DNA of 64,000 nucleotides from Alphaproteobacteria bacterium. Lineage in GTDB: Bacteria > Pseudomonadota > Alphaproteobacteria > Micropepsales > Micropepsaceae. The stretch spans positions 1-64,000 of the forward strand of contig JAFKEW010000065.1 of assembly GCA_017308375.1 (NCBI GenBank), read 5' to 3'. Position numbers and translations under genes: made by a program. Below, in pieces: positions 1 to 64,000 of this stretch. Each line of letters opens with the position of its first letter. Position 1 is the first letter of the stretch. The notes under the pieces are model-generated. The model saw nothing but the letters and a program-made list of their open reading frames with translations. It made no database searches and was not told the DNA's origin.

Positions 1-155
1 ATCGAGGGTTTAACGCGATGCGCGCCGACGAATTGGGATGCATAAAGGAAGTTGATGACTGGCAGAAAAGGACAGGGATCGAACTGTACCCCATCGGGGT
101 CGTAAACCGTCGGGCGCTGTGTATGGCCGAGCACGGCTGGGCACAAAATCTCTAG
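1..155 (+). CDS. 3' end of an unrecognised protein (partial)
   Basis: An open frame enters from the left edge (first full codon at base 3) and stops with TAG at 153-155, giving about 50 residues. It reads as plausible protein (it includes YPIGVVNRRALCMAEHGW near the end) rather than low-complexity shadow. Its start lies outside the window and I do not recognise a family. It belongs to the lower-GC strip that ends at tRNA-Glu, so it is probably accessory cargo. The frame is short enough to be open by chance. Confidence 0.4.
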   Translation, partial: RGFNAMRADELGCIKEVDDWQKRTGIELYPIGVVNRRALCMAEHGWAQNL

Positions 156-226
156 CTGTTAAATTAGGACACTACCCGGTGACGCTAACCTGCACTTCAG
201 GTGTGGGAGGTAGAGATATAATCGAA

Positions 227-847
227 TTAGAGATTGATGGGCATCAGCATTCCAATCGCGTTCATCGCACTTGGACTAAAAATCGCATTTGTATATGGCT
301 GTGGAATATTGAAATGAATTGCCAAATCTCGACACGTTGCAGCATCGGGATAACCACTCTTCTCAACATATTAGAGACGAAATTGAAACGGACAAAGTAT
401 TTCCAGCGCGCAAATCTCGGCCAATAATTCTAGCTTAAGTAATCCGTCAATTGTGCCGCTGCTTTCTAGATTACTATGAAAAGAAAATTTATTTACGAGA
501 TCGACGAGATTCCTGTCGCTAACATTGTGCTGGCCCTCTTCAGCGTCCAGAGAGTGACACAGTTCTTTCGTTATAATAAGCCGAAGCCAGTCTTCTTTGT
601 TACGAAGATGCCTCGCATATCGAATTTCAACCATTATTTCGGGAAGCGCATATACCGCAACTTGACCCTTCCATTTACGAAATGACCCCCAAATCGGGTT
701 TTCTTCAGAAGTGTCATAGTCCCTAAAAGATGTGCGGTCGATTTCTGTATACACTTCGAAAGCCGACTGTATTGTTTGAAGGTCTAGCTTCCGTGGATCG
801 CAAGTCTCCTGAAGTTTGCAAGAGACATGGCATGCAGCTTCAATCAT
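227..847 (-). pseudogene. ImmA/IrrE-like peptidase gene, interrupted by an in-frame stop
   Basis: The frame from the ATG at 847 (GGTGGG lies just upstream) runs to a TAA at 371-373, then continues in the same frame for 47 more codons to a second TAA at 227-229. Before the stop it shows ITKELCHSLDAEEG, in the place of the HExxH helix of ImmA/IrrE peptidases, followed by LLAEICALEILCPFQFR, which matches the E..A..FA..LLMP helix of that family. The segment after the stop (DLAIHFNIPQPYTNAIFSP) looks like the following helix-turn-helix-like part of the same domain. The first zinc-binding His is replaced by Lys, so catalysis is doubtful even without the stop. A longer start at 874 is possible. Family assignment is from motif pattern only; the product may instead be a short 159-residue protein. 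Confidence 0.5.
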
Positions 848-920
848 TGTGCCCACCAACAAAATAGGCGGCACAGGGCCGCCTATTGAGTAGGTACAAC
901 CTGGGATTTAACAGTCAAGT

Positions 921-1112
921 CTAGGCAGGAACATTTCCCGTCCAGCCTTTATGGCGGTGACCATTCTCAACTGCCTCATCGACCTCATTGATCGCGCCAA
1001 AAATTTCCTCCGGCGTCATCGGGCGGCTTGGCCTAAAGAAAAACTTCATATCGATGAGACCAGCTCCGCGATCTTCGGCGAGCCGCGTCAGGAATTTATC
1101 GCGTTCTGTCAT
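921..1112 (-). CDS. small unrecognised protein, 63 aa
   Basis: This short frame has a strong ribosome binding site (AAAGGAGTGAGCC then ATG). The protein begins MTERDKFLTRLAEDRGAGL and contains a proline-rich centre (FFRPSRPMTPEEIF) followed by an acidic helix. No signal peptide or membrane segment is visible. It lies 73 bases upstream of the broken ImmA/IrrE-like gene on the same strand, so the two may form one transcript. I do not recognise a family; a role as an antitoxin or accessory partner would be speculation. Confidence 0.6.
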   Translation of the reverse strand: MTERDKFLTRLAEDRGAGLIDMKFFFRPSRPMTPEEIFGAINEVDEAVENGHRHKGWTGNVPA

Positions 1113-1600
1113 GGCTCACTCCTTTCTTTTCTACTATCCCCAATATGGGGACGTCATATGGCAATCCCAAGGCAATTCCATTGGTATATTTAATACCCAG
1201 ATATTCCCCGGAATGCCCAAATCGTCCCACAAATTCATTCTGTACGCGTTAAAATCGCACGCGGCAATTGAAATAACCGGCGATCTGTCAAGGAGAAATT
1301 AGATTACCCACAGTGTTATATATGTGGCTATATATTAAGTCTTTGATCGATCTACGTTTTTCTTCTGGAGTTCGGAGGTTGTACTATTCTGGCCACGAGG
1401 AAAAGGCGATTATCCACATAAAACACCTTAGTCATCCAAACCTTTATTCCAGCCCTACTGATCTCGGGTTCGGCCTTGGATTCTAGCGTGGAAAGCTAAC
1501 GCCGTTCCGACACATAGCACCACCAAGGCTTGCTAGCGGCCCAGAAAGGCCCGGTCCATATTAGTGTCAGCCTTTCGCGGCCACTAACAGGATGCTCGCT
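1113..1600. other. lower-GC intergenic stretch, no gene seen
   Basis: No convincing frame is present on either strand. The AT-rich part around 1310-1400 could hold promoters for the leftward 63-aa gene and the rightward HTH gene, but I see no clean -35/-10 pair. A 13-base palindrome CCCCAATATGGGG lies at 1138-1150, 26 bases upstream of the 63-aa gene, and could be an operator. Confidence 0.3.
1138..1150. promoter_or_regulatory. possible operator palindrome
   Basis: CCCCAATATGGGG is a perfect inverted repeat with a 3-base centre. It lies between the likely promoter region and the ribosome binding site of the leftward 63-aa gene. Binding protein unknown; the excisionase-like HTH protein encoded at 1601-1879 is one local candidate, with nothing further to support it. 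Confidence 0.25.
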
Positions 1601-1879
1601 ATGGGGAAATACCGTGACCTCAATTCCAGTCGGAGAAATAAGCGCCCGATTCCTCGCTTTGCATATAACGCGCGTGACGCAGCGGAAGCATTCGGTGTTA
1701 CCAAAGCTACATTTCTATCTTGGGTCTCGCAGCGCCTAATGCCCCAACCTATCAAGATCCGGAATCTTGAGCTTTATGACGCTTACGCACTCCAGGATGC
1801 ATGGGATAAAATCCTTAGCTCAAAAGAAAAAGAGCCTGAGAATCTCTTCGAGAAGTACGCGGACTGGCCTGAAAGCTAA
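1601..1879 (+). CDS. excisionase/AlpA-like helix-turn-helix protein
   Basis: The product is 92 aa from the ATG at 1601, preceded by AGGA at good spacing; an ATG at 1592 is an alternative. Residues ~20-50 read YNARDAAEAFGVTKATFLSW then an RLMPQPI wing, the pattern of MerR-like winged helix domains found in phage excisionases and AlpA-type regulators. An acidic, helical C-terminal tail follows. The gene ends only 120 bases from the 3' end of tRNA-Glu, where integrated elements usually attach, so a role in excision or element control is a reasonable inference. No integrase is visible in the window on this side. It could equally be an ordinary small DNA-binding regulator. Confidence 0.6.
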   Translation: MGKYRDLNSSRRNKRPIPRFAYNARDAAEAFGVTKATFLSWVSQRLMPQPIKIRNLELYDAYALQDAWDKILSSKEKEPENLFEKYADWPES

Positions 1880-2000
1880 ACAAAAATATGAATTATTACC
1901 TTCTTCAACAATGGCAATGACGTGCAAAACTTTTCAAGTTTGACACTAAGGTTAGACACTCTGAATTCTTGGTAAAAATCGCTTAAGTCTTTGATTTCAT

Positions 2001-2075
2001 TGGTGCGCCCTAGGGGAGTCGAACCCCTCTTGCAAGATTGAAAATCTTGAGTCCTAACCGATAGACGAAGGGCGC
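2001..2075 (-). tRNA. tRNA-Glu (anticodon UUC)
   Basis: The minus strand folds as a full cloverleaf. The acceptor stem is GCGCCCT/AGGGCGC with discriminator A and an encoded CCA at 2003-2001. The anticodon stem is CAAGA/TCTTG around loop TTTTCAA, giving anticodon UUC, and the T-arm contains GGTTCGACTCC. Its 3' end faces the lower-GC strip at 1-2000, the usual geometry of a tRNA used as an integration site. Confidence 0.95.
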
Positions 2076-2202
2076 CCAGGGTCCCGCCGCCGGCCTTGGC
2101 CGGTTCGCGGGCATCCGGTCCGCCAGCGGCTGCGGCGAACCTCGGAGCGGGGGCTATAACGGCCCATTTGCGGCTTGGCAAGCCGGGCTGAAAGCGGGTC
2201 CC

Positions 2203-2227
2203 CGGAAAAGTGGGCACCGGTTTTCCG
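2203..2227. repeat. short palindromic repeat, GGAAAAGTG family
   Basis: CGGAAAA and TTTTCCG flank an 11-base loop (GTGGGCACCGG). Related copies occur at 32082-32150 and 51169-51246. It lies 26 bases beyond the recJ stop and may act as an mRNA 3' stabiliser or terminator. Confidence 0.6.
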
Positions 2228-2252
2228 CGGCGGCCCGCGGCAAACAAAAAGC

Positions 2253-4043
2253 TCAGCCTTCCGCCGCCGCGGCATCCTCGATCTGAAGCTGCACCCGGGC
2301 CCGGCCGTTCCATTCATCGGCGCGCAACCGCCCCACGGCATGAATCCGCCGCCCGCGGCTGGCCAGTACCCCCTCGCCCAGCGGCGTGCCGCCGGCGCGA
2401 AAGGCAATCGCGTCCAGCCGCGTACCGTCGCCGCCGGAAAGCCTCAGGCGCACATGATTGCGGCCCACCGAATCGGCGAACGCCACCGTCACATCCGGCA
2501 GCACCCACAGCGGCTCGGGATTTCCAGCCCCGAACGGGCCCAATTTTCCAATCTCTGCTGCCAGCACCGCATTGGCGCCGCCGGGCGACAACGCCCCGTC
2601 GAGGTCGAGGTCGCCGGCACGCGCGATCGCGCCACCCGCATCCGCAAATGCTTCGGCCAGGAACGCGGCAAAGCCGTCCAACTGCTCCGGCCGCAATCCG
2701 AACCCGGCCGCCATGGCATGGCCGCCGCCGGTTTCGATGATCCCGCGTTCGCGTGCGCGGCGCACCATCGCGCCGATATCCACGCCCGGAACGGAGCGGG
2801 CGGAGCCGCGGCCCAATCCGCCCTCAAACCCCGCGACGAAGGCCGGTTTGGCAAAACGCTCTTTCAGCCGCCCGGCCACAATGCCGACCACGCCGGGGTG
2901 CCAGCCATCCTGTGCCGCCAGCAGGAAGGGCGCGTTCTCCTGCCGCGCCGCCATCGCGATGGCGTCTTCCAGAATGACCGCTTCAATCGCCTGCCGTTCG
3001 CGATTGTGCAGGTCGAGCTGCAACGCCGCTTCTTCGCACGCTTCATCGGTGGTGCCGGTCAGAAGCTCCACCCCCAGGCTGCATTTGCCGACGCGCCCGC
3101 CCGCATTGATGCGCGGCCCGAACACGAAGCCGGCGTGATAGGCCGTAAACGGCGGCGTCGCGTTGGCAATGCGCGCCAGTGCGGCAATGCCCTTGCGCCT
3201 GCCTTCGCCAAGCCGCGCCAGCCCGCCGCGCGCGAAAGCGCGGTTCACCCCGGTCAGCGGCACCACATCGCAAATCGTCGCCAGCCCAACGAGGTCCAGC
3301 GCCGCCATCAGATCGGGCGGCTCAACACGGGCACGCAGATACCAGCCGCCATCGCGCAGGCTGCGGTTCAGCGCCACCAGAAACAGAAAACTCACACCCG
3401 CCGCACAAAGCTGATGCAGGCCGGAGCTATCGCCGACCCGGTTCGGATTCACATGTGCGAATGCGGGCGGCAAAACCTCCGCCGCATGGTGGTCGAGCAC
3501 GATCGCGTCCAGTCCGCTGTCACGCGCCGCGTTCATCGCGGCCATCGCATTGGCACCGCAATCGACTGTGAGGACGAGCGTCGCGCCCTCCCCCAGAAGG
3601 GTGGCGAATGCAGCCGCCGACGGGCCATAACCTTCGGTCATCCGGTCGGGGATATAAACGCGCGTGCGGCAGCCGATGCCATGCAGGAAGTCCTGCACGA
3701 TCGCGGCGGAGCACGATCCATCCACGTCATAATCACCGAAGATCGCGATGGTCTCGCCGGTTTCGATCGCGAGCTTTGTGCGCGCCACCGCACGCGCCAT
3801 GTCGGCCAGCGAATTCGGCTCCGGCAGAAGCCGCTTCATGGTCGGGTTCAGCAGATCGTCCACCGCATCGGCGGCGATGCCGCGCACGGCCAGAAGTTCG
3901 GCCAGGCTGGTGGAAACACCCGTGGCGCGCACCAGTGCCGCGGCCCGCTCCCGGTCCGCCGTGCGCAGCCGCCAGCGGCGGCCGGAAAAGGATTGGGTGA
4001 CGCCAAAGGCCGCGCCGGATTGTGGCTGTGCCGCCTCAGACAC
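2253..4043 (-). CDS. recJ: single-stranded-DNA-specific 5'-3' exonuclease RecJ
   Basis: RecJ degrades single-stranded DNA 5' to 3' in recombination and mismatch repair in the cytoplasm. The 596-residue length fits. The DHH-family core is clear: GDYDVDGSCSAAI (motif I), VDCGANA (motif II) and LDHHAAEV (motif III) in the first third, then the DHHA1 domain with GGGHAMAAGF, and an OB-like C-terminal part. Translation starts at a GTG inside the end of glpX; the two genes overlap by 8 bases, implying translational coupling. The hom-glpX-recJ order is common in Alphaproteobacteria, so this is a core operon gene. Confidence 0.95.
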   Translation of the reverse strand: MSEAAQPQSGAAFGVTQSFSGRRWRLRTADRERAAALVRATGVSTSLAELLAVRGIAADAVDDLLNPTMKRLLPEPNSLADMARAVARTKLAIETGETIAIFGDYDVDGSCSAAIVQDFLHGIGCRTRVYIPDRMTEGYGPSAAAFATLLGEGATLVLTVDCGANAMAAMNAARDSGLDAIVLDHHAAEVLPPAFAHVNPNRVGDSSGLHQLCAAGVSFLFLVALNRSLRDGGWYLRARVEPPDLMAALDLVGLATICDVVPLTGVNRAFARGGLARLGEGRRKGIAALARIANATPPFTAYHAGFVFGPRINAGGRVGKCSLGVELLTGTTDEACEEAALQLDLHNRERQAIEAVILEDAIAMAARQENAPFLLAAQDGWHPGVVGIVAGRLKERFAKPAFVAGFEGGLGRGSARSVPGVDIGAMVRRARERGIIETGGGHAMAAGFGLRPEQLDGFAAFLAEAFADAGGAIARAGDLDLDGALSPGGANAVLAAEIGKLGPFGAGNPEPLWVLPDVTVAFADSVGRNHVRLRLSGGDGTRLDAIAFRAGGTPLGEGVLASRGRRIHAVGRLRADEWNGRARVQLQIEDAAAAEG

Positions 4044-4998
4044 CGTGGCGGGCGCGATGGTGCCGCGCCTTGATCCAGCGCACCGTGCCGGTGGCGGAGC
4101 GCATCACCACGCTGTCGGTGGTGACGAATTCGCGGTCGATGTGCACACCCTGCAGCATCGAACCATCGGTGACGCCGGTGGCCGCGAACACCACATCGCC
4201 CGAGGCCAGATCCATCAGCAGATATTTGCGATTGAAATCGCGGATGCCGAGCTTCTCGGCCCGCGCACGCTCATCGTCGGTGCGGAATACCAGCCGGGTC
4301 TGAATCTGCCCGCCGACACAGCGCAGCGCCGCCGCCGCCAGCACACCCTCCGGCGCGCCGCCCTGCCCGATATAGATGTCGATGCCCGTCGCCGGATCGC
4401 TGGTCGCGATCACACCGGCCACGTCGCCATCGGTGATCAGCCGCACCGCGGCGCCCACTTTGCGAATGCTTTCGATGATCTTGGAATGCCGCGGCCGGTC
4501 CAGCACAAGCGCCGTGATCTCGTTCGGCTTCACGCCCTTCGCCTTGGCCAGCGATTGCACATTCTCCGCCGGGTCGGCATCGAGGTCGATGGTCCCGTCG
4601 GGATAGCCGCCGCCAATCGCGATCTTGTCCATGTATGTGTCGGGCGCGTTCAGAAGCGTGCCCGGCTCCGCCATGGCCATCACGGCCAGTGCATTGGGTA
4701 GCGCCTTCGCCGTCAGCGTGGTGCCTTCCAGCGGGTCGAGCGCGATGTCGATGGCCGCACCGCCCTGCCCGACTTTCTCACCGATATAAAGCATCGGCGC
4801 TTCGTCACGCTCGCCTTCGCCAATCACCACCGTGCCCGCGATGGGAAGATGGTTGAAGGCGGTCCGCATCGCCTCCACCGCGGCATGATCGGCGGCGTGT
4901 TCATCGCCACGGCCGATCTGGCGCGAGGCTGCAATCGCAGCCGCTTCGGTGACACGCACAGCTTCCAGTGCAAAAGCACGATCCAGTAATACGCTCAT
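4036..4998 (-). CDS. glpX: class II fructose-1,6-bisphosphatase
   Basis: GlpX hydrolyses fructose 1,6-bisphosphate to fructose 6-phosphate in gluconeogenesis; related enzymes also take sedoheptulose 1,7-bisphosphate. The 320-residue protein has the family hallmarks: GEGERDEAPMLYIGEKVG near residues 60-80, the DIALDPLEGTTLTAK metal and phosphate site near 85-100, and DRPRHSKII in the middle. A GGGAG motif sits 4 bases before the ATG. It follows hom by 15 bases and overlaps recJ, so the three are co-transcribed. There is no sign of degeneration. Confidence 0.95.
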   Translation of the reverse strand: MSVLLDRAFALEAVRVTEAAAIAASRQIGRGDEHAADHAAVEAMRTAFNHLPIAGTVVIGEGERDEAPMLYIGEKVGQGGAAIDIALDPLEGTTLTAKALPNALAVMAMAEPGTLLNAPDTYMDKIAIGGGYPDGTIDLDADPAENVQSLAKAKGVKPNEITALVLDRPRHSKIIESIRKVGAAVRLITDGDVAGVIATSDPATGIDIYIGQGGAPEGVLAAAALRCVGGQIQTRLVFRTDDERARAEKLGIRDFNRKYLLMDLASGDVVFAATGVTDGSMLQGVHIDREFVTTDSVVMRSATGTVRWIKARHHRARHGV

Positions 4999-5013
4999 TG
5001 TTCTCCCGGGTTT

Positions 5014-6300
5014 TCAGCCGGTCTCCATCGGAATCATGCACGGATTGCCCAGTACCTTGTCCGACGCGGCAATCACCTTCAAGGCGCGCGCGACGGCAGG
5101 TTCCGGCGATTCATGCGTTATCATAACAATCGCCACAGGTTCGCCGGGGCTGCGGCCGCGCTGGATCATGCTTTCGATCGAAACGCCGGATTCCGCAAGC
5201 CTGCCTGCGATTTCCGCGAGGACGCCCGGCATATCCAGAACAGCAAATCGTAAATAAAATGCCGCCCGCCGCGAATCCGGCAGGGCTGGCGTCAAGGCGC
5301 TGAGTTCTGCGGCCGGAACGCCAAAGCACGGCCCGTTCGCACCGCGCGCCACATCGACGATATCGGCCACCACGGCGGAAGCTGTCGGCGCCGCCCCGGC
5401 CCCGCGGCCCTCGAAGAAATAGGGTCCGGCCTCGCCCACGTCGGCCATCACGGCATTGAACGCGCCATCCACATCGGCCAGCGGCGTGCCGATCTTGACC
5501 ATCGCGGGCTGTACCCGCTGGTCGATCCCATGCGGCATCTGCCGCGCAATCCCCAAAAGTTTGATGCGATAGCCGAATTCATGCGCGAAGCGAATGTCGT
5601 CATAGGTCAGATGGCGAATGCCTGTGACGCTCATCTGCGCCAGATCGGGCGCGGTACCGAACGCAAGGCTCGCAAGCAGCGCCAGCTTGTGCGCGGTATC
5701 GCCGCCGCCGACATCCAGTTCCGGGTCCGCTTCGGCAAAGCCCAGCCGCTGCGCCTCGGCCAGCGCATCAGCGAATTCGTTTCCCGTCGCCTCCATCCGG
5801 GTCAGGATATAGTTGCAGGTGCCGTTCAGAATGCCGCGCACCGACCGCACGCCATAGCCGACGAAACTTTCCCGCATCGCCTTGACGATCGGAATGCCGC
5901 CAGCCACCGCGGCTTCAAACCGCAACGCGCTCCTGTTCTTCTCGGCCAGCGCGGCCAGTGCGGCGCCATGGGTCGCCAGCAAGGCCTTGTTCGCGGTGAC
6001 AAAATGCTTGCCTGCGGAAAGGGCCGCCTTCGCCAGATCGAGCGCGACACCGCCCTCGCCGCCGATCAGCTCCACCACGACATCGGCATCGCTTCGGGCC
6101 AGCGCAACGGGATCATCCGTCCACGGAATATGATCGAGCACCATGCCGCGATCCTTGCCGCGGCTGCGCGCGTTGATCGCAACGACCTGCAACTCCCGGC
6201 CAGCGCGCTGCGCCAGCGCCTCGCCGCCTTTGGCCAGACAGGTGAGAACCCCCATGCCGACTGTGCCAAGTCCCGCAACGGCAATCTTCAGCGGTTTCAT
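5014..6300 (-). CDS. hom: homoserine dehydrogenase with ACT domain
   Basis: The enzyme reduces aspartate 4-semialdehyde to homoserine, feeding threonine and methionine synthesis. The 428-residue protein has an N-terminal Rossmann fold (GLGTVGMGV at residues 10-18), the catalytic region with GILNGTCNYILT and the metal/substrate motif EADPELDVGGGDTAHK, and a C-terminal ACT regulatory domain (from about 350: YLRFAVLDMPGVLAEIA), which points to threonine feedback. Its start codon overlaps the stop of the upstream aminotransferase by 4 bases (ATGA), giving an aminotransferase-hom-glpX-recJ operon. Confidence 0.96.
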   Translation of the reverse strand: MKPLKIAVAGLGTVGMGVLTCLAKGGEALAQRAGRELQVVAINARSRGKDRGMVLDHIPWTDDPVALARSDADVVVELIGGEGGVALDLAKAALSAGKHFVTANKALLATHGAALAALAEKNRSALRFEAAVAGGIPIVKAMRESFVGYGVRSVRGILNGTCNYILTRMEATGNEFADALAEAQRLGFAEADPELDVGGGDTAHKLALLASLAFGTAPDLAQMSVTGIRHLTYDDIRFAHEFGYRIKLLGIARQMPHGIDQRVQPAMVKIGTPLADVDGAFNAVMADVGEAGPYFFEGRGAGAAPTASAVVADIVDVARGANGPCFGVPAAELSALTPALPDSRRAAFYLRFAVLDMPGVLAEIAGRLAESGVSIESMIQRGRSPGEPVAIVMITHESPEPAVARALKVIAASDKVLGNPCMIPMETG

Positions 6301-7505
6301 CTCACCGCTTCCAGATCGGCGGGCTCATTGCTGCGCAGGGAGAGAAAGCGTTTCACGTTGCGCGCCGCCTGCCGGATGCGATGTTCGTTCTCCACCAGTG
6401 CGATGCGGACATAGCCTTCGCCATATTCGCCGAAGCCGAGGCCGGGCGACACCGCCACCTTGGCGTGGGCCAGCAACTGCTTGGAGAATTCGAGCGATCC
6501 CGCCTCGCGGAATTGTTCGGGGATCGGCGCCCATGCGAACATCGAGGCCGGCGGCGCCGGAATATTCCAGCCCGCCCGCGCCATGCTTTCCACCAGCACG
6601 TCACGGCGTGCGCGGTAGATCGCGCGCATCTCGTCGACACAATCCTGCGGCCCGTTGAGGGCTGCGGCGGCCGCCACCTGAATGGGCGTGTAGGCGCCAT
6701 AGTCGAGATAGGATTTGATCCGCCCCAGGGCACCGATCAGCGTCTTGTTGCCCGCGGCAAATCCCATGCGCCAGCCCGGCATCGCATAGGTCTTGCTCAG
6801 CGACTGGAACTCGACCGCGATCTCCTTCGCGCCCGGTATCTGCAGGATCGATGGCGGCGGTTCGTCGAAATAAATGTCGGCATAGGCGAGATCGGACAGA
6901 ACCCAGATCTCATGCTTCTTCGCAAACCGGATGACCTCTTCGTAGAAATCGAGGCCCACCACCTGCGCCGTCGGGTTGGAGGGGTAGTTCACCACCAGGG
7001 CGGTCGGCGACGGAACGGAGTGGCGCACCGCGCGGCTCACGCTCGCGAGATATTCTTCGGGCGAATTGGCCGGCACATGGCGGATGGCGGCGCCCGCCAG
7101 AATGAAACCGAACGCGTGAATGGGATAGGCCGGATTGGGCACCAGCACCACATCGCCGGGTGCGGTGATCGCCTGTGCCAGATTGGCGAAACCTTCCTTG
7201 GAGCCGAGTGTCGCAATCACTTCGGTATCGGGATTGACCTGCACCCCGAAGCGCCGCTCGTAATAGGCGGCCATCGCCTTGCGTAGGCCCTTGATCCCGC
7301 GTGACGCCGAATAGCGGTTGGAGCGGGGGTCGCGCGCCGTCTCGACCAGCTTTTCGATGATGTGGCGTGGCGTCGGCATGTCGGGGTTGCCCATGCCGAA
7401 ATCGATGATGTCCTCGGCGCGGGCGCGCGCCTCGGCCTTCAGGCGGTTGACCTCCTCGAAGACGTAAGGCGGCAGGCGCCGGATACGATAAAATTCGCTT
7501 TGCAT
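6297..7505 (-). CDS. class I/II PLP aminotransferase, AlaC/LL-diaminopimelate aminotransferase-like
   Basis: This 402-residue fold-type I aminotransferase has the PLP lysine in SLSKTYAMPGWRMGF, the cofactor Asp-Tyr pair in LSDLAYADIYFD, and NYPSNPTAQ binding the substrate carboxylate. N-terminal FGMGNPDMPTPRHII and the overall length match the AlaC (glutamate-pyruvate transaminase)/DapL-like group that commonly sits directly upstream of hom in Alphaproteobacteria. The exact substrate (alanine, aspartate or LL-diaminopimelate) cannot be told from sequence reading alone. It is the first gene of a four-gene operon. Confidence 0.88.
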   Translation of the reverse strand: MQSEFYRIRRLPPYVFEEVNRLKAEARARAEDIIDFGMGNPDMPTPRHIIEKLVETARDPRSNRYSASRGIKGLRKAMAAYYERRFGVQVNPDTEVIATLGSKEGFANLAQAITAPGDVVLVPNPAYPIHAFGFILAGAAIRHVPANSPEEYLASVSRAVRHSVPSPTALVVNYPSNPTAQVVGLDFYEEVIRFAKKHEIWVLSDLAYADIYFDEPPPSILQIPGAKEIAVEFQSLSKTYAMPGWRMGFAAGNKTLIGALGRIKSYLDYGAYTPIQVAAAAALNGPQDCVDEMRAIYRARRDVLVESMARAGWNIPAPPASMFAWAPIPEQFREAGSLEFSKQLLAHAKVAVSPGLGFGEYGEGYVRIALVENEHRIRQAARNVKRFLSLRSNEPADLEAVR

Positions 7506-7588
7506 AGGTACCGTTTCAGGCCAGCGGACTGCCCCCTTGTAAATACCGTTCGAAGCAATCCGGCAATGGCGTCAATTATGAGGCGCTA

Positions 7589-8704
7589 TCAGCTTTGCAG
7601 GTAAATCTCGGCTGCCGCCTGTGGCGCCGGGCTGCCTGCGGTGTCGATCAGGACCTTGTCCGCCGGCACACCGGCACTGATCAGCGCGCGCGCCACCGCC
7701 CGCGCCCGGGCCTGCGAATGCTCGAAATTCACCGAAAGAAGCCGTTCCGCCGACAGACTGCCGGTGCTGCGGGAGGCATGCCCCACGATCCGGACATAGC
7801 CCTGCCCGCCGCGGGAGAGGAACGCCTGCGCCGCGCTGCGCACCTGTTCACGCGCTGCCTCGTTCAGCACCGTGGTGTCGTTCGGGAAGGTCACGACCGC
7901 GGCAGCGGTTCCCGCGCTGCCGGACCAGGCCGGATATTTCGGCGGCTCCAGCTTCGCGGTCTGCTCATAGCGCGCGATGGTCGACGCCGGCACAAATTGC
8001 GATACCGAAGGGTTCAGCGGCGGCGCGCTGGACGGTGCAAAGCCCAGTGCCCCGCCGGTGGCCATCGCGGCCTGTGCACCCGGAACCGGGGCGGAAGGCG
8101 TGGAAGGAGACGATGCGGGCGCCGGGACGGCCTGTGTCTGCACCGAAGGCGCGGCTGTGTAAGCCGGTGCCGCAGCACTGGCCGCCTGCTGCCCGGCCAT
8201 CTGCGCGGGCGGCGGCAGGGTTCCGGGTTGCGACGAAGGCTGCATCGTGGCCGTTTGCGGCGCGGGCTCCGGCGCGGCCGGTGCCGGTTCCGCCGGGGTG
8301 GGGGCCGCTGCGGCCTCGGTGGAACCGTCAGGTGCGCCTTCGCGGGCTGGTTGCGGTGCAGTCTCCTCCGGCAATGGCTGTTCCGGCGGGGGGCTTGCCG
8401 GGGGCGGGGCCGCCGCGGCTTCCGTTCCGCCGCGCAGGGCTTCCGAACTGTACTGGGCCTGGGTCCGGTCGGCCGCCAGCGAATCGGCGACCTGGACATT
8501 CTGCTCCGCACTGCTCGGCGGCGTCGGCCGGCCCGGCACCGCGGCCAGATCGGGCTGCTGCCCAGTGGTGGCAGGCGGTGTGCTGTCATCGAACCAGGAG
8601 GTCGGATCGGCCACGGACCCGCAACCTGCCAGCGCGGCCGCCATGGCCGCCGTCAGCGTCAATCGCAGTGCCAGCCTGGAAAGACCACCCCGGTTATCTG
8701 TCAT
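7589..8704 (-). CDS. OmpA-like lipoprotein with long Pro/Ala-rich linker
   Basis: The protein has a lipoprotein signal peptide with lipobox LAGC at residues ~25-28, so it should be lipid-anchored. Residues ~35-235 are a low-complexity Pro/Ala/Glu/Gln linker that could cross the periplasm. The last ~110 residues form an OmpA_C-type peptidoglycan-binding domain (VRIVGHASRSTG..., RARAVARALISAGVPADKV), although the usual terminal residues are shortened. GGAG sits 6 bases before the ATG. It is transcribed away from phaC. A role in envelope attachment or secretion is likely; the specific partner is unknown. Confidence 0.8.
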   Translation of the reverse strand: MTDNRGGLSRLALRLTLTAAMAAALAGCGSVADPTSWFDDSTPPATTGQQPDLAAVPGRPTPPSSAEQNVQVADSLAADRTQAQYSSEALRGGTEAAAAPPPASPPPEQPLPEETAPQPAREGAPDGSTEAAAAPTPAEPAPAAPEPAPQTATMQPSSQPGTLPPPAQMAGQQAASAAAPAYTAAPSVQTQAVPAPASSPSTPSAPVPGAQAAMATGGALGFAPSSAPPLNPSVSQFVPASTIARYEQTAKLEPPKYPAWSGSAGTAAAVVTFPNDTTVLNEAAREQVRSAAQAFLSRGGQGYVRIVGHASRSTGSLSAERLLSVNFEHSQARARAVARALISAGVPADKVLIDTAGSPAPQAAAEIYLQS

Positions 8705-8878
8705 ATGTATCTCCGCATGCGCACTTTAAGGCCAAATGGCGACGCCCAAATGGCGCGTTTTGTGAAGGCCTTATAACGCGGGCGCCTTCCCGCGTCCAAG
8801 GCGCCGCGCGAGTACCGCCCCTAACTTGCAGCCGGATGCAGCAAACGGCTACCGTGAAAGAAAAGACGGGCACCGGCC

Positions 8879-10738
8879 ATGGAAAAAAGCACCACCGGCA
8901 AACGCGCCGGGGAAGGACATCGGGAGAAAAAACAGCCTGAACCCGAATCATTGGGGAACACGGCGGAATACACCATGGCCGACCCCGGCGAATTTGCCCG
9001 CAACATGGTTCGTGTCGGCCAGCAGACCCAGCAATTGCTCGCCCGCTTTGCCGAACACCAATCGGCCCGCGCGGGTACGGAGCCACTGGACCCCCTGAAC
9101 CTGACCGGCACCTTCATGGACCTTGCCCAGGCCATGACCCGCAACCCCACCGCGATGGTGGAGGCATCGTTCCAGCTCTGGCGCGATTACATGGGGCTTT
9201 GGGAAAACGCCGCCCGCCGCATGCTTGGCGAAAAAACCGATCCCGTGGTGACGCCGAACCCCGGCGACAAACGCTTCCGCGACAAGGACTGGCAGGAAAA
9301 CCAGGTCTTCGATTTCATCAAGCAGTCCTATCTTCTGACCGCGAACTGGCTGCAATCTACCGTGGCCGATGTCGAAGGGCTCGACCCTGCCGCCCGCAAG
9401 CGCGCGAGCTTCTATACGAAGCAGTTTGCCGACGCGATGGCACCGACCAATTTCGTCCTCACCAATCCCGAAGTGCTGCGCGCCACGATGCAGTCGAACG
9501 GCGAGAACCTGGTGAAGGGCCTCGAAAACCTGCTTGAGGATATGGAGCGCGGCCATGGCCGCATCGCCATCCGCCAGTCGGCGGATGCTTTCCGCGTCGG
9601 CGAGAATATCGCGACCTCACCCGGTAAGGTGATCTTCCGCAACGAATTGCTGGAGCTTCTGCAATACGATCCGTCTACGGACGAAGTATACGAACGCCCA
9701 TTGCTGATCTTCCCGCCCTGGATCAACAAGTTCTACATCCTCGACCTCAGGCCGGAAAATTCCTTCATCAAATGGCTGACGGGTCAGGGCTATACCGTGT
9801 TCGTCGCCTCCTGGGTCAATCCCGACCGGCGTCTGGCGCAGAAATCCTTCGAGGATTACATGCGCGACGGCATTTTCGCCGCCCTCGACGCGGTGGAACA
9901 GGCGACCGGCGTGCACGATCCCAATGTGGTCGGCTATTGCATCGGCGGCACGCTGCTCACCGCCACGCTCGGCTACATGGCCGCGACCGATGACAAGCGC
10001 ATCCACTCCGCCACCTTCTGGGCCGCGCAGGCGGATTTCTCCGATGCAGGCGATCTGCAGATTTTCGTCGATGACGCCCAGCTCGACGCCCTGCAACAGC
10101 AGATGGAGGCCGCGGGCGGCGTGCTTGAGGGCAGCAAGATGGCCACCACCTTCAACATGCTGCGCTCCAACGACCTGATCTGGTCTTTCGTGGTGAACAA
10201 TTATCTCCTCGGCAAGGAGCCGATGCCGTTCGACCTGCTCTACTGGAACTCCGACACCACGCGGATGCCGGAGAAAACGCATCTGTTCTATTTGCGGGAG
10301 TTCTACAAGAACAACGCGCTTTCCAAAGGCAAGCTCAAGCTGGGCGGCAAGGCTATCGACCTGAAGAAGGTCAAGCTTCCCGTCTATCTGCAAAGCGCGA
10401 AGGAAGATCACATCGCGCCCTGCCGCTCGATCTACAAATCGACCGCGCTGTTCGGCGGCCCGGTCCGTTTCATCATGGCGGGCTCTGGCCATATCGCGGG
10501 CGTGGTCAATCCGCCGGCGGCGAAGAAATATCAGTACTGGACCAACGATGCCCTGCCGCCCACCGTCGCCGAATGGCAGGCCGGCGCGAAAGAACATCCC
10601 GGCTCCTGGTGGCCGGACTGGGATGCCTGGCTGTCAAAGCTGTCGGGCAAAAAAATCCCGGCGCGCAAACCCGGCGACGGCAAGCTGAAACCGCTCGGCA
10701 ACGCACCCGGCTCCTACGTCAAGATCAAGGCGCAGTAG
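8879..10738 (+). CDS. phaC: class I poly(3-hydroxyalkanoate) synthase
   Basis: PhaC polymerises (R)-3-hydroxyacyl-CoA into polyhydroxyalkanoate granules. At 619 residues it is class I size. The PhaC N-terminal domain (MDLAQAMTRNPTAMVEA) precedes an alpha/beta hydrolase core with the lipase-like box GYCIGG, whose catalytic Cys is residue 354 from this start. The downstream Asp (KEDHIAPCRS) and His (GSGHIAGVVNPP) complete the triad. The hydrophilic leader makes the exact start uncertain; an ATG at 8973 would also fit. It is monocistronic and divergent from the OmpA-like gene; no phaA/B/R/P genes are nearby. Confidence 0.96.
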   Translation: MEKSTTGKRAGEGHREKKQPEPESLGNTAEYTMADPGEFARNMVRVGQQTQQLLARFAEHQSARAGTEPLDPLNLTGTFMDLAQAMTRNPTAMVEASFQLWRDYMGLWENAARRMLGEKTDPVVTPNPGDKRFRDKDWQENQVFDFIKQSYLLTANWLQSTVADVEGLDPAARKRASFYTKQFADAMAPTNFVLTNPEVLRATMQSNGENLVKGLENLLEDMERGHGRIAIRQSADAFRVGENIATSPGKVIFRNELLELLQYDPSTDEVYERPLLIFPPWINKFYILDLRPENSFIKWLTGQGYTVFVASWVNPDRRLAQKSFEDYMRDGIFAALDAVEQATGVHDPNVVGYCIGGTLLTATLGYMAATDDKRIHSATFWAAQADFSDAGDLQIFVDDAQLDALQQQMEAAGGVLEGSKMATTFNMLRSNDLIWSFVVNNYLLGKEPMPFDLLYWNSDTTRMPEKTHLFYLREFYKNNALSKGKLKLGGKAIDLKKVKLPVYLQSAKEDHIAPCRSIYKSTALFGGPVRFIMAGSGHIAGVVNPPAAKKYQYWTNDALPPTVAEWQAGAKEHPGSWWPDWDAWLSKLSGKKIPARKPGDGKLKPLGNAPGSYVKIKAQ

Positions 10739-10749
10739 CACCTGCGTCT

Positions 10750-10911
10750 GTCACGGCCCACCACTCCGGTCCGCGCAAGCATGGCCGGAGCATAAACTCC
10801 CTATGGGCCAACAAATTGAAGCGATCACGCACTAACATCAAGAGGCGCAGATAGCTCTGCACCAGACGGTCCGATGTCACCTGGGCGGCCCACACTCCGG
10901 TGGGCCGTGAC
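10750..10911. repeat. 162-bp unit with 13-bp perfect terminal inverted repeats
   Basis: GTCACGGCCCACC at 10750-10762 is repeated inverted at 10899-10911. The interior has no credible gene; a leftward frame across it is an artefact of repeat sequence. Size and ends resemble a small non-autonomous element, but I see no clear target duplication. It begins 11 bases after the phaC stop. Confidence 0.5.
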
Positions 10912-10970
10912 AACTGTGGGGTGATGAGCCTCGATTGCTTTTTTGCGCTCGAATGACAGCTCATTATGTC

Positions 10971-10992
10971 ATGGCCTGCAAATGCAGGCCAT
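10971..10992. repeat. palindrome downstream of phaC
   Basis: ATGGCCTGCA-AA-TGCAGGCCAT is a perfect 10-bp stem with a 2-base centre, followed by CCAGG. It is of the type found in short dispersed repeats of Alphaproteobacteria. With 10750-10911 it accounts for most of the 320-base gap between phaC and the GIY-YIG gene. Confidence 0.55.
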
Positions 10993-11059
10993 CCAGGTGA
11001 AGCTTGCAATGCTCCGTCAGAATGTACGCTGAAATAGCCCTGTAACGGTAGGGCTATAC

Positions 11060-11362
11060 TCACTCATACCAGCCTTCGCTCAGATCGCGCCAAACGGCAT
11101 TCTTCTGCTGAATGAGATTTAACTTCCATTCGCGCCGATACTTCTTCATCTGCGTTTCGCGATGAATGGCGTCGTGAATACTGCCGAAATCCTCAAAATA
11201 AACGAGCATTTTCACGCCATATTTTTTTGTAAAGCCTTCGGCCAATCCCTGCTTGTGTTCCCACACCCGGCGTTCGAGATCATTGGTAACACCAATATAA
11301 AGCGTGCCGTTACGCTTATTAGCGAGGATGTAAACATAGTAGCTCTTCGACATCCCGCTCAT
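11060..11362 (-). CDS. GIY-YIG nuclease superfamily protein
   Basis: This 100-residue protein is a single GIY-YIG domain: YYVYILANKRNGTLYIGVTNDLERR near the N-terminus carries the GIY/YIG-like pair and the catalytic-type Arg, and EHKQGL..FTKKYGV.MLVYFE..GSIHDAI.RE follows with the conserved Glu. It matches the small stand-alone UPF0213/endonuclease-like proteins that are common and scattered in Alphaproteobacteria, whose biological role is not established. A second in-frame ATG three codons downstream is possible. It is not obviously linked to argC, 71 bases upstream on the same strand. Confidence 0.85.
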   Translation of the reverse strand: MSGMSKSYYVYILANKRNGTLYIGVTNDLERRVWEHKQGLAEGFTKKYGVKMLVYFEDFGSIHDAIHRETQMKKYRREWKLNLIQQKNAVWRDLSEGWYE

Positions 11363-11433
11363 TCATATTCCGTCACGACCCGCCGCACAGCGCTCACTTC
11401 CAGAAACTGCACGCCGCCGCGCGGCTCCCGCCA

Positions 11434-12384
11434 TCACCGCAGCCCTTCGGTTTCCGGCAGGCCGAGCATGATGTTCAGGTTCTGCACCGCAGCCCCGCCC
11501 GCGCCCTTGCCCAGATTGTCCAGCACGGCCACCAGCCGCGCCTGCCCGGCCTTTTCATTGCCGAACACGAACAGCCGCATGTCGTTCCGCGCACGCAAAA
11601 GCTCGGCGTCGAGCGATTTCAGCCCGGCCTCCTCCGCACTGTCCGCCACCTGCACCAGCGGCTCGTCCTTGTAGGCATCCTGCAAAGTCCGTTGCAGATC
11701 GTCCGGCTTCGGCTTGCCCGGCAGCGCCCACAATTGCAGCGGCACTTCCACCATCATGCCGCGATAGAACCGCCCCACCGATGGCGAGAACACCGGCGGA
11801 TGCGCCAGCTTTCCATGCACCTGCATTTCCGGCACATGCTTGTGCGACAAGGTCAGCGCATAGCTGCGCACCACGGTCTCGACATAGCCGGGCGCTTCCT
11901 TCTTTTCGAATTCCTCGATCATCTGCCGGCCGCCGCCCGAATAGCCGGAGACGGCATTGACCGTGACCGGATAGTCCGGCGGCACGATCCCGGCCTCGAC
12001 CAGCGGCCGCACCAGCGCGATGAACCCGGTGGGATAACAGCCGGGATTGGCCACGCGTTTGGCGCCCGCAATCCGCGCCCGCTGGCCCGCATCCATTTCC
12101 GCGAAGCCGTACGTCCAATCGGGGTGCACCCGATGCGCAGTGGAGGCGTCGATCACCCGCACATCCGGATTCTCAATCATCGAAACCGCTTCGCGCGCCG
12201 CGTCGTCCGGCAGGCACAGGATCACCGCATCGGCTTCGTTCAGCGCGGCGGCACGCGCCTTCGGGTCTTTCCGCGCCGCATCATCCAGCGCGAAAACCTC
12301 CAGATCGGCGCGGCGCCCCAGCCGCTCACGGATTTCCAGTCCCGTGGTGCCTGCTGCGCCGTCAATGAAAACCCTGGCCGTCAT
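11434..12384 (-). CDS. argC: N-acetyl-gamma-glutamyl-phosphate reductase
   Basis: ArgC reduces N-acetylglutamyl phosphate to the semialdehyde in arginine synthesis. About 316 residues fits the shorter type-2 ArgC form common in Alphaproteobacteria. Visible motifs are FIDGAAGTTGLEIRERL (NADP loop), VANPGCYPTGFI with the catalytic Cys, SGYSGGGRQMIEEFE, and the His in THKHVPEM-like SHKHVPEMQ. I chose the ATG at 12384, preceded by AGGA, over a TTG at 12402. In many relatives argC directly follows rpsI; here about 5 kb separates them. Confidence 0.95.
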   Translation of the reverse strand: MTARVFIDGAAGTTGLEIRERLGRRADLEVFALDDAARKDPKARAAALNEADAVILCLPDDAAREAVSMIENPDVRVIDASTAHRVHPDWTYGFAEMDAGQRARIAGAKRVANPGCYPTGFIALVRPLVEAGIVPPDYPVTVNAVSGYSGGGRQMIEEFEKKEAPGYVETVVRSYALTLSHKHVPEMQVHGKLAHPPVFSPSVGRFYRGMMVEVPLQLWALPGKPKPDDLQRTLQDAYKDEPLVQVADSAEEAGLKSLDAELLRARNDMRLFVFGNEKAGQARLVAVLDNLGKGAGGAAVQNLNIMLGLPETEGLR

Positions 12385-12702
12385 TTGCCAATTCCTGCCC
12401 AAATGCTCGAAAACCAGCCCGCCTTACGCTCTCTCGCAGCCTGTGGGCAAGCGCCGCCGCAGCATGGCAGGGCCGCGGGCACACATTGCGGCAGGATTTT
12501 CGCAAGATTACGCACTTCTTGACACATTCCGCATGGCATCCTTAGCTCATCAGGATTGGCGAATCCTGTTTTCCAGGGTTCGCAGGGCAGCGCCGCGGGC
12601 CAAGATTTTCTCGCCGAGACGTGTCTACCCGCGCGACCGTATGATGGCGGGTTCCCCCGCCGGGGCATAACAACGGCGGGCCTCCCCCGCCGGGAGGGAG
12701 CG
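12385..12702. other. intergenic region with GC-rich hairpin
   Basis: This 318-base gap separates divergent argC and the DUF805 gene. It contains a TTGACA at 12519-12524 that could be a -35 element, with no strong -10 after it. Two near-identical hairpins (GGCGGG...CCCGCC) at about 12646-12696 sit just before the DUF805 ribosome binding site. No gene is seen. Confidence 0.4.
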
Positions 12703-13209
12703 ATGGACCAGATCGACGTCAACCGCCTTTGGCAGAATTTTACCGATACCCTGACCAACCATTACATGGACTTCAACGGCCGCGTCGGCCGGCCGCAATT
12801 CTGGTATTACATCCTGGTCAGTTTCCTGGTCTCGGTGGCCGCCAGTGTCATCGCCTCCTTCACCACCGGGCTCATTTCCACGCTGGTCTCGCTTGGCCTT
12901 TTGCTGCCCAATCTCGGCATGACCGTGCGCCGCCTGCACGATACCGGCAAACCCGGCACCTGGGTCTGGATTGCGGCCATCCCGCTCGGGCTGATGATCG
13001 TGCTCGGCTTCTTCTCGCTTCTCGGCGGGGTGGCCGGGATGATGGCGTTCCTGCTTGTGCTGCTGCCGCTGGTCTGGCTGGCTGCCCTCGCCGCCGCCAT
13101 TGTGCTGATCTACTTCTGCGCCCGGCCCGGTGTCACGGGCCCGAACCAGTACGGGCCGGAGCCGCCGCACTGGTCGCCGTCCGCAGCACCACCGGTTCAG
13201 CAGAGCTGA
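12703..13209 (+). CDS. DUF805 family inner-membrane protein
   Basis: The start at 12703 is set by GGGAGGGAG just upstream. The 168-residue protein has the DUF805 signature: a short N-terminal helix, NGRVGRPQFWYYILV leading into the first membrane segment, a second segment (LISTLVSLGLLLPNL), the conserved RRLHDTGKPGTW turn, then two more hydrophobic stretches, and a cytosolic tail rich in Pro. The NGR.GR.QFW and R.HDTG motifs identify the family with high certainty. Function is unknown; family members are often found near stress or transport genes. Confidence 0.9.
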   Translation: MDQIDVNRLWQNFTDTLTNHYMDFNGRVGRPQFWYYILVSFLVSVAASVIASFTTGLISTLVSLGLLLPNLGMTVRRLHDTGKPGTWVWIAAIPLGLMIVLGFFSLLGGVAGMMAFLLVLLPLVWLAALAAAIVLIYFCARPGVTGPNQYGPEPPHWSPSAAPPVQQS

Positions 13210-13233
13210 ACCGGGCCACGCGGCGAAAAGGCA

Positions 13234-14144
13234 ATGCCTGCCCCCGCCCTCCTGATAACGACCTGGGACAACGGGTTGTTCAGTGTCGCGGGGGAAACGG
13301 TTCGTCACGAACGCGCCGGCCAATCGCTGCGCGGCCTCACATCTGATGGCCGCGGCGGCGTGCTCACCATCGTGGATGGACACGCGCTTTGCCGCCGCTC
13401 TGCCGCTGGCGAATGGACCACGATCATCGAAAGCGGAGCAGCCCTTTCCTGCTGCGTCGCGGTTGGCGATGCCATTTTCGCCGGGACGGATGATGCCCGC
13501 ATCCTGCGCGTTGCATCCGATGGCACACAGCAATGGCTGACAGGTTTCGACACCGTGGCGGGGCGTGAGACCTGGTACGCCGGCACCGCCATCGTTGACG
13601 GCAAGGTGATGGGACCGCCGCTCGGCATCCGCTCGATGACCGTGACATGCGACGGCGCCGTTCTTCTTGCCAATGTGCATGTCGGCGGCATTCCGCGTTC
13701 GACCGATGGCGGGATATTCATCAGGTCGCCGCGCATCCGACCCGGCCAAATCTTGTGATCGCGGCTGCAGCAACCGGCTTCTGCATCAGCCGCGATGCCG
13801 GCGCGACATGGCGCATCGAACAGCGCGGGCTTCATGCCCCGCATTGCTCCGCCGCCGCCTTCGGCCGGAACGATGTTTTCGTCTCGGCCTCCACCGATCC
13901 CTTTGCGGCGCACGGTGCGGTCTACCGCCGCCCGATCGATCACGACGGCCCGCTTGGGCCCTTGGGCGGCGGCATGCCGCAATGGACCGACCGCCACGTC
14001 GATACGGATTGTATTGCAAGCCGCGATTCCGTGATTGCAATGGCCGATGGCGCCGGACACCTCTACACATCGTATGACGATGGGTTGTCATGGTCGCAGC
14101 CGCTCGACGGCTTTGCCAATCCCAGCGCGGTTCACATCTGCTGA
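13234..14144 (+). pseudogene. beta-propeller (BNR/PSII-stability-factor-like) protein, frameshifted
   Basis: The frame starting at 13234 encodes propeller-like repeats ending ...ANVHVGGIPRSTDGG at about 13700-13712, then drifts into GIFIRSPRIRPGQIL and stops at 13758. The +1-shifted frame picks up immediately with DIHQVAAHPTRPNLVIAAAATG, then SRDAGATWRIEQRG and SYDDGLSWSQPL, and stops at 14144. The two halves together make a plausible 300-residue glycosyl-hydrolase-like BNR propeller, with S.D.G.TW motifs, in which a few codons plus a frame are missing at the joint. A sequencing error is the alternative. No ribosome binding site is obvious at the joint. Confidence 0.75.
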
Positions 14145-14186
14145 TCTGGTTCAATCTTCGTCATGGCCGCGCCAGGCGAAGCGCAG

Positions 14187-14711
14187 CTAACATGAACGTG
14201 TACGCAGCCGGCCTTCATAATCACGCTTACCAATCGGAACGCCCTGCATCCGCAGGATGTCGTAGGCAGTGACAACGTGGAAATAGAAGTTTGGAATCGA
14301 GAACGACAGAATGAGCGTCTCAGACGTAAAAGCGAGTTTGCGAGGACCGATCTGAAGGTCCAAAGGCCTGCCCGCCCAGCCATTGACCGCGTCAGGCTCA
14401 AACGCCTCCAGCGCCCGTTTCGCTTTCTCCATCATCCCTTGCAAATCGCGGAATGGAACCGGTCCCACAAGCGCGGGCGGCGTGAATGCCCCCGTCCGCG
14501 CGGCCTCAAGCCCCCACACGGCATGATGCCATGCTGCCTCGATCTGGAAATGAAATGGAGCCATGTCATCGATCAGGCGAACGTCCACAAAGTCGTCAGG
14601 GTCGCGGCCCGTTTTTGCGCAATGCTCGCCCGCGCGATCAAGGACCCCTGCAAGAGCATTCACGGTCTGCAAGAAGGTCGGCACGCTGAGGTCGTAGAGT
14701 GAAATAGACAT
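14187..14711 (-). CDS. DUF1993 family protein
   Basis: This 174-residue soluble protein shows the DUF1993 pattern: SLYDLSVPTFLQTVNALAGVLD at the start, LIDDMAPFHFQIEAAWHHA, and the C-terminal FSIPNFYFHVVTAYDILR followed by GVPIGKRDY. It resembles DinB-like four-helix proteins in overall layout. A paralogue lies at 45002-45526, sharing both the N-terminal helix pattern and the NFYFH...TAYDILR motif. Function unknown. It sits 49 bases downstream of the TPR gene's end on the same strand but nothing ties the two together. Confidence 0.88.
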   Translation of the reverse strand: MSISLYDLSVPTFLQTVNALAGVLDRAGEHCAKTGRDPDDFVDVRLIDDMAPFHFQIEAAWHHAVWGLEAARTGAFTPPALVGPVPFRDLQGMMEKAKRALEAFEPDAVNGWAGRPLDLQIGPRKLAFTSETLILSFSIPNFYFHVVTAYDILRMQGVPIGKRDYEGRLRTRSC

Positions 14712-14759
14712 GGGGTGCCCTCTTCGGCGATGCCGAACAGAAAAAAGCGTCTGCTGAGC

Positions 14760-16112
14760 CTAATTCAGCGCCTGCAATTTCTGCTGCGCAGGTTTGTATT
14801 TCGGGTTGAGCTTCAGGGCCTTTTGAAAACTTGCGGCCGCGTCCGTCTTTTGCCCGATATCGCCATAGACCATGCCGAGATGGGTATAGCTGCCCGCGCT
14901 TGGCCTCAGCGCGATCGCCTGCTTGAAGGCGGCTTCGGCCTCTTTCAATTCCCCGCGCTGATAGCGCACCCAACCCAGCGTATCGCGGAAATCGGCCTGT
15001 TTCGGTGCCAGTGTCGTTGCGCGCGTCGCCCAAGTCAGGGCCTCGTCCAGATCCGCCTTTCTGCCGGCCGAAAGCCAGGCCAGATTGTTCAGCGCCAAGG
15101 GGGAATTGGGCGCGATGGCGATCACCTTGCGATAGGTCGCGATGGCGTCCCCATCCTGACCCAGCGCCTGATGCGCCATGCCCTTCCCCAACAGCGCGTC
15201 CAGCGATTTCGGTGCCGCCGTCAGTGCCGCATCGTAATCCTTCAGCGCATTCCGATAGCGGCCGAGGCTCAGCATCAGCCCCGCCCGCCCGATCCGCGCT
15301 TCAACGAAATCGGGCCGGATGCGAAGCGCGCGGTCGAACGCGGCCATCGCTTTCGTACTGTCGTTCTGTTGCAGATAAAGTTTGGCCTCCGCCAGCGCGG
15401 GCAGCGGATTGTGCGGCGCCAGTTTCTGCGCCTTGTCCAGTGCCGCAATCGCATCCGTGTTCCGCTTCAGCCGCGACAGCGCGAAGCCCAGCCCGTAATA
15501 GGCCGCACCGTTTTCCGGCGCGCGCGCAATCGCGCTTTGATAGATGGGCAATGCTTTGCCGGGATCGCTGCTGCGCTGGGCCAGGTAATCGGCAAATTCC
15601 AGCCGCCCTGGCTCATTGTCGGGCTGCAGCGTGATGGCCTTTTCATAGGCCTTGATCGCGCCCTCCTCCAACCCCTTGCCGGCATAGAGCCGCGCGCGGG
15701 CCCGATAAAGCTCCGCCGAGTTGGGCAGCGCCGCGATGCCGCTGCCGATGAGCGCGTCAGCCGCATCGAACTGGCCTTTGCGTGCCTTCACTTCCGCCAG
15801 CCCGATATAGGGTGCCACCGCATTCGGAAACGCATTGTGCAAGGCCTGAAACATCTTTGTGGCGTTGTCGAAATCGCCGCGCGCCAGCGCCGCAATCGCG
15901 GTTTTGAGTGAAACGCGCTGTTCTTCCGCGACACCGTTCTGGCCGGGGAGTTTGAGTTCGGGAAACAATTGCAAGGTGCCCGGCGGCGCAATGGAAAACG
16001 GGCCTGCCTGCCCGTCGGCGGGAAGCGGCGCCGCCTGAAGCGTGACGCAGCCGAGAAACAGTGCCGCCGCGGCGGCGGCCCCCAATCGCAACCCCGATCC
16101 CGTCACGCGCAT
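14760..16112 (-). CDS. secreted TPR-repeat protein
   Basis: From the ATG at 16112 the protein is 450 aa; a longer start at 16160 would add 16 residues. Residues 1-30 form a Sec signal peptide ending near LQA-AP; a lipoprotein alternative at FLGC is poor because the -3 position is Phe. The rest is about ten tetratricopeptide repeats (for example AELYRARARLYAGKGLEEGA, SYTHLGMVYGDIGQKTDAAA), likely a periplasmic scaffold. Its neighbour upstream encodes a PEP-CTERM protein; TPR proteins of the PrsT kind accompany exosortase systems, but no exosortase is seen here, so that link is only suggestive. Confidence 0.85.
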   Translation of the reverse strand: MRVTGSGLRLGAAAAAALFLGCVTLQAAPLPADGQAGPFSIAPPGTLQLFPELKLPGQNGVAEEQRVSLKTAIAALARGDFDNATKMFQALHNAFPNAVAPYIGLAEVKARKGQFDAADALIGSGIAALPNSAELYRARARLYAGKGLEEGAIKAYEKAITLQPDNEPGRLEFADYLAQRSSDPGKALPIYQSAIARAPENGAAYYGLGFALSRLKRNTDAIAALDKAQKLAPHNPLPALAEAKLYLQQNDSTKAMAAFDRALRIRPDFVEARIGRAGLMLSLGRYRNALKDYDAALTAAPKSLDALLGKGMAHQALGQDGDAIATYRKVIAIAPNSPLALNNLAWLSAGRKADLDEALTWATRATTLAPKQADFRDTLGWVRYQRGELKEAEAAFKQAIALRPSAGSYTHLGMVYGDIGQKTDAAASFQKALKLNPKYKPAQQKLQALN

Positions 16113-16158
16113 GGCACCCGCCCTGATGGATGGACCGAACCCGGCCAGTCTATCACGC

Positions 16159-16191
16159 AAAAAGTGAAGGCGGCACGCGCGCCGCCTTCAC
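16159..16191 (-). terminator. rho-independent terminator after the PEP-CTERM gene
   Basis: On the minus strand an 11-bp perfect stem (GTGAAGGCGGC / GCCGCCTTCAC) with a 6-base loop is followed by TTTTT. It stands between the PEP-CTERM gene and the TPR gene, so the two are probably separate transcripts. Confidence 0.9.
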
Positions 16192-16214
16192 CTGTTCATC
16201 CCTTGAAAATTATC

Positions 16215-17258
16215 TCAGCGCGCCATCTTCCGGCGGCGCAACACCAGTCCGGCAAGGCCAGCCCCCATCAACGCAAGGGTTGCAGGCTCAGGAACACCAC
16301 CACCCGGCGGGGGCACGATCACACCACCACCCACGCCGTTGAACGCAAACACAAAGGTCGGCAGGTCATTGCAAATCCCGGACGCCGATGACGTACAGCC
16401 GGAGCTTTGGCCAAGCGAGTACAGTTCCGGTGAGATCAGACCCAAAAGGTTCAGCGCGTCGGTCAGATTGGCGCCCGCGCCATAGAAGATGTTGAAGGTC
16501 TTGCTTGCACCGTCGGCCAGATCGCCAAACCCAAAGATAAACAGCGCGCCGTGATCGGCAACGCCGGTGGTTCCATCCGCATCGTTCGGCCCGATGATTC
16601 CGCCATCGCTCATGCTGCTGATCGGCAGCGCATAGGCAAAGCCGTTGTCGGTCGAATGCAGCAGTTCAGACGCCGTGCCCGTGCCCTTGATGGTCACGAA
16701 CTCGCTGAACTCTGTTGGCGGCACGTCCCAGTCCATGGCACGTGCAAAGCGCACATCGGTCACGGCCGCGCCGGTCGTATTGGTGATCGTGACCTTGTCC
16801 ATGAACAGGGCGCCGGTTCCTGTCTGCGCGCCCAGCGAGAACTCCTGTGTCACAGTCAGGCCGGGCAATGTGGTCAGATAGGTATTGGACGTGAATGTTG
16901 CCGTCGCACCACTGTCGGGCGAATTGTCCGACGTTCCGGCGGAGGACGCATTCACCCCGATATTGAGGTTGCCGGTTGAGCGGCCCACCTGGCCTTCCAG
17001 ACCATTGCCTGCGACACCCCAGGCTTCACACGGGCACCCCGGCGTCAGCGCATCCTGAAAGCCGGTGCGCCCGCCCTGACCGGTAAAGTTGTAACCGATA
17101 CCGACAAAGCCGCGCGTCGTGTTCGCGTCCAGAGCGCCATCGTCGTTGACACCGATCTGCGTGGTGCCATTCGGTGAAACGATCACGCCATTGGCCAGTG
17201 CCGCGCCGGAAAACACACAAAAAATAGCTGCAAATCCTGCTGAAAATAGGTGTCTCAT
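16215..17258 (-). CDS. PEP-CTERM exosortase-sorted secreted protein
   Basis: The start at 17258 follows GGAGAGG by three bases. The 347-residue product has a Sec signal peptide (first 22 residues, ending ALA), a beta-rich secreted body with many Thr/Gly/Asn residues, and a C-terminal sorting tag: VPEPATLALMGAG, a hydrophobic segment and RRRK. This is the PEP-CTERM signal, processed by an exosortase (EpsH/XrtA type) and linked to extracellular polysaccharide or biofilm material. The exosortase must be elsewhere. Upstream codons to 17303 are open but lack a binding site. Confidence 0.92.
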   Translation of the reverse strand: MRHLFSAGFAAIFCVFSGAALANGVIVSPNGTTQIGVNDDGALDANTTRGFVGIGYNFTGQGGRTGFQDALTPGCPCEAWGVAGNGLEGQVGRSTGNLNIGVNASSAGTSDNSPDSGATATFTSNTYLTTLPGLTVTQEFSLGAQTGTGALFMDKVTITNTTGAAVTDVRFARAMDWDVPPTEFSEFVTIKGTGTASELLHSTDNGFAYALPISSMSDGGIIGPNDADGTTGVADHGALFIFGFGDLADGASKTFNIFYGAGANLTDALNLLGLISPELYSLGQSSGCTSSASGICNDLPTFVFAFNGVGGGVIVPPPGGGVPEPATLALMGAGLAGLVLRRRKMAR

Positions 17259-17465
17259 AGGCCTCTCCACACCAACGCAGAAATTTTTCTGCAGACAATT
17301 CAAAGCAAAACGAATGCCAAATAGGAATATTTAGCATTATCAAAGTGTTAACGTTTTGAGACCCTTTCCACTGTTAACATGGAATACATCGGCACACTGC
17401 CCGCCCGCACATCTGGCCGAATTTCTGTGTTTCCGGCGCTTACAACCCGGCCTGTCCGGCGCGCA

Positions 17466-17502
17466 AACAAAAACCCCGCACGGCAGAGCCGCGCGGGGCT
17501 TT
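17466..17502 (-). terminator. terminator of the rplM-rpsI operon
   Basis: On the minus strand GCCCCGC ... GCGGGG is followed by TTTTTGTTTG. It lies 23 bases beyond the rpsI stop and fits a rho-independent terminator. Confidence 0.8.
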
Positions 17503-17524
17503 GTTTTCGGCAGAGTCTCCGGCT

Positions 17525-18022
17525 TTAGCGCTTGGAGAACTGGAAGCTGCGGCGGGCCTTGGGGCGGCCGTACTTCTTGCGCTCCACAGCGCGGGGGTCG
17601 CGGGTCAGGAAGCCGCCCGGTTTCAGCACCGCGCGCAGGCCCGGCTCATAGGCGATCAGCGCCCGCGAAATGCCGTGGCGCACCGCGCCGGCCTGTCCCG
17701 ACAGGCCACCGCCCGCCACCGTCACCATGATGTCGAACTGGCCGTCGCGATTGGCTGCGATCAGCGGCTGGCGCACGATCATGCGCAGCACGGGGCGTGC
17801 GAAATAGTCTTTCTCGTCCTTGCCGTTGACCTGAATGCGGCCAAGGCCCGGCTTGATCCAGACGCGGGCGACCGCGTTTTTGCGCTTGCCGGTGGCATAG
17901 GCGCGGCCCTTGGAATCGCGGTTCGGCTTGCCCTGCTCGGCTGCATCGGCTGCCGTGTCCGGCGTCTTCGCCTTGATCAGCGTGGATTTCAGATCACTGA
18001 AGGATTTGGTTTCCTCGGCCAT
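17525..18022 (-). CDS. rpsI: 30S ribosomal protein S9
   Basis: RpsI is a component of the small subunit whose C-terminal tail reaches the P-site tRNA. The 165-residue form has the alphaproteobacterial N-terminal extension (~30 residues), then [29 protein letters not shown], the [19 protein letters not shown] core and the basic tail ending [18 protein letters not shown]. It begins 3 bases after the rplM stop and shares its promoter. All conserved blocks are intact. Confidence 0.98.
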
Positions 18023-18025
18023 AGG

Positions 18026-18499
18026 CTAGCTCACCTTGCGGAAATTGTGGTTCTTCGGGTTCATCGCAGCGATGTCGATGGTTTCAGGCTGCTGCGCGGC
18101 GTGGGGATGCTCGGCCCCGGCATAGACGCGCAGATTGCCAAGCTGCTTGCGGCCGAGCGGCCCGCGCGGAAGCATGCGCTCTACCGCCTTCTCCACCACG
18201 CGGCCGGGAAATTTGCCGGCCATGATCGCGCCCGCGGTGCGTTCCTTGATGCCGCCGATATAGCCGGTGTGGTGGTAATACACCTTCTTCAGCAGCTTGT
18301 TTCCGGTCAGCAGCACCTTGTCCGCGTTGATCACGATGACATTGTCACCGCAATCCATATGCGGGGTGTAGCTGGGCTTGTGCTTGCCGCGCAGCCGCAT
18401 CGCGATGATCGAGGCGAGACGGCCGACCACCAGCCCTTCGGCGTCGATCAGCACCCATTTCTTCTCGATCTCGGACGGCTTGGCCGAGTAGGTTTTCAT
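18026..18499 (-). CDS. rplM: 50S ribosomal protein L13
   Basis: RplM is an early-assembly protein of the large subunit. The start at 18499 ([15 protein letters not shown]) is chosen because GGAG lies six bases before it; an ATG two codons earlier would abut the GGAG directly. The 157-residue product shows [16 protein letters not shown], the [15 protein letters not shown] block, YHHTGYIGG, and [13 protein letters not shown]. It forms a two-gene operon with rpsI behind a near-consensus promoter at 18537-18565. Confidence 0.98.
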
Positions 18500-18536
18500 G
18501 TCCATCTCCAAAAGGGGGAGGATTAGTCTGGCGCGG

Positions 18537-18565
18537 CATGTACACGCGCCACCGCCCGTGGTCAA
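18537..18565 (-). promoter_or_regulatory. sigma-70-type promoter of rplM-rpsI
   Basis: On the minus strand TTGACC (18565-18560) and TACATG (18542-18537) are separated by exactly 17 bases, 38 bases before the rplM start. Both hexamers differ little from the housekeeping consensus, as expected for a ribosomal operon. Confidence 0.65.
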
Positions 18566-18600
18566 GCCGAAAAGGCCCGTGACAGCGGCACTTTAGAGAT

Positions 18601-18618
18601 GTGGTATTGCAATACCAC
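18601..18618. promoter_or_regulatory. 18-bp perfect palindrome, GntR/FadR-like operator candidate
   Basis: GTGGTATTGCAATACCAC is identical to its reverse complement and contains the TGGT...ACCA half-sites typical of GntR/FadR-family operators. It ends exactly at the left target duplication of the IS1595-type element. Without the element it would lie about 51 bases upstream of the enoyl-CoA hydratase gene; it is also 36 bases upstream of the rplM -35 box. Which gene it controlled is inference. Confidence 0.55.
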
Positions 18619-18626
18619 AAATCGCC

Positions 18627-18649
18627 GGCGATTGTATACTTGATTACAC
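18627..18649 (+). repeat. left terminal inverted repeat of the IS1595-type element
   Basis: It begins GGCGATTGTATACTTGAT and matches the reverse complement of 20611-20633 at 22 of 23 positions. Confidence 0.93.
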
Positions 18650-18747
18650 GGGGTAAAGGATGAACTATCTCAACGGAAAGATCGCCAAAAAATCAGATGC
18701 ATGTAGAGCGCGCGCTAAGATAGAAACAAGAAGGAGGTCGCGAACAC

Positions 18748-19398
18748 CTATTTACGTGGAAGAGGCTTTTCTAGACGCGGGAGTCGACCGCCTTTTGCGC
18801 TACGATCCAGAGCGTCATAATCCAAAGGATTACGTGCTGACCATTGCCTCAGCCATTCTGGGGGTTCCTTGTCGGCGTGGTGAGTGAAGCGGCCGTATTT
18901 TGCGCGGAATGGAACCCCGTCGAATTGATTTGTAAGGTCTGAGCCGATCCTAGAGATGCGACATAGCTTTTTCTCCAAGGCTGCTAACTGCGCCGTCTTC
19001 ATTGGTTGTTTGGGATCGACAGTTCGCCTTGCACAGGGCTCTACGGTTTTTGTCCGCGAATTCGCGCGCCAACCCCACATACCGTGCATCGCATGATTGC
19101 GCGCAACTTTTGTCTCGTTGAGGAGATCGCAGAACTGCTGAACCTTTGCTTCCATATCAGGGTCCTGCAAACGCTTCCGGGCCATGCTGATAAAGTTAGT
19201 TTTTGCTCCCATAGGCTTTTCAGTGATTTGGAGCGCCTCCAGTTCTTTCCACGACAGACCGGAGACGCGGCAGAGCAACCTCTCTACAAAATGTTCTACT
19301 TGACCCCAAAGCACCACGACACGGCCTAACCGAGCATGTTCTTTGTCAGTAAGCGGTGATATGAATGCAGGAACGTATTCTAACGGATCATCCGCCAT
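18748..19398 (-). CDS. HEPN-like protein carried inside the IS1595-type element
   Basis: The 216-residue product is soluble and mostly helical. Residues 100-105 are RNHAMH, an exact RX4H motif with the polar residue after Arg that typifies HEPN ribonuclease active sites; it lies in a helix after ETKVA and is followed by GMWGW. An earlier helix (LWGQVEHFVERLL, residues 30-42) supplies acidic residues in the position usual for HEPN domains. The C-terminal ~100 residues are unassigned. AGGGGA lies 7 bases before the ATG. The gene lies wholly within the element, leftward and downstream of the transposase. HEPN assignment is motif-based; an RNA-cleaving toxin or defence role is inference, and no obvious MNT-type antitoxin partner is present. 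Confidence 0.6.
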   Translation of the reverse strand: MADDPLEYVPAFISPLTDKEHARLGRVVVLWGQVEHFVERLLCRVSGLSWKELEALQITEKPMGAKTNFISMARKRLQDPDMEAKVQQFCDLLNETKVARNHAMHGMWGWRANSRTKTVEPCARRTVDPKQPMKTAQLAALEKKLCRISRIGSDLTNQFDGVPFRAKYGRFTHHADKEPPEWLRQWSARNPLDYDALDRSAKGGRLPRLEKPLPRK

Positions 19399-19567
19399 GC
19401 CAAAGTCCCCTGATCCGACGAAAGGCGCCGAGTTTCAGAGCGTGATCCGGCATTTCTTGAAAACGCCCCCGAAGCCTTTCACGCCCAGAGCGAAGGTTAA
19501 ACCGAGTCGGCTTAAGAAGGCTTCCGCCAAGCCTTCTTCCCCCAAAACGGGCGGCAGAAAGGCGTGA
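19397..19567 (+). CDS. small Lys/Pro-rich passenger protein of the IS element
   Basis: The 56-residue product begins MPKSPDPTKGAEFQSVIRHF and ends in a basic tail rich in Lys, Pro and Ser. Small proteins with this PDPTK.AEF pattern recur next to ISXO2-type transposases as I recall them, so it may be a normal part of the element rather than cargo. It is divergent from the HEPN-like gene, and the two ATG codons overlap on opposite strands in the palindrome CATG at 19396-19399. An upstream in-frame ATG at 19343 is less likely. Function unknown. Confidence 0.55.
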   Translation: MPKSPDPTKGAEFQSVIRHFLKTPPKPFTPRAKVKPSRLKKASAKPSSPKTGGRKA

Positions 19568-19602
19568 CTTCGTAGCCTCTGGCTTTGCGCCAGCGGATGA
19601 AA

Positions 19603-20571
19603 TCAAGCGTTCGCTGCCTGATTGTCTTGAGTTTTGTTAGTCCGCCGATAGGTGAGGCGCTTTCCGGTAATGCCTTTAACGGCCTTCTCGGTACGCATGG
19701 CATCATCAATGCCAAACTTGGCACGGGTGTTGGCGCGGAAATCAAATTCGGCCAGATAGCGGTCTAGGTGCTGTTCGCCGCAATGCTGATACGTCCCAAC
19801 CATGCCGCGCTTGAACACGCTAAAGAACCCTTCGAGGGTGTTGGTGTGGACCTTGCGACCAGCCTTTCCAGCGCGGACATATTCCTTGTTGTGGTCAACT
19901 GCTTCATGGATGCGGACCAAGCCGGTGTCAGTGTAAAGACCTGAACCATCGGTGTGCAGCGTCGAGGCGGGATGCACGTTGACGCGGAGAATATCCTTGA
20001 TCTCCAGCTTGGTGCCGTCCTTGACGCGCTGGCTGCGAATTTTGCCGCCGCGTTCGACAAGGCTGACGATCTTCATTTTGTGACGAAAGCCGCCCTCTTT
20101 GGGGCGCTTGCGCTTGCCATCGGCCTTTCCGATGTACGCCTCATCGGCTTCCACGATCTTGCCTTGTCCACCGAGGGGGCCAGCATCGGGACCGGACGGT
20201 TTCATGCCTTCGCGGATACGATGCGCCATGAACCAGGCCGTCTTGTAGGTGACGCCCAACATGCGGCTTAGCTGGTGGCTGCTGATGCCCTTCTTTGACG
20301 AGCAGAGCAGATGGGTGGCGTACAACCACTTGTGCAGCGGGACGTGGCTGCGTTCGTAGAGGGTGCCAACGCGGACGGTGAACTTCTTGCGGCAATCGCC
20401 ACAATGCCACCAACCAGCACCTAGAGCGCCTTTGGCAGGTAGTGCCTTGGCGGCGCCGATCTGGCCGCAGAACGGGCAAATGACGCCTTCTGGCCAACGC
20501 TGGCCTTCCAGATATGCGCGGGCAGCATCTTCGTTCTGGAAAATCGGGTTCTTGAGAATGCTGGCGGCCAT
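19603..20571 (-). CDS. IS1595 family (ISXO2-like) transposase
   Basis: This 322-residue transposase has an N-terminal zinc ribbon (CPFCG ... WHCGDCRKKFTV, residues 32-66), a helical DNA-binding region, and the DDE-type catalytic core: VEADEAYIG, LHTDGSGLYTD and HTNTLEGFFSVFKRGMVGTY. Length and motif order match ISXO2-like transposases. No frameshift or missing catalytic segment is seen, so it may be active. It starts 62 bases from the right end of the element and reads inward. Confidence 0.95.
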   Translation of the reverse strand: MAASILKNPIFQNEDAARAYLEGQRWPEGVICPFCGQIGAAKALPAKGALGAGWWHCGDCRKKFTVRVGTLYERSHVPLHKWLYATHLLCSSKKGISSHQLSRMLGVTYKTAWFMAHRIREGMKPSGPDAGPLGGQGKIVEADEAYIGKADGKRKRPKEGGFRHKMKIVSLVERGGKIRSQRVKDGTKLEIKDILRVNVHPASTLHTDGSGLYTDTGLVRIHEAVDHNKEYVRAGKAGRKVHTNTLEGFFSVFKRGMVGTYQHCGEQHLDRYLAEFDFRANTRAKFGIDDAMRTEKAVKGITGKRLTYRRTNKTQDNQAANA

Positions 20572-20610
20572 GGGTGTCTCCTATGCGTTGAAACATAGGT
20601 TATTGGCGAT

Positions 20611-20633
20611 GTGTAGTCAAGTATACAATCGCC
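20611..20633 (-). repeat. right terminal inverted repeat of the IS1595-type element
   Basis: It ends AAGTATACAATCGCC and is the inverted partner of 18627-18649 with one mismatch. The flanking AAATCGCC at 20634-20641 is the second copy of the target duplication. Confidence 0.93.
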
Positions 20634-20645
20634 AAATCGCCGGTC

Positions 20646-20663
20646 CCGGTTTCACGAAACCGG
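20646..20663. promoter_or_regulatory. palindrome upstream of the enoyl-CoA hydratase gene
   Basis: CCGGTTTC-AC-GAAACCGG is an 8-bp perfect inverted repeat ending 21 bases before the ATG. A TATAAC at 20673-20678 lies even closer to the start. It could be an operator or a leader hairpin; no further support. Confidence 0.35.
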
Positions 20664-20684
20664 CGGCCGCACTATAACCTTCTC

Positions 20685-21533
20685 ATGACCGACCATACCC
20701 AAGCCCCGCTCATCCTCTCCCGCCGCGCCGGCGCCGTCTTGCGCCTGTCGCTGAACCGCCCCGCCGCCCGCAATGCGTTGAGCGAAGGGCTGATGGCCGC
20801 GCTCCAGACCGCGCTGGACGATGCGGGCCGCGATCCCGCCATCCACGCAATCGTCCTCGCCGCCGAAGGCACTGCCTTTTCCGCCGGGCACGATTTGCGG
20901 GAAATGACCGCGCATCGTCAGGATTCCGATGGCGGCAAAGCGGCTTATGCCGCGCTGTTCGTACAATGCTCGAAGTTGATGCAGACCATCGTGCGCCATC
21001 GTGTGCCGGTGATTGCGGAGGTTCAGGGCATCGCCACCGCGGCCGGCTGCCAGCTTGTCGCCAGTTGCGATCTTGCGGTCGCCGCCTCCACCGCGCGTTT
21101 CGCCACGCCTGGGGTGAATATAGGGCTGTTCTGTTCCACACCGATGGTGGCGCTGTCGCGCAACGTCTCGCGCAAGCACGCGATGGAAATGCTGCTGACC
21201 GGCGACATGGTTGCGGCGGAAGATGCGAAGGCGATGGGCCTCGTCAATCGCGTGGTTCACCCCGAAACCTTGGAATCGGAAACCATGGCGCTGGCGGCAA
21301 AGGTGGCAGCGAAACCCTATGCCACGGTCAAAACCGGCAAGGATGCCTTCTATCGCCAACTCGAAATGGGGCTGGAAGACGCCTACGCCTACACCGCGCG
21401 GGTGATGACCGAGAACATGCTGGCCGGTGAAGCCTGCGAAGGAATCGGCGCCTTCCTCGAAAAACGCGAACCCAACTGGCCCCAGTTCTCATCTTCCCCC
21501 CTTGTGGGGGAAGGTGGCGCGCCAAAGGCGTGA
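20685..21533 (+). CDS. enoyl-CoA hydratase/isomerase (crotonase) family protein
   Basis: The 282-residue crotonase-fold enzyme shows the CoA-binding and oxyanion-hole blocks: LNRPAARNALSEGLM, AEGTAFSAGHDLREM, and AEVQGIATAAGCQLVASCDLAVA followed by FATPGVNIGLF. It resembles the ECHDC3-like bacterial group (AGHDLREM, CSTPMVALSRNV). The usual catalytic Glu of hydratases is not evident at the second position (NIGLF region), so the reaction is uncertain. The last dozen residues (SSSPLVGEGGAPKA) are encoded by a dispersed palindromic repeat, not by family sequence. An IS1595-type element inserted 44 bases upstream of the ATG has probably displaced its original promoter. Confidence 0.9.
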   Translation: MTDHTQAPLILSRRAGAVLRLSLNRPAARNALSEGLMAALQTALDDAGRDPAIHAIVLAAEGTAFSAGHDLREMTAHRQDSDGGKAAYAALFVQCSKLMQTIVRHRVPVIAEVQGIATAAGCQLVASCDLAVAASTARFATPGVNIGLFCSTPMVALSRNVSRKHAMEMLLTGDMVAAEDAKAMGLVNRVVHPETLESETMALAAKVAAKPYATVKTGKDAFYRQLEMGLEDAYAYTARVMTENMLAGEACEGIGAFLEKREPNWPQFSSSPLVGEGGAPKA

Positions 21534-21546
21534 CGGAAGGGGGGGG
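21493..21546. repeat. palindromic CCCCC-type dispersed repeat
   Basis: A CCCCCTTGTGGGGG hairpin is followed by an inner GGCGCGCCAAAGGCGTG segment and a G-run. It overlaps the 3' end of the crotonase gene and the 5' flank of the DUF559 gene; a related unit lies at 21893-21936. Confidence 0.6.
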
Positions 21547-21549
21547 CTT

Positions 21550-21951
21550 TTGCCAAATCTCCGGGCCCGCGAACTGCGCTGGAATATGACGGATGGCGAA
21601 CGCAAGCTTTGGTTTCTGCTTCGCCGCAAACAGCTTGGCGGTTTCCGCTTTCGCCGTCAGGCGGCGATCGGCCCCTATATCGCGGACTTCTTCTGCCCGA
21701 AGGCGCGGCTGATTGTCGAGCTAGACGGCGAACCGCATAGTCATGAAGCCCGAATCCGGCGTGATGGAATCCGGACGCGATGGCTGGAGGCGCATGGCTG
21801 TCGCGTGGTCCGGTTCTGGAATATCGATGTGTTCAAACGCCCTGACGAAGTGGTTGACGTGATCGCACGGATTTGCGCCGAACAACTCTGCCCCCCTTCT
21901 GCCGCTACGCGGCATCTTCCCCCACGCGGGGGGAAGACAGATATGGGATGA
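21550..21951 (+). CDS. DUF559 family, very-short-patch-repair endonuclease-like protein
   Basis: The DUF559 domain is clear: RARELRWNMTDGERKLWFLL, FRFRRQAAIGPYIADFFCP, then LIVELDGEPHSHEARIRRDGIR and GCRVVRFWNIDV. These are the PD-(D/E)XK-like elements (VELDG, acidic then basic residues) of this Vsr-related family. The frame starts upstream of an ATG at 21586; I take the TTG at 21550 because the family's RARELR segment precedes that ATG. The gene is flanked on both sides by palindromic repeats, and its C-terminal tail (PPSAATRHLPPRGGKTD) is repeat-derived. Such genes are often scattered alone; function is unproven. Confidence 0.85.
   Translation: MPNLRARELRWNMTDGERKLWFLLRRKQLGGFRFRRQAAIGPYIADFFCPKARLIVELDGEPHSHEARIRRDGIRTRWLEAHGCRVVRFWNIDVFKRPDEVVDVIARICAEQLCPPSAATRHLPPRGGKTDMG
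21893..21936. repeat. palindromic CCCCC-type dispersed repeat
   Basis: It comprises a C-run, a small inner hairpin (GCCGCTACGCGGC) and CTTCCCCCACGCGGGGGGAAG. It encodes the tail of the DUF559 protein. Confidence 0.6.
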
Positions 21952-21953
21952 CC

Positions 21954-22472
21954 ATGCCCACCTACAGCGACGATTTCATCAAATCCATTTTGCGCTCCAC
22001 CAAGACCATTGCGATGGTGGGTGCCAGCGCCAATCAGATGCGCCCCTCCTTCTTCGCGATGAAATATCTGCATGAGAAGGGGTTCCACATTCACCCCGTG
22101 AACCCGGCTGCGGCCGGCAGCACAATTCTTGGCCGGACCGTCTATGCCTCGCTGAAAGATGTGCCAGCCCCGGTCGATATGGTGGATATTTTCCGCGGTT
22201 CCGACGCGGCCCCCGGCATCGTGCGCGAGGCGTTGGCGGAAAAAGATCGCTTCGGCCTGAAAACCATCTGGATGCAGCTTGGCGTCATCAGCGAAGAAGC
22301 CGCGGCGCTTGCCCGCGAAGCCGGCCTCGATGTGGTGATGGATCGCTGCCCGAAGATCGAATATGGCCGCCTCTCCGGTGAAATCGGCTGGATGGGCGTC
22401 AACCGCCGCGTGATCGACAACCGCAAGCCGCTGCTCTTTTCCAAGGGCGGCAGCCTGAAACGCGACGGCTGA
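21954..22472 (+). CDS. CoA-binding domain protein (YccU-like)
   Basis: The 172-residue protein is a single Rossmann-type CoA-binding domain: TIAMVGASANQMRPSFFAM near the N-terminus, YLHEKGFHIHPVNP, VDIFR, TIWMQLGV, and AGLDVVMDRCPKIEY. This matches the stand-alone YccU/succinyl-CoA-synthetase-alpha-like family, thought to bind CoA or a related nucleotide; physiological role unknown. The ATG at 21954 has GGGA five bases before it; another ATG at 21948 overlaps the DUF559 stop. It lies upstream of metY, an arrangement common in Alphaproteobacteria, and may be co-transcribed with it. Confidence 0.9.
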   Translation: MPTYSDDFIKSILRSTKTIAMVGASANQMRPSFFAMKYLHEKGFHIHPVNPAAAGSTILGRTVYASLKDVPAPVDMVDIFRGSDAAPGIVREALAEKDRFGLKTIWMQLGVISEEAAALAREAGLDVVMDRCPKIEYGRLSGEIGWMGVNRRVIDNRKPLLFSKGGSLKRDG

Positions 22473-22537
22473 ACCGGCGGAACCTGGCGGCGGACTCGCC
22501 CCTCGCGCGCGGGCATGGCATGGTCGCGCATAACAGT

Positions 22538-22589
22538 TTTCCGGCCCCCGCGGGCCATTCAACTTTCCGGCCCTCGCGGGCCATTCAAC
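22538..22589 (+). repeat. two tandem 26-bp hairpin units before metY
   Basis: Units 22538-22563 and 22564-22589 are identical except for one base (GGCCCC versus GGCCCT). Each contains a GGCC(C)...GGGCC stem and ends CATTCAAC. They lie 18 bases before the metY start, so they would form two hairpins in the leader or intergenic mRNA. Confidence 0.7.
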
Positions 22590-22607
22590 CGAGACGAGAG
22601 ACGAACC

Positions 22608-23882
22608 ATGAGTGAATACGGCTTCAACACCCTCAGCATCCACGCGGGCGCCCAGCCCGATCCGGCCACCGGCGCGCGCGCCACGCCGATTTATCAGACC
22701 ACCTCCTTCGTGTTCGACAGTGCTGACCACGCCGCCTCTCTGTTCAATCTCCAGACCTTCGGCAACATCTACACGCGCATCAACAACCCGACCAACGCGG
22801 TGCTGGAAGAACGCGTCACCGCGCTCGAAGGCGGGCGCGCGGGCCTCGCCGTCGCCTCCGGCCATTCGGCGCAGTTCCTCTGCTTCTACACCTTGATGTC
22901 GCCGGGCGATGAAATCGTCGCCGCGCGCCAGCTTTACGGCGGCTCGATCAACCAGCTCACCCACGGCATCAAGAAATTCGGCTGGAATGTGCGCTGGGCC
23001 GATGCGCGCGATCCCGAAAGCTTCAAGGCCGCGATCACCGACAAGACCCGGCTTGTGTTTCTGGAAGCGCTGGCCAATCCCGGCGGCATCGTGGTGGACC
23101 TCGAACCGATTGCGGCGGCGGCCCATGCGGCCGGCGTGCCGTTGATCGTCGATAACACCTTCGCCTCGCCCTACCTGATCCAGCCGATCAAATGGGGTGC
23201 CGACATCGTGGTCCATTCCGCCACCAAATTCCTCGGCGGTCATGGCAACTCGATCGGCGGCGTGATCGTCGATGGCGGCACCTTCAACTGGGGCAGCGGC
23301 AAGTTCCCGATGCTGTCGGAGCCGAACCCCTCCTATCACGGCATGAAGATGTGGGAGACATTCGGCGACATGGCGTTCGCCATCACCTGCCGCGTGCTGG
23401 GCCTGCGCGACTGGGGTCCGGCCTTGTCGCCGATGAATGCGTTTCTGATTTTGCAGGGTATCGAAACCCTGCCGCTGCGGATGCAGCGCCATTGTGACAA
23501 CACGCTGAAAGTCGCGCAATGGCTGAAGAAGCATCCGAAGGTGAGTTGGGTGAATTATGCCGGGCTGGAGGACGATCCCTGCTACAACCTTCACCGCACC
23601 TATTGCCCGAAGGGCGCCGGCGCGGTTTTCACCTTCGGCATCAAGGGCGGCTTCGATGCCGGCGTCAAACTGGTGGATTCGGTCAAGCTGTTCAGCCATC
23701 TCGCCAACGTCGGCGACACGCGCAGCCTGATCATTCATCCCGCCTCCACCACCCATCGCCAGCTTGAGGCGAAGGAGCGCGATGCGGCCGGTGCGGGCGA
23801 CGATGTGGTGCGCCTCTCCGTCGGCCTCGAAGATATCGAGGACATCATCGCCGACCTCGATCAGGCGATGGCCGCGACCTGA
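22608..23882 (+). CDS. metY: O-acetylhomoserine aminocarboxypropyltransferase (sulfhydrylase)
   Basis: This 424-residue Cys/Met metabolism PLP enzyme makes homocysteine from O-acetylhomoserine and sulfide. Features are TPIYQTTSFVFDSADHAA at the N-terminus, YTRINNPTNAVLEER, the PLP lysine in VHSATKFLGGHGNSIGG, and the C-terminal ANVGDTRSLIIHPASTTH and RLSVGLED blocks. The insertion after the PLP lysine and the length match MetY rather than the shorter MetB/MetZ. The start at 22608 is preceded by an A/G-rich stretch (GAGACGAGAGACG). Two tandem hairpins lie in the leader. It connects with hom in methionine synthesis. Confidence 0.95.
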   Translation: MSEYGFNTLSIHAGAQPDPATGARATPIYQTTSFVFDSADHAASLFNLQTFGNIYTRINNPTNAVLEERVTALEGGRAGLAVASGHSAQFLCFYTLMSPGDEIVAARQLYGGSINQLTHGIKKFGWNVRWADARDPESFKAAITDKTRLVFLEALANPGGIVVDLEPIAAAAHAAGVPLIVDNTFASPYLIQPIKWGADIVVHSATKFLGGHGNSIGGVIVDGGTFNWGSGKFPMLSEPNPSYHGMKMWETFGDMAFAITCRVLGLRDWGPALSPMNAFLILQGIETLPLRMQRHCDNTLKVAQWLKKHPKVSWVNYAGLEDDPCYNLHRTYCPKGAGAVFTFGIKGGFDAGVKLVDSVKLFSHLANVGDTRSLIIHPASTTHRQLEAKERDAAGAGDDVVRLSVGLEDIEDIIADLDQAMAAT

Positions 23883-23902
23883 TCAGGCCTCACGCGTCTT
23901 AT

Positions 23903-23961
23903 CCTCCCCCGCTCGCGGGGGAGGTGCCCACCGAAGCTTCAGCGCAGGTGGGCGGAGGGGG
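23903..23961. repeat. palindromic CCTCCCC-type repeat between metY and ctaA
   Basis: CCTCCCCCGCTCGCGGGGGAGG is followed by GTGCCCACC...GGTGGGC and GGAGGGGG. It lies between the convergent metY and ctaA genes and overlaps the last codons of ctaA. Confidence 0.65.
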
Positions 23962-25018
23962 CCGCCGCACGCCGCATTTCAAAGGCGTGCCACACCGCCA
24001 CACAGAACAGCAGCGTCGCCACCAGTTGATGCGTGGCGGAAAGATGGATCGGCGCCTGCATCAGAAGCGTCGCGATGCCGAGCGCGACCTGCAACAGCGT
24101 GGTGTGCAGCACAGCCATGCTGCTCCGCCGCGCTAGTCCCGTCAGCCCCGCCTTGCGCCCCTGCCACCACAGCCATCCGGCTGAGATCGCCACGATATAG
24201 GCGCCGATGCGGTGGTCGAATTGCGCCAGCCCCGGATTGTCGAAGAAATTGATCCACCACGGCTGGTGAAAGAACGCGCCTTCGGGAAACACCCGTCCAT
24301 CCATCGACGGCCAGGTGTTGTAGATCAGCCCGGCGTGAAGTCCCGCCACCAATGCGCCCAGCAGAAGTTGCACATAAACCAGCCCGGCAAACAGGGCGGC
24401 GCCTTTGCGCAACGCTTCCGGTGCGCGCGCCGCTTCCGTGTGTGTGCGCAGATAGCCGAGTGCCGTCCACAAAATCGCACCCAGCAGAATGATCGCGGTG
24501 CCGAGATGAATCGCAAGCCGGTACTGGCTGACGGACAGCCGCGTCTCCAGCCCGCTCTGCACCATCCACCAGCCGATAAAGCCCTGCAGCCCGCCCAGCG
24601 CGAACAGCAGCGCCATGCGTGGAATGTCCCTACGTCCGATCGCGCCTTTCCACGCGAACCACACGAACGGCACGAAGAACACGAACCCGATCAGCCGGCC
24701 CAGCAGCCGGTGCGCCCATTCCCACCAGAAAATGCCCTTGAACTGGGAAAGCGTCATGCCCCGGTTCTCGAACTGATATTGCGGAATGGCCTTGTAGCGG
24801 GTGAATTCCTGCTGCCACGCCGTCTCGCTCAGGGGTGGTATGACGCCCGACACCGGATTCCATTCGGTGATCGAAAGACCCGATCCGGTCAGCCGGGTCA
24901 GCCCGCCAACGATCACCATGGCCACGATCATCGCCGCCACGACAAGCAGCCACACACCCACCGCCTTGCGGCCCGGCGGCGGCGCGGCGGCCTCTACCCG
25001 GTCGATCCGTGCTTCCAT
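23939..25018 (-). CDS. ctaA: heme A synthase (COX15/CtaA, type 2)
   Basis: CtaA oxidises heme O to heme A for aa3-type cytochrome oxidases in the inner membrane. The 359-residue protein has eight predicted membrane helices in two similar halves. Conserved segments are GGLTRLTGSGLSITEWNPVSG, FWWEWAHRLLGR with a heme-ligand His, LAIHLGTA, and FDHRIGAYI and ATHQLVATLL with the later His residues. The length and GL..ITEW block fit the alphaproteobacterial type. The final residues (PSAHLR) come from a palindromic repeat. It is convergent with metY. Confidence 0.95.
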   Translation of the reverse strand: MEARIDRVEAAAPPPGRKAVGVWLLVVAAMIVAMVIVGGLTRLTGSGLSITEWNPVSGVIPPLSETAWQQEFTRYKAIPQYQFENRGMTLSQFKGIFWWEWAHRLLGRLIGFVFFVPFVWFAWKGAIGRRDIPRMALLFALGGLQGFIGWWMVQSGLETRLSVSQYRLAIHLGTAIILLGAILWTALGYLRTHTEAARAPEALRKGAALFAGLVYVQLLLGALVAGLHAGLIYNTWPSMDGRVFPEGAFFHQPWWINFFDNPGLAQFDHRIGAYIVAISAGWLWWQGRKAGLTGLARRSSMAVLHTTLLQVALGIATLLMQAPIHLSATHQLVATLLFCVAVWHAFEMRRAAAPSAHLR

Positions 25019-25141
25019 GCTGCCTGCTTAGCCGCCCTTCCCGGCCCGGTCCATGGCCCGCAATGCCTCACCGGCCATTGCGCCGTCTGGGGCAATGGGT
25101 GGCGTATCAATCGCGACAGGTTCCGGAAATGTCGCCCGCCG

Positions 25142-26860
<1,719 letters not shown>

Positions 26861-27061
26861 AAAGGAAGATTAGCGCACCACTTTGCTTCCGCGAACAGGA
26901 AACGGTGGAAGAACGCCGCGCGGGAACGCACCGCCCTTGCGCTCAAGGGGCAGGATAAGGCAAACGGTGCCGAGGCGGTTCGGCACGAATTCCGCATGAC
27001 ATGGCCGCAAGCCGATGTGAAACTCGCCTCATCCCGATTCTGGATTCAGACTGATCCTCGC

Positions 27062-27274
27062 ATGTCGCCCCGGCTCAAGAAACTCATCGGCACACTCGTG
27101 ATCTTCATCTGGCTGCCGGTCTATATCCTGTTCGCCTGGGCCATCGGGCTGCACGTCCTGCCCAGTGCCAATGGCGTCACCGCATTCCTCTATTATGCAC
27201 TCGCCGGAACGCTGTGGATCATCCCCATCGGGCTGATGCTGCCCTGGATGTACCGCGACGCATCCCGCAATTAG
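27062..27274 (+). CDS. DUF2842 family small membrane protein
   Basis: The 70-residue protein has an N-terminal basic start (MSPRLKKLIG), then two membrane segments (TLVIFIWLPVYILFAWAIG and ALAGTLWIIPIGLMLPW) and a short basic end. The pattern and size match DUF2842, an alphaproteobacterial family of unknown function, frequently close to ctaA or metabolic genes. I use the ATG at 27062; upstream ATG 26996 would add an unlikely leader. Its stop region overlaps the end of the convergent PepSY gene by 4 bases. Confidence 0.8.
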   Translation: MSPRLKKLIGTLVIFIWLPVYILFAWAIGLHVLPSANGVTAFLYYALAGTLWIIPIGLMLPWMYRDASRN

Positions 27275-28548
27275 GCTTTGCGCAGCGCACCGGCCATGCG
27301 CTCACCCGCCAGCAGAACGATCACCGACAGGCCGAAAATCGGCAGCACGGCACACATGGTGACCACGCTCGCGATCAAGCCTTTCGGCCATGCGGTAGCG
27401 GTTTTCGGCGGCGGTGCGATGCGCCCCTCGGGTCTGCGCAGCCACCATGAAACAAATCCGGTCACGCTCAACCAGATCAGCGATAGCGCAAGACCCGTGT
27501 TCAGCATCAGGTTCGCGATCCCGAAATCGCCCTGATGCACATGTATGCCAAAGGCCACAAAGCGCGGGATGGCGGGCAGATCGCCCGGCCGCACATCGCG
27601 AATAATCTGGCCGCTCTGCGGATCGGCATGCAGCGTGCGATCCGCCCCCGGCATATGCTGGTTGGTCAGCCACAGCGGCGCGCCGGGCCATGGCGACAAC
27701 CGCACATCCAACAGGCCTTTCACCCCGCGCGCACGGGCCTGCGCCACCGCTTCATCCAATGCCTGCCCATGCGCCAGCATTTCCGCCGCGCTGGCGCCAC
27801 CGTTCGAAAATCCGGCCGGGCTCGTCTGCCCCGTTGCGGCCTGAATGCGCGACAGGATTTGCCCGCCCCAGAAACTGGTCCATGGCAGGGCACTGATCAG
27901 GAAGAACAGCAACGCCAGCGAAAACAGCACCGCAACACTGGCGTGCAGATCTTTCACCACGACGCGCGCGCCATGGCGGAAGCGTGGCCACAGCACTTCC
28001 GGAAATGGCCGCCCGCGCGGCCACCACAGATAAAATCCCGTCAGCACCATCACGATGGCCCAGCCATCGGCCAGTTCCAGCAGCCAGCTTCCCGCATCGC
28101 CAAGCGGCCAGCCGCCATGCAGCGCCCGCGTCAGTCCGGGTAACCATTGGGCGGGGGTCAGCGTGCCCAGAACATGCGCCGTATACGGATCAACGAAGAC
28201 GGGATAGGGAAGCCCGTCGCCGCCCTGCAACAGAACGGTCGTGCTGCGCGCGGGGTCCGCCGGCAGCAGCATACCCAGAACCGGCGTGTCTGTTCCGGCG
28301 TCGCGAATGGCGCCGGCCAGTTGTGCCCCCGGCGGCAGCGCCGCACCGCGCGGTTCGACAAACCGCATGGCCGGTTGCGTTTGGTCCATCCACCATTCCG
28401 ACCAGAGATAGAGCGTGCCCGTCGTGCTCTGCCACAGCACGAACGGGATCACGAGCAACGCGGCAAAGAAATGCCAGCGCCACAACAGGCCGTAATAACG
28501 TGGCCGCCCGGCTGCCACTGTATCGCCCCACACCATACCGTCCGCCAT
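27271..28548 (-). CDS. PepSY-associated transmembrane protein
   Basis: The 425-residue inner-membrane protein has the PepSY_TM layout: helix 1 at LWRWHFFAALLVIPFVLW, a periplasmic PepSY region, a second helix around ELADGWAIVMVLTGFYLWWPRG, VKDLHASVAVLFSLALLFFL, a second periplasmic region, and FGIHVHQGDFGIANLML leading to C-terminal helices. His residues in the WRWH, DLHAS and HVHQGD motifs are typical. Such proteins accompany TonB receptors for siderophores or copper and may act as ferric or cupric reductases. It starts 2 bases after the TonB receptor stop. Confidence 0.88.
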   Translation of the reverse strand: MADGMVWGDTVAAGRPRYYGLLWRWHFFAALLVIPFVLWQSTTGTLYLWSEWWMDQTQPAMRFVEPRGAALPPGAQLAGAIRDAGTDTPVLGMLLPADPARSTTVLLQGGDGLPYPVFVDPYTAHVLGTLTPAQWLPGLTRALHGGWPLGDAGSWLLELADGWAIVMVLTGFYLWWPRGRPFPEVLWPRFRHGARVVVKDLHASVAVLFSLALLFFLISALPWTSFWGGQILSRIQAATGQTSPAGFSNGGASAAEMLAHGQALDEAVAQARARGVKGLLDVRLSPWPGAPLWLTNQHMPGADRTLHADPQSGQIIRDVRPGDLPAIPRFVAFGIHVHQGDFGIANLMLNTGLALSLIWLSVTGFVSWWLRRPEGRIAPPPKTATAWPKGLIASVVTMCAVLPIFGLSVIVLLAGERMAGALRKA

Positions 28549-28550
28549 GG

Positions 28551-30621
28551 CTAAAACCCCGCCCGCGCGCCAACATAAAACGCGCGCCCCTCACCGGGAT
28601 AGAACACGGCTGTATTCACCGTGGGATCGGCCGCATTGGTGATGGCGCCGAATTCCGGCACATAATGCTTGTCCGCCAGATTGCGCGCATCCAGAAACAG
28701 CGACAGATGGCTGTTGATGCGAACGCCCGCGCTGAGGCCGTAAAGTGCATAACCCGGCACCTTCATCGTATTGGCATAATCGGCATAGGTGTTGACCGGC
28801 CGCCAGGTGATCGACGGCGCGACGAACAGCCCATCCGGCAATTCATATTTCAGCTCGGCGCGATATTGATGCACCGGAATGACCGGAAGCCGGTTGTCGC
28901 CATAGGTGGCATCGCCATCGAAATGAAAATCCGACCAGGTATAGGTCTGCCGCAAGGTCAATCGGCCATGCAGCGGTCCGTCATCGGTGATGGTCCAGTC
29001 CAGCCCCGCCTCGACGCCTTGATGAATGGTACGATCCGCGTTGAAGAACGCCGACGGTAGGCCGAACACGGCATAACTCAGCATCTCATCCTTCAGCGAT
29101 GCGCGATAGAAATCGACATCCCAGACCAGCGTGCTCGTCCGCCCGCGGGTGCCGAACTCGAACGTCCACGCCTTCTGCGGCACCACTGGCACAAAACCGG
29201 GATAGGGCGCCTGCACCAGTGCGCCGTAATGCGGCGGCTCCACCGATCGGGTGAGATTGGTGTAAATCTGCGTGCCGTTGTCATCCTGCCACAACAGGCC
29301 GATGCGCGGCGAAAGCCAGTCGAAATCCTTTGCGGCATTGTTCGCCGGGTTCAGCCGGTCGCGATAATCCCGTGTCGCAAGCCCGTAGGAGCCGCCCAGC
29401 ACCAGCGCCAGTTGTTTGACAATGAAAAGCCGGCCTTCGCCGAACACGTCCAGCCCCGATGCCTGTTGCCGGCCATTGCCGAACTGCGCCCCGTTCGCCC
29501 CGCCCGCATTCACGAACAGGTTCTGATTGGTCACGCCCTGCCGGTACGACACGCCCCAGAACAGATCGGCATCGCGGCCCAGCACCGTTCCCGCCCAATC
29601 GAAGCGGCCGAACAATCCCTCGGTCGAGATGTTCTGGGCGATGACGATGGAAATCGGATGATGAATATCCGTATGCGTGACATAGACGCCGCCGTCGAAA
29701 CTCAGATTGTCGTCGAAACGCCAATGCGTTTGCAGCGACAGGCGGCCCACCGTCTGGTTGCGGGCCCAGCGATTGGCGACCACATTCGCGCCCGCTGCTT
29801 GCGGCGTGGCCAGCGCGTCGGCCAGGCTCAGCGTCCCCGGCACCTGCTGGCGAATATCGGCGCCATAGGCAATCAGGCGGATTTCCTGATCGGTGCCGAA
29901 GCTGTATCCGGTGTTGAGGGTGCCGCGCACCTCCTTCTGCCCGCTCCAGTCGCGAAAACCATCGGCGGTCATGCCTTCGATGGCGCCATAGACATCCCAA
30001 TCGTCATCGGCGCGTGCCACCGCCGCGCGCCCGCGCACGGTCCCGAACGAGCCGCCTTCCAGCCGCAGCATGTCCGGCGCCTCCGCCGTGCGGCCTGTCG
30101 GCGTGATCAGGTTGATCGCGCCGCCAAGCTGCGCCCCCCCAAAACGCAGCGCATTGCCGCCCTTGTAGACTTCGATATAGCGCGCCCCCAGCGCGTCGAC
30201 CTTCTGGAAATCCGAGAACCCGTCGGCATCGGCGAACGGCACACCATCCTGCGCCAGCAACACGCCGCGCTGATGATAAGGCTGGCTGATGCCGGAGCCG
30301 CGAATGGAAAGCCGCGATTCCTCGCCATAGCGTTTTTCCGCGATCACGCCCGGCACATCGCGCAACAGATCGGGCATCCCGACAACCAGCCGGTTTTCAT
30401 AGCTCTCCGCCGCCACCACGGCCACCGCCCCCGGCGTGCGGGACAGGCGATTGCGGGCCGCCGCCACCACCGGCGCATCGTCCGTATTGCGCGCCGCGGT
30501 GACGATCACGGTTTCGACCTGAAAACGGTCTTTCTGGTCCTGCGCACCCGCCTGCGAAGCAGCCGTCAACGCACATAAGGTCAAGGCAACGCGCGATACA
30601 GCGCGTGAAGTTCCGGGCATG
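28551..30621 (-). CDS. TonB-dependent outer-membrane receptor
   Basis: From the ATG at 30621 the protein is 689 aa with a Sec signal peptide (ending near SQAGAQ). The plug domain follows (VETVIVTAAR TonB box-like, then PDLLRDVPGVIAEKRYGEESRLSIRGSG and NALRFGGAQLGGAINLITPTG), then the 22-strand barrel ending in ...VGARAGF with a terminal Phe. It resembles FecA-like or copper-type receptors; the ligand cannot be told from sequence alone. The genes DUF2946, this receptor and a PepSY protein follow in order on one strand, so a metal or metal-chelate uptake operon is likely. Confidence 0.9.
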
Positions 30622-30648
30622 ATGGCCCCCTCTGCATGAGATGAAACG

Positions 30649-30675
30649 GGCCCGCACAGATACAATCTGCGGGCC
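30649..30675 (-). other. hairpin between DUF2946 and the TonB receptor gene
   Basis: GGCCCGCACAGAT and ATCTGCGGGCC form a stem with one bulge and a 3-base loop. It lies in the 68-base space between the two genes and could set their relative expression by attenuation or mRNA processing; there is no T-run. Confidence 0.4.
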
Positions 30676-30689
30676 GGACGAAATTTCAC

Positions 30690-31085
30690 TCAGGTGAGAT
30701 GGGGCGGCGCGCGCGGGGAATGCTGTGGGGGAAGCGGCGCCGCAATCGGGGCTTCGGCGAATGTCTGCGGCCGCCAGACGGTTTCGATCAGGCCGGGTGC
30801 CGCGGTGGCCACAACCACCGGCGCGCTCGCCAGATGCGGCGCACCGGCAAACGGGCAAACCCCGTCATGATGCGCAGAATTGCCCTTGTCCGGGGCCTTC
30901 TTGTGCGGTTGGCCGTTGCTGTCGAAGGTAATCTGAATCTGGCCGTTCGCGGTGCAAAGCACGATCGGCGGCCCGCCTACCTTCCCGCCTGCGCCATTAG
31001 GCATCCAGCCCGCCGGCAACAGCGCACTCAGCAGCATCGCGGCAAGCGCGATATAGGTGGCGGCAAGGCGGGTGGCGATTGTCAT
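30690..31085 (-). CDS. DUF2946-like secreted or membrane-anchored protein
   Basis: From the ATG at 31085 the product is 131 aa. An N-terminal hydrophobic segment (ATYIALAAMLLSALLPAGWMP) is followed by PIVLCTANGQIQITFDSNG and HHDGVCPFAGAPH. The LPAGWMP segment, the C-T-A motif and the later H..D..CPFA cluster are the marks of DUF2946. The Cys and His residues suggest metal, perhaps copper, binding. Family members sit next to TonB receptors and PepSY proteins, as here, and it precedes the receptor by 68 bases. An open frame continues upstream without a binding site, so I use this start. Confidence 0.75.
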   Translation of the reverse strand: MTIATRLAATYIALAAMLLSALLPAGWMPNGAGGKVGGPPIVLCTANGQIQITFDSNGQPHKKAPDKGNSAHHDGVCPFAGAPHLASAPVVVATAAPGLIETVWRPQTFAEAPIAAPLPPQHSPRAPPHLT

Positions 31086-31153
31086 GATGCCCTCGCCCGC
31101 GAGCGAACCCGCTTTCCGGCAACGGAACAAGCACGAACGATGTCGCAGCCGAA

Positions 31154-31465
31154 TCAGTACCCGCCGCTGCCCTTCGCCACCACCGCCAGCGCCTTTGCGA
31201 TCTCCGCTTTGCAGGTGGCGGTATCGCCCTTGGCGATCGCAGCCTGCGCGGCGCGCACATGCGCCACCGCAGCGACCTTTTCTTCCTGCTCGATCACCGG
31301 CTGAATTTTCAGCTCCGCATCGACGATCATGTCGTCGCAACTCATCCCGCCGCTGTCGCCCTGCGGCGCTTCGGCCGGTGCAGGCGCGGGCGTCGGCGTC
31401 ATCTGTGCTGCGGCCGGCCCAATTCCGGCCAATCCGGCAATCAGCACGGCATATCGTATCCGCAT
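31154..31465 (-). CDS. small secreted protein, unrecognised
   Basis: The start at 31465 has GAGGA six bases before it. The 103-residue product has a clear signal peptide (RIRYAVLIAGLAGIGPAAAQ), a short Pro-rich linker, and an acidic helical domain with two Cys (MSCDDM and TATCKAEI). It would be periplasmic. It is first in a leftward run with DUF2946, the TonB receptor and PepSY (68 bases to DUF2946), so it may take part in the same process. I do not recognise a family. Confidence 0.7.
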   Translation of the reverse strand: MRIRYAVLIAGLAGIGPAAAQMTPTPAPAPAEAPQGDSGGMSCDDMIVDAELKIQPVIEQEEKVAAVAHVRAAQAAIAKGDTATCKAEIAKALAVVAKGSGGY

Positions 31466-31727
31466 GAATATCCTCATCCCGGAATCCCGGCAGCAGTCTC
31501 GTTGAAACGTGCGCCGCCGCATCCCCGTTCCCGGCCGCTATTCCCACAGGCGCCGGGTTGTTCATGTACCATACTGCAACCGTCCGGAATATGACCGCGG
31601 GTTGGCGATTGTCCGATACATCCGAGGACGATTGGCCGTCTCCTGCCTTGCGCCATCCGGCCATATCGGTAGAACGGTATCGACCACCCGGTAATGGTCC
31701 GCGGCCCAGCACCCGCAGGAGTAACAT

Positions 31728-32072
31728 ATGAGTGGCACCAATGAAGGCGCGCCGCCGGAAAAGCGCCAATCAGCCCGCCGCCGGACCCTTTTGCGTGGCA
31801 AACTTGTCCACTCTGCCGGTTCCTTTACGCAGGATTGCGCCATCCGCAATCTTTCGGAAACAGGCGCCCAGGTTCGCGTGACGAATGCCCAATCGATCCC
31901 GGACAAGATGCAACTGATCGATATCACCAACGCCATGCTTTACGAGGCGGAAATCGTCTGGCGCCGCGCGCCCGAATTCGGCCTGCGCTTTCTGGCCGGT
32001 TGCCCCGCACAGGAAGCGCCGCCCCGCCTCTATTATCTACGCCAGCTCTGGCTGGAATGTTCGCGGCGCTAA
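31728..32072 (+). CDS. PilZ domain protein
   Basis: The 114-residue protein is one PilZ domain. The RxxxR element is in SARRRTLLRGKL, the (D/N)xSxxG element is IRNLSETGAQV, and WRRAPEFGLRF matches the end of the barrel. The motifs needed to bind cyclic di-GMP are thus present, though the second has Asn in place of the commoner Asp. It could link c-di-GMP to a nearby process, such as the cyclic glucan synthase 400 bases downstream, but that is only suggested by position. AGGAG lies before the ATG. Confidence 0.85.
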   Translation: MSGTNEGAPPEKRQSARRRTLLRGKLVHSAGSFTQDCAIRNLSETGAQVRVTNAQSIPDKMQLIDITNAMLYEAEIVWRRAPEFGLRFLAGCPAQEAPPRLYYLRQLWLECSRR

Positions 32073-32081
32073 AAGCGGTTC

Positions 32082-32150
32082 CAGGAAAAGTGTGAAGCGG
32101 TTTTCCGTCCGGAACCGCGACAGATAATTAAAATCGGTTCCAGGAAAAGT
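32082..32150. repeat. GGAAAAGTG-family repeats
   Basis: A full unit AGGAAAAGTGTGAAGCGGTTTTCC lies at 32083-32106 and a half unit GGTTCCAGGAAAAGTA at 32135-32150. They lie in the 400-base gap between the PilZ gene and the glucan synthase; the rest of the gap shows no gene. Confidence 0.6.
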
Positions 32151-32473
32151 ATCTACGCCCGCGCGCCTACCCTGCACGTTGCTTACAATTAAGTTCCATC
32201 TGCTGAGGCAAATGTGCGCCCATGGAACTATTGCCGCGTTGGCCCGTTGTAACAGGACACCGGGGGCTAAACCGGCCGGCGCGTTGCGTATTTCCATGTC
32301 CGCAAGGTTGGACCGTGCGGGGCGTTTGACCGCACGCTTTGAACACCCGTGGGCGGCATCGCCACCGGCAGTCACACCACCACCCCTGCGATGTGCGTCA
32401 TGATTGTTGGGCAAGGCATTTTCGCTTGGATACGAAACCATCACAGACTGATCCGGCGTCCCGTTCGAACTTC

Positions 32474-35400
32474 ATGATGGAGCCGGGTATATCGGGGCAG
32501 GAGCCACCGATCCGGGCCGAACTCTTCAGTGTTGAGCGGCTGGAGCAGCACGCCCGCAGCCTCGCCGCCGCGCAGACGCTCGCCCCCCGGCACAAGCGCG
32601 GCCGCCCGATGGCACCGCGGCTCTATGACAACACCAAGGTTCTACGCACCGCCTATCGCGCCATCGCGCATGCGGCATCCGCCCGCCGCGCCATCAAGCC
32701 CGCAGCCGAATGGATGCTCGACAATTTTTATATCATCGACGAGCAGATTCGCGAGATCAAGAACGATCTGCCGCCCGGCTATTACCGCACCCTGCCGAAA
32801 CTGGGCGAAGGTCCGCTTGCCGGTTATCCGCGTGTGTTCGGCATTGCCTGGGCGCTCGTCGCCCACACCGACAGCGCCTTCGACATTGAAAAACTCACCC
32901 GCTTCGTTCAGGCCTATCAGACGGTGCAACCCCTCACCATCGGTGAATTGTGGGCGCTCGCGATCACGCTGCGCATCACGCTGGTGGAAAACCTGCGCCG
33001 CCTGGCCGAATCCATCGTGCTGCGCCTCTCCGCCAGCCAGGAAGCCGACACGCTCGCCGACCGCTTCCTCGCACCCGGCCCGCAGAACGCGGACGCGGTT
33101 GAAGCCGCGCTGAACGATGCGTTGTGGTCCACGCCGTTCGTGGTTCAGCTTGCCCAGCGCCTGCGTGACCGCGATCCCAACACCACACCCGCTTTGCGCT
33201 GGCTGGACACCCGCCTCGCGCTCGAACGCACCAGTATCGACCAGATCGTCCGCGAGGAGGTTCAACGCCAGAGCGCGATGAACGTCACCGTGCGCAACGT
33301 CATCACCAGCATGCGCATGGTATCGATGGTCAATTGGGCGGAGTTTTTTGAAAGCGTCAGCCCGGTCGACAAGGTGCTGCGCACCAGTTCCAGTTTCGCC
33401 GCGATGGATTTCCCCACCCGCGACAATTACCGCCGCGCGGTGGAGGGGCTGGCCCGCGGCAGCGGACAATCCGAAATCGCGGTGGCGCAGCGCGCCGTCG
33501 CCGCCGCGGAACAGGCCGCCCGGAACGCGAAGCCGGATGATCGCGCGACGCTGCGCGAATGCGATCCCGGTTTCTATCTGATCGGGCCGGGCCGGCGCAC
33601 GCTGGAGCGTGCGCTCACCTGCCGCGTTCCCATCCGTACACGGATTTTCCGCCTCAATTCCCGCCTCGGCGTTCTCAGCTATATCGGCATGATCGCGATC
33701 GTCACCGCGCTCGTCCTCGCGCCGGTCATCATCGCCAGCACCTATCTCAATGTCGCTGTCTGGGTGCTGGCCGCACTCGCCGTCGCGGCACTGGTTCCCG
33801 CGTCCGATGTGGCGGTTGCCATCGTGAACCGCATCATCACACGCCACGTCGGCCCCACCTTGCTGCCCAGCATGGCATTGCGCGATGGCGTGCCTGCGGA
33901 CCTCGCGACCATCATCGTGGTGCCGACCATTCTCGGCGACATGGATGACATTGCCCGGCAGGTGGAACGGCTGGAGGTGCATCACCTCTCCAATCCCGAT
34001 GCCAATTTCTGTTATGCGCTGCTTTCCGACTGGCGCGACTGGAAGGACGAACACGCCCCGGACGATGACCGCCTGCTGGCCGAAGCCACCGAGGGGATTG
34101 CCCGCCTCAACGCCCACTATGTTCCGCCCGGTGGCGGCGCGCGGTTCTTTCTGCTGCATCGCCGCCGCCTGTGGAACGCCGGTGAAGACAAATGGATCGG
34201 CTGGGAACGCAAGCGCGGCAAGCTGCATGAATTGAACCGCCTTCTGCGCGGCGCCGGCGATACAACCTTCATCACGGCCGATGGCAGCACACCATCGCTG
34301 CCGCAGAACATCCGCTATGTCATCACGCTCGATGCCGATACGCGCCTGCCCATCGGGGCTGCCCGCCGCATGGTGGGCAAGATGGCCCATCCCCTCAACC
34401 AGCCTTACTTCGACGCGCGGAAAGGCCGGGTCGCCCATGGCCACGGCATTCTTCAGCCGCGTGTCACGCCCTCGCTGCCGCTTGGCGATCAGGGTTCGCT
34501 CTATCAGCGCGTGTTCTCGGGGCCGGATGGGCTCGATCCCTATGCGCTCGCCGTTTCCGATGTCTATCAGGACCTGTTCGAGGAAGGCTCTTATTCCGGC
34601 AAGGGCATTTACGAGATCGACACGTTCGAGGCTGCGCTGGAAGGCCAGATCCCGGAATGCAGCGTTCTCAGCCACGATCTGCTCGAAGGCATTCTCGCGC
34701 GTGCCGGTCTTGCTTCCGATATCGAGGTGGTGGAGGAATTTCCCTCCCGCTACAACGTCGCCGCCGCCCGCCAGCACCGCTGGGTGCGTGGCGACTGGCA
34801 GTTGCTGCCGTGGATATTCGGCTTCGGTGCCAGATGGCGCCGCAACGGAAAAACCTCTCTGCCGCCGATGGGGCGCTGGAAGCTGCTGGACAATCTGCGC
34901 CGCTCGCTCTCTGCGCCCGCGGCGGTGCTCACCATGCTGCTGGGCTGGCTTCTGCCATTGCCGGCGGCGGTTTTGTGGACCGGCTTCGTCGTCCTGACCG
35001 TCGTGCTGCCGTCTTTCGTTCCCCCGCTCAGCAGCATTCTGCCACCGCGCCGCCACACCTCGTGGCGCAATCACATCCACGCGCTGGCCCGCGATTTCGA
35101 ACTCGCATTGCAGCAAAGCGTGTTCCTGCTCACCTTCCTCGCCCATCAGGCCTGGCTGATGACGGATGCGGTGGCCCGCACACTCTATCGCCTTGTCGTG
35201 CGCCGCCGCCTGCTCGAATGGGTTACCGCGGCACAGACCAATGACGATCTGCAATTCGACCGCCGCTCCCTTTTCACGCAGATGGCGGCCAGCATCGCCT
35301 TTGCGCTCGCCGCCTTCGCGCTGCTCTACGTATTCGGCAACCACCCATGGTCGATTGCCGCGCCGTTCACGGCCTTGTGGATTCTGTCGCCCCTGATCGC

Positions 35401-38400
35401 GCACTGGGCCAGTACCCAGCCGCCTTCCGCCGGTCACCTGACGATCGACGGTGACGACGCGCAGAAATTGCGCATGGTGGCGCGCCGGACCTGGCGGTTT
35501 TTTGAAACCTTCGTCACTGCGGCGGACAACATGCTGCCGCCCGACAATTTTCAGGAAGACCCGGCACCGGTCATCGCGCACCGCACTTCGCCCACCAATA
35601 TCGGCCTTTATCTGCTCTCCACCGTCTCGGCCCGCGACTTCGGCTGGATCGGCACGCACGACATGCTGGACCGGCTGGAAGCCACCATGGCAACCATGGA
35701 CAGGCTGGAGCGTTCGCGCGGCCATTTTTACAACTGGTATGAAACGACCGACCTGCGCGCGCTGGAACCGAAATACATTTCCACGGTCGACAGCGGCAAT
35801 CTTGCCGGGCATCTGATCGCGCTCTCCAACACCTGCAAGGAAATCGCAGACGCGCCCGCCTGCAATCCGCACTGGGCGTTCGCCGTTGCCGACAATCTGG
35901 CCCTGATGCGCGGCGCCATCGTGGCCCACGCCGTCGAACTGCATCGGGACGATGCCGCACAGGCCGCCCTGACCGCCGCGCTGGACGATTTTGCGGCCCG
36001 CCTTCAGATGCCCGCGCCCACGCCATCCGCCATCGCCGCCCGTCTGGATGAACTGGCGCAAAAGGCCGATGCCTTGTCCGGGCAGGTCCGGCTTTGCCCC
36101 GGCAAATGCGAAAGCGGCGGCTGCGGCGAGATTGCGTACTGGACCAATGCGCTCGGCACCGCCATCGCCGCCAGTGCCCGCGACGTTACGCAATTGATGC
36201 CGTGGGCCGCGATCATCGCGCGCGACCCGCCACCGGCAGATGTCATGGCCGCGCTCGATACCATGCCAACGCTTGCGGCCCTTGCCGATCATTGCAACGC
36301 GGCGCTCAAGGCCCTGCATCCGCCCTGCACGAAGGACAGTCACCCCGAAACGGCCCTCGAACAGGCGCTGGAGGCTTCCGTCGCCGCGGCGGCTCGCCTC
36401 CAGTCCCGGCTCTCAACGCTCGCGGCCGACGCCAAATCGCTGTTCGATGCGATGACGTTCGATTTCCTTTTCGATCAGCACCGGCAATTGTTCTCCATCG
36501 GCTATCGCGGCGCCGACGGCACGCTCGATTCCAATTTCTACGATCTGCTGGCCTCGGAAGCGCGGCTGGCCAGTTTCGTCGCCATCGCCAAGGGCGATGT
36601 GCCCGCCAAGCACTGGTTTCATCTCGGCCGCACCTTGACGCCCATCGGCCGCAATTCCGGCCTGATCTCGTGGTCCGGCTCGATGTTCGAGTATCTGATG
36701 CCGTCGCTCGTCATGCGCGCACCGGCGGGCAGCCTGCTCGAACACACCAACCGGCTGATCGTCCGCCGTCAGGAGGATTATGGCCGCGAACTGGGCGTGC
36801 CATGGGGCATGTCGGAATCCGGTTATTTCGCCCGCGACATCGAAAAGACCTTTCAATATTCCAGTTTCGGTGTCCCCGACCTCGGGCTGAAACGCGGCCT
36901 GAGCGACAACATCGTGGTCGCGCCCTATGCGAGCGGCCTTGCTGCGATGGTCGATCCTGCCGCGGCGGCGCGAAACTATATCACCTTGCAAGGTCTTGGC
37001 GTTCGCGGCCCCTACGGCTGGTACGAAGCGGTCGACTACACCCCTGCCCGCCTGCCGCAAGGCGCAAAATTCGAAATCGTGCGCACCTATATGGCCCATC
37101 ATCAGGGCATGACCATCGTGGCGCTTTCCAACGCGCTGCATGACGGCCAGATGCGAGCGCGCTTTCACGCCGAACCGATCGTTCAGGCGACCGAACTTCT
37201 GTTGCAGGAACGTGTGCCGCGCGACATCGCGCTTGCCCGTCCGCCGCCGGACCAGACGCCCACCACCACCGATGCCGAGACGCCGCCGGATTCACAACGC
37301 CGCTACACCAACGCCCATTCGCGCATTCCGCGCACACAATTGCTGTCGAATGGCCGCCTCGCCGCCATGGTCACCGCCGCGGGCTCCGGCTACACGGCCT
37401 GGCGTGACATTGCGCTCACCCGCTGGCGTGAGGATGTCGCCCGCGATCATTGGGGCAGCTATGTTTTCCTGCGTGATGTGCGCAGCGGCGAATACTGGTC
37501 CGCCACCTATCAACCCGGCACCACCGAGCCGGATAGCTATGAGGTGACCTTCTCCGAAGATCGCGTCGACATCACCCGCACCGAAGGCAGCATGACCACG
37601 GTGCTGACCGTCGCGATCTCGCCGGAAGACGATGCCGAGGTGCGCCGTATCGCCATCACCAATCACGGGCCCCGCCATCGCGACATCGAAATCACCTCTT
37701 ACGCCGAACTTTCGCTCGCCCGGCAGGCGGACGACATTGCCCATCCCGCCTTCGCCAAGATGTTCGTCGAAACCGAATTCGTGCGGGACATGGGCGTCAT
37801 CCTCGCCACACGGCGGCAGCGTTCTTCCGGCGATCCCATGATCTGGGCTGCGCACCTTTCGGTGGTGGAGGGGGATTCCACCGGCGACGTGCAGTTTGAA
37901 ACCGACCGTGCCCGCTTCATCGACCGCGGCCAGACCATCCGCACCGCCGCCGCCATCACCGAAGGCTGGCCGCTTTCCAACACCGCCGGTGCGGTGCTCG
38001 ATCCCATCTTCAGTCTGCGCCGCCGGGTGCGGATTCCGCGAGGTGCCACCGCGCGCATCGCGTTCTGGACCGTGGCCGCCGAAAGCCGCGATGCGGTGAT
38101 GAATCTCGCCGACAAGCATCACGACGCCATCGCCTTCGACCGCGCCACCACGCTGGCCTGGACGCAGGCGCAGATGCAGCTCCATCACCTCGGCATTGCA
38201 CAGGAAGACGCGCAACTTTTTCAGCGCCTTGCCAATCACATCCTTTATTCCGATCCGGTGCTGCGTCCGGCACCGGCCACCATTCAGCGCAATCTGCGCC
38301 GCGCCAGCACCTTGTGGCCGCAAGGCATCTCCGGCGATCTGCCCATCGTGCTCGTCCGCGTCTGCGAGGAGGATGAACTGACCCTGGTGCACCAATTGCT

Positions 38401-41170
38401 GCATGCCCATGAATACTGGCGCATGAAACAGCTTGCGGTCGATCTCGTCATCCTGAACGACCGTGGCGCGTCCTATGTGCAGGATTTCCACACCGCCATC
38501 GACACGCTGGTGCGCACGAACCGGCCTGCGCCGCCGGGCGACAGCCCCCGTGGCGGCGTTTACGTCCTCAGGGCCGATCTCGTTCCGCCCGACATCCGCA
38601 ATCTTCTGTTCGTCTGCGCCCGCGCGGTTCTGCATGGCGACCGCGGCAGCTTGCGGCAACAGATCGACCGTGCCCGCGATCTGAAGCCCGGCGCACCGCC
38701 GCCGGCCCGCCCGCAACTGCCACCCGCGCCGCCCGAACCGCCCCTGCCCCGGCCGGAGCTTCAGTTCTTCAACGGTGTTGGCGGTTTCAGCATGGACGGC
38801 CGCGAATACATTACCATCCTCGACGGCAACGATCAGACACCGGCCCCCTGGGCCAATGTGATCGCCAATCCGGATTTCGGGTTTCTGGCCACCACCAGCG
38901 GCTCCGGCTTCACCTGGGCCCTGAACAGCCAGCAAAATCTGCTGACACCATGGTCGAACGATCCGGTTAGCGATGCGCCGGGCGAGGCGATCTATCTGCG
39001 CGACGAAGACAGCGGCGAACTCTGGTGTCCCACACCCCTGCCGATCCGCGAAAAACACGCGGCCTACACCATTCACCACGGCCAGGGTTACAGCCGTTTC
39101 GAATATACCGCGCACGGCATTGCACTCGACCTGCTGCAATTCGTGCCGGTCAGCGATTCCATCAAGATCGCGCGCCTCAAACTGGTGAACCAGTCGCTAC
39201 GCGAACGCCGCCTCTCCGTCACCGCCTATGTCGAATGGGTGCTGGGGCAGAACCGGGCCCGCACACAGCCTTTCATCGTTACCACGCTCGATTCCGAAAC
39301 CGGCGCCCTTCTCGCGCGCAATCCGTGGAACGAACAGTTCGGCACCCGCGTCTCGTTCATGGATATGAACGGTAAACAAACCGGTTGGACCGGCGACCGC
39401 ATCGAATTCATCGGCCGCGATGGCGGGCTTGATTTTCCCAACGCACTCGCCCCCGGCGCCACATTGTCCAACCACACCGGCGCAGCACTCGATCCTTGCG
39501 GCGTCCTGCAAACCACGCTGCGCCTGCCGCCCGCCGGCACAAAGGAAGTCGTCCTGTTCCTCGGCCAGGCCGGAACGGATGCCGAAGTCCGCGCCCTGAT
39601 CGCGAAATACCGCAAGGCCGATCTCGATGCCGCATTCGATGCCGTCACCCGGCAATGGGATGACATCTGCGGCACGGTTCAGGTGAAAACGCCGGATCGC
39701 GCCCTCGACGTTCTTCTCAACCGCTGGATTCCCTATCAGGCACTCTCCTGCCGCATCTGGGCCCGCACCGGCTTTTATCAGGCGAGTGGTGCTTACGGTT
39801 TCCGCGATCAGTTACAGGATGTGCTGTCCGTCTGCCTGTCACGGCCCGATGTCGCGCGCGCCCAGCTTCTGCGCGCGGCGGGGCGCCAGTTTCCCGAAGG
39901 GGACGTTCAGCACTGGTGGCTGCCGGAATCCGGCCGTGGCATCCGCACCCGTATCAAGGACGACCGCATCTGGCTCGCTTACGCCGCAGCACAATACATT
40001 CAGGTTACCGGCGACGACGCGATCCTGAATCAGCCGGTGCCCTATCTCGATGGCCCCGCCCTGCGCGAGGATCAGCACGATTCCTTCTTCGAGCCCCAGA
40101 TTTCGGAGAAGCAGGCCGATCTCTACACCCATTGCGCGCTCGCGCTCGACACCAGTCTTGCCACCGGCGCCCACGGCCTGCCGCTGATGGGTGCAGGCGA
40201 CTGGAACGACGGCATGGATCGTGTCGGTGCCGGCGGCAAGGGCGAAAGTGTGTGGCTCGGCTGGTTTCTCTACGCCACGCTCGATGCCTTTGCGGCCCTT
40301 GCCGAACAGCGCAAGGATAGCGAACACGCCGAACGCTGGCGCGCCCATATGAAGGCACTGGCCGACGCGCTGGAGAACGAGGCGTGGGACGGCGACTGGT
40401 ATCGCCGCGCCTATTTCGATGACGGCTCGCCGCTCGGTTCCGTCTCCAACGACGCCTGCCGCATCGATTCCATCGCGCAATCCTGGTCGGTCATTTCGCG
40501 CGCGGCGGCGCCGAAGCGGGCGGCGCGTGCGATGGCGGCGCTCGACAAATATCTGGTGCGCCGCGACGATAAACTTCTGCTGCTGTTCGCCCCGCCCTTC
40601 GATCATCCCACCCGCGATCCCGGCTACATCAAGGGCTATCCCCCCGGTATCCGCGAAAACGGCGGGCAATATACCCATGGCGCGCTATGGGCCGTACTCG
40701 CCTTCGCGATGCAGGGCGATGGCGACCGCGCCGGTGAACTTCTCACCATGCTGAACCCGGTCCATCACGCCGGCAATCCCAACGACGTTCACCGCTACAA
40801 GGTGGAGCCCTATGTCATCTGCGCCGATCTCTATGCCATGCCGCCCCACACCGGCCGCGGCGGCTGGACGTGGTACACCGGCTCGGCCGGCTGGTTCTAT
40901 CGTGTTGCGCTGGAATGGTTCCTGGGCCTGCGCGTGCAGGGCGCGCAAATGACCGTCGATCCCTGCATCCCGCGCCACTGGCCGGGGTTTGAAATCACCT
41001 ATCGCTACCACAGCGCCACTTATGAAATCTCGGTGGAGAATCCGCTCGGCGTCAACCGCGGCATTCTGGCCACCAAACTCGATGGCCGTATGTTGACGGG
41101 GAAGAAAAAACTTCTCATCCCTCTCGCCGACGACGGCACCACCCACAAACTCCAGATTGTTCTGGGATAG
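32474..41170 (+). CDS. cyclic beta-1,2-glucan synthase (NdvB/Cgs-like)
   Basis: This giant inner-membrane enzyme (2898 aa from the ATG at 32474; open upstream to 32339) makes cyclic beta-1,2-glucan from UDP-glucose, an osmoregulatory and host-interaction polymer. Order of parts: an N-terminal GT84-associated region, membrane helices near residues 390-450, a glycosyltransferase domain with ITLDADTRLP (~617) and QHRWVRGDWQLLP (~765), further helices to ~1000, and two carbohydrate-binding/GH94 modules, the last (~2100-2890) with GDWNDGMD and GYIKGYPPGIRENGGQYTHG. Length compares with Rhizobium NdvB and Brucella Cgs (about 2800-2870). It lies 8 bases before a phosphoglucomutase gene, which supplies glucose 1-phosphate for the donor. 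Confidence 0.94.
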   Translation: MMEPGISGQEPPIRAELFSVERLEQHARSLAAAQTLAPRHKRGRPMAPRLYDNTKVLRTAYRAIAHAASARRAIKPAAEWMLDNFYIIDEQIREIKNDLPPGYYRTLPKLGEGPLAGYPRVFGIAWALVAHTDSAFDIEKLTRFVQAYQTVQPLTIGELWALAITLRITLVENLRRLAESIVLRLSASQEADTLADRFLAPGPQNADAVEAALNDALWSTPFVVQLAQRLRDRDPNTTPALRWLDTRLALERTSIDQIVREEVQRQSAMNVTVRNVITSMRMVSMVNWAEFFESVSPVDKVLRTSSSFAAMDFPTRDNYRRAVEGLARGSGQSEIAVAQRAVAAAEQAARNAKPDDRATLRECDPGFYLIGPGRRTLERALTCRVPIRTRIFRLNSRLGVLSYIGMIAIVTALVLAPVIIASTYLNVAVWVLAALAVAALVPASDVAVAIVNRIITRHVGPTLLPSMALRDGVPADLATIIVVPTILGDMDDIARQVERLEVHHLSNPDANFCYALLSDWRDWKDEHAPDDDRLLAEATEGIARLNAHYVPPGGGARFFLLHRRRLWNAGEDKWIGWERKRGKLHELNRLLRGAGDTTFITADGSTPSLPQNIRYVITLDADTRLPIGAARRMVGKMAHPLNQPYFDARKGRVAHGHGILQPRVTPSLPLGDQGSLYQRVFSGPDGLDPYALAVSDVYQDLFEEGSYSGKGIYEIDTFEAALEGQIPECSVLSHDLLEGILARAGLASDIEVVEEFPSRYNVAAARQHRWVRGDWQLLPWIFGFGARWRRNGKTSLPPMGRWKLLDNLRRSLSAPAAVLTMLLGWLLPLPAAVLWTGFVVLTVVLPSFVPPLSSILPPRRHTSWRNHIHALARDFELALQQSVFLLTFLAHQAWLMTDAVARTLYRLVVRRRLLEWVTAAQTNDDLQFDRRSLFTQMAASIAFALAAFALLYVFGNHPWSIAAPFTALWILSPLIAHWASTQPPSAGHLTIDGDDAQKLRMVARRTWRFFETFVTAADNMLPPDNFQEDPAPVIAHRTSPTNIGLYLLSTVSARDFGWIGTHDMLDRLEATMATMDRLERSRGHFYNWYETTDLRALEPKYISTVDSGNLAGHLIALSNTCKEIADAPACNPHWAFAVADNLALMRGAIVAHAVELHRDDAAQAALTAALDDFAARLQMPAPTPSAIAARLDELAQKADALSGQVRLCPGKCESGGCGEIAYWTNALGTAIAASARDVTQLMPWAAIIARDPPPADVMAALDTMPTLAALADHCNAALKALHPPCTKDSHPETALEQALEASVAAAARLQSRLSTLAADAKSLFDAMTFDFLFDQHRQLFSIGYRGADGTLDSNFYDLLASEARLASFVAIAKGDVPAKHWFHLGRTLTPIGRNSGLISWSGSMFEYLMPSLVMRAPAGSLLEHTNRLIVRRQEDYGRELGVPWGMSESGYFARDIEKTFQYSSFGVPDLGLKRGLSDNIVVAPYASGLAAMVDPAAAARNYITLQGLGVRGPYGWYEAVDYTPARLPQGAKFEIVRTYMAHHQGMTIVALSNALHDGQMRARFHAEPIVQATELLLQERVPRDIALARPPPDQTPTTTDAETPPDSQRRYTNAHSRIPRTQLLSNGRLAAMVTAAGSGYTAWRDIALTRWREDVARDHWGSYVFLRDVRSGEYWSATYQPGTTEPDSYEVTFSEDRVDITRTEGSMTTVLTVAISPEDDAEVRRIAITNHGPRHRDIEITSYAELSLARQADDIAHPAFAKMFVETEFVRDMGVILATRRQRSSGDPMIWAAHLSVVEGDSTGDVQFETDRARFIDRGQTIRTAAAITEGWPLSNTAGAVLDPIFSLRRRVRIPRGATARIAFWTVAAESRDAVMNLADKHHDAIAFDRATTLAWTQAQMQLHHLGIAQEDAQLFQRLANHILYSDPVLRPAPATIQRNLRRASTLWPQGISGDLPIVLVRVCEEDELTLVHQLLHAHEYWRMKQLAVDLVILNDRGASYVQDFHTAIDTLVRTNRPAPPGDSPRGGVYVLRADLVPPDIRNLLFVCARAVLHGDRGSLRQQIDRARDLKPGAPPPARPQLPPAPPEPPLPRPELQFFNGVGGFSMDGREYITILDGNDQTPAPWANVIANPDFGFLATTSGSGFTWALNSQQNLLTPWSNDPVSDAPGEAIYLRDEDSGELWCPTPLPIREKHAAYTIHHGQGYSRFEYTAHGIALDLLQFVPVSDSIKIARLKLVNQSLRERRLSVTAYVEWVLGQNRARTQPFIVTTLDSETGALLARNPWNEQFGTRVSFMDMNGKQTGWTGDRIEFIGRDGGLDFPNALAPGATLSNHTGAALDPCGVLQTTLRLPPAGTKEVVLFLGQAGTDAEVRALIAKYRKADLDAAFDAVTRQWDDICGTVQVKTPDRALDVLLNRWIPYQALSCRIWARTGFYQASGAYGFRDQLQDVLSVCLSRPDVARAQLLRAAGRQFPEGDVQHWWLPESGRGIRTRIKDDRIWLAYAAAQYIQVTGDDAILNQPVPYLDGPALREDQHDSFFEPQISEKQADLYTHCALALDTSLATGAHGLPLMGAGDWNDGMDRVGAGGKGESVWLGWFLYATLDAFAALAEQRKDSEHAERWRAHMKALADALENEAWDGDWYRRAYFDDGSPLGSVSNDACRIDSIAQSWSVISRAAAPKRAARAMAALDKYLVRRDDKLLLLFAPPFDHPTRDPGYIKGYPPGIRENGGQYTHGALWAVLAFAMQGDGDRAGELLTMLNPVHHAGNPNDVHRYKVEPYVICADLYAMPPHTGRGGWTWYTGSAGWFYRVALEWFLGLRVQGAQMTVDPCIPRHWPGFEITYRYHSATYEISVENPLGVNRGILATKLDGRMLTGKKKLLIPLADDGTTHKLQIVLG

Positions 41171-41178
41171 GCCCCACC

Positions 41179-42828
41179 ATGCCTGACGCAATCAGCCCTC
41201 TCGCCGGCAAACCGGCCCCCGCCTCGCTTCTGGTCAACGTGCCGCGTCTCATCACCGCCTATTACGCACTGACGCCGGACCCGTCCCAACCCGGTCAGCG
41301 CGTTTCCTTCGGCACCTCCGGTCATCGCGGCTCCGCCTTCACCGCCTCGTTCAACGAGGCGCATATCCTCGCCATGACACAGGCGATCTGTCTTTACCGC
41401 CGCCATGCCGGCATCGACGGCCCGCTTTTCCTCGGCATGGATACCCACGCGCTATCCGAACCGGCTTTCGCCAGTGTGCTGGAAGTGCTCGCCGCCAACG
41501 GCATCGAAACCATGATCGATGCGGCCCACGGCTATACCCCTACGCCCGTCATCAGCCACGCCATCCTCACCTATAATCACGGCCGCGATACCGGGCTGGC
41601 GGACGGCATCGTGATCAGCCCGTCGCACAATCCGCCCGATGAAGGCGGCTTCAAATACAATCCGCCCCATGGCGGCCCGGCGGATACCGATGTCACCGGC
41701 TGGATCGGCAAGACCGCAAACGAGCTGCTGGCCAAAAATCTGGCCGGTGTCGAACGCATCCCCTATTCGCGCGCGCACAAAGCCGCCACCACGCACGCGC
41801 ATGATTACATCACGCCCTATGTCGCCGACCTTGAAAATGTGGTGGCGATGGAGGCGATCCGCGCCGCCGGTGTGCGCATCGGCATCGATCCGCTGGGCGG
41901 TGCCGCCGTCCACTACTGGCAGCCTGTGGTCGAACGCTATCGTATCGACGCGACCATCGTGAACACCACCGTCGATCCCACCTTCCGTTTCATGACCGTC
42001 GATCATGACGGCAAAATTCGCATGGATTGTTCGTCGCCCTACGCAATGGCCAGTCTGATCGCGCTCAGGGACAAATTCGACATCGCCTTCGCCAACGATA
42101 CCGATGCGGATCGTCACGGCATCGTCTGCCGCTCCGCCGGCCTGATGAAGCCGAACGATTATCTGGCCGCGGCCATCGCCTATCTCTTTGCCAATCGCGC
42201 GCGCTGGAAGAATGAAAGCGCCATCGGCAAAACCGTTGTCTCCAGCGCGATGATCGACCGCGTTGCAAAACAACTTGACCGCAAGCTGGTGGAAGTCCCG
42301 GTCGGCTTCAAATGGTTCAGCGGGCTCAAGGACGGTTCCCTCGGCTTCGGGGGCGAGGAAAGTGCGGGCGCCTCCTTCCTCCGCCGTGACGGCACGGTGT
42401 GGACGACAGATAAGGACGGTCTGATCCTCGGCCTGCTCGCGGCTGAGATCACCGCCAAGACCGGCAAGGACCCACAGGAATTCTACCGCGCCGTCACCAC
42501 GAACCTTGGCGCCTCGCATTACGCCCGCATCGACGCGCCCGCGTCACACGAACAGAAATCCCGCCTCTCGGCACTGACACCCGAACAATGGACAGCGAAA
42601 GAACTCGCGGGGGAAAAAATCACGTCCGTCCTCTCACGCGCGCCCGGCAACGATCAGCCGATTGGCGGCATCAAGGTGACAACGGAAAACGGCTGGTTCG
42701 CCGCCCGTCCCTCCGGCACCGAAGAGATTTACAAGATCTACGCCGAAAGTTTCGTCAGCGAAGCGCATCTGGAACAGATTCAGCACGACGCCCAATCCGC
42801 CATCACCGCCCTGTTCGCCACCACCTGA
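41179..42828 (+). CDS. pgm: phosphoglucomutase (alpha-D-glucose-specific)
   Basis: Pgm interconverts glucose 6-phosphate and glucose 1-phosphate, the precursor of UDP-glucose. The 549-residue protein carries VSFGTSGHRGSA at the start, the phosphoserine loop ISPSHNPPDEGG, the metal site FANDTDADRHG, the sugar-binding GFGGEESAGASF and the phosphate-binding AARPSGTEEIYKIYAESF. All four catalytic regions are intact. It starts 8 bases after the cyclic glucan synthase stop, so the two are surely co-transcribed and functionally paired. Confidence 0.96.
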   Translation: MPDAISPLAGKPAPASLLVNVPRLITAYYALTPDPSQPGQRVSFGTSGHRGSAFTASFNEAHILAMTQAICLYRRHAGIDGPLFLGMDTHALSEPAFASVLEVLAANGIETMIDAAHGYTPTPVISHAILTYNHGRDTGLADGIVISPSHNPPDEGGFKYNPPHGGPADTDVTGWIGKTANELLAKNLAGVERIPYSRAHKAATTHAHDYITPYVADLENVVAMEAIRAAGVRIGIDPLGGAAVHYWQPVVERYRIDATIVNTTVDPTFRFMTVDHDGKIRMDCSSPYAMASLIALRDKFDIAFANDTDADRHGIVCRSAGLMKPNDYLAAAIAYLFANRARWKNESAIGKTVVSSAMIDRVAKQLDRKLVEVPVGFKWFSGLKDGSLGFGGEESAGASFLRRDGTVWTTDKDGLILGLLAAEITAKTGKDPQEFYRAVTTNLGASHYARIDAPASHEQKSRLSALTPEQWTAKELAGEKITSVLSRAPGNDQPIGGIKVTTENGWFAARPSGTEEIYKIYAESFVSEAHLEQIQHDAQSAITALFATT

Positions 42829-42883
42829 GCGCAAGCACCGTCATGGCCGGCCACTGTGCAGGCCACCCATGAACATCGGCTGG

Positions 42884-42918
42884 ACAAACGTACACATCTT
42901 CTGTACAAACGTACACAT
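42884..42918 (+). promoter_or_regulatory. tandem operator overlapping the TetR start codon
   Basis: ACAAACGTACACAT occurs at 42884-42897 and again at 42905-42918, a 21-base (two helical turns) spacing. The second copy is inside a palindrome TGTAC-AAAC-GTACA (42902-42915) and overlaps the ATG at 42917. The arrangement fits autorepression by the TetR protein. Confidence 0.6.
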
Positions 42919-43603
42919 GCAGGCTGGTGAACCGTATTACACCGCGCCGGATGGGCGCAAGCGTGAAATCCTCGATGCCGCGCTCCGGCTGATTGCTGCA
43001 GGCGGGCCGGATTCGCTCACCTATCGCCGCGTGGCCGATGAAGCGGGCGTGCCCTTGGGCTCCCTCACCTATTATTTCGAGGCGCGGGAGGATCTGATCC
43101 GCGAAGCCTTCCGCCTTTACATTGCCGAAGCCTCGCGCGCGCTTGAGGCGGTGCAGCAGGAAATTCCGCCGGACAATCCGCACCGCCTTGCCGATCTCCT
43201 CCTCGAGATCATGCGGCGGGAATTTCAGGACGGCATGCTGTTCCGCGCCGAATATGAGTTGGTGCTGCATGCCGCGCGCGATCCCCAGGTGGCGGAGGAT
43301 TATGCCGCGTGGGAACGCGCGCTGGAGGCGAGCCTGGCCGCGCCGCTGGAACAGATGGGGGCCACCCGTCCGCAATTCGCGGCCAAGACCTTGCTGCGGT
43401 TGATCCGCGGCCACGAACTGGAACAGATCGCCCACCGCCCCGATCCACCGGCCGAATTGCGGGAGCGTCTGCTCATCGTCATTCTCGCTTTCCTGCCGGC
43501 CGCTGCCGCGCGGCGGGCCGCATCACCCGGCCGCGCCGTCAAATCAATCGTGAAACGACCAATACGAAAAAACACCGTCCACAAAGGGAGAGCACGTTCA
43601 TGA
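42917..43603 (+). CDS. TetR family transcriptional regulator
   Basis: The 228-residue protein has a TetR N-terminal domain (KREILDAALRLIAAGGPDSLTYRRVADEAGVPLGSLTYYFEAREDLI, the typical helix-turn-helix with YYF end) and a variable helical ligand domain. I choose the ATG at 42917; an earlier ATG at 42869 would place the tandem operator inside the coding sequence. No clear ribosome binding site precedes 42917, so the mRNA may be leaderless. Its stop overlaps the start of the PhyH gene (ATGA), so the regulator and the dioxygenase are one operon; the enzyme's substrate may be the inducer. The C-terminal tail is basic. Confidence 0.9.
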   Translation: MQAGEPYYTAPDGRKREILDAALRLIAAGGPDSLTYRRVADEAGVPLGSLTYYFEAREDLIREAFRLYIAEASRALEAVQQEIPPDNPHRLADLLLEIMRREFQDGMLFRAEYELVLHAARDPQVAEDYAAWERALEASLAAPLEQMGATRPQFAAKTLLRLIRGHELEQIAHRPDPPAELRERLLIVILAFLPAAAARRAASPGRAVKSIVKRPIRKNTVHKGRARS

Positions 43604-44487
43604 GCCTGACACACCTGCCTGCCAGCGCATCCCCGGAAGAGGTTACGGCGCTGATCCGCAAAGATGGCGCCTGCATTGTCGATTCCGTCCTCTCAGTGGC
43701 GGAGATGGATCTGGTCGCCACCGAACTCGAACCCTATATCGCCGCGACCAAGGTCGGGCCGGATGATTTTGCCGGCCACAACACGCGGCGCACCGGCGGG
43801 CTGGTCGGGCGTTCGCCCCGCTGCCGCGATCTTGTCATGCACCCGCTGGTGCTCGGAACGGCGGGAAAGCTGCTCGGCCATTCCACCAGTTTCCAGCTTC
43901 ACCTCACTCAGGTCATTGCCATCGGCCCGGGCGAACCGGCGCAGACCATTCATCGCGATCAATGGGCGTTCGATTTCTTTCCGTTTCCGAAAGACTATGA
44001 CGTTCAGTGCAACACCATCTGGGCGATGACCGATTTCACGGAGGAGAACGGCGCCACCCGCGTCATCCCCGGCAGCAATCATTTCGAGGACCGGATGGAA
44101 TTCACCCAAGCCGATACCATTCCCGCCGAAATGAAAAAGGGTTCGGTGCTGTTCTATAGCGGCAGCGTCTATCACGGTGGCGGTGCCAACCGCTCCACCA
44201 TGGTGCGCAAGGGGATCAACATTACTTACAACCTGTCCTGGCTGCGGCAGGAGGAGAACCAGTATCTCGCCGTGCCACACGACATTGCGCGCACCCTGCC
44301 GGTCGAGTTGCTGCGGCTGATGGGGTATGCCCGCGGCGCCTATGCGCTCGGCTATATCGACGATCTGCGCGACCCGATCGAGGTTTTGCGCCCCGATCTG
44401 AAGCGCGAAGGTCTTGGCGACCTGCCCAATGTCGGCACCCGCACGCTGACGCCGGATTCGGCGCCGGCTGCTTCACCGGGCCTTTGA
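43600..44487 (+). CDS. phytanoyl-CoA dioxygenase (PhyH) family protein
   Basis: This 295-residue protein belongs to the Fe(II)/2-oxoglutarate PhyH family. The iron ligands are visible as the HxD pair in TIHRDQWAFDFF and the distal His in SVYHGGGANRS, with the 2-oxoglutarate-binding Arg close after it; GATRVIPGSNHF is also typical. GGGAG lies nine bases before the ATG. Translation is coupled to the upstream TetR gene by an ATGA overlap. Substrate unknown; such enzymes hydroxylate fatty acyl, alkaloid or other small molecules. Confidence 0.88.
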   Translation: MSLTHLPASASPEEVTALIRKDGACIVDSVLSVAEMDLVATELEPYIAATKVGPDDFAGHNTRRTGGLVGRSPRCRDLVMHPLVLGTAGKLLGHSTSFQLHLTQVIAIGPGEPAQTIHRDQWAFDFFPFPKDYDVQCNTIWAMTDFTEENGATRVIPGSNHFEDRMEFTQADTIPAEMKKGSVLFYSGSVYHGGGANRSTMVRKGINITYNLSWLRQEENQYLAVPHDIARTLPVELLRLMGYARGAYALGYIDDLRDPIEVLRPDLKREGLGDLPNVGTRTLTPDSAPAASPGL

Positions 44488-44871
44488 CCGGTTCAGCGTC
44501 ACCGCCGCCTTGATCAGGGTCTTGAACGCGCCTTCGTTCAACGCATCGCCCTCATGCAGGTCGATTGCACGGCGGACATTGCCGTCCAGACTGGCATTGA
44601 AAAGGCCCGTGGGGTCCTTCAGCGACGCGCCCTTGGCGAAGGTCAGCTTCACAGCACTCTTGTAGGTCTCGCCGGTGCAGATGATGCCGCTGTCAGACCA
44701 CACCGGAACGCCGCGCCACTTCCATTCCTCGACCACCTGCGGATCGGCCTGTTTGATCAGGGCGCGCACGCGGGCAAGCGTCTCGCCCCGCCAATCGCCC
44801 AGTTCCCTGATCCGCGCATCGATCAGCCGGGACGGTGCATCATCGCTCTTGGCCGCCGCACTCTTTGCCAT
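44473..44871 (-). CDS. DUF1801 (YdhG-like) family protein
   Basis: The 132-residue protein shows the DUF1801 pattern: LGDWRGETLARVRALIKQADP, VVEEWKWRGVPVW, ICTGETYKSAVKLTFAKGASL, and a C-terminal helix with LIKAAVTLN. Family function is unknown; the fold is a small alpha/beta protein related to frataxin-like domains. Start at 44871 (MAKSAAAK) is chosen because upstream residues are unrelated. The gene overlaps the end of the convergent PhyH gene by 15 bases and is divergent from the DUF1993 gene. Confidence 0.85.
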   Translation of the reverse strand: MAKSAAAKSDDAPSRLIDARIRELGDWRGETLARVRALIKQADPQVVEEWKWRGVPVWSDSGIICTGETYKSAVKLTFAKGASLKDPTGLFNASLDGNVRRAIDLHEGDALNEGAFKTLIKAAVTLNRSKAR

Positions 44872-45001
44872 CGCGGAAGGTCTCCCTCGTTCCCCCATTA
44901 GAGAATAACGGGTGGGCAGGATAGCGGACAAATTGCGCCCTCGTCCGCCCCATTCTATCGTCGCCGCGGATACAGACACAGACTCACTGGAGCCCTCCCC
45001 C

Positions 45002-45526
45002 ATGGCACTGTCCCTTCATGCCGCGACCGTACAAAGCTACCTGCAAACCCTCGATGCCGTCAGCGGCATCCTCGACAAGGGTCTGGCCTATTGCCGCGAC
45101 AACCAGATCGATCCGGAGGTGATTGTCGACACCCGCCTTTACCCCAACATGCGGCCGTTCCGCTTTCAGATTCAGTCGATCGCCCACCATTCGGCGGGCG
45201 CGATCGATGCGGTCAGGAACGGCGCCTTCCAGCCGCCCAATGCGGAAGCGCAGCAGGATTATGCCGGTCTGCAGGCGCTGATCGCCGATGCGCGCGCCCG
45301 CACGGCCAAGGCCACCCCGGCGGAGGTCGATGCCTGCGAAAACCGCGACATCATTTTCGCCATTGGTGAGCACAAATGGCACTTCACCGGCGCGGACTTT
45401 CTATTGTCCTTCTCGCTGCCGAATTTCTATTTCCATGCCACCACGGCCTACGACATCCTGCGCTCGAAGGGCGTGCCGCTCGGCAAGCGCGACTACATCG
45501 GCGCCGTCCGCTGGACGAAATTGTGA
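45002..45526 (+). CDS. DUF1993 family protein, second copy
   Basis: The 174-residue product matches the protein encoded at 14187-14711 in length and in motif order: SLHAATVQSYLQTLDAVSGIL, LYPNMRPFRFQIQSIAHHSAGA, and FSLPNFYFHATTAYDILRSKGVPLGKRDY. The DUF1993 family is widespread in Proteobacteria and of unknown function; it is thought to have a DinB-like four-helix fold. GGAG precedes the ATG. Divergent from DUF1801; the methyltransferase gene follows 60 bases later. Confidence 0.9.
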   Translation: MALSLHAATVQSYLQTLDAVSGILDKGLAYCRDNQIDPEVIVDTRLYPNMRPFRFQIQSIAHHSAGAIDAVRNGAFQPPNAEAQQDYAGLQALIADARARTAKATPAEVDACENRDIIFAIGEHKWHFTGADFLLSFSLPNFYFHATTAYDILRSKGVPLGKRDYIGAVRWTKL

Positions 45527-45585
45527 AACCACCCGGCCGCCAAAACAGATGAACCACCTGACACCGCGAAAGGTCTAAAGAAAGT

Positions 45586-46428
45586 ATGCCGGCACAACAG
45601 CGTAGCGCCAGCAGAACGGCATTGGGCGTGGCGGCCTTGCGCGCCGCGCACCAGCGGATCGACGGTGAACCAAAACTGCTCGACGATCGGATTTCCGAGA
45701 AGCTTGTCGATCGCGAGACGCTTGAACGGACGATTGAACGCGCTGCCGTGCCGGAAGCGCTGGCCTTGCGGGTTCGCGTTCTGCTGCGCAGCCGTTTCAC
45801 GGAAGAGCGGCTGGAGGCCGCGGTACGCCGCGGCGTACGGCAGTTCGTATGCCTCGGCGCGGGCTTCGACACATTCGCCTATCGCCAGCCGGATTGGGCA
45901 CACAGCTTGCGTCTATACGAAGTCGATCATGGTGGGAGCCAGTCCGCCAAGCGCGCCAGCCTTGACGAAGCGGGAATCGTACGGCCGCACAATCTTGAAT
46001 ACGTCGCGATCGACTTCGAATCCGTCTCATTGCGTGACGGCCTCAAGGCAAGCTCGCTCGACTTCACACAGCCCACCTTTTTTTCATGCCTCGGTGTCCT
46101 CGTTTATCTCAGCCGGGCGGCGGTGGACGAGATCTTCACGCTGGTCGCGGATTTTCCGCCCGGCAGTGAGATCGCCTTCACGTTCGCGACGGGTCAGGCC
46201 ATGAATTCCGAAGCCGCGCGCCGCGTCGAAAACATGGGCGAGCCGTGGCGCACGCATCTGGAAGTCGCGGCACTATCGCGCGATCTTGCGCGGTTGGGCT
46301 ATGGGCCACTCGAAATGCTCGACCTGGCGGAAGCCGGCCGGCGGTTCTTTCGCGAGCGGACCGATCTTCTGCAACCACCCCCGCACGCCGGAATCGCCGC
46401 CGCGATTGTCCGCCCCAGATCCTCGTAA
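45586..46428 (+). CDS. SAM-dependent methyltransferase, TIGR00027/leucine carboxyl methyltransferase-like
   Basis: The 280-residue protein has the marks of the bacterial LCMT-like family: a helical N-terminus (RTALGVAALRAAHQ), FTEERLEAAVRRGVRQFVCLGAGFDTFAYR as the SAM-binding loop, LRLYEVDHGGSQSAKRA as the acidic strand, and FFSCLGVLVYLSRAAVDEIF. In this family the VDHP motif is common; here it is VDHG. Substrate unknown, possibly a secondary metabolite or fatty acid. An AAAGAAAG precedes the ATG. Confidence 0.85.
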   Translation: MPAQQRSASRTALGVAALRAAHQRIDGEPKLLDDRISEKLVDRETLERTIERAAVPEALALRVRVLLRSRFTEERLEAAVRRGVRQFVCLGAGFDTFAYRQPDWAHSLRLYEVDHGGSQSAKRASLDEAGIVRPHNLEYVAIDFESVSLRDGLKASSLDFTQPTFFSCLGVLVYLSRAAVDEIFTLVADFPPGSEIAFTFATGQAMNSEAARRVENMGEPWRTHLEVAALSRDLARLGYGPLEMLDLAEAGRRFFRERTDLLQPPPHAGIAAAIVRPRSS

Positions 46429-46441
46429 AATCACGCATGAC

Positions 46442-46801
46442 TCAAATGACGAGTCTGTTCTCCGCTCCCGAAAGCAGCCTTCGCATGTTTTCCCGGTGCT
46501 TGAAAACGATCATGCCCGCCATCAGACAGGCGAATATGTGAAACCAGAATGTGTGTGCAAAAACCGGTACAAATGAAAGCGCCACGAAAAAAACGGCAGC
46601 ACATATCGTGCCCAAAGAAACATAGCGCGTGAAAACGACGATTATCGCGAAAAGGCCAAGGCATATAAGCGCCATAACCCGGTCAACCATGAACAGCACG
46701 GTCACGGCTGTCAGCGCGCCCTTACCGCCTCGAAATCCGAAATAGAGCGGCCAGTGCAGAAATATAACGCGCGCCTGCAGGCAGTATAGATAGGCCGCCC
46801 G
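46442..46801 (-). pseudogene. plsY remnant (acyl-phosphate:glycerol-3-phosphate acyltransferase), 5'-truncated
   Basis: The open frame begins right after a TGA (46802-46804) with no plausible start and reads FLHWPLYFGFRGGKGALTAV, the second conserved motif of PlsY, followed by three membrane segments and HRENMRRLLSGAENRL, the characteristic PlsY C-terminus. The first ~90 residues, including the first two helices and acyl-binding motif, are absent. An ATG at 46705 exists but would give only 87 residues. The essential copy must lie elsewhere; this is a decayed duplicate, ending tail-to-tail with the methyltransferase gene. Note that plsX is at 53246, a related pathway but not adjacent. Confidence 0.75.
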
Positions 46802-46841
46802 TCAACCGGTGGGCGCCTGACCGGTCATGGCAATGCCGCCG

Positions 46842-48716
46842 CTATGAATGCCGCCCCATATCGCGCACGCCATAAAACGCCACGCGGACACTTTCCGACT
46901 CGGACTTCTTGCTGCGGACGCTCAGAATGTCTTTCCAGGCGATGTAGCCGACAAGGCGCTGATCCTCGCGGGAAACAACCGGCACATGGGCGATATTGGC
47001 CTTGGTCATCTGCTCCACCAGATTGTCCAGATACCAATCGGGATAGGCCACGGGCGGCATACGCTGCTCGGCCAGCAATTCGGCCAGGGTGGCGGTGCGG
47101 TGCCTGCCGGCCCGGCGCCATGCCAGAACCGTCGGCGGATTGAGAATGCCGAGCACACGGTTCTCCGCATCGACGACCGGAAAACTGGGATGTTTTGTGG
47201 TCGGCTTCGTCAGGAAGCTGGTCGCTTCGTGCAGCGTCATCGTCCCCGGAACGGTTTTCACCTCCCGGATCATGATGTCTTTCACCTGGGCCAGCGCAAA
47301 CGGGTCGGCATGCCATTCGCGCGTCACGTGATGGCCGTGCCGTGCCACTTTCTCGGTCAAAATATCGCGGCGCATCAGCAGTACCGTGACGGTATGCGCG
47401 GTGAAGCAGCACACGATCAGCGGCAGAAGCGCATGGATATTGCCGGTGACGCCGAGGGCAAAGAACGCGGCGGTCAGCGGAAGGCGCAACGTCCCGCCAA
47501 GGGTCGCCGACATGGCCAGAAGCGGCCAGAAGCCCGGGCTTGCCGCCGGAAGCAGGCTCACCGCGGCGGCAGCCATGGCACCGCCGATCATCATCAGGGG
47601 CGCGAGCGTGCCGCCGGATGTGCCGGAGCCGAGCGCCACACTCCATACGATGGTCTTGACCACCAGAAGGCTCAGCCCCTGCCCGGCGCCGACATCGCCG
47701 CGCAGCAACGCCTCGATATTGGCGTAACCGAGGCCCAGGACATTGGGATCGATCAGCCCGCCGATGCCGACAACGACGGCACCAAGGGCGGGCCACCACA
47801 TCCAATGGATCGGAAGGCGATGGAATCCGTCTTCCAGCGCATAGACGAGCCGGGTGAGAAAGCCGGACAGCAGGCCGGCACAGATGCCGACAACAATCCA
47901 CATGCCCGCCTGATAGAACGAGACGGTAACGCTGCCGACGAACGGGAACAGCGGATCGGCAAGCCCCGTATAAGTGCGCAAGATGGCGGCCACGACACAG
48001 GCGGTGGCGACGGGCAGCAGGCTGCGCGGCGTCCATTCGAACAGAAGCAGTTCAAGGGCCAGCATAATCGCCGCAACCGGCGTGCCGAACACGATGGTCA
48101 TGCCGGCGCAAGCCCCGGCAACAAGCAGCGTTTTGCGTTCGACGTCACTCACCGGCAGCCATTGCGCGATCAGCGAACCGATCGCGCCGCCGGTCATGAT
48201 GATCGGCCCTTCCGCACCGAACGGGCCGCCGGTGCCGATGACGATGGACGAGGAAATCGGCTTCAGGATCGCCACCTTGAGGTTCAGCCGCGAACGGCCG
48301 AGCAGGATCGCCTCGATCGCCTCCGGCAACCCATGGCCCCGTATCTGCTCGGTGCCGTAACGCGCCATCAGCCCCACGATGATCGAACCGCCGATCGGTA
48401 TGAACGCGGCGATCCAGCCGAGCGGCGACTTGCCGAACGGCACATAATCCAGGCTGAATTTGCCGAAATAGCAGAGATTGGTGATCAGCTCGATCAGCCA
48501 GAACATCAGCACGCCGACGACCGAGATACAGACCGATGCAAGCGCGGCAATGCCCATGATGACGAGAACACGCCGGTCGGCGGTGAAGTCACCAAGGCTG
48601 CGAATAAAGGCGAGAGGAGAGCTACCCGCGGAAGGCGGGCGAGAGGAAGGCTTTGACACTGACTTATAAAAACTCCGAGAGGCGGCGGCACCGGCCACCC
48701 GGTCACGTCGCGGCAC
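46842..48716 (-). CDS. CLC-type chloride channel/antiporter with CBS pair
   Basis: The ~620-residue integral membrane protein has the CLC fold: GHGLPEA (selectivity-filter loop GxxxP-like), GTGGPFGAEGPII, GSGTSGGTLAPLMMIGG and the final helices, then two cytoplasmic CBS domains (from about residue 455: VKDIMIREVKTVPGTMTLHEA and IAHVPVVSREDQRLVGYIAWKDIL). The Glu in GAEGP corresponds to the gating Glu of CLCs. Whether it is a channel or exchanger cannot be told; no clear proton Glu is assigned. Start is uncertain: the GTG at 48716 opens a long frame but lacks a good binding site. Confidence 0.9.
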   Translation of the reverse strand: MPRRDRVAGAAASRSFYKSVSKPSSRPPSAGSSPLAFIRSLGDFTADRRVLVIMGIAALASVCISVVGVLMFWLIELITNLCYFGKFSLDYVPFGKSPLGWIAAFIPIGGSIIVGLMARYGTEQIRGHGLPEAIEAILLGRSRLNLKVAILKPISSSIVIGTGGPFGAEGPIIMTGGAIGSLIAQWLPVSDVERKTLLVAGACAGMTIVFGTPVAAIMLALELLLFEWTPRSLLPVATACVVAAILRTYTGLADPLFPFVGSVTVSFYQAGMWIVVGICAGLLSGFLTRLVYALEDGFHRLPIHWMWWPALGAVVVGIGGLIDPNVLGLGYANIEALLRGDVGAGQGLSLLVVKTIVWSVALGSGTSGGTLAPLMMIGGAMAAAAVSLLPAASPGFWPLLAMSATLGGTLRLPLTAAFFALGVTGNIHALLPLIVCCFTAHTVTVLLMRRDILTEKVARHGHHVTREWHADPFALAQVKDIMIREVKTVPGTMTLHEATSFLTKPTTKHPSFPVVDAENRVLGILNPPTVLAWRRAGRHRTATLAELLAEQRMPPVAYPDWYLDNLVEQMTKANIAHVPVVSREDQRLVGYIAWKDILSVRSKKSESESVRVAFYGVRDMGRHS

Positions 48717-48818
48717 GACCTATCACTGCGAATTGACGGTGGCAACGGCCGCACGAAGGCCGGGCCGCGACATCTGGTCGCTGGAACTCGCTCTCGGGGT
48801 TCCGCCGCGCGCCCCGCG

Positions 48819-48977
48819 TGTTTCAACCCAGCGCGGGCCGTCGTTACGTTGCTCGCGGACCGGATGCACGGTACGCGAAGTCGTTTCGACCGCCGGACAC
48901 ACGCTGTAATCGGTAACGCGGATTCTTGAAAAATATCTCGCCCGCACGAAGGCGATTTCAGACGCCACGGCTCTTAA
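48819..48977 (+). pseudogene. decayed tyrosine-recombinase (integrase) 3' end, copy 1
   Basis: Reading rightward, VVTLLAD then, after a frame shift, GCTVREVVSTAGHTL, a TAA, and SVTRILEKYLARTKAIS gives the C-terminal half of a phage-type integrase: the catalytic GH.. His and the Tyr in ILEKYLA are recognisable. It is broken by a frameshift and a stop (TAA where copy 2 has CAA). It closely matches the integrase remnant at 50560-51009 and is directly followed by a tRNA-Pro-like sequence. Confidence 0.75.
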
Positions 48978-49017
48978 TGGCTGGCGCGGCGGAATTTGAA
49001 CCCACGCCCCAGACTTG
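48978..49017 (+). other. degenerate attachment site (copy of tRNA-Pro 3' end)
   Basis: These 40 bases align with 51016-51056, the CCA end, acceptor strand and T-arm of tRNA-Pro(GGG), including the shared block GGCGG(G/A)ATTTGAACCCACG. It is no longer a tRNA because the 5' half is missing. With the intact tRNA it marks a 2-kb unit holding the TIR gene. Confidence 0.75.
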
Positions 49018-49144
49018 TCGGAAGTATTGATTTCAAACGACATTTTTGCAAACCGGGCCTAAAATGGCCCAAAGGAAGTCAAGGGGATAGCAGCGACCTG
49101 CAAACTAAATTCGGGCTACGATTCGCGCATGATTCGTTATCGAA

Positions 49145-50527
49145 ATGGCCCTCGCTGAAATGGACCTTCACGACGTTTTCATCTGCCACGCCAGCGAGGA
49201 CAAGGACGATTTTGTCCGGCCTCTGGCGGAGGTGTTGCGCTCGCATCATATCGACGTGTGGTATGACGAGTTCACGCTCACGGTGGGTGACAGCTTGCGC
49301 GAGGCAATCGACCGTGGCCTTGCGTCATCCCGTTTCGCAATCGTGGTCCTGAGTCCTAGCTTCTTCAAAAAGCGGTGGCCGAAGCGCGAACTGAACGGGC
49401 TTGTTGCCAGAGAAATGGGGGAAGACCGTAACTTGATACTGCCGGTCTGGCACGGCGTCGGTCGTGACGACGTGTTGCGACTCTCGCCTCCCCTTGCTGA
49501 CCTTCTGGCCGTCTCATCCGCACGGGGTATGGATCATGTTGTCCACGACCTTCTAAAAAAAATTCGCCCCAACGAGAGTCCGCTCATCGTTGCGCGAGAC
49601 TTCCTAATAGAGAAGGGAGTCCCGCCACCCGTGGTTACGGATGAGTGGTGGCTAGATATCGTTGAAGTCAAGGAAGCGGAATTCGCATGGCCAGACCTTA
49701 ATCACGACTGGCGTTGGATTTTTCCTCTGCCATTTCCTACGGGCAGCCGCGCTCGGGAACGAGGTCTCAATATCGGATGGACTGCACTACAACTAGACTG
49801 GGCGAAAGCCGCGAAAGAGCAGAGGATTTGCCAGCTCACACACCCCGACGAAGTTAGGGCGTTTATGGACGAATGGCCGGGGCTGGTAGAATTGGCGCGG
49901 TCGAGTCCCGAAATTCTCGCGCTCTATGCGCCTCAACTTACCATTCCCGGATTTGATGCTGGGTTCTCCGATGTATTCGACGCACTCTTGCCGCCTGAGC
50001 AAATCAACAAAACCGATGCATTCCGATACAGCGGTCCGTCCACAATCGACGGAAAGGAACCGCTTTGCGGCGATTTTATCGCATGGAGACATCCGACGTA
50101 TGGCAATTATACGCCGGGCGAACTCAGCTATGAATTCGTTTCTGCCCATGACGGGTCATATTCCCGGCGCGAATTCGACGGGTTTGAATGTCTCGTGTGG
50201 CTTTTGAGTAGCGCATCAGGGTGGATGCCAACGAAATTGCGAAGCGTGCTGCTACAGGGGTTCAAGGACCGCACTCATTGGTGGATAACCGATATTTGTA
50301 GAAGCGATAGCACTTTGGAAGATGCAGTATTTCCGAAACGCCCGAGTGCATTCCGATATACAAAGGCCATCAAAGCAGCATTGATCGGGAGAGTAGATCA
50401 AGCGTTGCGCGAAGTCGGAATCGGCGATGACGCGGAGCGGTGTGCTGCCAGATTCATGGAATGCCGATTCTTTGAATCAAGCCACGACGAAAGAAAACGC
50501 ATAGCATGCGAAAGAAGGAAGAAATGA
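49145..50527 (+). CDS. TIR-domain protein with unrecognised C-terminal region; candidate anti-phage effector
   Basis: The 460-residue protein starts with a TIR domain (residues ~8-140): DVFICHASEDKDDFV is the first strand and loop, DEFTLTVGDSLREAIDRGL the BB-loop region, and W78PKRE82LNGL the WxxxEL helix whose Glu82 is the expected catalytic residue for NAD+ cleavage. The following ~310 residues match no family I can name; they contain several Trp-rich blocks (EWWLDIVEV, HDWRWIFPLPFP, NIGWTALQLDW, THWWITDI) and a basic C-terminus. In known bacterial TIR systems the other domain senses infection. It stands alone, between two integrase remnants at tRNA-Pro, without a ThsA- or cGAS-like partner. 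Lower-GC codon usage also suggests transfer. A start at ATG 49160 is equally possible; no clear binding site. Confidence 0.85.
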   Translation: MALAEMDLHDVFICHASEDKDDFVRPLAEVLRSHHIDVWYDEFTLTVGDSLREAIDRGLASSRFAIVVLSPSFFKKRWPKRELNGLVAREMGEDRNLILPVWHGVGRDDVLRLSPPLADLLAVSSARGMDHVVHDLLKKIRPNESPLIVARDFLIEKGVPPPVVTDEWWLDIVEVKEAEFAWPDLNHDWRWIFPLPFPTGSRARERGLNIGWTALQLDWAKAAKEQRICQLTHPDEVRAFMDEWPGLVELARSSPEILALYAPQLTIPGFDAGFSDVFDALLPPEQINKTDAFRYSGPSTIDGKEPLCGDFIAWRHPTYGNYTPGELSYEFVSAHDGSYSRREFDGFECLVWLLSSASGWMPTKLRSVLLQGFKDRTHWWITDICRSDSTLEDAVFPKRPSAFRYTKAIKAALIGRVDQALREVGIGDDAERCAARFMECRFFESSHDERKRIACERRKK

Positions 50528-50559
50528 GCTGGGACACGCGAGTTAGCCCCACACAACCG

Positions 50560-51009
50560 CGGTGTTCGCGCCGGTCTGGATTCGGTTGAATCGGACGACC
50601 GCTAATTCAAGGCGATGCTGGACAGGACGCCCAAGTCCGGTCTCTACATCCTCACCCGCCCGGATGACCGCCCGTGGTTCACGGCGAAGAACGACAAGGA
50701 GATGGGAAAGGCTTTCCGCGATCATATGAGGACCGCGAAACTCTATCCGGACGACCCGAAAGAGCGACTCCATTTCAATGGTCTTCGCGGCACGGCGGTT
50801 ACGCCACTTGCGGAAGTGGATGCACAGCGCCGGAAATTGTTTCGATCACCGGACACACGCTGCAATCCGCAACCCGAATTCTCGAAAAGTATCTCGCGCG
50901 GACTAAGGCGATTTCCGGTGCCGCGATCCTCAAGTTCGAGAACGCCCCGGCAACCGATCTTGCAAGCCAGTTGCAAACTGCGGATGGCACGAAAAAACTA
51001 AGCCGTTGA
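50560..51009 (+). pseudogene. decayed tyrosine-recombinase (integrase) 3' half, copy 2
   Basis: Recognisable integrase C-terminal parts are split between frames. One frame (from ~50615) reads RTPKSGLYILTRPDDRPW ... HFNGLRGTAVTPLAE, with the LRGTAVT Arg. A shift at about 50818 leads to GCTAPEIVSITGHTLQSATR and ILEKYLARTKAISGAAI, with the His and catalytic Tyr. It stops at 51009, 6 bases before the tRNA-Pro CCA. The N-terminal half is missing, and a TAA at about 50603 interrupts upstream sequence that may belong to it. Not a functional enzyme. Confidence 0.8.
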
Positions 51010-51015
51010 TTTGAA

Positions 51016-51093
51016 TGGTCGGAGCGGCGGGATTTGAACCCACGACCCCCAGTCCCCCAGACTGGTGCGCTAACCAGGCTGCGCCACGCTCCG
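51016..51093 (-). tRNA. tRNA-Pro (anticodon GGG)
   Basis: The minus strand gives a full cloverleaf: acceptor CGGAGCG/CGCTCCG, CCA encoded at 51018-51016, anticodon stem CCAGT/ACTGG with loop CTGGGGG (anticodon GGG), and T-arm GGGTTCAAATCCC. Its 3' end faces the decayed integrase and TIR gene, consistent with use as an integration site. Confidence 0.95.
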
Positions 51094-51168
51094 TTACCAA
51101 TTCCTGCCCGGCGGAAACGCGCATCCGGGGATGATGCGCTTCTATGAACCTGTCAAAGGACAGTGCGC

Positions 51169-51246
51169 GATCCGGAAAAGTGTGAAGCGGTTTTCCGGGC
51201 AAATCGCGCGAAATCGAACAAAAGCGATCCGGAAAAGTGTGAAGCG
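51169..51246. repeat. GGAAAAGTG-family repeats, one full and one partial
   Basis: GATCCGGAAAAGTGTGAAGC occurs at 51169-51188, completed by GGTTTTCCGGG to 51199, and recurs at 51226-51245. They fill the space between tRNA-Pro and the merR-type gene, together with short GC-rich spacer; no gene seen there. Confidence 0.65.
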
Positions 51247-51293
51247 CCGGCGACGCTGCCGCGCCCTGCGTCGGGCAACGCCCAAACGCCGGA

Positions 51294-51848
51294 TCAAGCG
51301 GCGCTGGCCCGCGCCTCCTGCAGCCTCGATTTCAGGTCCTGCAATTCGATCAGGCGAATCTCCAGCCGGGCGCGGTGTTCCTCGCTCAGCCGCCCATCGC
51401 TCAACAGCCCGTCACAGGCGGGCGTCACCTTCGCGCCTGCCCCGCGCGCCTTCCGGCCCACAGCGGGCGTTCTCGCCGCCGGAATCACCGGCGCAATCGT
51501 CAGGGCCTCGAAATCCGCTGCGCGTTCCGCCGCCCGTCCGTGCGGTGCGGCCTGTCCACGGCCCACCGCCACGACATAGCGCCCGCCGCGTTCACGCAGA
51601 ACCTTCTGCACGCCCTTGATCGTCATCCCCTCTTCATAAAGAAGGGTTTGAATACCGCGCAGAAGCGCCACATCCTCGGGGCGGTAATAACGGCGTCCTC
51701 CGGCCCGTTTCACCGGTTTGACCTGGGTGAAACGGCCTTCCCAGAAACGCAACACATGCTGGGGCACGTCAAGCTCCGCCGCCACTTCGCTGATGGTGCG
51801 AAAGGCCTGCGGTGATTTGGCCCGCGTTTCAATCGCGGTGTGAAGCAT
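51294..51848 (-). CDS. MerR family transcriptional regulator
   Basis: The 184-residue protein has an N-terminal MerR winged helix ([25 protein letters not shown] then [37 protein letters not shown]). A Lys/Arg- and Ala-rich linker and a C-terminal helical part ([24 protein letters not shown]) follow. In Alphaproteobacteria this gene regularly follows ihfA, as here (5 bases downstream); its targets are not established. No metal-binding Cys cluster is visible, so it is not a metal sensor of the classic MerR kind. Confidence 0.9.
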
Positions 51849-51853
51849 ATTGT

Positions 51854-52180
51854 CTAATCCTCGTCGTGGGCGCCGTGCGCGGGTGTCTGCCCGTTGATCA
51901 CCGCCTTCAGGACGTGACTGGGCCGGAACACCAACACGCGCCGCGGCGCGATGGGTACCTCATCCCCCGTCTTCGGATTGCGGCCCATGCGCTGTGATTT
52001 TTGCCGCACGGCAAAGGTGCCGAACGACGACAGCTTCACGGTTTCCCCTCGTGTCAGCGCCGCACAGACTTCTTCCAGCATGTCTTCGACCATTTGCGCA
52101 GATTCATTGCGCGACAGACCGACCGCCTGGAAAACGGCCTCCGTCAAATCCGCCCGTGTCAAAGTATTCGTTGTCACCAC
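51854..52180 (-). CDS. ihfA: integration host factor alpha subunit
   Basis: IhfA pairs with IhfB to bend DNA at specific sites. The start is a GTG at 52180, preceded by GGAG at seven bases; the first open ATG at 52222 lacks one. The ~108-residue product contains [44 protein letters not shown], and the DNA-intercalating [11 protein letters not shown] arm, ending HGAHDED. It is between fabH and the MerR gene in the standard alphaproteobacterial order. Confidence 0.95.
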
Positions 52181-52271
52181 AAGCCGACTCCGTACCCCAC
52201 GGCCGGAGCCTATGGTCATCAAATTTTTCCGTCAATGACAAAGGGATAGGACCCGCCTTTAACAGCGAAAT

Positions 52272-53249
52272 TTACCATCTTATGAGGGCGGAGCCCCAGG
52301 TCAGGCCGCCGCCCATCGCCTCCAGCAGCACCAGTTGGCCGGGCTTGATTCGGCCATCGGCCACGGCCGTCGCCAGCGCCAGCGGCACCGATGCGGCAGA
52401 CGTATTGCCATGGTCGGCCACGGTCGACACCACCTTCGCCGGGTCGATGCCCAGCTTGCGCGCCGTGCCGTCCAGAATGCGCTGGTTGGCCTGATGCGGC
52501 ACGAACCAGTCGATCTCCGAAATCGCGATCCCCGCCTCGTCGGCAGAGGCCTGAATGGCGGCGGCGATATTCGTCACCGCGTGCTTGAACACCTCGCGCC
52601 CCTGCATCCGCAGATAGCCGGTGGTGCCGGTGGTCGACGGCCCGCCATCGACATAGAGCAGATCGTGCAGCCGCCCGTCCGAAAACAGCTTGGTGTTCAG
52701 CACACCACGGTCGGCGTTGCCGCCCTTGCCCTCGCCCGCGCGCAGAACCACCGCGCCCGCGCCATCGCCGAACAGCACACACGTCGTGCGGTCGCTCCAG
52801 TCCATCAGCCGCGACATGGTCTCGGCGCCGATCACCAGCACGGTCTTCGCTTGGCCCGCGCGGATAAAATTGTCGGCCACCGAAAGCGCGAAGATGAAAC
52901 CGGAGCAGACCGCCTGCACATCGAACGCGGCGCCGCGCGTCATGCCAAGACGCGCCTGTATCGCCGTCGCCACGGCCGGGAATGTTTCGTCCGGCGTCGT
53001 GGTCGCCACCACGATCAGGTCCAGCGCGTCAGCCCCGATGCCGGCATGGCGCATCGCATCGGTTGCAGCTTCAAAAGCAAGGTCGGATGTCTTCTCGCCT
53101 TCGGCGGCGATATGACGGCGGTGAATGCCGGTGCGCGCCACGATCCATTCGTCGTTGGTATCGACACGCTTGGCCAGGTCGGTATTGGTCAGCACGTTCC
53201 TGGGAAGAAACGCACCACACCCGATAATCTGTGATCGCAAAACGCTCAC
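52272..53249 (-). CDS. fabH: 3-oxoacyl-ACP synthase III
   Basis: FabH condenses acetyl-CoA with malonyl-ACP to start fatty acid synthesis. The 325-residue protein has the catalytic triad: Cys in [11 protein letters not shown], His in [11 protein letters not shown] and Asn in [27 protein letters not shown] at the C-terminus is typical. It overlaps plsX by 4 bases (ATGA), so the two are translationally coupled. Confidence 0.97.
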
Positions 53250-54274
53250 GAAACCGCCGCTGGAGACAAAGCCGGAATCGCGCGCGCGCGATCGGCGACA
53301 ATATGGGTCATGACATTGGCGGACGCCATATCGATCGCCATGTCAAGCGCGCTGGCAAAGCCCAGTGCATCGGTGCCGCCATGGCTTTTCACCACCACAC
53401 CGTTCAGGCCCAGGAAAATCCCGCCATTGGCCGCGCGCGGATCCAGCTTGCGGCGCAGCGCTTTCAGCCCGCCGCTGGCGAGCAGCGCGCCCATCCGGGT
53501 CAGAAACGAACGCCTGAGCGCCGCGCGCAGATATTCGACTACCAGTTTCGCGGTGCCTTCGGCGGTTTTCAGCGCCACATTGCCGGTGAAACCGTCGGTC
53601 ACCACCACATCGACCGTGCCTTCGGAAATGTCGTCACCTTCGACGAAGCCGGTGAATTCCATCTGCAACGGCACGCTGCGCAGGATGTGGGCCGCGCCGC
53701 GCACCGCGTCATTGCCCTTCATATCTTCCGAACCGACATTGAGAAGGCCCAGCGTCGGCCGCTCCAACCCCAGAATCGCGCGCGCGAAGGCCGCACCCAT
53801 GATGGCAAAATCGACCAGTTGCTCCGGGCTGGTGCCGATATTGGCGCCGACGTCCAGCACCACGCTCTGCCCGCGCTTGGTCGGCCACAAGGCGGCGATG
53901 GCGGGCCGTTCGATTCCTTCGGCAACGCCGAGTTGATACATCGACATCGCCATCAGCGCGCCGGTATTGCCGGCGGAGATCACGACCTCGGCTTCTTTCT
54001 TCGCCACCGCTTCGATCGCACGCCACATGCTGGTGTTGCGCCCGCGGCGCAGCGCGATGGACGGCTTGTCCTCCATCCGCACCCGCTCTGCGCTGTGACG
54101 GATTTCGACCTGCGTGGAAAGCTTCGCCCGCCGTTCCAGCAGCGGCTTCAGCGCCGCTTCATCGCCATGCAGCAGATAGCGCACGCCCGGATGGCGTTCG
54201 ACCGCCCGCGCCAATGCCGCTACGACAATGCCGGGGCCGGCATCGCCGCCCATGGCATCAATCGAAACGGTCAT
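53246..54274 (-). CDS. plsX: phosphate acyltransferase PlsX
   Basis: PlsX converts acyl-ACP to acyl phosphate, the substrate of PlsY in phospholipid synthesis. The 342-residue product starts [18 protein letters not shown] and shows the family blocks: [54 protein letters not shown] and [17 protein letters not shown]. The open frame continues upstream but the ATG at 54274 is the family start. The operon here is rpmF, plsX, fabH, ihfA, merR. Confidence 0.97.
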
Positions 54275-54341
54275 GCTCTGGTTCAACGTCGCGCCCCAAT
54301 CCGTTGAGCGAAGCCACAATCCGGCTTCCGCCAAAAGCGGA

Positions 54342-54521
54342 TCAGTCTTTCGCCTTGGCGACTTCGCGGCCATCGTAATGGCCACAGGCGCCGCAGACGT
54401 GGTGCGGCCGCTTGCGCTCGCCGCAATTGGGGCATTCCACATGGGCGACCGGGGTCAGCCGGTGGTGTGAGCGCCGCATGTTGCGCCGCGACGGCGAGGT
54501 TTTTCGTTTTGGAACCGCCAT
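54342..54521 (-). CDS. rpmF: 50S ribosomal protein L32
   Basis: The 59-residue protein reads [20 protein letters not shown] at the start and has a [18 protein letters not shown] zinc-binding block, so it is the Cys-containing form of L32. It lies between the DUF177 gene and plsX, the usual place. GGAG precedes the ATG. Confidence 0.97.
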
Positions 54522-54669
54522 GGCGGAACTGCTCCTTTGATACTGCCCGCGGAATCGGGGTCCTGCGGCCACCCGTTAAGGGCGCCTGCCAAGCTCGAAG
54601 CGGCGGGCAAACGAGCGGTGGAGGTAACCCGAAACGCCTTCCCGTTTCAAGATTATCCGCACCGGAAGA

Positions 54670-55209
54670 TTATTGGCCCTGTTTCAGCTTGGCCAGCACC
54701 GCAAACGGGCTTTCCGGCTTCGGTTCCGGCTCCGGCGGCGCGAATTCAACCCCCGGCGCCCGGGGATAAGGGTCGATTGCCAGTACAAATTCCTCCAGAA
54801 TCGGGCCAGCCACGTCGAATCGGGGGTCCTCGATCTCCTCCGGCGTGTCGTCGTCGGCCGGGCTCACCTGCAGCGGCGCCTCGATCTCCGGCCGCAAATG
54901 CCGCACCAGGTGAAGTTCCCGCGTGAAGTCGAGCCGGACCGGCGTCACCACCGGAACCAGGGTCACGACGCAGCTCTGTACCACCTCGGCCCGCACCCTG
55001 GCCTGATAGCGGAACCGGGTCTGCGACAGCTTCTGAAGCTCCACCGCGGCCGAAAAAGCCTGCACCGCCTCCACACCGGCCCATTGCGCCAGCTTGGCGT
55101 GATCGGCGTCCGCCACCTCAAGCACGATCTCAACACCCGCCTGCGGAACCGTTGAAAGATCGACGGTTTTCTCCAGCGGCGCCCGTGCGCCCTCGTCCCG
55201 TGTCAGCAT
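54670..55209 (-). CDS. DUF177 (YceD-like) protein
   Basis: The 179-residue protein shows the DUF177/YceD features: a beta-rich first half, RFRYQARVRAEVVQSCVVTLVPV with the conserved single Cys, and DPRFDVAGPILEEFVLAIDPYPRAPG near the end. YceD proteins are associated with 23S rRNA/ribosome assembly and are coupled to rpmF. It overlaps the upstream chaperone gene by 7 bases and is followed by rpmF after 148 bases. Confidence 0.9.
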   Translation of the reverse strand: MLTRDEGARAPLEKTVDLSTVPQAGVEIVLEVADADHAKLAQWAGVEAVQAFSAAVELQKLSQTRFRYQARVRAEVVQSCVVTLVPVVTPVRLDFTRELHLVRHLRPEIEAPLQVSPADDDTPEEIEDPRFDVAGPILEEFVLAIDPYPRAPGVEFAPPEPEPKPESPFAVLAKLKQGQ

Positions 55210-55724
55210 GGCGCACCGAAATCCGGCAGCGCGGCGCGCAGATCCTGGCCCGCAATATTCGCACGCGCGGTGACCGCGTAGTGCGCCAGCGTCTGCGCCA
55301 CCGGCCGCATTCCCTCGTCACCGCGATAGATGTTCCGCCAGATGGCCTCGGCCATCGCCGCCTCGTCGGGCGCGTCGCGATAAACCTGCATCCGGCCATA
55401 AAAGGCATTGGCCAGTTTGCGCATCTTGCGCCCCATGCCCATGTCCCCGGCGCCCAGTTCGCGCAAGCCCTCGTCAAACCCGTCGAACAGGATATTGGTC
55501 AGCGCCTGCGCCTGATCGCGCGCGCCCAGCGCCTCCAGCCGCTCCAGAACCAGCCAGCTATGCAGCGCCACCATATCGAAGCGCCCGTCGAGCGAATCGG
55601 CCACACCGAGCGCGGTATAAAATTGCGGCACGCGCGCCGCCGCGGCGATCGCGGCATGAAGCCGCCCCGCCTGCGCCCTGGCCTCGGTCTGTGCTTTGCG
55701 GTTGCGCGCCAGCAGTTTCAACAT
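55203..55724 (-). CDS. ubiquinol-cytochrome c chaperone family protein
   Basis: The 173-residue helical protein belongs to the CBP3-like ubiquinol-cytochrome c chaperone family: FYTALGVADSLDGRFDMVALHSWLVLERL, FDGFDEGLRELGAGDMGMGRKMRKLANAFYGR, and LAHYAVTARANIAGQD. It helps assemble the cytochrome bc1 complex. The start at 55724 (MLKLLARN) is preceded by AAGGA. The arrangement with DUF177 downstream and bamE divergent is the standard alphaproteobacterial one. Confidence 0.9.
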   Translation of the reverse strand: MLKLLARNRKAQTEARAQAGRLHAAIAAAARVPQFYTALGVADSLDGRFDMVALHSWLVLERLEALGARDQAQALTNILFDGFDEGLRELGAGDMGMGRKMRKLANAFYGRMQVYRDAPDEAAMAEAIWRNIYRGDEGMRPVAQTLAHYAVTARANIAGQDLRAALPDFGAPC

Positions 55725-55845
55725 GGAAACGGGGGTTCCTTCTCCCGGCTTGCAACCGGCATCCCACGAGGTTAGCACATTGCCCTTATCACATTGCATC
55801 TAGCACAGTGTTGAGGCCGGGTGGCACTCGAAGGAGTTTTTCCGA

Positions 55846-56325
55846 ATGCGGATGAGCACGCTTCTCTTCGCCGCGGTCGTTCTGGCCGGATGCGCCCCCG
55901 TCATCAGCCAGCGCGGCTATCTGCCCGATCCCGACAATGAATCGGCCATCGAAGTCGGCAAGGATTCCAAGAACAGCGTGCAGCAACGCCTTGGCGATCC
56001 GTCGGTGGAAAGCGCCTTCGGGTCCGAGGCCTGGTACTACATTTCCAGCAGCGAAAAACAGGTCGCGTTCTTCCGCCCCACGGTGCAGTCGCGCTCGATC
56101 CTCGCGGTCTATTTCGACAAGGACGGCAAGGTCACCGACATCAAGCATTACGGCCTGAAGGACGGCAATGTGGTCGCCTTCGAGAGTCGCGAAACACCCA
56201 CCCGCGGGCGCGAGCTGACCTTCCTGCAGCAATTGTTCAACGCCACCCCCGGCGTGCCCGGCACCGGCACCGCCGATCAGGAACGCAACCCCGGCGGCGG
56301 CAACGGCCCCCCCGGCGGCTACTAG
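55846..56325 (+). CDS. bamE: outer membrane assembly lipoprotein BamE
   Basis: The 159-residue lipoprotein has a signal with lipobox VLAGC at residues 12-16. The SmpA/OmlA domain follows: KDSKNSVQQRLGDPSVESAFGSEAWYYISS, with the conserved G.P and YYI block, then FRPTVQSRSILAVYFDKDGKVTDI. It is part of the Bam complex that inserts beta-barrel proteins. The Gly/Pro-rich tail is unusual but common in relatives. GGAG precedes the ATG by a few bases. Divergent from the bc1 chaperone gene. Confidence 0.95.
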   Translation: MRMSTLLFAAVVLAGCAPVISQRGYLPDPDNESAIEVGKDSKNSVQQRLGDPSVESAFGSEAWYYISSSEKQVAFFRPTVQSRSILAVYFDKDGKVTDIKHYGLKDGNVVAFESRETPTRGRELTFLQQLFNATPGVPGTGTADQERNPGGGNGPPGGY

Positions 56326-56340
56326 CCTCTCTTTTCTTTC

Positions 56341-56478
56341 GCTTCCCCCTCCGTTCCTTCGGAACACCTCCCCCGTGAGAACGGGGGAGGACAAGAATGC
56401 GCTGTTCTCAACCATCCCCCCCCCCCCGCAGGCGGGGGAGGTGGCGGCGCGAAGCGGCGGCGGAGGGGGGCCACCACA
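56341..56478. repeat. composite CCTCCCC-type palindromic repeat region
   Basis: The region contains CCTCCCCCGTGAGAACGGGGGAGG (56367-56390 area), an 11-base C run at 56417-56427, GCAGGCGGGGGAGG and an inner GGCGGCGCGAAGCGGCGGCGG. It fills the space between bamE and hppA. Related units occur at 21493, 23903, 58876, 58975, 60642 and 63444. Confidence 0.6.
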
Positions 56479-56481
56479 CAC

Positions 56482-56514
56482 AAAAAAGAGGCGCGCCTTT
56501 GCGGGGCGCGCCTC
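56482..56514 (-). terminator. rho-independent terminator of hppA
   Basis: On the minus strand GAGGCGCGCC / GGCGCGCCTC is a perfect 10-bp stem with a 7-base loop, followed by TTTTTT. It lies 24 bases after the hppA stop. Confidence 0.92.
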
Positions 56515-56537
56515 TCTCTCATTCCAAACCAGATTGA

Positions 56538-58673
56538 TCAGAACGAACGCGCCAGCGTCGCCAGCAGCAGCAGCGCCACAATGTTCGTGATCTTGATCAT
56601 CGGGTTCACGGCCGGACCCGCGGTATCCTTGTACGGATCGCCAACGGTATCGCCGGTCACCGCGGCCTTGTGTGCCTCGGAACCCTTACCGCCAAAATGC
56701 CCGTCTTCGATGTACTTCTTCGCGTTGTCCCACGCGCCGCCGCCCGATGTCATCGACACCGCAACGAACAGGCCGGTCACGATCACACCCAGCAGCATCG
56801 CGCCCAGCGTCGCAAACGCTTCCGCCTTGCCCGCGACCCAGTCGATCACGAAGAACACCACGATGGGCGACAACACCGGCAGCATCGACGGGATGATCAT
56901 CTCGCGGATCGCGGCCTTGGTCAGCATGTCCACGGCGCGGCCATAAAGCGGCTTCTGCGTGCCCTGCATGATGCCGGGCATTTCCTTGAACTGCTTGCGC
57001 ACTTCCTCGACCACCGCACCGGCTGCACGGCCGACCGCGGTCATCGCGATGCCACCGAACAGGTAAGGCAGCATGCCGCCCAGCAGCAGGCCGATCACCA
57101 CGTAAGGATTGGCCAGCCCGAAATCGATCTGGTCGATGCCCGCGAAATACGGGTACTGCGACGGATCGCTCATGAAGTGATGCAGATCCTCGGTATAGGC
57201 CGCGAACAGCACCAGCGCACCCAGCGCCGCAGACCCGATGGCATAACCCTTGGTCACAGCCTTGGTGGTGTTGCCCACCGCGTCCAGCGCGTCGGTCGTC
57301 TTGCGCACATCGCCTTCCAGACCGGCCATTTCGGCAATGCCGCCGGCATTGTCGGTCACCGGGCCGAAGGCATCCAGCGCCACGATCATGCCCGCCAGCG
57401 CCAGCATGGTCGAAACCGCAATCGCGATGCCGAACAGGCCTGCAATGGCATAGGTCACGCCGATGCCGATACAGATCACCAGCGCCGGCAGCGCCGTCGA
57501 TTCCATCGACACCGCAAGGCCCTGAATCACGTTGGTGCCGTGGCCGGTATTGGAAGCCTCGGCAATCACCTTCACCGGACGATAGCCGGTGCCGGTGTAA
57601 TATTCGGTGATCCAGATCAGCAGACCCGTCACCACCAGACCGGCAACGGCGCAATAGAACAGGCTCATGCCCGTCACATTGTACCAGGTCGAGGTCGGAT
57701 CATCCGACAACGGTCCGGCCAAACCGACAATCCAGTCGGTCAGCGGATAAAGCAGGATCAGCGACAGCACGCCTGTGGCGATGATGCCCTTGTACAGCGC
57801 ACCCATGATCGAGTTGCTGCTGCCCAGCCGCACGAAGAACGTGCCAACGATCGAGGTCAGGATGCACATGCCGCCGATCGCCAGCGGGAACAGCATCAGG
57901 GCGGCACGATGCTCACCCGTGAAATAGATCGAGGCGAGAACCATGGTCGCGACCGTGGTCACCGCATAGGTCTCGAACAGGTCGGCCGCCATACCGGCGC
58001 AGTCGCCGACATTGTCGCCCACATTGTCCGCGATGGTGGCGGGGTTGCGGGGGTCGTCTTCCGGAATACCGGCTTCGACCTTGCCCACCATGTCGCCGCC
58101 CACGTCGGCACCCTTGGTGAAGATGCCGCCGCCAAGACGGGCGAAGATCGAGATCAGCGAGGCGCCAAAGCCCAGCGCGACCAGCGAATCGATCAGCACC
58201 CGGTCATCCAGCGACACGCCAAGGCCCGCCGTCAGGAAGGCGTAGTAACCGGCCACTGCCAGAAGGCCGAGGCCCGCCACCAGAAGACCCGTCACCGCGC
58301 CGGAGCGGAAGGCCAGCGAAAGGCCCGCCGCCAAACCCTGGCGGGAGGCTTCGGCCGTGCGCACATTGGCCCGGACCGAGACGTTCATGCCGATATAACC
58401 GGCCAAGCCCGAGAACACGGCACCGATCAGGAAGCCGACCGCGACGTGCCAGCTGAAAAGAAGGAAGGCGATAATAAAGATCGCCACACCGGCAATGCCG
58501 ATGGTGGTGTATTGCCGGTTCAGATAGGCGGCAGCGCCTTCCTGAATGGCCGATGCGATTTCCTGCATCCGCTCATTGCCGGCGCTTTGCGCCAGCACCG
58601 ATCTTACGGTCCATGCCCCGTAAAGCACGGCCAGCACTCCGCAGGCCAAAACGAGTTCAAGCTGCAAGCTCAT
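56538..58673 (-). CDS. hppA: membrane proton-translocating pyrophosphatase, K+-independent type
   Basis: HppA couples pyrophosphate hydrolysis to proton pumping. The 711-residue protein has about 16 membrane helices. Substrate motifs are visible: [40 protein letters not shown] is the catalytic acidic block (cited in parts: [14 protein letters not shown] and NVGDNVGD), and [16 protein letters not shown]. The [10 protein letters not shown] segment carries Lys and Thr at the positions that in known enzymes mark K+-independence. The start at 58673 is the family start; a longer leftover frame covers repeats. A perfect terminator follows. Confidence 0.96.
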
Positions 58674-58875
58674 CGCCCTCAATTCCTCATAAATCCAACT
58701 ATCCGGCAGTCCGCGGCGGCGAGACCCCGCACACGCGTATCCCCAAGCCCCGGCCCGGATTTTTGCCACCCGCGCAAAGGCGGGCGAACATGCCAAAACC
58801 CTTGGCTGGTGGCAACGATTGCTTAAGCCAATTCGCCGCAGGGGGAAACCACCAATCCGCAGCCCTTGTTGACTT

Positions 58876-58961
58876 CCCCTCTCCCCTTGCGGGAGAGGAC
58901 GCAAAATCTTGGCTTTGGCGAAGCAGCGCGAGCCAAACCTTAGATTTTGCTGGTGAGGGGG
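58876..58961. repeat. 86-bp long imperfect palindrome, copy 1
   Basis: The outer parts CCCCTCTCCCC / GAGGGGG enclose a pair of arms: GCAAAATCTTGGCTTTGGCG and CGAGCCAAACCTTAGATTTTGC. A near-identical copy lies at 63444-63530 inside the end of ribD. It lies in the 460-base gap between the hppA start and the secreted-protein gene. Confidence 0.8.
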
Positions 58962-58974
58962 ATTGATTCACCAC

Positions 58975-59118
58975 CGCCCCCTCCGCTTCCCCCGGATCAA
59001 GTCCGGGGTCAGCACCTCCCCCGTAAAAACGGGGGAGGATGGTCACAGCGATACGTCTCTCACTTCTCCTCCCCCGCCTGCGGGGGAGGTGCGCCAGCGG
59101 CGCGGAGGGGGGAGGTCT
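58975..59118. repeat. tandem CCTCCCC-type palindromic repeats
   Basis: Two units: CCCCCTCCGCTTCCCC ... CACCTCCCCCGTAAAAACGGGGGAGG and CTCCTCCCCCGCCTGCGGGGGAGGTG with inner GCGCCAGCGGCGCGG and a closing G-run. With 58876-58961 they account for the gap 58674-59135, where no gene is seen. Confidence 0.6.
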
Positions 59119-59135
59119 GCCCGCAAGCCGCAGCC

Positions 59136-59564
59136 CTACCCCTGTGGGGTGTCGCGCAGAGTCGTGACCTGGATTCGGATAATCTCCAGCGAAACCACCT
59201 CGGCCGCGCCCGCAATCCGGCGCGCATCGGCCAGAAGCCGCGCTGCCAGCGGCGCCCGGTCGATCTTGGCGGGGTCGCCGGTCGCGGGCAGCATGTCGCG
59301 GTTCACATCGCGCACAAAGGCGTCCTGAATAAAGGGCACCTTGCCGCGAATCTTGACCGCACTGTTGGGGGAGCGTGCCACCAGCTTGATCGAGATATAG
59401 GCATATCCCGCCAGCCGCCCCTCGTCCGTCGCCATGGGCGCGACCAGATAGGGCATTTCCACGCTGGAACCGGGCGGCGGCGCTTTCGCCGCTGGCGCGG
59501 CCACGGCCGGTCCGGCCAAAAGACCAAGCAGAACCGCGAAAACAAGGGCGAACGGGGCTTTCAT
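59136..59564 (-). CDS. conserved secreted protein of unknown function
   Basis: The 142-residue protein has a signal peptide (APFALVFAVLLGLLAGPAVAAP), a Pro-rich linker, and a soluble domain with VEMPYLVAPMATDEGRLAGYAYISIKLV, KVPFIQDAFVRDVNRD and VSLEIIRIQVTTLRD. The layout (short anchor, linker, and a domain with a R.P.I.DA.. helix) recalls the periplasmic part of FliL-like proteins, but I cannot assign it. It lies 52 bases upstream of nothing similar; thiL begins farther right on the same strand and ends 53 bases before this gene, so they may be co-transcribed. Confidence 0.7.
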   Translation of the reverse strand: MKAPFALVFAVLLGLLAGPAVAAPAAKAPPPGSSVEMPYLVAPMATDEGRLAGYAYISIKLVARSPNSAVKIRGKVPFIQDAFVRDVNRDMLPATGDPAKIDRAPLAARLLADARRIAGAAEVVSLEIIRIQVTTLRDTPQG

Positions 59565-59616
59565 GCCGCCATCCTGCCCCGCCGGGAGCTAAAAGAGCGT
59601 TAGTGAAAATCCTGCG

Positions 59617-60597
59617 CTAAAAATGCGTGAAACCCTTGTACTCCGGCGCGATGTCCCGCCCCGCCGCGTCCAGCAGCGCCACACCCGCCCCCGGCAGCAC
59701 GCGGCCGATCTCGGTCACCGCCACACCGCTCGCGCGTGCCGCCGCCTGCACCGCTTCTGCCGCTTCCGCCGGTGCCGTGAACACAATCTCGTAATCGTCC
59801 CCACCGGTGGCTGCTGCAATCCGCGCGGAATCATCGCCCCGCACACGCACAAACGCATCCGAAAGCGGCAGCCGCGCCGCATCAATCGCGAGCCGCAGTT
59901 GAGAGGTTTCGGCAATATGGCCCGCATCGGCCAGCAAGCCGTCGGAAACATCCAGCGCCGCGTGCGCAATCCCCCTGAGCGCGCGGCCCAACGCCAGCCG
60001 CGGCGTCGGCACCTGATGCCGCCCGGTCAGGAAATCGCGCGCGGCTTCGTCCTGCGTCTGCCGCTCTCCATTCAACAACGCCAAGCCAAGGGCGGCATCG
60101 CCGACGCTGCCGGAGACGAACACCGCATCGCCCGCGCGCGCGCCGTCACGCCGCACCATCGCGCCCTTCGGCACAAATCCGAATGCGGTGATGGTCAGCG
60201 TCAGCGGTCCCGGCGTTGCCGTGGTATCGCCGCCATACAGCGATACGCCGAACATGCGCTGATCAGCAGCAAGCCCATCTGCAAATCCGTGCAGCCAATC
60301 CATGCTGACATCGCCGGGCAGCGACAGCGCGAGCAGATAGCCGCGTGCCTCCGCCCCCTTCGCTGCGAGGTCGGAGAGATTGACCCGCAGCGCCTTCCGC
60401 GCCACGCGGTCCGCCGGCGTGTCGGAAAGAAAATGCACGCCCGCCACCAGCGTGTCGGTGGTGATAACGATCTCGTAGCCGTCGGGGGCTGCAAGCAGGG
60501 CCGCATCATCGCGCAACCCCAGCGCGCCCGACGCCCCCGCCGCCAGCGGCGCGAACAATTCCGCGATCAGGGCGAATTCATGCGGGCGCTCGGTCAT
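59617..60597 (-). CDS. thiL: thiamine-monophosphate kinase
   Basis: ThiL phosphorylates thiamine phosphate to thiamine diphosphate. The 326-residue protein starts with EFALIAELFAPLA and has LRDDAALLAAP, ITTDTLVAGVHFLSDTPADRVARKALRVNLSDLAAKGA (cited in parts: TDTLVAGVHFL and VNLSDLAAKGA), SLYGGDTTATPGPLTLTITA, and DVSDGLLADAGHIAE near the middle, all conserved PurM-like kinase motifs. It is downstream of nusB on the same strand, the usual place (rib-nusB-thiL). Confidence 0.96.
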   Translation of the reverse strand: MTERPHEFALIAELFAPLAAGASGALGLRDDAALLAAPDGYEIVITTDTLVAGVHFLSDTPADRVARKALRVNLSDLAAKGAEARGYLLALSLPGDVSMDWLHGFADGLAADQRMFGVSLYGGDTTATPGPLTLTITAFGFVPKGAMVRRDGARAGDAVFVSGSVGDAALGLALLNGERQTQDEAARDFLTGRHQVPTPRLALGRALRGIAHAALDVSDGLLADAGHIAETSQLRLAIDAARLPLSDAFVRVRGDDSARIAAATGGDDYEIVFTAPAEAAEAVQAAARASGVAVTEIGRVLPGAGVALLDAAGRDIAPEYKGFTHF

Positions 60598-60641
60598 GCC
60601 GTTCTTTTACCACGCACACACACGCCTTACGCCTTCTTTCG

Positions 60642-60696
60642 CCTCCCCCTTGCGGGGAGGTCGAAATGTGCGAAGCGCATTTCGGGTGGGGGGTGG
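60642..60696. repeat. CCTCCCC-type palindromic repeat between nusB and thiL
   Basis: CCTCCCCCTTGCGGGGAGG is followed by an inner hairpin GAAATGTG...CGCATTTC and a G-run. It separates nusB from thiL in an otherwise tight operon. Confidence 0.65.
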
Positions 60697-60711
60697 CACA
60701 AAACTCCGCCC

Positions 60712-61221
60712 CTAAAACTGCAACTCGTCATCGGGCGGGGTTTCGCCGAATTCCACCGCACGTTTCCTGCGCGCGATCCTGTCCAGCGCGGCATTGACGA
60801 ACGAGGGTTCCTCGCCCTCGAAAAACGCATGCGCGATATCGACATATTCGTCGATCACCACCTTGGCCGGAACGTCCTTGCGGGCAATGAACTCGAACGC
60901 AGCCACACGCAGGATCGCGCGCAAAATCGAATCCAGCCGCGCAATCCGCCAATTGGCCGACAGGCTGCCGGTGATCGCACGATCGATCTCGGCCTGGTGA
61001 TGCGGCACGCCGCGCATCAATGCGGTGAAGAATTCTTCGTCCGGGTCACCGGGCGCGCCCATATCGGCACGGCCGAAGCGGTGGTCGCAAAATTCCCGCG
61101 TCACGCTTTCCGCATCGGCGCCCGTCAATTCCATCTGATAGAGGCCCTGCACCGCCGCCATCCGCGCGGCCCGGCGTGCCCGCGCCGTCGGCCCGGCCGG
61201 TGCAGACGGCGCCGCACTCAT
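60712..61221 (-). CDS. nusB: transcription antitermination factor NusB
   Basis: NusB binds boxA RNA with NusE for rRNA antitermination. From the ATG at 61221 it is 169 aa: [21 protein letters not shown] at the start, then [65 protein letters not shown] (cited in parts: [28 protein letters not shown] and [12 protein letters not shown]). The ATG overlaps the ribH stop (ATGA), so the two are coupled. Longer upstream frame is an artefact of ribH. Confidence 0.95.
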
Positions 61222-61664
61222 CGGAATTTGCCGAGCTTGCTGCGGATTTCGATCAGGGCCAGCGCCGCACGCGCCGCACCGCCACCTTTGTCCCCGTTGT
61301 TGCGGTCGGCACGTTCCAGCGCCTGCGCCTCGTTCTCGACCGTGAGGATTCCGTTGCCGACGCACAGCCCGTGCAACAGCCCCAGATCCATCAACCCGCG
61401 TGCCGATTGGGTCGACACGATCTCGAAATGATAGGTCTCGCCGCGGATCACGCAGCCGAGCGCAACATACCCGTCATAGCGTTTGCCGGCGCCCTCGCCC
61501 GCCAGCGCGGCGAAATGGATCGCCGCCGGAATCTCCAGCGCGCCTGGTACGGAAATCGTTTCGTATTCCGCACCCGCCTCTTTCAGCGCCACCGTGGCAC
61601 CTTCCAGCATCATATCGGCGATATGCTCGTAGAAGCGCGCCTCAACGATCAGAATATTCGCCAT
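61218..61664 (-). CDS. ribH: 6,7-dimethyl-8-ribityllumazine synthase
   Basis: RibH forms the penultimate riboflavin intermediate. The 148-residue protein shows the family sites: [61 protein letters not shown] and [11 protein letters not shown]. The usual N-terminal Phe/Asn pair of the active site (ARFYE) is present. It starts 2 bases after the ribBA stop and overlaps nusB at its end. Confidence 0.96.
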
Positions 61665-61666
61665 GC

Positions 61667-62791
61667 TCAATCCTTGTGGCTGCGGATCGGGCGCGTGCCC
61701 GCGATGTTCAGGCCGTATCCGTCGAGCGCCACGACCTTCTTCTCCGGCGTGTCGGTCAGAAGCACCATGTCCTTCACACCGAGGTCGAGCAGGATTTGCG
61801 CCCCCACACCATATTCCTTCAGCCGCCTGCGGTCGGCATCCTCCGGCAACCGGCGCAGCACCACGTCGCTGACGAAGGTCGGCCGGTCCTGCCGCAGGAT
61901 CACCACGATGCCGCGCCCTTCTTCGGAAATCAGGCGCATGCTCTCGCCCAGCACATCTTTCTCGTAAGGCTTGTAGCGCAGCATGTCGGTGAAGATGTTG
62001 CTCGCGTGCATGCGGACCAGCACCGGCTCCGGCCCGGAAACATCGCCCTTCACCAGTGCGATATGTTCGGCATATTCGATGGTGTTGATGAAGATCATCA
62101 TCTTCCATTCGCCGCCGATATGGCTTTCAAACGTGGTCTCCGCCGCACGGCTGATCAGATGATCGTATTTGCGGCGATAAGCGATCAGATCGGCAATGGT
62201 GCCGATCTTGATGCCGTGAAGCTGGGCGAATTTCACCAGATCCGGCATCCGCGCCATGGTGCCGTCATCGTTCATGATCTCGCAGATCACCCCGGCCGGA
62301 TAAAGCCCGGCCAGCCGCGCGATATCGACGGCTGCCTCGGTATGACCGGCCCGCACCAGTGTGCCGCCGTGGCGCGCCACCAGCGGAAACACATGGCCCG
62401 GCATCACAATGTCCTGCGGCCCCTTGGTGGGGTCGATCGCCACCGCAATGGTGTGCGCGCGGTCATGCGCCGAAATGCCGGTCGAAACGCCCTCGCGCGC
62501 CTCGACTGAAACCGTGAACGCGGTCTGATGCGCGGAACCGTTGAACTGCGTCATCATCGGAAGCTGCAAGGTGGTCGCGCGCTCCTGCGTCATGCACAGA
62601 CAGATCAGCCCGCGGCCATAGCGCGCCATGAAGTTGACCGCCTGCGGCGTGCACATCTGCGCCGGAATGACGAGATCGCCTTCGTTCTCGCGATCCTCCG
62701 CATCGGCCAGGATGAACATCCGGCCATTGCGTGCATCCTCGATCACGTCTTCGATATCGGAAATATAATCGTGAAAAACCGGCATGTTCAT
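61667..62791 (-). CDS. ribB: 3,4-dihydroxy-2-butanone-4-phosphate synthase with degenerate GTP cyclohydrolase II domain (RibBX-like)
   Basis: The 374-residue protein begins with a complete RibB domain: [19 protein letters not shown] supplies the acidic metal ligands, with [13 protein letters not shown] and [25 protein letters not shown]. Residues ~200-374 are GTP-cyclohydrolase-II-like ([34 protein letters not shown]), but the three zinc-binding Cys are missing and the domain contains no Cys at all, so that activity is surely absent. Such RibBX proteins are known in Alphaproteobacteria; a true GCHII should be encoded elsewhere. It overlaps ribE by 4 bases. Confidence 0.92.
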
Positions 62792-63381
62792 GCATTCACC
62801 AATCGCGCCACATAACGCGCCATCAAATCGACTTCCAGATTGACCCGCACCCCCGGCTTCAGCCGCCCGAAGGTCGTCACACTCGCGGTGTGCGGAATGA
62901 TGTTCACGCCAAAGCGCGTGCCCTCGACCGAATTCACCGTCAGCGAAATCCCGTCCAGCGCCACCGATCCTTTCGGCGCGATGAAACGTGCCACCGCGGC
63001 CGGCGCCTCGAAAATCACCCGCAGGGATTCGCCTTCGGGCAGCACCGATTTCACCTCGGCCACGCCATCGACATGGCCGGTCACGATATGGCCGCCCAGT
63101 TCATCGCCCACCCGCATCGCGCGTTCCAGATTGACCGGGTCGCCCACTTTCCAGTCGCCCAGCGTGGTCCTGGACAGGGTCTCCCCCGATGCCGTCGCCA
63201 CGAACCAGCGGTCCGTCCCCTTGCCCTTGTCCACCACCGTCAGGCAGATGCCCGAGCATGCGATGGAGGCGCCGATATCCACCGCGTCCACGTCATATTT
63301 GGTGGCGATCACCACATGGGTGTCCCCGCGCTTCTCGATATGCCGGACCTGGCCGACGTCGCTGACGATTCCCGTAAACAT
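62788..63381 (-). CDS. ribE: riboflavin synthase alpha subunit
   Basis: RibE dismutates two lumazines to riboflavin. The 197-residue protein has the two-barrel layout: MFTGIVSDVGQVRHIEKRGD, the first-barrel IACSGICLTVVD, GDELGGHIVTGHVDGVAEV between them, then the second-barrel VALDGISLTVNSVEG and the C-terminal helix LEVDLMARYVARL. All hallmark motifs are intact. Overlap with ribBA (ATGA) indicates coupling. Confidence 0.96.
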   Translation of the reverse strand: MFTGIVSDVGQVRHIEKRGDTHVVIATKYDVDAVDIGASIACSGICLTVVDKGKGTDRWFVATASGETLSRTTLGDWKVGDPVNLERAMRVGDELGGHIVTGHVDGVAEVKSVLPEGESLRVIFEAPAAVARFIAPKGSVALDGISLTVNSVEGTRFGVNIIPHTASVTTFGRLKPGVRVNLEVDLMARYVARLVNA

Positions 63382-63443
63382 GGCGTTGTTTTAAGCGCTG
63401 TCCTTCAATTTGTCCTCACCCTCCCCCGCGGGAGATTTTGTCA

Positions 63444-63530
63444 CCCCTCTCCCCTGGAGGGAGAGGACGCAAAATCTTGGCTTTGGCGAAGCGTTTGCGA
63501 GCCAAACCTTAGATTTTGCTGGAGAGGGGG
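63444..63530. repeat. 87-bp long imperfect palindrome, copy 2
   Basis: It matches 58876-58961 over its whole length, with differences mainly in the loop (GTTT insertion-like variation) and near the ends. It supplies the stop codon (63509-63511) and the last codons of ribD. The preceding 63410-63440 is a shorter CCCTCCCCCGCGGGAG hairpin of the same style. Confidence 0.8.
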
Positions 63531-64000
63531 TCCATCGCCCGCCGCTCATACCGCTCCAGCCGGTCCGGCCCAAATTGCCGCGTCCCGGTCAGGGTATAGT
63601 TTTCGAGCGGGAACACCGGTGCCGGCCGACCGCCCGCGCCTGCCACAACCGGGCTGCGGAAAATCTCCAGCCGGTCCGCCAGCCCCCGGTCCAGAAAGCC
63701 CTGCGCGACTGCGGCCCCCCCTTCAACCAGCAGTCTCGTGATCCCCCGTTCCGCCAGATCGCCCAGAACCGCGCGCAGATCGACGCCGCCATCCGCCCCG
63801 GCCGCAAGGCGCACCGCCTCCACGCTCGCCGCCCGCAAGCCTTCGCCGCCTTCGGCTGCCGTGTAAACGATCACGGGAACGATCTCTGCCGTCCGCACCA
63901 GCTTCGCGCCCGGCGGCATCCGCAACCGTCCGTCCAGCACCACCCGCAGGGGGGAGCGATCCTCCAGCCCTGCAATGCGGCAGGTCAGGTCGGGATCATC
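63509..64000 (-). CDS. ribD: riboflavin biosynthesis protein RibD, C-terminal reductase part (partial)
   Basis: The frame enters from the right edge and ends at 63509. The visible 163 residues are the reductase domain: RVVLDGRLRMPPGAKL, LLVEGGAAVAQGFLDRGLADRLEIFRSP (cited in parts: LLVEGGAAVAQGFLD), and DRLERYE. The deaminase domain and start lie outside the window. The final residues (DPLSSKI) are encoded by the 87-bp palindromic repeat. It is the first gene of the rib-nusB-thiL cluster seen here. Confidence 0.93.
   Translation of the reverse strand, partial: DDPDLTCRIAGLEDRSPLRVVLDGRLRMPPGAKLVRTAEIVPVIVYTAAEGGEGLRAASVEAVRLAAGADGGVDLRAVLGDLAERGITRLLVEGGAAVAQGFLDRGLADRLEIFRSPVVAGAGGRPAPVFPLENYTLTGTRQFGPDRLERYERRAMDPLSSKI

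Follow-up and report, generated by a model that had tools for sequence, protein, structure and literature searches.

The comparisons reported here point to a family of IS1595 elements that exchange different toxin-like cargo behind the same type of transposase, with some members apparently placed at fixed palindromic chromosomal sites. The element studied lies in a stretch of 64,000 nucleotides (the window) and is a complete IS1595-family element of 2007 bp (18627-20633), delimited by terminal inverted repeats (TIRs) and a target-site duplication. The 8-bp duplication AAATCGCC was read directly from the sequence on both sides (copy 1 at 18619-18626, copy 2 at 20634-20641) and is exact, with 8/8 positions agreeing between the flanks. 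Repeat comparison located the distal, cargo-side TIR at 18627-18649 on the forward strand and the proximal, transposase-side TIR at 20611-20633 on the reverse strand; they are 23 nt each with one mismatch between them. A search with the TIR pattern allowing up to three mismatches matched just these two copies in the window and nothing in 100 shuffled sequences. The TIRs and the 8-bp duplication, along with a DDE transposase bearing an N-terminal zinc ribbon, are those of the IS1595 family. Only four genes are present within the element, namely the transposase gene, an HEPN-like gene and, reading the other way, two small ORFs, p56 (19397-19567) and p75 (18660-18887), neither of which was in the initial annotation. 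The transposase and HEPN-like genes are each single-copy in the source genome. The initial annotation had described the gene for the 216-aa protein as a passenger in an intact IS1595 element, and the boundaries bear this out, as the gene (19398-18748) lies wholly between the TIRs and the duplication is exact.

The transposase (322 aa; 19603-20571, reverse strand) was identified from its ORF and from domain matches to Pfam DDE_Tnp_IS1595 (2e-29) and Zn_ribbon_IS1595 (5e-10) and to NCBIfam IS1595 (1e-54), and the HEPN-like gene follows directly downstream in the same direction. A pattern search detected a single sigma-70-like promoter in the element, TTGACT-17-TATGTT (20592-20620, reverse strand), assigned to the transposase, in a count no higher than in shuffles. 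Its -35 box TTGACT sits inside the proximal TIR, and most related elements likewise have TTGA in their proximal repeat. No promoter for p56 or p75 was found in the element by the sigma-70-like search.

Judging from its sequence and predicted model, the 216-aa cargo protein (18748-19398, reverse strand) is very probably a divergent HEPN domain. Its ORF, alignment and predicted model indicate a structured core at about residues 9-165 and a disordered tail. The exact RNHAMH motif, an instance of RX4H claimed in the initial annotation, is read from the translation as R100-N-H-A-M-H105 (19084-19101, reverse strand). Homologues were gathered from 385 alphaproteobacterial genomes, from the order to which the window belongs, from a genome-contig scan and from an independent transposase-led search. 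R100 and H105 are unvarying in 22/22 aligned homologues, whose identity to the window protein is 12-80%; N or H occupies residue 101 in 20/22, and position 35 (E35 in the window protein, codon 19294-19296, reverse strand) is D or E in 22/22. The aligned homologues therefore show the HEPN pattern RX4-6H with a polar residue after the arginine, and position 35 provides the further conserved acidic residue of HEPN domains. RX4H was also present in all 15 HEPN cargo proteins of a second, separately drawn element sample, so the conservation that the initial annotation had asked to see across homologues was found in both sets, with the caveat that the motif itself helped the profile find the homologues. 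Compared with its 81% homologue, the window gene shows 36/18/118 differences at the three codon positions, indicating strong purifying selection on the HEPN gene. A chance ORF, considered as an alternative, was rejected on this pattern.

The structural model points to the same assignment. Modeling of the core with 22 sequences gave a pLDDT of 92 and a pTM of 0.85 (a full-length model was also made), with four main helices predicted at residues 18-46, 63-76, 80-105 and 135-160. In the predicted model RX4H closes the third long helix and a beta hairpin comes next. In HEPN domains helix 3 ends with the motif, and Csx1 has such a beta hairpin (PMC3710099); since RX4H ends helix 3 as stated there, the predicted model agrees with the four-helix HEPN fold. 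The fold check proposed in the initial annotation thus returned a confident predicted four-helix-type bundle, at the level of a model.

Direct search of the window protein gave no match in Pfam, NCBIfam or PDB, and Foldseek searches of the PDB with two models returned generic helical bundles and no significant match (none with E<=0.001). Foldseek against viral models gave one hit, the unnamed protein A0A4Y5TZQ9 (E 7.5e-4). Among 31 members, weak Pfam matches were few; HEPN_Apea recurred (two members, best 0.0092), along with HEPN_RiboL-PSP (0.049). Genome-derived alignments of AbiU2 and HEPN-T gave negative profile comparisons, none of the anti-phage models matched convincingly, and no homologues of the HEPN-like protein were present in plasmid collections, phage collections or IMG/VR. 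Because no Pfam, PDB or profile comparison reached significance, the HEPN identity is well supported yet inferred. Accordingly, the proposal of an HEPN ribonuclease candidate in the initial annotation stands as regards RX4H conservation and the predicted fold, whereas profile and fold searches did not tie the protein to a known HEPN family.

The two small ORFs lie on the forward strand. The first, p56 (19397-19567), is a Lys/Pro-rich ORF of 56 aa with the conserved motif LxTPPKPhxP. It is oriented divergently to the HEPN gene and runs antisense to the interval between the transposase and HEPN genes, and the two divergent start codons share a CATG (19396-19399). The sequence AGGGGA (19406-19411, reverse strand), a possible HEPN ribosome-binding site, is opposite p56 codons 3-5. 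A divergent p56-like ORF of at least 45 aa starting at the HEPN CATG is found in 16/22 homologues, with the HEPN start codon chosen by alignment at some of these loci. In a second set of elements, later drawn from the order of the window and scored with the models already made, p56 was enriched with HEPN cargo (13/15 vs 10/40). As p56-like genes also occur with unrelated cargo (NYN, DUF1828, RelA/SpoT, HNH-like and DUF3800), p56 looks generic rather than HEPN-specific, and its role as a dedicated HEPN antitoxin was rejected. Beside other cargo, the p56-like gene is sometimes second in a pair of genes that read in the same direction.

The second ORF, p75 (75 aa; 18660-18887, conserved part about 18741-18869), is convergent with the HEPN gene and overlaps its last 140 nt. 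In the second set it was detected, using a short model, in 7/10 complete HEPN elements vs 0/25 others (p 1.8e-5). Its motif was found only alongside HEPN cargo, which favors p75 over p56 as a candidate cognate inhibitor. A Bradyrhizobium HEPN homologue that lies outside an IS1595 element has p75 present and p56 absent. Third-codon differences in the HEPN gene are fewer under the p75 overlap (12/41 vs 105/160, p 3e-5), as expected if both strands code. Neither p56 nor p75 gave a nucleotidyltransferase match.

A transposase-led survey recovered complete related elements with repeats and 8-bp duplications, and wherever boundaries were found the cargo was downstream of the transposase. HEPN-like genes were present in many members of the first element set, and dozens of related elements have one in this slot; the passenger carriage noted for IS1595 elements in the initial annotation applies repeatedly to HEPN genes. 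Phenylobacterium and Brevundimonas are among the carriers of close relatives. Other cargo in the first set included DUF3800, NYN, PIN, DUF433, DUF1828, RelA_SpoT and a methyltransferase with an Mrr-like domain. The second set had HEPN cargo in 15/55 elements, all 15 with RX4H, which indicates a frequent cargo and not a fixed part; about 70% of related elements hold other cargo in the HEPN slot. HEPN and transposase identities are uncorrelated (Spearman -0.20), and joint descent of the two genes was rejected on this basis. The window element and that at locus L013 have HEPN proteins 81% identical and transposases only 56% identical, and at L051 two IS1595 elements stand back to back with overlapping boundaries, their transposases 83% and their HEPN cargo 14% identical. 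The absence of correlation implies cargo exchange, very fast HEPN evolution, or both. The initial annotation had asked whether the HEPN gene is conserved with the transposase; the slot and the gene class are kept, while co-descent is contradicted by the uncorrelated identities and the share of other cargo.

Further cargo types were also seen in these elements. A second, longer HEPN-like cargo family (L057, L063, L067 and L071) lies on the opposite strand with RNxxxH invariant; its L057 member matches Pfam HEPN at 1.3e-4, and profile comparison with the window family aligned the RNxxxH motifs of both, but weakly. In at least three members of this second family the transposase is directly followed by another kind of small ORF, one that carries a DDPEQSKRFI-like motif. 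The element at L142 (2005-3855), located beside rplM, contains another RX4H cargo, a 180-aa gene with RNAIAH, together with a 390-aa gene that presumably resembles DUF262 proteins. In L089 a frameshift appears to split the HEPN-like cargo, which is probably decayed.

The insertion point of the window element is the edge of a perfect 20-bp palindrome, TGTGGTATTGCAATACCACA (18600-18619), about 95 nt upstream of rplM. The flanks of 61 distinct complete elements were alike in register in 34/7320 pairs vs 1/21960 out of register. The window element, L050, L089, L142 and the decayed L083 occupy the same place upstream of rplM, beside the palindrome GGTATTNNAATACC or a close variant, and L049 is also beside rplM. 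In 20/20 loci examined, rplM is preceded at about 90-130 nt by this palindrome, which occurs once per genome and is mostly element-free; in the window genome its variant occurs once. The rplM-site elements differ in target duplications, repeats and cargo. A single inherited insertion was rejected as the origin of the shared position, given that duplications, TIRs and cargo differ between species with each duplication intact. The rplM site instead looks targeted, because elements with different cargo, repeats and duplications occupy it in other species of the genus.

Insertions beside other symmetric sequences were also observed. Nine IS1595 elements (L057, L071, L090, L091, L095, L096, L101, L102 and L114) abut the dyad CATAATATNNNTTATACGA or CATAATNNNNATTATG, in either orientation and at a fixed spacing that leaves the dyad intact. 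Nearly all genomes of the genus contain a single copy of the CATAATATNNNTTATACGA dyad and, going by the E. coli sequence, we take it to resemble the XerCD dif site of chromosome dimer resolution. Four other IS1595 elements (L104, L120, L125 and L134) are next to REP-like stem-loops, GAGGTCGAAA...TTTCGGGTGGGGG.

With the anatomy, the motif conservation, the recurrent association and the selection observed as above, the explanation that we prefer is an IS1595 transposon whose cargo, an HEPN RNase, is restrained by small partners encoded antisense to it, and we give this explanation an even chance of being right. The cargo would be an HEPN-fold, metal-independent RNase, probably dimeric, with R100, H105 and perhaps E35 in its active site. 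Its gene would likely be transcribed behind the transposase gene, from the promoter with its -35 box in the proximal TIR. Both p56, situated between the transposase and HEPN genes, and p75, lying across the HEPN 3′ end, would be transcribed against these genes and would restrain the HEPN gene through antisense transcription and probably also through their proteins, one or both of which may inhibit the RNase. Under stress or infection, failure of this restraint would release the RNase and arrest the cell or the invader, with defence or addiction as the possible benefit to the element. The fold class, the RNase activity, the inhibition and the benefit are thus proposed here by inference.

Other accounts of the cargo were weighed against this one. 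A helical-bundle protein that conserves RX4H but does not cleave RNA, and instead binds nucleic acids or has a structural role, say, would agree with the lack of a significant structural or profile match and with the generic helical bundles from Foldseek. Against this, the invariance of precisely an arginine, a histidine and an acidic residue while nearly all else varies is the pattern of a catalytic site, and we find this account improbable. Equally, the direct downstream, co-directional position of the HEPN gene might suggest a regulator of transposition that, for instance, cuts transposase mRNA and belongs to the machinery of the element with no host-level effect. This seems quite improbable to us, as other cargo takes that place in most related elements and HEPN and transposase do not co-diverge.

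A less remote, still unlikely, account keeps the RNase and dispenses with its partners: the gene would act on its own in abortive infection, switched on by a phage product, with p56 and p75 unrelated and an antitoxin unnecessary. The Tha protein is non-toxic alone and is triggered by a phage tail protein (PMC11087260), and the company that p56 keeps with many cargo types, as well as the Bradyrhizobium homologue found outside an IS1595 element and lacking p56, would suit such a gene. The great diversity of the HEPN sequences is also as expected for a defence gene under changing selection. Nevertheless, p75 tracks HEPN cargo, the Bradyrhizobium homologue included, and the anti-phage models offer no convincing match, both of which speak against this account.

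Toxin-like cargo is known from Tn3 and Tn7 elements, whereas insertion sequences are usually regarded as hardly more than a transposase. More broadly, and slightly short of an even chance, one lineage of IS1595 elements in Alphaproteobacteria may be a miniature site-selective cargo system, with one exchangeable toxin-like module behind the transposase, most often an HEPN RNase with antisense-nested partners, and with some sublineages at fixed dyads (the rplM palindrome and the dif edge). If the cargo is a swappable RNase with antisense-encoded control, the question of whom such cargo benefits, element or host, could be studied in a very small and tractable setting. At the CATG, where the two starts overlap, the first codons of one gene are apparently opposite the ribosome-binding site of the other, an arrangement in which overlapping-gene regulation could be studied. 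Insertion at a fixed position next to dif or the rplM palindrome, if true, would be a target choice for which no description was found for the IS1595 family.

Several known systems share parts of this arrangement. IS1595-family elements with passenger genes have been described (Siguier, Gagnevin and Chandler 2009, as cited in PMC8101967), and the window element resembles them in its transposase, TIRs, 8-bp duplication and downstream passenger; a literature search that took in the citing article found no published description of HEPN as recurrent IS1595-family cargo. Insertion directed to dyad-symmetric sites is known from the Tn5053-type 'res site hunters' (PMC7765201) and from REP-targeting IS elements (PMC1525189). 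The elements described here similarly insert at dyad-symmetric recombination or repeat sites; however, the sites are an rplM-upstream palindrome and a dif-like site, and the elements that use them belong to the IS1595 family.

HEPN proteins have also been found on other mobile elements. The HEPN-MNT (HepT-MntA) toxin-antitoxin systems include one whose HEPN toxin is carried by a transposon, the Tn3-family TnSod9 (PMC7157771, PMC7641770). In contrast, the window element has small partners on the opposite strand and no MNT nucleotidyltransferase gene, and it is therefore not a member of HEPN-MNT (type VII). A single HEPN gene as mobile-element cargo is likewise known from an integron cassette (PDB 3jrt; PMC3710099), which differs in being an integron cassette with neither a transposase nor antisense partners. 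By analogy, the closest experimentally tested precedent is Tha/Ith of Staphylococcus aureus prophages, where a noncontiguous operon encodes an HEPN RNase and, antisense to it, its small inhibitor (PMC11087260). Inhibition by Ith has been demonstrated experimentally, whereas p56 and p75 are candidate partners, and Tha has a long N-terminal region and resides in a phage rather than an insertion sequence. In gene geometry the two nevertheless correspond, each with an HEPN RX4H protein on a mobile element and a small opposite-strand gene nested with it.
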